A stretch of 22,595 nucleotides of DNA, from the IMG/VR virus record IMGVR_UViG_3300009537_000194, positions 1-22,595 of that record, one strand, 5' to 3'. Under the pieces are notes generated by a model. It searched no databases. It had not been told where the DNA came from and worked only from the letters and a program-made list of their open reading frames with translations. This stretch comes from a virus. Position numbers and translations under genes: made by a program. Within the stretch, counting starts at the first letter, position 1. The number at the start of each line of letters is the position of its first letter. Below, in pieces: positions 1 to 22,595 of this stretch.

Positions 1-1409
1 TGATGCACCTCGAAGTGAGCAATGTCTGGCGACAAGAGATCTGTCCACGACAGATCAACCCCAGTCAGATCCGGTGTAGCCGTAAGATCTGGTGCTGGCG
101 GTTGCTTGGTAATGACAACAGCCCCGATGCCAGGGAACCCGAATCTATCCCACCACGTCCGCACTCCGAATACTGGCTTGGATCGAGTCTTGAGCGTCGT
201 CCGGTGGAACCCGTCCCCCTCGAACCGGTGGGTGATGCTGGCCACGGCCCACGACTGGTCACTGGTATAGTGCTCATCGTCGGCCTTGAACTTGTAGAAA
301 TCCTCCAGCTCAGCGTGGTAGAACCAATGCATGTCGACGTCCTGAACCCTGTCAGGATCCTTCAAGTCATTGAGCGCCGCCTCTGCCAGCTTCTGAGCTT
401 CCGTCGCCGAGTCGATTCCGTTCGCAGCGTCCTCGACCATCCCGGCCCACCTTCGGCCGTAGTTCGTGATCGAGGTGGCGTCCGACGCGGTGTAAGTGGA
501 CAGCGTGCTCGGGTCGCCCGCCGTGTCGTAATAATGCACGTCGATGACATTGCGGATCTCGGACACATCTAGCTTGAGCGAGCGGATCTGGATGGTGTCG
601 CTGGTCTGGAACGTGCGGTCGACTGAGGTCTTGGTTCGGTCTGGCTGGAAGAGCTCCAGCCTAAACTCGTTGGTGACTGTGCTCCATCGGTATCGAACGT
701 CCCACCCGATCTGACTGGCACCCAGGCGCAGCGCGTCCATCACCGACGTGATCGGAACGGCCCACGATGTGACGGTCCAGCCGGGAGCGTCTCCGCCGGG
801 CCTGGGTGTGCCGCCGGTTCCGTTCACCGTGTACAGCGTGACCCCTGTCGTCCAGTTGTCCAGAAGATCCTGCAACAGCTCCTGGAGCGGGCCTACGACA
901 TAGTCGTTGTCGGCATCAGACCCGTACGTCTCATTGGCCGTCTCGATCCACGTATCTTGGAGATAGGCTCCTAGGTCGCGGCATTCGAGCGTGAGGTTAT
1001 TGCGCCCGTCAGATCCGTGGTCCTCGTCAATCTCGTCGATGTACCCGTGGAATATCAGGTCGTAGCTGCCCGGAGTCTGCCCGATCGGTGTGATGGCCGA
1101 GCTGACCTTGACCTTGCGTGTAACATCCAGGAGCTTCCCGTACGAGCCCCCGGAGTCCAGGTTCATCTGCGAGTTCTCGTCCAGTGGCGCGACACTGCGC
1201 TTGTAGATTCGAGCGGCGAGGTTGATCGTCGCAGTCTCGACTGGCGCGTCGACTTCTATGCGCTGCTCATACGATCGAACCCAGTCGTACCCGAGTTTCG
1301 ACGACACGTTCTGGAAGGTGCCGTCCATGTCCTCAACCTCGACCTTGAGGTGGGGCGCATACTTGTCCTCGTCGTAGAGTTGATCGGCGGCGGCGGAGAT
1401 CGTACGCAT
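1..1409 (-). CDS. Tail hub/tip-like structural protein (partial, C-terminus cut by window edge)
   Basis: An open frame starts at ATG 1409 and runs off the left edge, giving about 469 visible residues (from MRTISAAADQ) with no stop. A strong ribosome site GGAGG lies 6 bases before the ATG, and the start is one base after the stop of the preceding gene. It follows tape measure and distal-tail-like genes, which is where siphoviruses place the tail hub or tail-associated protein. The last visible 35 residues (PPAPDL...VDLSW...IAHFEVHH) have the Pro entry, LSW and Y/FEV pattern of a fibronectin type III domain, suggesting FN3 modules begin here. No lysozyme or peptidase motif is visible in the part present. 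The role is inferred from position plus the FN3-like end; the exact family is not recognised. Confidence 0.8.
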   Translation of the reverse strand, partial: MRTISAAADQLYDEDKYAPHLKVEVEDMDGTFQNVSSKLGYDWVRSYEQRIEVDAPVETATINLAARIYKRSVAPLDENSQMNLDSGGSYGKLLDVTRKVKVSSAITPIGQTPGSYDLIFHGYIDEIDEDHGSDGRNNLTLECRDLGAYLQDTWIETANETYGSDADNDYVVGPLQELLQDLLDNWTTGVTLYTVNGTGGTPRPGGDAPGWTVTSWAVPITSVMDALRLGASQIGWDVRYRWSTVTNEFRLELFQPDRTKTSVDRTFQTSDTIQIRSLKLDVSEIRNVIDVHYYDTAGDPSTLSTYTASDATSITNYGRRWAGMVEDAANGIDSATEAQKLAEAALNDLKDPDRVQDVDMHWFYHAELEDFYKFKADDEHYTSDQSWAVASITHRFEGDGFHRTTLKTRSKPVFGVRTWWDRFGFPGIGAVVITKQPPAPDLTATPDLTGVDLSWTDLLSPDIAHFEVH

Positions 1410-1410
1410 G

Positions 1411-2181
1411 CTAGACCTCCGTCAGTCTGAAGCGGACTCGCTGCCCACCGACTTCCCACGTTCCCGAGTTACTGAACCCCTCGAACTTCGTGCTCACGAT
1501 GGACCCGACGACAGTCGCGGCAATGTTGTCGCAGGCGTCGCCATCCATGGTCAGGTGCGGGAGGTTAGAGAACGCAGCTGTTTGTGCACCCCAGACGTCC
1601 TCAATCCACGCGTCAGGCGGTAAGAATGGCAGCACGACAAGATCATCCAGGTCGTACGCGTTAGACGCGTCACCGACCAATACGTCGCCGCTGGACTCAC
1701 TGAACCAGTCGATCGATCCGCCGAACGTGGTGCCGTCTTCCCACTTGTCGCCGTCGCTGTTGAAAGCGTAGTGCTTCCAGGTGCCATCTAGGCGCCATCC
1801 CATGATGAGCCACTTCGTGGCGAGCCCACATGGGTACGTGAGTTGTTGCGCGGAGGTCACCTGGAGCTTATTCGAGAACTTGCCGCTAGCGACTGCCGGG
1901 GTTCCGGTGCCTGCCGAGTTGATGAGACCCTTCCCGTCTGAGTACAGGTCCGCATCCCATGTCCAGTGATAGCCTTGGCCGAGAATGAACCTCTTGACGG
2001 CCTCGGCAGTCTCCTGCACGAGCAGCTTGGTCTCAAACTCCCACCACCGTTTCTCGGCGGTGCGTGTCTCCCGATATGATCCATCCGGTGCGCGTGCCTT
2101 GTCCCCTATGACATCCCACTGCTCCTTGCCTCGCGTGGCAATGCAGTCGATCGTGATTCCGTTCAGGGTCAGGAACGCCAT
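1411..2181 (-). CDS. Distal tail protein-like / minor tail protein
   Basis: A 256-aa protein with ATG start at 2181, only 3 bases after the tape measure stop; AGGTGAATC precedes the ATG. The N-terminus (MAFLTLNGITIDC) and the segment with W-rich tail-type beta sequence (RWWEFETKLL, YHWTWDADL) look like a small beta-rich tail tip protein. The middle (about residues 85-220) has Gly/Ser/Trp-rich strands resembling a carbohydrate-binding or lectin-like jelly-roll insertion, which is only an impression. Position directly after the tape measure and before the hub-like gene is that of the distal tail (Dit) protein, which forms the ring at the end of the tail tube. No signal peptide or membrane segment. 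Function is assigned mainly from gene order. Confidence 0.65.
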   Translation of the reverse strand: MAFLTLNGITIDCIATRGKEQWDVIGDKARAPDGSYRETRTAEKRWWEFETKLLVQETAEAVKRFILGQGYHWTWDADLYSDGKGLINSAGTGTPAVASGKFSNKLQVTSAQQLTYPCGLATKWLIMGWRLDGTWKHYAFNSDGDKWEDGTTFGGSIDWFSESSGDVLVGDASNAYDLDDLVVLPFLPPDAWIEDVWGAQTAAFSNLPHLTMDGDACDNIAATVVGSIVSTKFEGFSNSGTWEVGGQRVRFRLTEV

Positions 2182-2184
2182 GAT

Positions 2185-4581
2185 TCACCTGATCGTAGAG
2201 AACGAGTTCCGAGCCGTGATGGCCCCGGTCATGCGGTAGCCGTCCCGGTGCGCGTACTCCTGGATCTTGTCCCAGATCTCCCTGGGGCTAGTCGCCTGGA
2301 TGACCAGTGTGCCGATGTGCATTCTCTCGCCACCCTCGGATTCGATGCCAGACACAGCCGTCGCTGTTGTGTCAGTGCCTCCTTGGCCTCCTCCGCTCCA
2401 CCACATGTTCTCCCAGATATCTCGCGCAGCGTTGCCAGACGATCCAGGCAAGTTCATGCCTGGCTGTCCTCCACCTTCTCGCGGTTGCTCGGGAGTGGTA
2501 GCAGCGAACCTGGCCAGGGCGACCTTGAACCCCCTTGGTATGTTGTAGAGCGCCTCGGATGCCTTGTCCGCTGCCTCGGTCATGTCCTCCGTGGCTGTGA
2601 TGTTGTCCCACGTGGCGTTGCGAAGCTCCCGGAGGGCGCGGTTGACCGCTTTGCTGCCGCCAACGAAGTCTGCGAAAAATTTGGCGACCTTGAGCACTGC
2701 GATCCCGAACGCGCGGAACACTTTGAATAGTAGCTTCAGGACCGGCGTCAGAGCCTGCATTGCCAGCTTGAGCACGATCATCCCTGGACCGACCAATGCG
2801 ATCACGTGGGATAGCTTTCCGACCATCGCGATGAGCGGAGTGAGCGGCTTGATGAACTGCCCCAGCGTATCGGCCGCAACCTGTAACGTATTGTTCACGA
2901 CGTCGAGTAGCTTCTGGAATTGCGTCGATTCCGTGAGTAGCCCGGCGATAGCCCCGGCAACGGCTCCGTATGGTCCACCGACCTGGCCCCCGATGGAGCC
3001 ACCTTCGAGCACGCTCCCTAGTGGTCCAGATGCGGCTGCGTTGAGCGTTATCCCGCCCGCAACCTTCCCGGCACCCATGAGAGCTTTCGAGAAGTCGAAG
3101 GTTGACTTCTTCAGTTCATCCCCGGCGTTGTTGAGCTCGTCGCTGAGTTTCTCCCCGCCGGTCCCGATCTTGTTCAGCGAGGCCATCATGTCCTCGAAGA
3201 CTTTCTTGAACTGGTCCATCAGCTCCGGCGGTATGAGGCCTTTGAACTGACCGAGGCCTTTGGCGATCATCTGGCCGATAGCCTTGAACGACGCCGACAG
3301 TGCGCTCTTGGCGACGGCTCCTAGGCCACCAGCATCCTTCGTGTTAGCTCCAACCTGGCCCGCACCTTTACCGAGGAGCTTCCCGAACTTGCCACCGATA
3401 TCAAGACCCTTGAGAGCGACTCGGGCTTGTATCCCGATCAACCCGGGTGAGGCTGCCATGGCCGTGAGAATAGCCTTCACCATGGGAACGATCTTCTTGA
3501 GCGTATCAAGCCACCACCCAAACGTGTCGGCCAGCTTCGACTTGAGGTCGGCGAGCGCCGGGATGATGAACGTACGGATGCCGGCGAAGTCCTTTTCCCA
3601 AGCGTGCACCGCGGTGCCGATCCCAGCGAGCACCCCGGCGATGGCGATACCGACTGGCAGAAGCACGGACAGCGATGCGACAATCGGAGGCACGACTATG
3701 CCGATGATACCCAGCGCTGAGCCTGCTGCCGCGATGGCGGTGGCGATTGCTCCCATCTTGAGTCCGAACGTGACCATCTCTGGCGTGAGGTTCCTAACCA
3801 CGCCCAGGAGTCCCCTGAGTTTCACCAGGAATTCTCTGGCGAACGGCAACAGCTGATGCCCGAGGGCGATCGTCGTGTCCTTGAACTCTCCCTTGAGCCT
3901 GACCATCTGACGCACGAAGCTGCCGGCCGTGCGAGCCGCGTCGCCCTTAGCAATGGCTCCCTTCGCAAGCAAGAAGTTGTACCGAAGCATCGCCTTCTCA
4001 GACTCGTTCATCTGTTTCGTGGTCTTGTTGATGCCCATCTCGAGAGCATGTGTATTTAGAGCAGATTCAGTCATGGCGATCCCGAACCTGTCTCGTAGAG
4101 TCTCCATGTTCCCGACCATGGCACTCGTTAGTGCTTGCAGTGCTTCCGGGTCGGAGATCTCGAACAAGCTGGCCAGGTCGATGGCGAGCTCTGTCAGTCC
4201 CATGGACATCTTAGCCGCAGCCTCGCGGTTGCCGACCATAGTGGTGAACATGATCTGCATATGCGCCGTGAACTTGCGAAGGTCCTCGACCGATGTTCCA
4301 ACTGATGCCGACAGAGTATTCGCCCACCGTAGGACCTGCGGGGTCATCTCGCGGAAACCAACCTGGAGGACGTTAAGCGTCTCGTTCGCGCTGGCAGCAG
4401 CCGACACTGCCTTGAATCCCATGAAGCCCAGCGCGGTACCAGCGACGGCAGATTGCGCCCCGATGGAGCGGAGCTGACCGCCTACTTTGTCGACGAGAGC
4501 AACCGCAGCGTTCATCGCACTGTTGAACCGCGCGACGTTCGCGGATAGGATGACGCTCAGTTCTCCGAGTCTGATCGCCAC
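2185..4581 (-). CDS. Tail tape measure protein
   Basis: A 798-aa protein starting at GTG 4581, whose G is the last base of the upstream TAG stop (TAGTG overlap). It has the features of tape measures: great length, largely helical Ala/Leu/Lys-rich sequence, an N-terminal region with phage_tail-type helices (about residues 1-250), a strongly hydrophobic stretch at about 275-325 (AIATAIAAAGSALGIIGIVV onward) and further hydrophobic helices around 600-650. The C-terminal 100 residues are Gly/Pro-rich and then end in a compact acidic-basic segment. The protein sets tail length and is injected with DNA; by the usual rule of about 0.15 nm per residue the tail would be near 120 nm (inference). It follows the assembly chaperone genes, as in lambda. 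No peptidase motif was recognised. Confidence 0.93.
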   Translation of the reverse strand: MAIRLGELSVILSANVARFNSAMNAAVALVDKVGGQLRSIGAQSAVAGTALGFMGFKAVSAAASANETLNVLQVGFREMTPQVLRWANTLSASVGTSVEDLRKFTAHMQIMFTTMVGNREAAAKMSMGLTELAIDLASLFEISDPEALQALTSAMVGNMETLRDRFGIAMTESALNTHALEMGINKTTKQMNESEKAMLRYNFLLAKGAIAKGDAARTAGSFVRQMVRLKGEFKDTTIALGHQLLPFAREFLVKLRGLLGVVRNLTPEMVTFGLKMGAIATAIAAAGSALGIIGIVVPPIVASLSVLLPVGIAIAGVLAGIGTAVHAWEKDFAGIRTFIIPALADLKSKLADTFGWWLDTLKKIVPMVKAILTAMAASPGLIGIQARVALKGLDIGGKFGKLLGKGAGQVGANTKDAGGLGAVAKSALSASFKAIGQMIAKGLGQFKGLIPPELMDQFKKVFEDMMASLNKIGTGGEKLSDELNNAGDELKKSTFDFSKALMGAGKVAGGITLNAAASGPLGSVLEGGSIGGQVGGPYGAVAGAIAGLLTESTQFQKLLDVVNNTLQVAADTLGQFIKPLTPLIAMVGKLSHVIALVGPGMIVLKLAMQALTPVLKLLFKVFRAFGIAVLKVAKFFADFVGGSKAVNRALRELRNATWDNITATEDMTEAADKASEALYNIPRGFKVALARFAATTPEQPREGGGQPGMNLPGSSGNAARDIWENMWWSGGGQGGTDTTATAVSGIESEGGERMHIGTLVIQATSPREIWDKIQEYAHRDGYRMTGAITARNSFSTIR

Positions 4582-4949
4582 TATCGTCCCTTCGCCTTGC
4601 GCTCCCTCAGGAACGCGTCAAACTCTTCACGGGTCTGGAACTCACTCATGTCTGGTCCAGACTCTCCAAGGATCTTCTCGATCGACACCGGATCCTTCGC
4701 CCAGCAGTTCACGAGCCATGCGGTGCTCCATGCCGTCTTTCGTCGCTCCATCTCGTCTCGACGCCGAACGCCCGCCATGTGACGGAAGAACTCCCTGGGG
4801 GTCATCCGCCAGAACTCGACTGGCTTCAGCCCGCCGAACGCCGCTTGCGTGAGGAGCTCTTCCCAGTCCCACCTGCCGGAGGCTTCTTTGTACTTGCCTC
4901 CGGCCTGCGAGGGTCCAGTGGGCCGCCGTCGACAGTGGCCTCCGCGTTC
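4581..4949 (-). CDS. Tail assembly chaperone, -1 frame extension (T-like part)
   Basis: This frame is open from just after a TGA at 4950-4952 down to the TAG at 4581-4583 and lies in the -1 frame relative to the upstream chaperone gene. The conserved-looking coding sequence begins before any start codon: residues GRWDWEELLTQAAFGGLKP precede the first in-frame ATG at 4805 (MTPREFF). That W..LL...G..P.EFW..TP.EF pattern is typical of the second tail chaperone polypeptide in phages and gene-transfer agents. Because coding starts upstream of any ATG, GTG or TTG, the part is most likely made as a fusion by -1 frameshifting, giving a product of about 235 aa. Independent initiation at 4805 would give a 74-aa protein and cannot be excluded. 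It binds the tape measure during tail assembly in lambda. Confidence 0.8.
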   Translation of the reverse strand, partial: ERGGHCRRRPTGPSQAGGKYKEASGRWDWEELLTQAAFGGLKPVEFWRMTPREFFRHMAGVRRRDEMERRKTAWSTAWLVNCWAKDPVSIEKILGESGPDMSEFQTREEFDAFLRERKAKGR

Positions 4950-5287
4950 TCAGCCCCGATTGCGTTGTTGACCATCTCGCCGACGATAGGAGCAAAGTAG
5001 CTTTGCCAGTCTCCCTCGACGTCTTGGATCCACCGGCCAACCATCCATAGGCTGTATTCGTCAGGAAGTTGCGGAGTGCGGATGTCCGGATCCTCAGCTG
5101 CCTCCAGGAGAGACCAGTACATGACAGATCGAAGGTGGCGAACGCCGACACCATCGAGTGAAAATATCTGCTGGATCGGTTTGCCGAACTCTTCTTCGAT
5201 GCTACACACGGCGTTGAAGCCGAGCTTGGCCTTGCGGTTGGTGCCGCCGATGCGAATTTCGACGACACCTCGCTGTGCATTTGGCAT
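4826..5287 (-). CDS. Tail assembly chaperone (G-like; GTA gp10/TAC-type)
   Basis: A 153-aa protein with ATG at 5287 and GGAGG five bases upstream. The N-terminal 90 residues fit the tail assembly chaperone family related to GTA gp10: G.V.I.IGG..RKAKLGFNAVCSIEEEFGK followed by LRSVMYWSLLEAAEDP. The last 35 residues (rich in Pro, Arg, Ser, Lys) look like out-of-frame translation rather than conserved protein, while the -1 frame over the same bases reads conserved chaperone sequence. This is the lambda gpG/gpGT arrangement, where the shorter and frameshifted proteins coat the tape measure before tube polymerisation. It sits between the major tail protein and the tape measure, as expected. Confidence 0.87.
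   Translation of the reverse strand: MPNAQRGVVEIRIGGTNRKAKLGFNAVCSIEEEFGKPIQQIFSLDGVGVRHLRSVMYWSLLEAAEDPDIRTPQLPDEYSLWMVGRWIQDVEGDWQSYFAPIVGEMVNNAIGAENAEATVDGGPLDPRRPEASTKKPPAGGTGKSSSRKRRSAG
4871..4949 (-). other. Region in which a programmed -1 frameshift must occur
   Basis: The upper limit is the -1 frame TGA at 4950-4952. The lower limit is the point where conserved sequence (RWDWEELL) is already being read in the -1 frame. No canonical X XXY YYZ heptamer is present in frame. Weak candidates are C CCT (4910-4913), where a Pro tRNA could slip to CCC, and A AAG (4886-4889), where a Lys tRNA could slip to AAA. The exact site is unresolved. Confidence 0.6.
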
Positions 5288-5335
5288 GCGTGCCTCCGTG
5301 GACCCACGATAGGGGTTCGGTTAGAGGGCACCCTG

Positions 5336-5764
5336 TTACTGAGTACCCCTTGTGATCGTTCCGCTGAGAGGAATCGTGAAGTTTACGTCTGCCATGTCGT
5401 CGTTCGGACCACTGAGAGGGGTCACGGTGACCTTGGCAGATCCTGTGATCTCCTCGTCTCCTGAGTTGTCTCCCCGGTGACGGAACCGCACGTTGACGTT
5501 CGTCGCGGCGAATGCTGCATCGAGCAGCGCGTTCTGCGCCGTGTCGTTCTCGTCACGACGGCAACTCGCCTCCACCGTACCGCTCATCCGACCGTAGATG
5601 TTGGTCTCCCACTCACCGTCGTCGTGAGTGGTGCTCGGTATAAGTTTCCGGTCCGGGTTGAACGTGACGTCAACGATCCCGTTGAGATCGTTGTACGTCG
5701 ACCCACCATCGGTGCTGATGGCCAGCTTGGTGATCCGGCCAGCAAATTTTCCAGCAGTCGCCAT
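5336..5764 (-). CDS. Major tail (tube) protein
   Basis: A 142-aa protein with ATG at 5764 preceded by GGAGGTGATTAGAC. It starts MATAGKFAGRITKLAIS and is beta-rich with ISTDGGSTYNDLNGIVDVTF, ADVNFTIPLSGTITR and similar strands, the composition of TP901-1/lambda-V-type tail tube subunits that stack as hexameric rings around the tape measure. Its position immediately upstream of the tail assembly chaperone pair and tape measure is the standard place for this gene. It lacks a signal peptide and has few Cys residues. A strong ribosome site agrees with a protein needed in many copies. Assignment is from gene order and overall sequence character. Confidence 0.85.
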   Translation of the reverse strand: MATAGKFAGRITKLAISTDGGSTYNDLNGIVDVTFNPDRKLIPSTTHDDGEWETNIYGRMSGTVEASCRRDENDTAQNALLDAAFAATNVNVRFRHRGDNSGDEEITGSAKVTVTPLSGPNDDMADVNFTIPLSGTITRGTQ

Positions 5765-5792
5765 GTCTAATCACCTCCGACGGTGTTCGTCG

Positions 5793-6140
5793 TTACTCGT
5801 CCTGGTACTTGATGGCCGCGACGGTGACGTTCGTGTCCACGTCGAGGTTCACGTTGATCTTGCCGCTCTGATTCCACTCGTTTTTCTTGAACGGTCCGAA
5901 TATCCCATCGGTATCCACGGCAACCGTGGCTCCACCGTCGACGGTCCGACCAGATGCGTCTGCGATGGCGTCGATGTCCACGACCACGCCGCCGGTGGCG
6001 CCCTTCTTGACGAGCAAAAGCGTCTTGCCGTCGTTGACGAACTCGTGGTCGTTCGTGGCGTCTCCGCTCGTGTAGCTGATCGGATTAAGAGCCCCGCCGT
6101 TTCGGCCGATCGTCTGGACTGGAATGTCGGTGCGTGCCAT
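5793..6140 (-). CDS. Small beta-rich virion-associated protein, function unknown
   Basis: A 115-aa protein with ATG at 6140 and a strong site AAAGGAG seven bases upstream. It reads MARTDIPVQTIGRNGG, then HEFVNDGKTLLLVKKG, VVVDIDA, GIFGPFKKNEWNQ and ends in VDTNVTVAAIKYQDE. This pattern (short N-terminal arm, F.NDG.T.L.VKN, GPF....YNQ, V.V.A.) is one I recognise from small phage structural proteins of unresolved role, likely a single beta sandwich. It lies between the tail terminator and the major tail protein. It could be a decoration or tail-tube-associated protein; I do not assign one. Confidence 0.8.
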   Translation of the reverse strand: MARTDIPVQTIGRNGGALNPISYTSGDATNDHEFVNDGKTLLLVKKGATGGVVVDIDAIADASGRTVDGGATVAVDTDGIFGPFKKNEWNQSGKINVNLDVDTNVTVAAIKYQDE

Positions 6141-6144
6141 CTAC

Positions 6145-6348
6145 TCACTCCTTTGCTGGTTTCCCAGAACCTTTCTTGGCGGCCTTCGGGGCTGCGTCTT
6201 TCTTCGTGATGTCCTTCGCGACGCCCATCTTCACCAGTCTCTTACTGAGAGACGTGTCCGCGAGAAGGCACTCCGCTCCCTTTGTGAACTGCATCTTGCC
6301 GCCGTCCGGCATCGGGAGCGTGACGTTTTCGAGCATCAGAATCCGCAT
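6145..6348 (-). CDS. 67-aa hypothetical structural-cluster protein with Lys/Ala-rich tail
   Basis: Starts at ATG 6348, one base after the upstream TGA, with GAGG at a six-base spacing. The N-terminal 45 residues (MRILMLENVTLPMPDGGKMQ...KGAECLLADTSLSKRLVKMGVAKD) are followed by a basic Lys/Ala/Gly tail. The layout (short beta start, GG, KG, ..L..G.A..) resembles the 119-aa protein encoded at 8875-9234, which also begins with a V-P-GG-G segment, a LIK..YLE helix and a Lys-rich tail, so the two may be distant relatives. This is a by-eye similarity. Function unknown. Confidence 0.7.
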   Translation of the reverse strand: MRILMLENVTLPMPDGGKMQFTKGAECLLADTSLSKRLVKMGVAKDITKKDAAPKAAKKGSGKPAKE

Positions 6349-6349
6349 A

Positions 6350-6763
6350 TCATCCCTCGTATGTCAGCATCGCGTTGACGGTCCACCTCGGGCGCTCCCG
6401 GTCGTCCATCCCGATGAACGAAATGTCCGTCGTCACCACCACGTCCACGTAGCCCGACAACGACATCTGGTGCACCGCGTCCTTCACGAGCTCCGCCACC
6501 GCCGCTCCGGCCGTGTGAGCTCTCGGGTTGCCACGTATCACCACCTGGCAGCTCGGACGGTGCCCGCTGTTCCCAGCTTCCCCGCACCATGACTCGAGGC
6601 CAGGTCCACCCGTCTGCACCACGAAGATGCATAAGTCTGGTATTCCCACCTCGGCCCCGTCCCTGACCATGCCCCAAAACACATTGGTGCCCAGCGTGTA
6701 GGAGCCCCCCAGATCCGTGGCGAGTTGAGTCGCGAGATCCTCTGCTGCGTTCTTGGAGGCCAT
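6350..6763 (-). CDS. Tail terminator-like protein
   Basis: A 137-aa protein with ATG at 6763, four bases after the preceding stop; a G-rich run lies upstream. The N-terminal helix (AAEDLATQLATDLG) is followed by a segment GIPDLCIFVVQTGGPG, then VVIRGNP....A...VAELVKDAVHQMSLSGYVDVVVTTDISFIGMDDRERPRWTVNAML. The order helix, strand, R-x-x-x-x-A helix, then a strand with GxD..gRp.wTvN is characteristic of tail terminator and minor capsid proteins of siphoviruses. These cap the finished tail tube and join it to the head. Position between the gp10-like protein and the major tail protein matches lambda gpU and HK97-type order. Confidence 0.78.
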   Translation of the reverse strand: MASKNAAEDLATQLATDLGGSYTLGTNVFWGMVRDGAEVGIPDLCIFVVQTGGPGLESWCGEAGNSGHRPSCQVVIRGNPRAHTAGAAVAELVKDAVHQMSLSGYVDVVVTTDISFIGMDDRERPRWTVNAMLTYEG

Positions 6764-6766
6764 TCA

Positions 6767-7246
6767 CTACTGCCCCCCTTCCCACGGGTTGGTCGGGTGC
6801 TGTCCACCTGATGCCCCAGAACCATCGTTGAAAGCGCGACGCGCGATCGATGCCACCTGACGGGCACCGCCAGCGGTAGAAGCCTCGACAGGGTCCTGCA
6901 GGAACTTGGCTTTGCCGACGGCCTGGAAGTCTCCCTTGGATGTCTTCTTGTGGTGGTTGATCGTCAGGTCCTCGTGCTGCCTCACCACGTACGCCTTCGA
7001 CGGCCCACCGTATCCAGCCTCGCACTGGATGGCGCGAATACCGACGGTCGGCAATGTGACGAACCCGGAGCCCTTCATCGCTCCGCTATCCACGGGGCAT
7101 TCCTTCTGAGACTTGGTCATGACGTTGCCAGCGAACCCGTAGATGCCAGCACCCACGGCGCGTCTCCCGCGTCGCCCTGCTGCCTTCATGTTGCGGATCA
7201 CCTGCTTGGCGCCGACGACCCGCACGCTCATGAGCCCTTGCGCCAT
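6767..7246 (-). CDS. HK97 gp10-like tail completion / head-tail joining protein
   Basis: A 159-aa protein whose ATG (7246) overlaps the upstream TAA (TAATG). A second possible start lies at the internal ATG (MSVRVVG). It has the HK97 gp10 family pattern: basic N-terminal helix with GAKQVIRNMKAAGRRGRRAV, CPVDSGAMKGSGFV, a GYGGPSKAYVVRQHEDL segment corresponding to the conserved Y...HE, and GKAKFLQDPVEA corresponding to G..KFL..A. Members form the joint between connector and tail. Neighbours are the head closure candidate upstream and the terminator downstream. The C-terminal 20 residues are Gly/Asn/Pro-rich and probably disordered. Confidence 0.85.
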   Translation of the reverse strand: MAQGLMSVRVVGAKQVIRNMKAAGRRGRRAVGAGIYGFAGNVMTKSQKECPVDSGAMKGSGFVTLPTVGIRAIQCEAGYGGPSKAYVVRQHEDLTINHHKKTSKGDFQAVGKAKFLQDPVEASTAGGARQVASIARRAFNDGSGASGGQHPTNPWEGGQ

Positions 7247-7581
7247 TACAGAGCCACCTCATAGTGAGACACGCCACCAGTGGCATCCAGGGCTTTGCCG
7301 ACGGCGATCGGCTTGCGCGCCAGGTTGTCGTCCGTCTCGTCGTCCCCAGGCAGCCACAAGTAGTCGTCGATGGTGATGGCCTGTTCCGTGGTGAACTGAC
7401 GGTTCGACACGACCTCGTTCCCCAGGCGGTCCTTGACGAGCTTGTGTTTCTCCTCCAGGCGGACCTTCATGGTCGCCGGGGCAGCGTGACCTGTTGGGTC
7501 ACCGGAGCCGTCACGGCCCGACACGGCGGCATAGTACATGGTCGTGACCATGGACGCCTTGAGTGTGGGATCGATCGCCAC
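7246..7581 (-). CDS. Head closure (stopper) protein candidate
   Basis: A 111-aa protein starting at GTG 7581 that overlaps the upstream stop (TAGTG). The sequence has a helical N-terminus (AIDPTLKASMVTTMYYAAVSGRDGSGDP) and then a beta-rich part, KVRLEEKHKLVKDRLGNEVVSNRQFTT, EQAITIDDYLWLPG. The pattern L.d..G.ev.s..q..........p.D.lwLPG resembles short head-tail joining proteins such as SPP1 gp16-type stoppers. Connector upstream and gp10-like protein downstream support that slot. Family assignment is from context and pattern; I did not see a unique signature. Confidence 0.68.
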   Translation of the reverse strand: MAIDPTLKASMVTTMYYAAVSGRDGSGDPTGHAAPATMKVRLEEKHKLVKDRLGNEVVSNRQFTTEQAITIDDYLWLPGDDETDDNLARKPIAVGKALDATGGVSHYEVAL

Positions 7582-8006
7582 TAGGTGCTTCCCTCCAGCT
7601 TGTCAAGCCGTCTCGTAAAGCCCGGATCAACGCGGTCGGTGTCGAGCTCCTCGGTGTCCTTGCCGGCGATGCTGAGTCCGCCAGCCCAGGGAGCGACGGT
7701 CTCTGTGAGCGCCTTGTCCTCGAGCTCCTCGAGCAGCTTCTGATACTGCGAGACACGCTGGGACGCTGACACCCGAAGGCTCATATTCGCGTGGTCGACC
7801 TGACGGGAGTACTTGGCAATCAGCCACCGGCAGCACTGAGCAGCAGCCATCGCAGGATCGTCGCTCGCCTCGTCAAGGGCAAACTCGATCTCTGCATCCG
7901 TCAACTGCTGGTCGCTGGTGTCGGTATCACCGACCTTCAGTCGCACGAAGTCACGACGCGCGTTCGCGCTGGCGGTCCCTGGTGCCCCTGAGTACGTCCA
8001 AGCCAA
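7581..8006 (-). CDS. Head-tail connector (adaptor, gp6/gp15-like)
   Basis: A 141-aa protein. The only sensible start is TTG at 8006, preceded by AAGGAG at a five-base spacing, giving MAWTYSGAPG. The sequence VGDTDTSDQQLTDAEIEFALDEA, followed by AAAQCCRWLIAKYSRQVD and VSASQRVSQYQKLLEELEDKA, is the classic head-tail adaptor pattern (GDTD....L.D.EI...L....AA...a..La..............r...y..L). Such proteins dock under the portal as a ring. The upstream stop TAA overlaps its ribosome site, so the two are probably coupled. The C-terminus (about residues 105-141) is acidic and extended. Confidence 0.87.
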   Translation of the reverse strand: MAWTYSGAPGTASANARRDFVRLKVGDTDTSDQQLTDAEIEFALDEASDDPAMAAAQCCRWLIAKYSRQVDHANMSLRVSASQRVSQYQKLLEELEDKALTETVAPWAGGLSIAGKDTEELDTDRVDPGFTRRLDKLEGST

Positions 8007-8015
8007 GTGAACTCC

Positions 8016-8873
8016 TTACGGGAGCTCGGTGGGGATCTCCCCGTACCAAACTCGAATATCGAGTGGACTGTCGCCAGTGGTGATCTCTCCGGTGAGCATG
8101 TGAACGACGAGCGCAGCGTTGTCGACAGGTATGACAACGTCCTCGGCCTCGCAACATAAGATCGTGTCGGCCGTGGCATCCAGGAAACCAGTCGCCTCAC
8201 AGCTCTTGCTCGCGATATCGCCGCTTCCGTCAGTGTACCGGAAGACCAGGTCCTCCGCAGCGGCTATGCCCCCATACGCAGCAGAAACATAGTCCACCTG
8301 GATACACGCTTTGTGGAATATCAACGATGTTCCTGCGGCAGGCGCAGCAACGACCGTGATCGGAGTCGCGTTGAGTGCTAGCAGCTCCGCCGATGTCACG
8401 TTGGCATCGGCCTGCATCAGGTACGTGTCGGCCCCGAGCTTGAGGCCAGAGCTGGCAGCTGCTCGCAGTCCAGTGATGTCCCCGCTGGAATCTGCTGTCA
8501 CGGCCTTGGAGGCTTCCTGGGTTCCCTCTGTGGTCACGTCGAGATAATTCAACTCGGCCGTGGTCGCCGTCACACCGTCGAGAAGGTTGATCTCGGTGGC
8601 GTTGGCAGTGACCCCGTCGAGTATATTGATCTCGGCCGCTGTGGAAGTCACACCATCCATCGTGTTGAGCTCAGCGAGGGTCGCCGTGATGCCGTCCATC
8701 GTGTTGAGCTCGGCCGCTGTTGCGGTCACCTCCGAGCCGTCGATCTCGAGGGTCGATACGTTCGCCTTGTCGATGATCGTCTCACCGCGAAGGCGCTTGG
8801 TCTGCGCATCCGCCGTGCCTGCCATGGCGACGAGCGCCAGCGCAGTGAACAGTCCTATGAGAAAGCGTCCCAT
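8016..8873 (-). CDS. Fibre-like repeat protein with Sec signal peptide and capsid-module C-terminus
   Basis: A 285-aa protein; I chose ATG 8873 because AAGGGAG lies five bases before it and because it starts a clear signal peptide. Residues 1-23 form a basic start (MGR), a hydrophobic core (FLIGLFTALALVAMAG) and an ADA-Q cleavage site. Residues 50-114 hold five 13-residue repeats of the type TATAAELNTMDGV, known from phage fibre proteins that trimerise as beta structures. Residues 159-285 are homologous to the C-terminal half of the protein at 10337-11134 (shared LALNATPI, YTDGSG, TGF.D..AD, NAALV and L.GEITTGDSPL). Placed between capsid and connector genes it is probably a head-decorating fibre, yet the export signal is unusual. 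An open frame extends upstream to 9170 but has no support and overlaps another gene. Confidence 0.85.
   Translation of the reverse strand: MGRFLIGLFTALALVAMAGTADAQTKRLRGETIIDKANVSTLEIDGSEVTATAAELNTMDGITATLAELNTMDGVTSTAAEINILDGVTANATEINLLDGVTATTAELNYLDVTTEGTQEASKAVTADSSGDITGLRAAASSGLKLGADTYLMQADANVTSAELLALNATPITVVAAPAAGTSLIFHKACIQVDYVSAAYGGIAAAEDLVFRYTDGSGDIASKSCEATGFLDATADTILCCEAEDVVIPVDNAALVVHMLTGEITTGDSPLDIRVWYGEIPTELP
8532..8726 (-). repeat. Five tandem 13-codon repeats inside the fibre-like gene
   Basis: Five consecutive 39-bp units encode variants of T-x-T/N-x-A/T-E-L/I-N-x-M/L-D-G-V/I. The last copy departs at its end (LDVT). Conserved positions are E, the L/I-N pair and the D-G. The period suggests one repeating beta-turn unit per 13 residues in a trimeric shaft. 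The DNA copies are similar but not identical, so the array looks old and kept by selection rather than freshly amplified. Confidence 0.85.
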
Positions 8874-8874
8874 G

Positions 8875-9234
8875 TTAGCTCCCTTGGGCTGTTGCGCCCT
8901 TCTTGGCTCGTCTCTTCTTGCCCTTACTCTTCTTCGGAAGAGGCGAAGGGGTGGGGGCCACAGCCATGTCAGACTGGGCCCCCTCGGGTTCGGGCATCGC
9001 CTCTTTCGTGGAGTTCTCTTCTGATTCGGACTCGGCTCGTTCGGCCTCGACGTCGGCCTTGTATTGGAACAACTCGTCGGGCTCCAGGTCGGGCCCGTTG
9101 TACGGTTCCAAGTATCGAGCCTTAATAAGCGGCCCCAGGTTCCCCCAGTCGGGGTTCTGCACCACGGCACCGCGAGGACACACCTCGCCGCCGGGGCCCG
9201 GGATCGACTTCATGACTGTGTATGCATTCTCCAT
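8875..9234 (-). CDS. 119-aa head-cluster protein with acidic middle and basic C-terminus
   Basis: I chose ATG 9234 (MENAYTVMK), which has GGAG at a five-base spacing. An in-frame ATG at 9279 would add 15 residues (MARSDGPHRR...) but has only a weak GGTGAG site; either is possible. Residues 1-45 form a compact start, AYTVMKSIPGPGGEVCPRGAV, GNLGPLIKARYLEPYNGP, of a kind seen in small proteins next to phage capsid genes. The rest is low complexity: acidic Glu/Ser-rich (ADVEAERAESESEEN), then Pro-rich, then strongly basic (PKKSKGKKRRAKK). The basic end could contact DNA or an acidic partner, which is speculation. Its stop lies two bases from the fibre-like start. Confidence 0.75.
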   Translation of the reverse strand: MENAYTVMKSIPGPGGEVCPRGAVVQNPDWGNLGPLIKARYLEPYNGPDLEPDELFQYKADVEAERAESESEENSTKEAMPEPEGAQSDMAVAPTPSPLPKKSKGKKRRAKKGATAQGS

Positions 9235-9289
9235 CTTCACTCCAGTTGGCCGACGGTGCGGCCCGTCACTGCGTGCCATGGCTCACCGC

Positions 9290-10267
9290 TTACGCGATGG
9301 CGTCGTAGAAGTACTCGCCGAGGTCCGTTCCGGTCGCGACATGATCGAAGCTCATCTTGCCCTCGACCATGTCCGTCTCACGCTTCTCGTCGCGGATCCG
9401 CTTGATGGCCAGTCCGTTCTGCGCCGAGTTGTAGAGGTTCCAGGTGAACGTGTACCCGGCGCTTGGGATCTCGATTCCCGGGCTCGGAGCCGAGTGGCAA
9501 AGCAGGACTTTCTTGGAGCTGATCCAGTCGTATGCTGCCGTCGCTCCCTCGGCGTTCGTCGCGTAGATGTCCTCGGCCACGATGTATCTTTCCATCGAGA
9601 AAAAGCGAGCCAACATCTCCTCTGTGATGCTCTCGGCCGACGTGTACTTGAACTGCTCCTTGACGTTCGGGTGGTGCCTGAGCTTCGCGTGAACGTCGCT
9701 GGATACCACCATCGTGTTCGGCTTGTAAGAGGAGCCACACCGCTTGGTGATGGCTTGCTTCGCAGTCTCGATGTCCTGCTCTGGATTCGAGTTTGCGTAG
9801 TCGCTCCACTGCCTGAACTGGTTCCCCGTCTCGCCCGATGCAACTCCCTGACGGTCTGTGCCCCAAAGACCAGTCTTCAGGAAGTCCGTGGCGAACTGCC
9901 GGCAGCGCCGGATCTTCGCCTTGGTCATCACGAACTCCATCGCCGAACGATCAAGGTTGATGACCGAGTCTGCGTTCTTCCGCTGGCGGTCCGTGACTTT
10001 TTTGTGCAACCCGTACACGTCACAGTAGTACGTGCTGGTCGAGAGGTTGAACCCGCTGCCGTCAGTTGCCGCACCATCAGCAACGGCCCTCATCTCGTCC
10101 CGAAGGAGGTCGTCCTTGGTGAACTCGTAGTACTTGTCGGACTGCTTCTCGACAGGCACCGTCGGGAACACGCGGTCACAGAATGGCGGGTCTTTCTGCC
10201 ACCACGCGATGGACAGATTGGTCAACGGTACATCGACGTGGGCATCACTAGCGGTTGGCTGGGGCAT
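9290..10267 (-). CDS. Major capsid protein
   Basis: A 325-aa protein with ATG at 10267 and AAAGGAG seven bases upstream, a strong site fitting very high expression. Sequence features agree with capsid proteins of DUF935-portal siphoviruses: an N-terminal arm with N.SIAWWQKDPPFCDRVFPTVPVEKQSDKYYEFTKDDLLRDEMR, a spine-like LHKKVTDRQRKNADSVINLDRSAMEFVMTKAKIRRCRQFATDFL, NTMVVSSDVHAKLRHHP, and a C-terminal Y...W.LYNSAQNGLAIKRIRDEKRETDMVEGKMSFDHVATG. An HK97 fold is expected but cannot be shown here. No scaffold is fused at its N-terminus. Decoration and scaffold genes lie upstream and fibre and connector genes downstream. Confidence 0.9.
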   Translation of the reverse strand: MPQPTASDAHVDVPLTNLSIAWWQKDPPFCDRVFPTVPVEKQSDKYYEFTKDDLLRDEMRAVADGAATDGSGFNLSTSTYYCDVYGLHKKVTDRQRKNADSVINLDRSAMEFVMTKAKIRRCRQFATDFLKTGLWGTDRQGVASGETGNQFRQWSDYANSNPEQDIETAKQAITKRCGSSYKPNTMVVSSDVHAKLRHHPNVKEQFKYTSAESITEEMLARFFSMERYIVAEDIYATNAEGATAAYDWISSKKVLLCHSAPSPGIEIPSAGYTFTWNLYNSAQNGLAIKRIRDEKRETDMVEGKMSFDHVATGTDLGEYFYDAIA

Positions 10268-10330
10268 TTCTGCTCTCCTTTTACTGAGTCTTCAGTCGAT
10301 ACTCTCCATCTACGGTTGCCGACCGCCAGG

Positions 10331-10344
10331 CGCTCCTTAGAGCG
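10331..10344 (-). other. Small hairpin containing the stop codon of the decoration gene
   Basis: Minus-strand CGCTC-TAAG-GAGCG forms a 5-bp stem with a 4-base loop; the loop holds the TAA stop of the decoration gene. No T-run follows, so it is not a typical intrinsic terminator. It could affect RNA decay between two highly expressed genes, or be chance. Confidence 0.35.
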
Positions 10345-11134
10345 TCGACGGGAGAACTCTGTAGTACGTCCGGACCTTGAGCGGGCTGTCGCCGGTCGTG
10401 ATCTCCCCGGATAGGAGACTGATAACCAGGGCCGCGTTGGCCACCGGAGTCACACCGGACACAGCGTCCAGGTTACCCTGCTGGCAGATCCAACGGATCG
10501 CGTCCGCGCTGGAGTCGATGAACCCGGTCGTCTCGATGCGGGCTACTTCTTCGCCGCTTCCATCGGTGTAGGAAATGATGAGGTCCTCACCCGCTGCCAC
10601 GCCCGCGTAATCTGCAGAATTGTAATCGAGCATCAACAGCGCGCCTTCAAACGCGAGAAACTTGCCAGCCCCTGGTGCTGCCACCAGTGAGATGGGAGTC
10701 GCGTTCAAGGCCAGGACCTGCGCGGTCGTGATCGTGGTCAGGATGCTCTTGACTACCGGTGCCGGATCACCGAGGTCGAGCTCCATGGGAAAGATCTCGT
10801 TATTCGACGCTGCGGCCAGAGCCCACCCGAGTTTGGTTCCAGCTTGCCCATCGTCTGTGACGGCCTTCCCCGTGGCATCAGTCACGCACCGATCGCCAAG
10901 AGCAATCGTGCCACCGGCCTTCATCTTGGTCACGCCACTCCGGGCTGTCGCAGCGGATTTCCCAGCCGCATCCGGCTTGTCTTGCAACACGCCGTACACG
11001 TCGTCGGTGACAGCCGTGACTGCCGCGACCTGGTCGACGGTCGAGTCTAGCTTCACCGCGAAAAACTGGTTGGACGACAGGTCGGCTGCCGCCTTGAAGT
11101 TGCGGATGAGAAGGTCTTCTGATTGCCAAGCCAT
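10337..11134 (-). CDS. Capsid decoration protein (DUF2190-like) fused to a shared C-terminal module
   Basis: A 265-aa protein with ATG at 11134 and AAGGAG eight bases upstream. Residues 1-100 fit the DUF2190-type capsid stabilising/decoration family: NQFFAVKLDSTVDQVAAVTAVTDDVYGVLQDKP, AATARSGVTKMKAGGTIALGDRCVTDATGKAVTDD. Residues about 135-265 form a second module starting TTAQVLALNATPISLVAAP and ending LLSGEITTGDSPLKVRTYY, homologous to the C-terminus of the fibre-like protein at 8016-8873. The normal decoration protein has only the first part, so this is a two-domain version, likely displayed on the capsid surface. It is encoded directly before the major capsid gene. Confidence 0.85.
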   Translation of the reverse strand: MAWQSEDLLIRNFKAAADLSSNQFFAVKLDSTVDQVAAVTAVTDDVYGVLQDKPDAAGKSAATARSGVTKMKAGGTIALGDRCVTDATGKAVTDDGQAGTKLGWALAAASNNEIFPMELDLGDPAPVVKSILTTITTAQVLALNATPISLVAAPGAGKFLAFEGALLMLDYNSADYAGVAAGEDLIISYTDGSGEEVARIETTGFIDSSADAIRWICQQGNLDAVSGVTPVANAALVISLLSGEITTGDSPLKVRTYYRVLPSTL

Positions 11135-11213
11135 GTCTCAGACTCCTTGTTTACTCGTTCGCTGAGGGGCTCTCGGCCCCATTGCCTACCATCCGCCTAC
11201 GGCGGGCTTGTCG
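11135..11213 (-). other. Non-coding gap with two hairpins between scaffold and decoration genes
   Basis: This 79-base gap is one of the longest breaks in the head cluster. On the minus strand it contains CCGCC-GTA-GGCGG (11193-11205) and GGGGC-CGAGA-GCCCC (11166-11180), then the ribosome site of the decoration gene. Neither stem is followed by a T-run, so intrinsic termination is unlikely. RNA processing or protection of the decoration/capsid message is possible. No promoter hexamers were convincing. Confidence 0.45.
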
Positions 11214-12218
11214 TTATTCCTGAACCGAGACCTGCTTTCGGTGCTCCTCGTAGATCTCGGGGTTCTCTTGGCTTACCTCGTCGTACGCGGCGAAGAAGTT
11301 GATTCCCTTCTCCTTCGCACGGGCCTTGGCCAACTCGTCGAGCTTGCGAACAGGCTCCGCCCCGTCACCGTCTGCTCCGCCGGCCTTGCCGATCGTGCGG
11401 GTAAGGGTGCGGTCGAGCTTCGCCTGCTCCTTGAGCGAGTCCAGAACGCGCACGAACTCGTCGTACTCTTCCTTGGTCAGGGCCTGGCTCATCTTCATGA
11501 GCATCGGACCGAACACGCCCCGCTCCAGCCCGATAGCCTCGTACGGCACAGCCTTCTCGACGTACTCCTTCGTGAGGGTCTCCTGCTCCATCTTCTCGAT
11601 GCGCTTTCGCAGGTCCTCGTTCTGCTTGAGGATGCCGTCGTGCTCGGACTTGCTGAGCTGGATAACCTTGCCGTCTCCGTCCTTGTCCTTCGGGGGAAGG
11701 GGCTCGGGATCGACCTTCGCGACCGGCTTGGGGTCCTGGACCTTGGGATCTGCTTTTGCTTTCGGCATCGTCAATCCTCCTTGGCCTGGGTCATCGCCCG
11801 GCCCGGGTGCAAACGCAGCTCGGAGCTCAAGAAGTCCGACCCGCATGGTCTCAACCGTGTCGCATGCATACAGTGCCGTGACGGCACCGCGAATCGTGTC
11901 GACTTGCTTCTCCTGAAGGCGCGGCATCACCATCTCGGCGGCTTCGCTGAACTGCTCGACCGTCTGCTGCAAGAGCTTGGGCTTGTCGCTTCCGCCGTTG
12001 TTCATGATCGAGGTGACGGAGTCCTCGAAGGCGTTGACGAGCCTGTGCCACTGAGTCACCGCCTCGCGGTAATCCAAGATCTCTTGCATTAGGTGCGGCT
12101 CAGTCATATCTAACGCCTTCGTCAACTCGACGCGATCGACGTCCGACGTCTTGATCAGCAGGATGTTCGCGAAAGGGTTGGCGCCAGAAGGCACGGTGGA
12201 GCCCTCTCGGATCGACAT
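11214..12218 (-). CDS. Scaffold-like capsid assembly protein with XkdF-associated N-terminal segment
   Basis: A 334-aa protein. I chose ATG 12218 (MSIREGSTVP), which has AAGGAG upstream; a TTG at 12248 would overlap the protease gene but has no site. Residues 9-22 (VPSGANPFANILLIK) resemble the VSLV..GAN...FL.K segment that accompanies XkdF-type proteases, and residues 30-140 are helical. From residue 151 the character changes: Lys/Pro/Asp-rich linker (PKAKADPKVQDPKPVAKVDPEPLPPKD, split here as one low-complexity stretch), a coiled coil (SEHDGILKQNEDLRKRIEKM) and a C-terminal end ENPEIYEEHRKQ typical of scaffolding proteins. It follows the protease and precedes decoration and capsid genes, the usual scaffold slot. 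An internal start at 11768 could make the scaffold part alone. Confidence 0.78.
   Translation of the reverse strand: MSIREGSTVPSGANPFANILLIKTSDVDRVELTKALDMTEPHLMQEILDYREAVTQWHRLVNAFEDSVTSIMNNGGSDKPKLLQQTVEQFSEAAEMVMPRLQEKQVDTIRGAVTALYACDTVETMRVGLLELRAAFAPGPGDDPGQGGLTMPKAKADPKVQDPKPVAKVDPEPLPPKDKDGDGKVIQLSKSEHDGILKQNEDLRKRIEKMEQETLTKEYVEKAVPYEAIGLERGVFGPMLMKMSQALTKEEYDEFVRVLDSLKEQAKLDRTLTRTIGKAGGADGDGAEPVRKLDELAKARAKEKGINFFAAYDEVSQENPEIYEEHRKQVSVQE
11766..11782 (-). promoter_or_regulatory. Internal in-frame ribosome site and ATG for a nested 184-aa scaffold
   Basis: Within the scaffold-like gene the minus strand reads AAGGAGG, seven bases, then ATG (11768-11766) in the same frame, starting MPKAKADPKV. 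It is the strongest Shine-Dalgarno match in the gene and sits exactly where a structured N-terminal part gives way to a charged, coiled-coil scaffold sequence. The nested product would run 11768 to 11214. Lambda Nu3 inside C is the known precedent. Confidence 0.65.
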
Positions 12219-12237
12219 ATCCCTGATCTCCTTCGCG

Positions 12238-12885
12238 CTATGCGGCAACGCTCACCTCTCTCACGGGGTTCGCGTCCACCAGGACGCCGTGACCTCCGAA
12301 CGAGAACATGCGCGTCACGCCGCTCTCGATGTCCCTCCACGCTTCCTCGTCGTGGTACTTGTAGCCCACCCACGTTCCCTCATGGACGGAGCCCTCTGGG
12401 ATTCCGATGGCCGCCATCTTCTCCTGCGTGAAGGCCATGCACTCAACGAGCTTCGCTACCGAGCGCTTGCCGCCGAACCTCGGACCGTGACGTGAGTCTC
12501 CGCGCCTCGAGTTGAGCATGTAGTCGTAGGTCGCCTGCTCGAGCTCCTCGGGCGGTACGATGTGTCCGTGGTGGTCGACCACGGTGGCGCCGTCCCTTGT
12601 CTTGGCAACGGAGAGCCACCCGAACGCCATGCGCTGGGGCTCGTCCGTCTTCTCGATCTTGAGTTGGAGCTCGACGGGTGCGGTATCTGGAAGCTTGGCC
12701 CAGATACCGTCATTACCCCTGCGCCATCCTTCACGCTTCAGTCCGTTCCAGGCATAAGCGTGAGCCCTGGCTGGCGTGTGAATGTAGCTGGCATAGGTCA
12801 GAAGACTACGGAATAAGCCGCGCGCCTCGGCTGGTAGAGCCTTGCGTATCGTAGCTGGAAGCTGGCTATCGCTCTCGTAAACCAA
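12238..12885 (-). CDS. Prohead protease-like protein, ChaB-XkdF fusion
   Basis: I chose TTG 12885 (LVYESDSQLPATI, 215 aa) because GGGGAG lies five bases before it and it makes the protein begin like ChaB domains; a GTG at 12921 would add 12 residues but has no site. Residues about 5-60 match ChaB (LP..IRKALP.EA...F...YA......ARAHAYAWNGLKR). Residues about 80-205 match the XkdF putative serine protease: MAFGWLSVAKTRDG, VVDHHGHIVPPEELEQATYDYML, KLVECMAFTQEKM, GIPEG..HEGTWVGYKYHDEEAWRDIESGVTRMFSFGG. The family is thought to mature the procapsid. It ends in VREVSVAA and a TAG, with the scaffold-like gene beginning 19 bases later. Confidence 0.83.
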   Translation of the reverse strand: MVYESDSQLPATIRKALPAEARGLFRSLLTYASYIHTPARAHAYAWNGLKREGWRRGNDGIWAKLPDTAPVELQLKIEKTDEPQRMAFGWLSVAKTRDGATVVDHHGHIVPPEELEQATYDYMLNSRRGDSRHGPRFGGKRSVAKLVECMAFTQEKMAAIGIPEGSVHEGTWVGYKYHDEEAWRDIESGVTRMFSFGGHGVLVDANPVREVSVAA

Positions 12886-12888
12886 CGA

Positions 12889-12909
12889 TGCTCCCCAAGG
12901 TCGGGAGCA
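12889..12909 (-). promoter_or_regulatory. Hairpin sequestering the ribosome site of the protease gene
   Basis: The minus strand reads TGCTCCC, loop GACCTTG, GGGAGCA: a perfect 7-bp stem, extendable by one G-T pair. The 3' arm contains most of the GGGGAG ribosome site for TTG 12885, so the folded RNA would block initiation. The gene just upstream encodes a Com-like zinc finger, the family known in phage Mu to open an inhibitory stem-loop. If translation actually starts at GTG 12921, the hairpin lies inside the coding region instead. Confidence 0.5.
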
Positions 12910-12963
12910 CTTAGAGGCCACGACGACCGATTGCGATGAAGGTGACAGACTTTTTTCTGGCCG

Positions 12964-13185
12964 TCAACCCCCCGTGAAAAGCATGGCGTTGTCGTCGTCC
13001 TCTGGAACGTCTCCATTCTGGGGCGACGCGTTCACCGCTTTGCACCGCGAGCACTTCACCTGCCACGGCCTTGTGAGCTTGCGAGCGAAGATGCGTTTAC
13101 ACCTCCAGCAGTGTGGCGCTTCATCGATCACCTGCTCTGGGAGCGGCTTTCCTGTTGGTGTCACAATCCATGGTTCACGTGCCAT
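12964..13185 (-). CDS. Com-like zinc finger protein
   Basis: A 73-aa protein with ATG at 13185 and AGGAG six bases upstream; a TTG one codon earlier is less likely. Residues about 26-50 contain CWRCKRIFARKL followed by WQVKCSRCKAVN, i.e. C-x2-C, about 12 residues, C-x2-C-K.hN. This matches the Com family of Mu-like phages, small zinc proteins that bind an RNA stem-loop and activate translation of mom. The remainder is an N-terminal extension (WIVTPTGKPLPEQV) and an acidic tail (VPEDDDNAMLF). It sits between the minor head protein and the protease, with no mom-like gene in the window. A DNA-binding role or a structural role is also possible. Confidence 0.78.
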   Translation of the reverse strand: MAREPWIVTPTGKPLPEQVIDEAPHCWRCKRIFARKLTRPWQVKCSRCKAVNASPQNGDVPEDDDNAMLFTGG

Positions 13186-13194
13186 CAAAGTCTC

Positions 13195-14079
13195 CTATGT
13201 CGGGGTCACGAGTCCTCTAGCACACCTGCACTTTGAGTGGGCCGGAGGACCAGACACGTTTCGGCCTAACACTTCGGATGGGAACTCTTCATCAAGCCCC
13301 ACTTGCTTTCCGTGGAGCTCGCGACAGGTCTTACACGTTCTCGCGCTGACCGGGTCGGCGATCCATTCCTGCTTCGCGTCGCTGGTGACGTAGCCTTCTT
13401 TCCTGGCCACCTTCCAGGCGTGGAGCTGTCCCATCGACTCGGCTTCGATGATCTCGGTGCGCGCTATGTCCTGCGCTCTCAAGCGGAGCAGTTTCTTGGC
13501 GTAGGTGAATGACATCGACTGCGCACGCTTGGGTGATACGCCCTGCTCTAGGAGCCACTCCCGGCGATTCATCACCGCCATGGCATAGCGACCGTGCAGG
13601 CCGACCACGCTCCGTATGGTCTGCGCCGTCTGCTGCACCGTGTAGCCACGCTGGAATGCCAGGCGCACAGCCCGGCGTATGGCGAGCCGCGACTCCTTGG
13701 TAATGCGTTTCACGGTCTTGGCGGTATGCTGGTTGATCCACTTAACGCTGTACGGGTTCACCACGTCGAACTTCAGCGGGATGTTCGAGCGCATGTACTC
13801 GGCAGCCCCGGACTTCTGGAGGATCTTCCGCACCTCGGCGTTGAGCTCCGCCGCCACGCTCTTCTCATAGTCGCGAGGGAACACGGCGTCGATGATGACC
13901 TTGGGCTTGCGGGAACGCGCCGCCTGGCGCATCAGCTTCTCTGTCACCCTGCTCTGCGCCCTGGTCCAGGAGCTGAAGAAGGGCAACGCCACCTTGTCGA
14001 GGAACTCCAACACGAGGCGGTACGCGTGCCGCCACTCCTGCTGGGCCTTGTCTACCGGCTCACGCAGAGCCGTCGCCAT
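13195..14079 (-). CDS. Minor head protein, Mu F / SPP1 gp7-like
   Basis: A 294-aa protein with ATG at 14079 and GAGG at a six-base spacing; a GTG at 14094 has no site. The N-terminal two thirds are basic and helical. The C-terminal 100 residues hold the Phage_Mu_F pattern: RAQDIARTEIIEAESMGQLHAWK, then EWIADPVSARTCKTCRELHGKQV, FPSEV and PPAHSKCRCARG, with the conserved R-T-E, C-x2-C..L.G and PP.H..CRC. Family members are packaged in small numbers with the portal. The gene overlaps the portal gene by 20 bases, as usual for this pair. Confidence 0.9.
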   Translation of the reverse strand: MATALREPVDKAQQEWRHAYRLVLEFLDKVALPFFSSWTRAQSRVTEKLMRQAARSRKPKVIIDAVFPRDYEKSVAAELNAEVRKILQKSGAAEYMRSNIPLKFDVVNPYSVKWINQHTAKTVKRITKESRLAIRRAVRLAFQRGYTVQQTAQTIRSVVGLHGRYAMAVMNRREWLLEQGVSPKRAQSMSFTYAKKLLRLRAQDIARTEIIEAESMGQLHAWKVARKEGYVTSDAKQEWIADPVSARTCKTCRELHGKQVGLDEEFPSEVLGRNVSGPPAHSKCRCARGLVTPT

Positions 14080-15817
14080 CTTCGTCCTCGGCACCTGGTG
14101 GGGTAGGCGGCGGTGGCTTCACTGGCGGCTCCGGTGGGGGTGGAGGTTCCTTGCCAGGGCCACCGCCTATGGGTGGTTGGACCTTTGGTGGAGGTTTATG
14201 GCCTCGACCTAACTCGCCGAGGATAGCGTGTGCTCGCTCCCGCTTGATAGGGAAGCCAGCGACGATCACCTCGATGCCAGATTCTCTCGGGATCTCACCA
14301 GACGCGACCTTGGCCATCACGTCGAGCAGCGCGGTGATCTGCGCACCGTTCAGCGTCTCCTTGGGGTCGACCGTGGGCACTGCCTCGCTCTTCGCGGCGC
14401 CTTTGGCAGCCGGAGGAGCCTCTGGGTCGTCTGGGTTCGGTGGCTGGGGTGGATCGTCCACGTCGGGTGGATCGTCATCATCCCTGTCACCTCCGCCACC
14501 TGCCGCCATGTCCTCGTCAGCTATCTCTGGAAGGTTCCCGACGTTTCGGTACTTGCGCTCGATGCCTGGATCCGGCGTGAGCGCCCCGCTCATCAGGCCG
14601 TCCTTGATGTAAGTCGCGAACTCCAGGAGGTCCGGAGCATCGATGTCGCCCCTGTTTAGGACAGGGATGCGCTCCGTGGGGATGCCGTTGAGCTTGGCCA
14701 ATACGTCGACACCCTCGGTCTGGAGCGTGTCCCGTACACTGTCGGCGATGCCCTCCAGGGCCAACTTGAATAGCTGGCTCTTGTTCACGTCGGCAGACTG
14801 TGAGCCTACCTTGTCCATGGCCGTGAAGAGGAACCCGCCGAGCAGTGCCATGCCCATGCGGGTCTCTCTCCGTTTGATAACTTTGTCGAGGTCGAACTGC
14901 TTGCCCCCGCTGCCGCCCATGGTGCGCAGCTTGTATCCAGTTGGGTTGCCCTTGTCGTCGAGCTCCGCCGGGATCACGGCGCCCATCTGCTCGTCGATGC
15001 GCACGTTGACGATGATGCTCTTGACGAGCTCCAGGATCGCCTTCTCGTTGTCGGTGGCAGAGTTCGACAGCAGCCGCTCCGGCACCTCGAAGATCGGGAA
15101 CCCCACGAGGTCGCGCTCGGCGCCGATGCCTTCGATGGCCTCTAGCTGCCGAATGTCCATCCAGGTCTTGTAGACGGGACGGAACAGCGACCAGCCTTCC
15201 GGGTTGTTCTTGTGTGGCCGGTTGCGGAAGTGGATCGACTTCGCCGACGGGATGAACTTCATCTCATACTTCGGGGCGGCGCGCTGCCACATACCGAGCA
15301 CTAGGCCGGTGTCCTCGTCGTACTGCCAGTGGTCGAGCGTCTCCTGGGCTCGCATAGCGATAGAGCCCCAGCCTATCTTGCCGTCGGTGTACTTGCTGTT
15401 CTTGATCTTCTCGTCGCTCTCGCCCTGCCTGCGCTTGTAGGTCACCTCGTTGACGGCGTGCCCGAAGTGCAAGATCGTGAGCGCCTCCTCGATCAGCCCG
15501 GTCCACGTCTGTGCCATGTCCTCCATGCACTCACTGATGAAGTCGGCTTCCTTCTCACCGCCGTCTACCTTCTTCGCCGGCTCCATCCACCAGTCGATGC
15601 GCCCGACGAACGTGCGGATCGCGTAGAGCATGGCGCCGAGGATGGCCGAGTTGTCGTGCATCTGGCGGTAGACTTTCACCGCCTTGGGACCGGAGAGCTT
15701 GGTGTGCAGCTCTTCGATGATGTAGCCGCCGTACCTGCGTAGGCCGCTGGTGCCTATCTCAGCGAAGTTGTCAATGCGCTGCTCCTCGGACCACTCCTTG
15801 GCTGGCTCTAACGGCAT
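14060..15817 (-). CDS. Portal protein (DUF935-like)
   Basis: A 585-aa protein with ATG at 15817 and GGAGG seven bases upstream. The start MPLEPAKEWSEEQRIDNFAEIGTSGLRRYGGYI, the segment HDNSAILGAMLYAIRTFVGRIDWWMEPA, YGxxHAVNEVTYKRR (here HFGHAVNEVTYKRR), the YDEDTGLVLGMWQ, IHFRNRPHKNNPEGWSLFRPVYKTW and ALLGGFLFTAMDK are typical of the portal family found with Mu-F-like partners. It forms the dodecameric DNA channel. The C-terminal 150 residues are unusual: an Asp/Pro-rich linker, a small helical segment (LNGAQITALLDVMAKVASGEIPRES) also seen in family members, then a long proline-rich tail ending in acidic residues. Terminase genes lie upstream. Confidence 0.9.
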   Translation of the reverse strand: MPLEPAKEWSEEQRIDNFAEIGTSGLRRYGGYIIEELHTKLSGPKAVKVYRQMHDNSAILGAMLYAIRTFVGRIDWWMEPAKKVDGGEKEADFISECMEDMAQTWTGLIEEALTILHFGHAVNEVTYKRRQGESDEKIKNSKYTDGKIGWGSIAMRAQETLDHWQYDEDTGLVLGMWQRAAPKYEMKFIPSAKSIHFRNRPHKNNPEGWSLFRPVYKTWMDIRQLEAIEGIGAERDLVGFPIFEVPERLLSNSATDNEKAILELVKSIIVNVRIDEQMGAVIPAELDDKGNPTGYKLRTMGGSGGKQFDLDKVIKRRETRMGMALLGGFLFTAMDKVGSQSADVNKSQLFKLALEGIADSVRDTLQTEGVDVLAKLNGIPTERIPVLNRGDIDAPDLLEFATYIKDGLMSGALTPDPGIERKYRNVGNLPEIADEDMAAGGGGDRDDDDPPDVDDPPQPPNPDDPEAPPAAKGAAKSEAVPTVDPKETLNGAQITALLDVMAKVASGEIPRESGIEVIVAGFPIKRERAHAILGELGRGHKPPPKVQPPIGGGPGKEPPPPPEPPVKPPPPTPPGAEDEDGDGSA

Positions 15818-15868
15818 GTGGGCGCCTCCATAGGACTACGGTATCCGCGAGCACTCCTCGCGTCAAAG

Positions 15869-16195
15869 TCACTTCGGTGCGATGGCGTTGACCTCGCGCG
15901 GCGTAGGTGCCACGATCTTCTTCTGCTCTTGCTCTCGCATCTGGCGCTGGAGGTTCCTCGCTTCTTCCAACGCAGCGGACCTGGCGTTGTGAGCGACGAC
16001 CTCTACGTCGGCCGGACCGTTGCCCTCGATCATGTACCCAAGGCGGAGCTTCTCGGCCCAGTAGGTGATAGCGTCCAGCACGGCCTTGGCCCTGACCTCC
16101 CGCTGCTTCTCCGTGCCGAGTGGAACGTGCGCACTCTTCACGATATCCGCCACTCGGGCCCGGTACCCGTTGACCTTGTTACTCATCTCACTCAT
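15869..16195 (-). CDS. 108-aa hypothetical protein between terminase and portal
   Basis: I chose ATG 16195, which overlaps the terminase stop as ATGA; a GTG at 16204 would add three residues. The product is helical and charged: MSEMSNKVNGYRARVADIVKSAHVPLG, REVRAKAVLDAITYWAEKLRLGYMIEG, then a probable coiled coil (HNARSAALEEARNLQRQMREQEQKK). No family was recognised. Coupling to the terminase gene suggests expression with the packaging genes. No zinc, membrane or signal features. Confidence 0.75.
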   Translation of the reverse strand: MSEMSNKVNGYRARVADIVKSAHVPLGTEKQREVRAKAVLDAITYWAEKLRLGYMIEGNGPADVEVVAHNARSAALEEARNLQRQMREQEQKKIVAPTPREVNAIAPK

Positions 16196-17670
16196 TCTCG
16201 CCACCTACTCGGGGCGGAGGGTTGCTCCCACGCCTGCTGCGACGGTGCCCCGGATTGCCATCGCACGTCGGCGAACGCATGCATCACGGCGTCGGCCTTG
16301 TCAGGGCTCGGTATGCCGCGCTTCTTGGCGTCTTCTTTCTTCTCGATCTTGATGCGCCCCTTGGAGTCGATGCCATACTTGATCTGTGCGAGCTGGGACG
16401 CGAGCTCATCTTCATCCTCGAGGTCGATGTCTTCGGACTCGAACCGTTCCCTCAATGCCCAATACCACTCGGCCCTGGTGTTTGCAAAGCGCTCCTTGTC
16501 CCTGGGTGCAGCGCCAGCGTTGACCTCGGCCGTCGTGTAACCCTGTTCTTTGAGGCGATCGACTACGCCGGAGCCGATACCCACAACGTCCACCTTGGCC
16601 ACCACCGCTTCCGTCTCCCGCATCACGCGGATGATCTCCCCTGTGGTCCGCATGGTGTCGAGCTTGTGTCCTACCCACTCGATGCGCACCCTCGGCCCCT
16701 TGCGGTGGGCTATCACTGACTGGTCCTCTCCGAAGCGGGCTATGTCTACGCCGAGCTGGCTCTGTACGGAGCGGTCGACCGTGATGTGCCTGTCCCGAGC
16801 GTCCTGGATGTGTCGGAGCGGGATGAGCGCGTCGCTCGATTCCTGCGGGAACTTGCCGAGTACCTTGGCGACGTACAGCGGGTTGTCCGGACCCCACCGG
16901 TGGTACACGTCCTCGACCCACTGCGGCGTAACCAGCGCTGGGTACGGTAGCGGACCTGTGACTTTCTCCTTCCATATTCCACGTGAAACATCCTGCTCAG
17001 TGATGCCGAACGCCTTGAAGTTGGGCGTGTCGAACGCGCTGATGCTGATGTGCCCTGGCTTGCCAGGCTTGAACGTGCGGCCGAAGTACCCGGTCGGATC
17101 CGTGGGGTTTCCGATGAGCAGCAGCTTGGCGTTCTCGGAGCTCAACACGCCGGCGATGCCGTCGTAGATGGCCTGTGTGACGCCGCACGCCTCGTCGACG
17201 ATGACCAGGATGGATTCCTCGTGGAAGCCCTGGAATCGATCAGGGTTCCAGTCGGCTGCCGTGAATCCCCAGATCCAGTGGTCGTCGCTCCACTTCAGCT
17301 CCTGCTGCAAGAGCGTGCCGCCCAAGGGGATGCCGTTGCGCCTGGCACGTTGGTGCGCTAGGCGGATCTCCTTCCACAGGATACCCTTGACCTGCCGATC
17401 GGTGGGCGCCGTGGTGATCGTGATGGACGGGTAGTGAGCGAGGGCGAACCAGAGCGCAGCGTCGGCGGAGATGAACGACTTGCCCGCGCCGTGGCAGCTG
17501 GCAACGTAGGTCTCGCGGTTGTCCCGGATCGACTCCAGGATCTCGATTTGCTTGTCCCATGGATCGACCCCGAGGACGTCGGTCGCGAAGTACGTGGGAT
17601 CATCCTGGATGGCAACGGCCACGGCCTCCAGGTCAGTGAGGCCGGCTGTGTCCTCAGTCCTTGTGGCCAT
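16192..17670 (-). CDS. Terminase large subunit
   Basis: A 492-aa protein, the ATP-driven DNA packaging motor and headful/cos nuclease. Walker A is SCHGAGKS at residues 58-65, Walker B ILVIVDEA with D159/E160, and the coupling motif IGNPT at 186-190. The nuclease half begins about residue 300: GVDIARFGED with D309, KVDVVGIG with D361, and PDKADAVMHAF with D457/D460, the three acidic sites of the RNase H-like fold. Length is normal. The start (17670) lies 17 bases inside the small terminase gene, a common overlap. The C-terminal 25 residues are a Ser/Pro/Gln-rich tail. Confidence 0.95.
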   Translation of the reverse strand: MATRTEDTAGLTDLEAVAVAIQDDPTYFATDVLGVDPWDKQIEILESIRDNRETYVASCHGAGKSFISADAALWFALAHYPSITITTAPTDRQVKGILWKEIRLAHQRARRNGIPLGGTLLQQELKWSDDHWIWGFTAADWNPDRFQGFHEESILVIVDEACGVTQAIYDGIAGVLSSENAKLLLIGNPTDPTGYFGRTFKPGKPGHISISAFDTPNFKAFGITEQDVSRGIWKEKVTGPLPYPALVTPQWVEDVYHRWGPDNPLYVAKVLGKFPQESSDALIPLRHIQDARDRHITVDRSVQSQLGVDIARFGEDQSVIAHRKGPRVRIEWVGHKLDTMRTTGEIIRVMRETEAVVAKVDVVGIGSGVVDRLKEQGYTTAEVNAGAAPRDKERFANTRAEWYWALRERFESEDIDLEDEDELASQLAQIKYGIDSKGRIKIEKKEDAKKRGIPSPDKADAVMHAFADVRWQSGAPSQQAWEQPSAPSRWRE

Positions 17671-18088
17671 TGGCCAACTTCTTGCGGGCGTTCTTGGCAG
17701 CAGCTACGAGTCCGCCGGCGAACGGGTTCTCAGCGTCCTCCCCTAACTGCAAGTTGTCCTTCTGCCCGAGCAGCTGTTTACCCAGCCAGATCAGCATCGT
17801 TGGATGGCCCGACATGGCGAGCTCCAACTGCTTCCGTCTCAGGGATCGCTTGCTCTTATCACCGTGTGCTTTTTTGAAGTCATCAAAACTGATGCCATAC
17901 TTCTCCCTGATCCGTCGGTCCAGGGTTGATATGCTGACACCCTTGATGCTACAGATCTCTTCTGCGGTGCACAGGACGGTGGCCATCCCGATAATCTCTT
18001 TCCAGTCGGTCTCTGTGAACTCGGTTCGGGGACGTCCGCCTTTGTTCTTGGCCCCGGGATTTCCCTTCGGTCTTTTTTTCACTGGCAT
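17654..18088 (-). CDS. Terminase small subunit
   Basis: A 144-aa protein with ATG at 18088. A basic, Gly-rich start (PVKKRPKGNPGAKNKGGRPR) precedes a helix-turn-helix region (ATVLCTAEEICSIKGVSISTLDRRIREKYG) and a helix pair, FDDFKKAHG, SLRRKQLELAMSGHPTMLIWLGKQLLGQKD, matching small terminases of the homeodomain type that bind DNA at the packaging start and recruit the large subunit. The neighbours are correct. Oddly, no ribosome site precedes the ATG, which instead lies at the edge of a hairpin loop; translation might be leaderless or controlled. Confidence 0.87.
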   Translation of the reverse strand: MPVKKRPKGNPGAKNKGGRPRTEFTETDWKEIIGMATVLCTAEEICSIKGVSISTLDRRIREKYGISFDDFKKAHGDKSKRSLRRKQLELAMSGHPTMLIWLGKQLLGQKDNLQLGEDAENPFAGGLVAAAKNARKKLANGHKD

Positions 18089-18099
18089 GCAAACCAGTG
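18080..18099 (-). promoter_or_regulatory. Hairpin enclosing the start codon of the small terminase gene
   Basis: The minus strand reads CACTGG, loop TTTGCATG, CCAGTG: a perfect 6-bp stem with the ATG of the small terminase in the loop. No Shine-Dalgarno sequence lies upstream. A CATACA about 12 bases upstream could act as a weak -10 element with TTGGCC 16 bases further up, which would put the RNA start close to the ATG and allow a leaderless message. This is tentative. Confidence 0.35.
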
Positions 18100-18190
18100 T
18101 ATGCGGATTTCAGTCTCCGGGCCAAGTTAGGTGATTGGGTCAGGTGCGACTTTTTTGCACCTTGACAGTGGGTGGCACGGGACTCGCTAT
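18089..18190 (-). other. Non-coding gap upstream of the terminase genes with an interrupted inverted repeat
   Basis: This 102-base gap is the largest non-coding stretch in the window and separates the small-gene cluster from the head module. It holds an inverted repeat at 18139-18166, on the plus strand GTCAGGTGC and GCACCTTGAC flanking a loop with a T6 run; a single unpaired base interrupts the stem. The T-run lies in the loop rather than after the stem, so it is not a standard terminator. It may be an operator, packaging-related site or promoter region; no strong promoter was found. Confidence 0.45.
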
Positions 18191-18610
18191 TTAGGAGTCG
18201 GCTGCAGGTGGGCTCATCCCGACAAGTCTCAAGACGCACTTCCAGCAGATGGGTAGTCTTGGGATAACCTCGTGGGCGTTCTGGAGGAACTGGAGCGTGG
18301 CCCTTGGGTTGTCGTCGTCGGATCCACAGATCGGTTCTCCCTTGAGCTCGACGAAGGCTGGCGCCCAGTCCAGCGGTGTGCTGATGTGCCAATGCTTCGG
18401 GCGGGACTCTTTCTCATTGGCCCATTCGACCTGTCCCTCCAGGTCAGTGATCCTGTCCTGATGGTTGCGCAGTGAGTCGATGAGGTCTGCGATATCCTCC
18501 TTCTTGAGCGTTGCATGCGACAGTCCTTGGCGAACCTGAAGCCGAAGACTGTCGATGATCCTGTTGAGTATCTCCTTGCCGACCACTGGATTGCACTTCA
18601 CCACCGCCAT
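18191..18610 (-). CDS. 139-aa hypothetical protein of the small-gene cluster
   Basis: ATG at 18610 with GGAGGAGCAGTC directly upstream; it overlaps the end of the preceding gene by 13 bases. The protein has an N-terminal helical part (GKEILNRIIDSLRLQVRQGLSHATLKKEDIADLIDSLRNHQDRITDLEGQVEWANEK read as successive helices), probably a coiled coil, then a globular part with HWHISTPLDWAPAFVELKG and a C-terminal LPICWKCVLRLVG with a C-x2-C pair. No family recognised. It is the last gene before the gap upstream of terminase. Confidence 0.78.
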   Translation of the reverse strand: MAVVKCNPVVGKEILNRIIDSLRLQVRQGLSHATLKKEDIADLIDSLRNHQDRITDLEGQVEWANEKESRPKHWHISTPLDWAPAFVELKGEPICGSDDDNPRATLQFLQNAHEVIPRLPICWKCVLRLVGMSPPAADS

Positions 18611-18855
18611 GACTGCTCCTCCTCGTCCGGGAAGAACACCTGGCGCTTCAGGGCCAGATTGTCCGTGCCGTCATTGAGCTGCTCCCTCCTCGTGAGAACG
18701 TGGACCTCCTTCTCGCCGTGGCAGAAGTACGTGGTCGTCACCTTCTCAAGGAGTGAGTCGTATTCCCTGCTGACGCTGCGCACGGGAAGGTTGCACGTCA
18801 TACACTGGGGCGTGTACTGCGACTCGAGCTCAGCCAGGTCCTTGGTCTTCTGCAT
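18598..18855 (-). CDS. 85-aa hypothetical protein with possible zinc site
   Basis: ATG at 18855 preceded by AGGAGGACACC. The sequence contains CMTCNLPVRSVSREYDSLLEKVTTTYFCHGEKEV: a C-x2-C pair followed after about 25 residues by C-H, a plausible zinc ribbon-like site. The C-terminus is acidic and ends SWRW. No family recognised. It lies between two other small genes and overlaps the next one. Confidence 0.78.
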   Translation of the reverse strand: MQKTKDLAELESQYTPQCMTCNLPVRSVSREYDSLLEKVTTTYFCHGEKEVHVLTRREQLNDGTDNLALKRQVFFPDEEEQSWRW

Positions 18856-18872
18856 GGTGTCCTCCTAGTGCC

Positions 18873-19235
18873 CTACTGCCGTGTCTGGTTCTCATCGTTG
18901 AACAGCCCTGGCGTCTTGGCCTGCACGTGCGTAAGGTCGACCTTTGCCTGCTCCTTCGCAATGTCACTCATCTCGGTGAGGCACTCTTTGACCTGTCCAA
19001 ACATCAGAGGCGTGAGCTGGAACTGGATGAACCAGGCGCTCATCAACAACCCGATGTAGGTGCCGACCATCCTGGCTAGACCTTCCTGGTCGATCATCAT
19101 GACCTTGGACTCGCCGTCGATGTCCGTGTTCGTGCGGAGCATCTTGTTCACCGCCTCCTGGATGTGGTGGCGGTTGTCTTTACAGAATGGCTCGGCGATT
19201 CCCATGATATCCTGGTAGCTGTTGTTGTTGCTCAT
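18873..19235 (-). CDS. 120-aa hypothetical protein, one hydrophobic segment
   Basis: ATG at 19235 overlaps the preceding stop (ATGA) and has GGAGG with a five-base spacing. The N-terminus (MSNNNSYQDIMGIAEPFCKDNRHHIQEAVNKML) is hydrophilic and helical; residues about 52-75 (ARMVGTYIGLLMSAWFIQFQLTPLMF) are hydrophobic enough for a membrane-associated helix or buried core; a coiled-coil-like tail follows (EMSDIAKEQAKVDLTHVQAK). Function unknown. Confidence 0.75.
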   Translation of the reverse strand: MSNNNSYQDIMGIAEPFCKDNRHHIQEAVNKMLRTNTDIDGESKVMMIDQEGLARMVGTYIGLLMSAWFIQFQLTPLMFGQVKECLTEMSDIAKEQAKVDLTHVQAKTPGLFNDENQTRQ

Positions 19236-19468
19236 CGTTTCCTCCTGCTGTTGGTCAAGTGCTTGTCCGCCGTCTCATAGCATGCCTTCCCGATCTCACT
19301 GAGGATGATCGCCGTCAGTCTCTCGGTCTTACCGTCGACGATATCCTCTGCCTCACTATGGGCCGTAGGTAGCTGCTCGGGTGGACCGAACTTTCTTCGA
19401 GGCTCTGCCTCCACCATCCCGGTACAGTAGCCGATCAGATACGCGCGGCGCTCGGGCTTGGTCTTCAT
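19232..19468 (-). CDS. 78-aa hypothetical protein
   Basis: ATG at 19468 overlaps the upstream TGA (TGATG). The protein is hydrophilic: basic ends (MKTKPERRAYLIG and TNSRRKR) around an amphipathic helix (TERLTAIILSEIGKACYETADKHL). No motif recognised. Expressed by coupling within the cascade; its stop overlaps the next ATG. Confidence 0.72.
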   Translation of the reverse strand: MKTKPERRAYLIGYCTGMVEAEPRRKFGPPEQLPTAHSEAEDIVDGKTERLTAIILSEIGKACYETADKHLTNSRRKR

Positions 19469-19710
19469 CAGTCGTCGAACCTCTTGGCAATGTACCCGGT
19501 GATGTACAGCCTATGCCCGTTCGCTATGATGTCACCTCTCCGCCCAACCACCACGGATCCAATGATCTTCGTATCCTTCCTGAGCGTGATGGGTTTATCG
19601 ATCACGAGGCGACCTCGGTTGTCGCGCTCACAATCAGTAAACAGCTCGTCGTCGGTATCGACCCTGGCCATAATCTCCTTGAGTGTCTCGCCGATCGTTG
19701 TTCTGGCCAT
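19468..19710 (-). CDS. 80-aa hypothetical beta-rich protein
   Basis: ATG at 19710 overlaps the preceding TAA (TAATG). An N-terminal acidic helix (TIGETLKEIMARVDTDDELF) is followed by strand-rich sequence with regular turns: DNRGRLVIDKPITL, KDTKIIGSVVVGRRGDIIANGHRLYITGYI. The second half looks like a short beta-helix or SH3-like barrel. No family recognised. Confidence 0.72.
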   Translation of the reverse strand: MARTTIGETLKEIMARVDTDDELFTDCERDNRGRLVIDKPITLRKDTKIIGSVVVGRRGDIIANGHRLYITGYIAKRFDD

Positions 19711-19952
19711 TATCCCTTCACCTCTCTAAACTCCACTACGTTGATGCAGCACTTGGGGTCACGCGACACAATGTGCGCATTCGACGGAAGATGCTCGCCA
19801 TACTCGTGTAGAAGTTTATCCGACATGAGCACGGTGATTGTCCCGGCCCAGATACCCACCTTGGCTGGTGCGACATGCGTGAGCGATCCAGGCGCCACCG
19901 CCACCCCAGCCAAGCCCTTGACAGTCGTGGATAGGAATTCTCTGCGGTTCAT
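19710..19952 (-). CDS. 80-aa protein with twin-arginine signal peptide
   Basis: ATG at 19952 overlaps the previous stop (TGATG) and has AAGGAGG five bases upstream. The N-terminus MNRREFLSTTVKGLAGVAVAP has the Tat pattern: N-R-R-E-F-L, a modest hydrophobic core and an Ala-rich end, matching S/T-R-R-x-F-L-K closely. The remaining 50 residues (VGIWAGTITVLMSDKLLHEYGEH, CCINVVEFREVKG) contain a C-C pair. A phage-coded Tat substrate this small is unusual; Tat exports folded proteins, often with cofactors. It might act in the periplasm or envelope, e.g. in superinfection exclusion, but nothing shows that. Confidence 0.78.
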   Translation of the reverse strand: MNRREFLSTTVKGLAGVAVAPGSLTHVAPAKVGIWAGTITVLMSDKLLHEYGEHLPSNAHIVSRDPKCCINVVEFREVKG

Positions 19953-20038
19953 CAGTCCTCCTTGAACAACTCGCCGTAGAGTTCCATTCCCCTGCGCTTG
20001 GCCTCGTCGATCTCCTCTTCCGTCAACGGCTTATCCAT
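19952..20038 (-). CDS. 28-aa microprotein
   Basis: ATG at 20038 starts inside the end of the previous gene and GGAG lies four bases upstream; the stop overlaps the ATG of the Tat-signal gene (TGATG). The product MDKPLTEEEIDEAKRRGMEL plus eight residues is a single charged helix, similar in style to the start of helical phage regulators (LTEEEIDEAKR.G). Without it an otherwise seamless chain would have an 80-base gap, which supports translation. Confidence 0.68.
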   Translation of the reverse strand: MDKPLTEEEIDEAKRRGMELYGELFKED

Positions 20039-20234
20039 TTCGCTCCAACCTCGCTTCCTCTTCCGCGAACGTTGCGGCTTCCTTGTCACAGCCTTCGAGC
20101 TTCCCGATGTACTGCCTCAGCGCCAGCCTAGCCATGCATGACATTGAGATCCTGTACTTGCGCGCCACCCGCTTGAACACCTCATGCTGTTTCTGCGTGA
20201 GTAGCACAGCGAACCCTGCACCCCGTCGGCTCAT
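20031..20234 (-). CDS. 67-aa putative ribbon-helix-helix DNA-binding protein
   Basis: I chose ATG 20234 because it overlaps the upstream stop (ATGA) with AGGAGG at a five-base spacing; a start at 20279 would lie inside the neighbour without a site. The sequence SRRGAGFAVLLTQKQHEVFKRVARKYRISMSCMARLALRQYIGKL has the layout strand (GAGFAVLLT), helix A, turn (RISMS), helix B of MetJ/Arc-type repressors. An acidic tail follows. It may regulate phage transcription; the assignment is by pattern only. Confidence 0.72.
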   Translation of the reverse strand: MSRRGAGFAVLLTQKQHEVFKRVARKYRISMSCMARLALRQYIGKLEGCDKEAATFAEEEARLERNG

Positions 20235-20596
20235 GGATGCCTCCTTCGGCGGTTCATCTCTGCGACGTAATCGTCCCATCCTTCACTGTACGCGCCGTGC
20301 TTCTTCTCCATGGCTTCGAAGATCCCAGCCCACTCAAGAAGCTCATTCGGGATCGTGGCTATGATGGCCTTCCCTTCGTCTGAGTCCGGTCGCACCTGAA
20401 ACCCGCACGTTTGTGTTGCCTGACAGCTAATACCAGCCAGCCAATGAACACCGAGTCGAAACACGTGCCCGTCGTACCAGCTCTTGATCTTGCTCTTGCA
20501 TCGTGGGCACTTCGGTCCGTCCGGCGTGGCCGATATCCACTTGTTGTCCGAGTTCCCGCCGGATTCGTAACCCTTCTTCCATTGCGGCTTGCTCAT
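20231..20596 (-). CDS. 121-aa zinc ribbon-like hypothetical protein
   Basis: ATG at 20596 overlaps the preceding stop (ATGA); GAGGG lies seven bases upstream. Residues about 30-65 contain CPRCKSKIKSWYDGHVFRLG then ISCQATQTCGFQVRP, a C-x2-C and C-x5-C arrangement typical of a zinc ribbon. The C-terminal half is helical (IATIPNELLEWAGIFEAMEKKHG). No enzyme motif. Function unknown; nucleic acid or protein binding would be usual for such ribbons. Confidence 0.77.
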   Translation of the reverse strand: MSKPQWKKGYESGGNSDNKWISATPDGPKCPRCKSKIKSWYDGHVFRLGVHWLAGISCQATQTCGFQVRPDSDEGKAIIATIPNELLEWAGIFEAMEKKHGAYSEGWDDYVAEMNRRRRHP

Positions 20597-21000
20597 GACT
20601 TATCCCTCACGTTTTCCTTGTACTCTGACTCGTATCGGCAGCCCGGCTCCATGCATCTCACCATCTTCTTCTTGCCGTCACGGCGCTTCGCGTACTCGAC
20701 TATCACCTGATCTGCGCTGTAGTGATCCGGGCACGGATGCCACGCGGCCTTGATGAAGATGTACCCGCCGGCTCCACCGCCTCCAGACTTCGGCTCATCC
20801 TTGGCGGTGATGCAGCCGGACCAGTCCACGTCGATCTTCTGCCACCCTTGATCTTCGACGTACGCGTACCCCCACTGCTGCGCTAGACTTTTGGTGAGAT
20901 CCTTGAGCTTCGTTTCCATATCCAGCATGGTGAACTCACTCACGCACTCATCCAGCGTGCGCAGGATTCCCAGCTCTGTGTAAGGTACTTGTGTAGCCAT
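20593..21000 (-). CDS. 135-aa hypothetical protein, Gly-rich linker and Cys pairs
   Basis: ATG at 21000 overlaps the upstream TGA (TGATG) with GGGAG three bases before. An N-terminal helical domain (LDECVSEFTMLDMETKLKDLTKSLAQQWGYAYVED) is joined by a Gly-rich loop (SGGGGAGGY) to a C-terminal part with WHPCPDHYSADQVIVEYAKRR and MVRCMEPGCRYESEY. The C-H/C-x4-C pattern may bind a metal. No family recognised. Confidence 0.76.
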   Translation of the reverse strand: MATQVPYTELGILRTLDECVSEFTMLDMETKLKDLTKSLAQQWGYAYVEDQGWQKIDVDWSGCITAKDEPKSGGGGAGGYIFIKAAWHPCPDHYSADQVIVEYAKRRDGKKKMVRCMEPGCRYESEYKENVRDKS

Positions 21001-21227
21001 CAGCTCCCGCCTCCCGTTGCTTCTTCATAAAAGCGGAATACTATGCACCCTCTACACTCGCATGGGCGTTTCAGGTTCCTGTCATGGTCTGCCGCTGTCT
21101 TCCGATAATGCGTCACCACAGCCCTTGCAGCTTCTAGTTCGTCAAGGGCGGCTTCGATGACGCGGGCGTCGTCTTCGCTTCCGCTGAGACGGTTGACGCA
21201 CTCACGTAGTTCGTTAATCGTTTTCAT
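21000..21227 (-). CDS. 75-aa hypothetical protein
   Basis: ATG at 21227 overlaps the stop of the 39-aa repeat gene (ATGA), with GGGAG upstream. Mostly helical (TINELRECVNRLSGSEDDARVIEAALDELEAARAVVTHYRK) with a Cys cluster near the end (RPCECRGCIVFRFYEE). The helical portion resembles small phage Ead/Ea22-like proteins, a weak impression. The first 12 bases of its coding sequence are duplicated at 21355-21366. Confidence 0.75.
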   Translation of the reverse strand: MKTINELRECVNRLSGSEDDARVIEAALDELEAARAVVTHYRKTAADHDRNLKRPCECRGCIVFRFYEEATGGGS

Positions 21228-21343
21228 ACACTCCCTCTCCTGCTCCAGCTCCTGCTCCTGCCCCCGCTCCCGCTCCAGCTCCTGCTCCAGCTCCTGCTCC
21301 TGCTACGCTCCCAACCACTCCACAATATTGCTGCTGCGGTCAT
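21224..21343 (-). CDS. 39-aa Arg/Ser/Trp-repeat microprotein
   Basis: ATG at 21343 preceded by GAGGAGAGAGT; the stop TGA overlaps the next ATG (ATGA), the same coupling as its neighbours. The product begins MTAAAILWSGWERSRS and continues as S-R, S-W and S-G dipeptides on the hexanucleotide array, ending RRGSV. It would be highly basic with regularly spaced Trp, a composition typical of nucleic-acid- or membrane-binding peptides. Translation is supported by the site and the overlap; the function is unknown. Confidence 0.6.
   Translation of the reverse strand: MTAAAILWSGWERSRSRSWSRSWSGSGGRSRSWSRRGSV
21241..21300 (-). repeat. Hexanucleotide minisatellite, ten units
   Basis: Ten contiguous 6-bp units on the plus strand: TGCTCC, AGCTCC, TGCTCC, TGCCCC, CGCTCC twice, AGCTCC, TGCTCC, AGCTCC, TGCTCC. 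The minus-strand consensus is GGAGCN. Only the N position and one C vary. Each unit carries a Shine-Dalgarno-like GGAG. The array is a multiple of three, so expansion or loss of units keeps the frame. Confidence 0.92.
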
Positions 21344-21352
21344 ACTCTCTCC

Positions 21353-21679
21353 TCAATCGTTTTCATGGCTCTCCTGTAGGATGGTGCGGGCTAGGTTGAT
21401 TGTGTTGCTCCACCACCACTGATTGCCCAACTGCGCTTGGCCTCCGTATCTTTCCCACAGCCTCTCTACCGCAAACGCCAGAACCTCCCGCTCTGCGCGT
21501 AGCTTCTCGATCTCTTCCGCTCCGTCGTGCAGCATCTTGGCGTTAGCGCCGCCGATGTAGTCTCGCGCCAATGCGTTACGGCCATACAACGCGTTACATA
21601 GTCTGTCGGTGCCGCTTGGCTCGAAGCCTAGCTTGGCATTAGACACCGCAGTAGCCCTCGCACTCGTTTCCGAAGCCAT
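21353..21679 (-). CDS. 108-aa hypothetical protein
   Basis: ATG at 21679 with AAAGGAG five bases upstream; the start lies 40 bases inside the PP-loop gene in another frame, so an earlier start at 21763 is not needed. The sequence has SNAKLGFEPSGTD, LYGRNALARDYIGGANAKMLHDGAEEIEKLRAEREVLAFAVERLWERYG (a helical/coiled-coil section) and a W-rich WWWSNTINLARTILQE. No family recognised. A GGCTTCGAGCC sequence coding GFEP is also found at the start of the neighbouring gene. Confidence 0.8.
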   Translation of the reverse strand: MASETSARATAVSNAKLGFEPSGTDRLCNALYGRNALARDYIGGANAKMLHDGAEEIEKLRAEREVLAFAVERLWERYGGQAQLGNQWWWSNTINLARTILQESHEND

Positions 21680-22439
21680 CAAAGCTCCTTTGGTATTCTG
21701 TGAAGTCCACTTCATCGAGCGGTTGTAGAGAGCGGTGCAGGTAGACCGGCGACCGGACGCCACTCGTAGACATATCCCGGATTACGCGGTCGAACTTCAC
21801 GGCCCGCGTGAACTCTTGTGGGTGATGCTCCTTGAGCCGTCGCCAAAACGTGTCGCTATGGTATGGGCAGAACACGCAGCTAGATTTCTGTGGCTCACCC
21901 AACCTCGCTTCTTGCACAATGGCGATGCACTGGTGGCGGCGAAGGTTGAGGCCTATTAGTGGCCATTCGTTTGTGATCCACCGGGTGCGGCTCGGCTTGA
22001 TGCGCTGCACCTCGTCCCGAGAGATGCCTATAAGGCAACGCACGCTTTCCTTGATGCGCTGGCGGGGCTTGTAGCCTAGCAATGTGCGGACGTGCTTCTC
22101 TATTGGCTCTATCTTGTACTCTCTTGTGCACTGGCGGCGGAGTGGGGCAGCGCGCCCATCCGATCCGAGCGTAAACGCCGGGATTGAAGCGAACCGTGGC
22201 TTACCCCCATTGTGTCGCGCCTCTACGTCTCCACTGATACACCCGCGCGTCACCCGCTCTATGGGAATCGGCGACCACTCCTCGAGCCTGTCTAGATGGT
22301 CATACACCCATTGCGGCTCGTCCTGGGTGTCGGCGAATATGGCCACGTCTGGCCGCGGGGCCTTGCCCTGTGCGCACAGGACCAGGAGAGCGCTAGACTG
22401 CACACCGGCGCCTAGCGATAAATACGTGAAGTCATACAT
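21639..22439 (-). CDS. PAPS reductase-like PP-loop protein with Cys clusters
   Basis: 266 aa from ATG 22439 (MYDFTYLSLGAGVQSS), which gives the usual family N-terminus; GGAAGG lies upstream. An ATG at 22502 in the same frame would add 21 residues (MGFEPKRERG...) and would pack better against the preceding stop. SLGAGVQSSAL is the variant PP-loop that binds ATP alpha/beta phosphates. Later come FADTQDEP, RRQCTREYKIEPIEKHVR, IGISRDEVQRIKPS, KSSCVFCPYHSDTFW and NECEGYCGV, with conserved Cys pairs that may hold an Fe-S cluster or zinc. Members are common in phages and are suspected in nucleotide or nucleic-acid thiolation/adenylation chemistry or sulfur assimilation; the substrate is not known. 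Confidence 0.85.
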   Translation of the reverse strand: MYDFTYLSLGAGVQSSALLVLCAQGKAPRPDVAIFADTQDEPQWVYDHLDRLEEWSPIPIERVTRGCISGDVEARHNGGKPRFASIPAFTLGSDGRAAPLRRQCTREYKIEPIEKHVRTLLGYKPRQRIKESVRCLIGISRDEVQRIKPSRTRWITNEWPLIGLNLRRHQCIAIVQEARLGEPQKSSCVFCPYHSDTFWRRLKEHHPQEFTRAVKFDRVIRDMSTSGVRSPVYLHRSLQPLDEVDFTEYQRSFDGFGNECEGYCGV

Positions 22440-22510
22440 CACAACACCGCCCTTCCGTGGCAGCTCGTCCGGGCCTCGCTCGCGCTTGGGCTCGAAGCCC
22501 ATCTTGGTTG

Positions 22511-22595
22511 TCACTGTCCACACCCTCCGTGCCCCTTGAGTGATTCCCAGAACGCGCGGCTCGCTTCGTTGGGTGTGATGCCTGGACCAAACGTG
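22511..22595 (-). CDS. Partial unidentified gene (C-terminal end only)
   Basis: The frame enters at the right edge (first full codon at 22594) and stops at TGA 22511-22513. The 27 visible residues read TFGPGITPNEASRAFWESLK and then GHGGCGQ. It ends eight bases before a possible ATG of the PP-loop gene. Too little is present to identify it. Confidence 0.5.
   Translation of the reverse strand, partial: TFGPGITPNEASRAFWESLKGHGGCGQ

Follow-up and report, generated by a model that had tools for sequence, protein, structure and literature searches.

How is the translation of a phage prohead protease gene controlled when its ribosome site is folded into an RNA hairpin and the gene immediately upstream encodes a small zinc protein? 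The question arises from an uncultured phage represented by a 22.6-kb IMG/VR virus record, which we analyzed over its whole length and refer to as the window. Its minus strand encodes, in this order, terminase, portal, a MuF-like protein, a 73-aa zinc protein, protease, more head genes, cement, capsid and tail proteins. The com gene and the protease gene do not overlap; they are separated by a gap of 78 nt beginning behind the com stop at 12964 (Table 1). A sequence-only reading of the same DNA had proposed that the zinc protein is related to Com of phage Mu and acts at the nearby protease start. To our knowledge, Mu Com is so far nearly a single case, and it serves one DNA-modification gene.

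Table 1. Features at and around the com–protease junction of the window.
Feature	Position	Strand	Basis or remark
MuF-like minor head protein	13195..14094	-	5' neighbor of com; PF04233 43.2 bits (cut-off 29.6)
Com-like zinc-ribbon protein, 73 aa, CWRC-x15-CSRCK	12964..13185	-	ATG 13185; PHROG 6417
ChaB-XkdF prohead protease, TTG start	12238..12885	-	PF14550 and ChaB match; start from homologs
GGGGAG ribosome site of TTG 12885	12891..12896	-	sequence; opening cost 9.0-11.8 kcal/mol
Anti-Shine-Dalgarno arm CUCCC	12903..12907	-	overlaps mini-hairpin 3' side
Stem-loop hiding ribosome site	12888..12910	-	seven Watson-Crick pairs and G-U wobble, 7-nt loop
Putative Com-box mini-hairpin CGUG-G-C[CUCUAAGU]G-C-U	12906..12922	-	pattern match and model R1, 11.8 bits
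Small open frame MTARKKSVTFIAIGRRGL*, putative	12911..12967	-	translation; restart or frameshift at com stop (TTGA)

Judged by its sequence, the 73-aa protein is a divergent, distant relative of Com. It matches PHROG 6417 ('translational regulator') with an E-value of 1.3e-4, compared with 2.8e-10 for Mu Com, and shares 29-53% identity with the Com-like proteins of other phages and 20% with Mu Com. The four-cysteine zinc module C-x2-C...C-x-R-C-K is present, and residues C26, C29, C45, R47, C48 and K49 are invariant across 16 members including Mu Com; this profile match and these residues bear out the Com-like gene that had been claimed directly upstream of the protease gene. A search of Pfam family PF10122 with the window protein gave no match. 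Most members match this family (10 out of 16 including Mu Com, with E-values of at most 0.1); in the three non-Mu members with a recorded PF10122 score, this score is below the cut-off.

The protease is of the XkdF type (Peptidase_S78_2; PF14550, 55.9 bits at a cut-off of 24). Its residues 9-64 match positions 1-59 of the Pfam ChaB profile, and its residues 1-31 match positions 1-31 of an NCBIfam ChaB model, in each case below the curated cut-off. Only four homologs with such a ChaB-like domain fused N-terminally to an XkdF protease (12885-12238, minus strand, in the window) were found (L055/L223, L315, L316 and L317). All four open with M-P-[YF], the window protease with M-V-Y; the start of L055 is anchored by a stop codon two codons 5' of its ATG, and in L315 the protease likewise starts with TTG. 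The start residue common to these homologs confirms TTG 12885, the start chosen in the sequence-only reading. That reading had also conceded that translation from GTG 12921 would speak against control at the stem; the four homologs and the ChaB profile rule out this codon as the protease start, and the objection is therefore removed. No Shine-Dalgarno-like (SD-like) sequence lies 5' of GTG 12921. Within the protease coding sequence, a perfect 10-bp stem with a 9-nt loop is found at 12709-12681 (minus strand).

On the minus strand, the hairpin in front of TTG 12885 reads 5'-GUGCUCCC-GACCUUG-GGGAGCAU-3', with GACCUUG as the 7-nt loop. The 7-bp stem that had been described as covering GGGGAG is indeed there: seven Watson-Crick pairs from 12909:12889 to 12903:12895 are extended by a terminal wobble, G12910-U12888, and the fold reaches -14.6 kcal/mol over 30 nt (z -3.7; 0 out of 200 shuffles as stable), with a pair probability of about 1 in its context. 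Of the six bases in the ribosome site (12896-12891), which is spaced 5 nt from the TTG codon, five are paired in the stem. As such, the stem is no commoner than chance, the minus strand of the window holding 12 perfect stems of 7 bp or more (loops of 3-10 nt) versus 13.4 +/- 3.4 in shuffles. What stands out is its position and the occlusion of the SD: opening is predicted to cost 11.8 kcal/mol in a 100-nt context, rank 1 among 28 gene starts, and 9.0 kcal/mol in a 40-nt context, rank 2.

These numbers bear on a static reading, in which the stem and the TTG codon keep protease output low because only small amounts are needed, while the Com-like protein has its target elsewhere in the genome, or none in the vicinity. 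The chance frequency of stems of this size in the window agrees with such a low-output start, as do the strong occlusion of starts without Com, e.g. those at 18610 and 12248 (40-nt context), and the weakness of the Com-box copy in the gap, to which we return below. Set against this are the first rank of the occlusion among the 28 starts, directly behind a Com-like gene, and the fact that the window's only stringent Com-box match falls into the same 78 nt; hence we regard a purely static start as rather unlikely, if still a serious competitor. Further local structures in the window deserve mention. No local hairpin of the window is stronger than the one that buries the SD of the small ORF at 18610-18191 (minus strand; 12.2 kcal/mol, 40 nt), and this ORF has no Com nearby. 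A head-tail adaptor gene (8006-7581, minus strand) also starts with TTG; its SD, TAAGGAG, lies within the hairpin GAGCTCC-CGTAA-GGAGTTC, and this hairpin and the protease stem have GCTCCCG in common.

The gap between the two genes could also be used by the ribosomes themselves. They would restart at the TTGA of the com stop or slip on the G6 run at 12973-12968, at the end of com, read MTARKKSVTFIAIGRRGL, stop at 12911 and melt the stem, whereupon the protease start would be used. The frame stays open between the end of com and 12911, where it closes one base short of the stem, and the G6 run is suitably placed; the close spacing between MuF and protease genes in the relative L055, where the protease gene follows after 6 nt, points in the same direction. 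However, the SD spacing is poor for the TTG of the overlapping TTGA, and no relative with the same gene pair occurs among those examined, so that such coupling appears improbable. The stretch at 12973-12911 (minus strand), G6 run and open frame together, may in its own right encode a frameshift product or a leader peptide with a basic tail.

The order MuF-Com-protease was absent from about 200 portal or protease relatives, surveyed as 80 portal loci and 77 + 15 + 35 protease loci. Neither Com nor the hiding stem is found in the four ChaB-XkdF homologs, an absence compatible with a joint gain of the two and likewise with coincidence. Single-protein pattern scans yielded no close relatives. A family-wide Com alignment was dropped as scan query for want of conservation, and a DNA pattern for Com-like genes was used instead, which covers at least 120 IMG/VR stretches. 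In nearly all of these stretches among the matches listed, com is located after the tail terminator and before the major tail protein; the window gene at the corresponding place (6348) has no Com ahead.

Reading 3' of the listed com genes, we first noticed a repeated word, GUG-x-C...GU-G-y-C. The element in the Com phages is a mini-hairpin of the form GUG-x-C[C/U..GU]G-y-C, mostly in tandem and 40-100 nt ahead of virion genes, in which the x:y pair is C-G, U-A, A-U or G-C. In order to avoid circularity, the anchor letters alone were searched, complementarity not being required, in leader sequences of 120 nt in front of the small gene (PHROG 7924) that precedes the major tail protein. The anchor was present in 20 out of 28 deduplicated leaders, and x:y was complementary in 23 of 24 leader cases versus 8 of 32 in control DNA (P 5e-8). 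A broader pattern was found in 22 of 22 leaders, and most of these contain a pair of hairpins, one around -90 and one around -60. Both inner pairs were a condition for collecting the 39 instances analyzed; they are distributed as 19 C-G, 14 U-A, 5 A-U and 1 G-C at one position and 30 C-G and 9 G-C at the other; the outer (third) pair, on which no selection was made, is G-C in 35 instances and G-U in 4.

A covariance model built from the 39 instances (R1) ties the element to the presence of Com. Within 645 kb of Com loci it scored 15.8 bits or more at 93 sites, versus 3 sites of at least 15 bits in 665 kb without Com, and the com strand carries all of the 78 matches for which the strand was counted. 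Whole records contain a match in 17 of 18 cases with Com and in 4 of 32 without; in these comparisons the controls are other phage groups, mostly sampled at head genes, with whole records entering the latter comparison only. Among the Com-containing records outside the R1 training set, 8 of 9 have a match. Further targets are tail assembly chaperone genes in three loci (L106, L113 and L362); the R1 matches at the chaperone start V-S-L-R-D in several loci were set aside, coding being the probable explanation. Microcystis phage Mae-JY09 possesses the small gene (PHROG 7924) with neither the leader nor, among the genes listed there, a Com. In the leaders of Arthrobacter Laroyevirus phages, CGTGTC is present, with no clear hairpin, and no Rfam family matches the ten sources searched or the window gap. 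A conserved GATACACT-like box 5' of the first hairpin in the L350-L360 leaders is perhaps a promoter of the leader transcript.

The genes behind the element tend to have occluded ribosome sites as well. For 23 target genes, the predicted cost of SD opening has its median at 5.2 kcal/mol, versus 3.2 kcal/mol for 179 controls drawn from these loci (P 6e-4). Among 11 leaders that form one group, a CCUCC abutting the 5' side of the hairpin is a predicted partner of the ribosome-site GGAGG; this pairing is kept in 11 of 11, and since its changes are one-sided (G-C to G-U), it indicates conservation, not covariation. Altogether, a covarying hairpin ahead of occluded ribosome sites at about 105 non-redundant loci with Com lends independent support to the earlier suggestion of a Com-like protein acting at a nearby start. 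We hold the link between Com-like genes and the element across the family much more firmly than any switch in the window, and consider it the stronger find: a Com-like protein together with a conserved, covarying hairpin before structural genes suggests a widespread, so far undescribed RNA switch of virion genes.

The direction of such a switch can be read in the opposite sense, with the Com-like protein stabilizing the closed leader and thereby shutting translation of the protease or tail gene late, or regulating its own synthesis. Covariation and occlusion are silent on direction, and in the other phages a mini-hairpin forced to form is mostly insufficient on its own to open the ribosome site, which is compatible with repression. 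Yet Mu Com, the studied relative, is an activator (PMC6483171), and among the explanations considered here repression seems to us the least probable, a very unlikely one.

The window gap, too, carries one match to the family pattern, at 12922-12906, with the pairs 12919:12906 (G-U), 12918:12907 and 12917:12908. It lies 41 nt beyond the end of com; where com is the gene immediately upstream in other phages, the first copy is mostly 42-53 nt away from the com stop (range 23-53). The stringent pattern has no other match on either strand of the window and occurs in 1 of 10,000 shuffled gaps (P about 1e-4), its loop length and last base having been widened after the window copy was seen. R1 assigns this copy 11.8 bits, with an E-value of 0.0014 for the gap and of 0.36 for the whole window, and in 96 kb of GC-matched background, taken mostly from the head genes of other phage groups without Com, 4 matches reach 11.8 bits or more. 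Two better R1 matches in the window fall inside coding sequence, at 10468-10443 and 10185-10161 (minus strand); they lie in the cement and capsid genes, flanking the capsid start, and are perhaps a coincidence of coding. A looser hairpin pattern matched 14 times in the window, near the background rate, and therefore provides no evidence by itself. The copy in the gap is atypical in being single, in its 8-nt loop (5-7 nt in the others) and in its outer G-U pair. A derived copy of the element in the gap is thus indicated, if weakly. The site of the protein would likely be this mini-hairpin over the 5' arm of the stem, weak as the match is, rather than the 7-bp stem.

Because nucleotides 12910-12906 are common to both structures, the mini-hairpin and the hiding stem are mutually exclusive. 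When the mini-hairpin is forced, the predicted cost of SD opening in the window drops from 12.8 to 3.3 kcal/mol. Relative to the hiding stem, the mini-hairpin is about 11 kcal/mol costlier to form in the folding model, a high price for a small zinc protein. Given that the forced hairpin mostly leaves the ribosome sites of the other phages closed, a switch by mutual exclusion would be peculiar to the window.

We give roughly even chances to the complete chain of events for the window, that is, a translational switch similar to Mu com/mom that has been transferred to the protease gene. According to this model, the gap would act as an RNA leader in which the protease ribosome site is closed by default. 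The Com-like protein, product of the gene just upstream and presumably made in late transcription, would bind the leader; binding would swap the hiding stem for the mini-hairpin and most likely open the protease start, as Com does for mom. Protease synthesis would thereby wait on late Com expression.

In Mu, Com binds the loop of a hairpin with a C-G closing pair, adjoining an inhibitory stem (PMC6483171). Both systems have a small four-Cys zinc protein encoded just upstream of its target (putative in the window) and a next gene whose start is closed by an RNA stem (as predicted for the window). The C-G-closed hairpin with a pyrimidine-first loop beside the inhibitory stem in Mu (PMC6483171) would have its counterpart in the weakly matching mini-hairpin of the window. 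The systems differ in the target, which in the window is a PF14550 protease instead of mom, and in the stem, which hides the SD and not the start codon. Moreover, the window genes are separated by the gap and do not overlap, the mini-hairpin overlaps the stem, and the protein has diverged to the low identity with Mu Com given above. The 7-mer GAGCAUC, common to the Mu com site and the window, was set aside because it is partly SD and the identity of the two proteins is so low.

Closer in sequence are the Com-like proteins of the IMG/VR phages (e.g. L127, L174 and L108), mostly 40-53% identical to the window protein, with a similar hairpin before an occluded ribosome site. In contrast to the window, the targets there are the tail chaperone gene and the small PHROG 7924 gene ahead of the major tail protein, two hairpins are usual, and com is mostly located behind the tail terminator. 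Among actinobacterial phages, Rhodococcus phage Perlina is also described as carrying a Mu-like com gene, which the authors flagged for follow-up (PMC11556095); we liken it to the window gene by this description, and the passage on it mentions no target or RNA element.

Extended to the family, the model becomes a phage regulon: Com-like proteins would recognize tandem GUG-x-C[..GU]G-y-C hairpins and gate the translation of tail or head genes, and in the window this control would have moved to the prohead protease, where it would time capsid maturation. We put this forward tentatively, at slightly less than even chances. If it is true, a covarying element tied to Com in many diverse phages would constitute a general means of timing the synthesis of virion proteins. 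The targets would then be predictable from sequence alone, and the family would offer orthogonal protein-hairpin pairs for RNA tagging.
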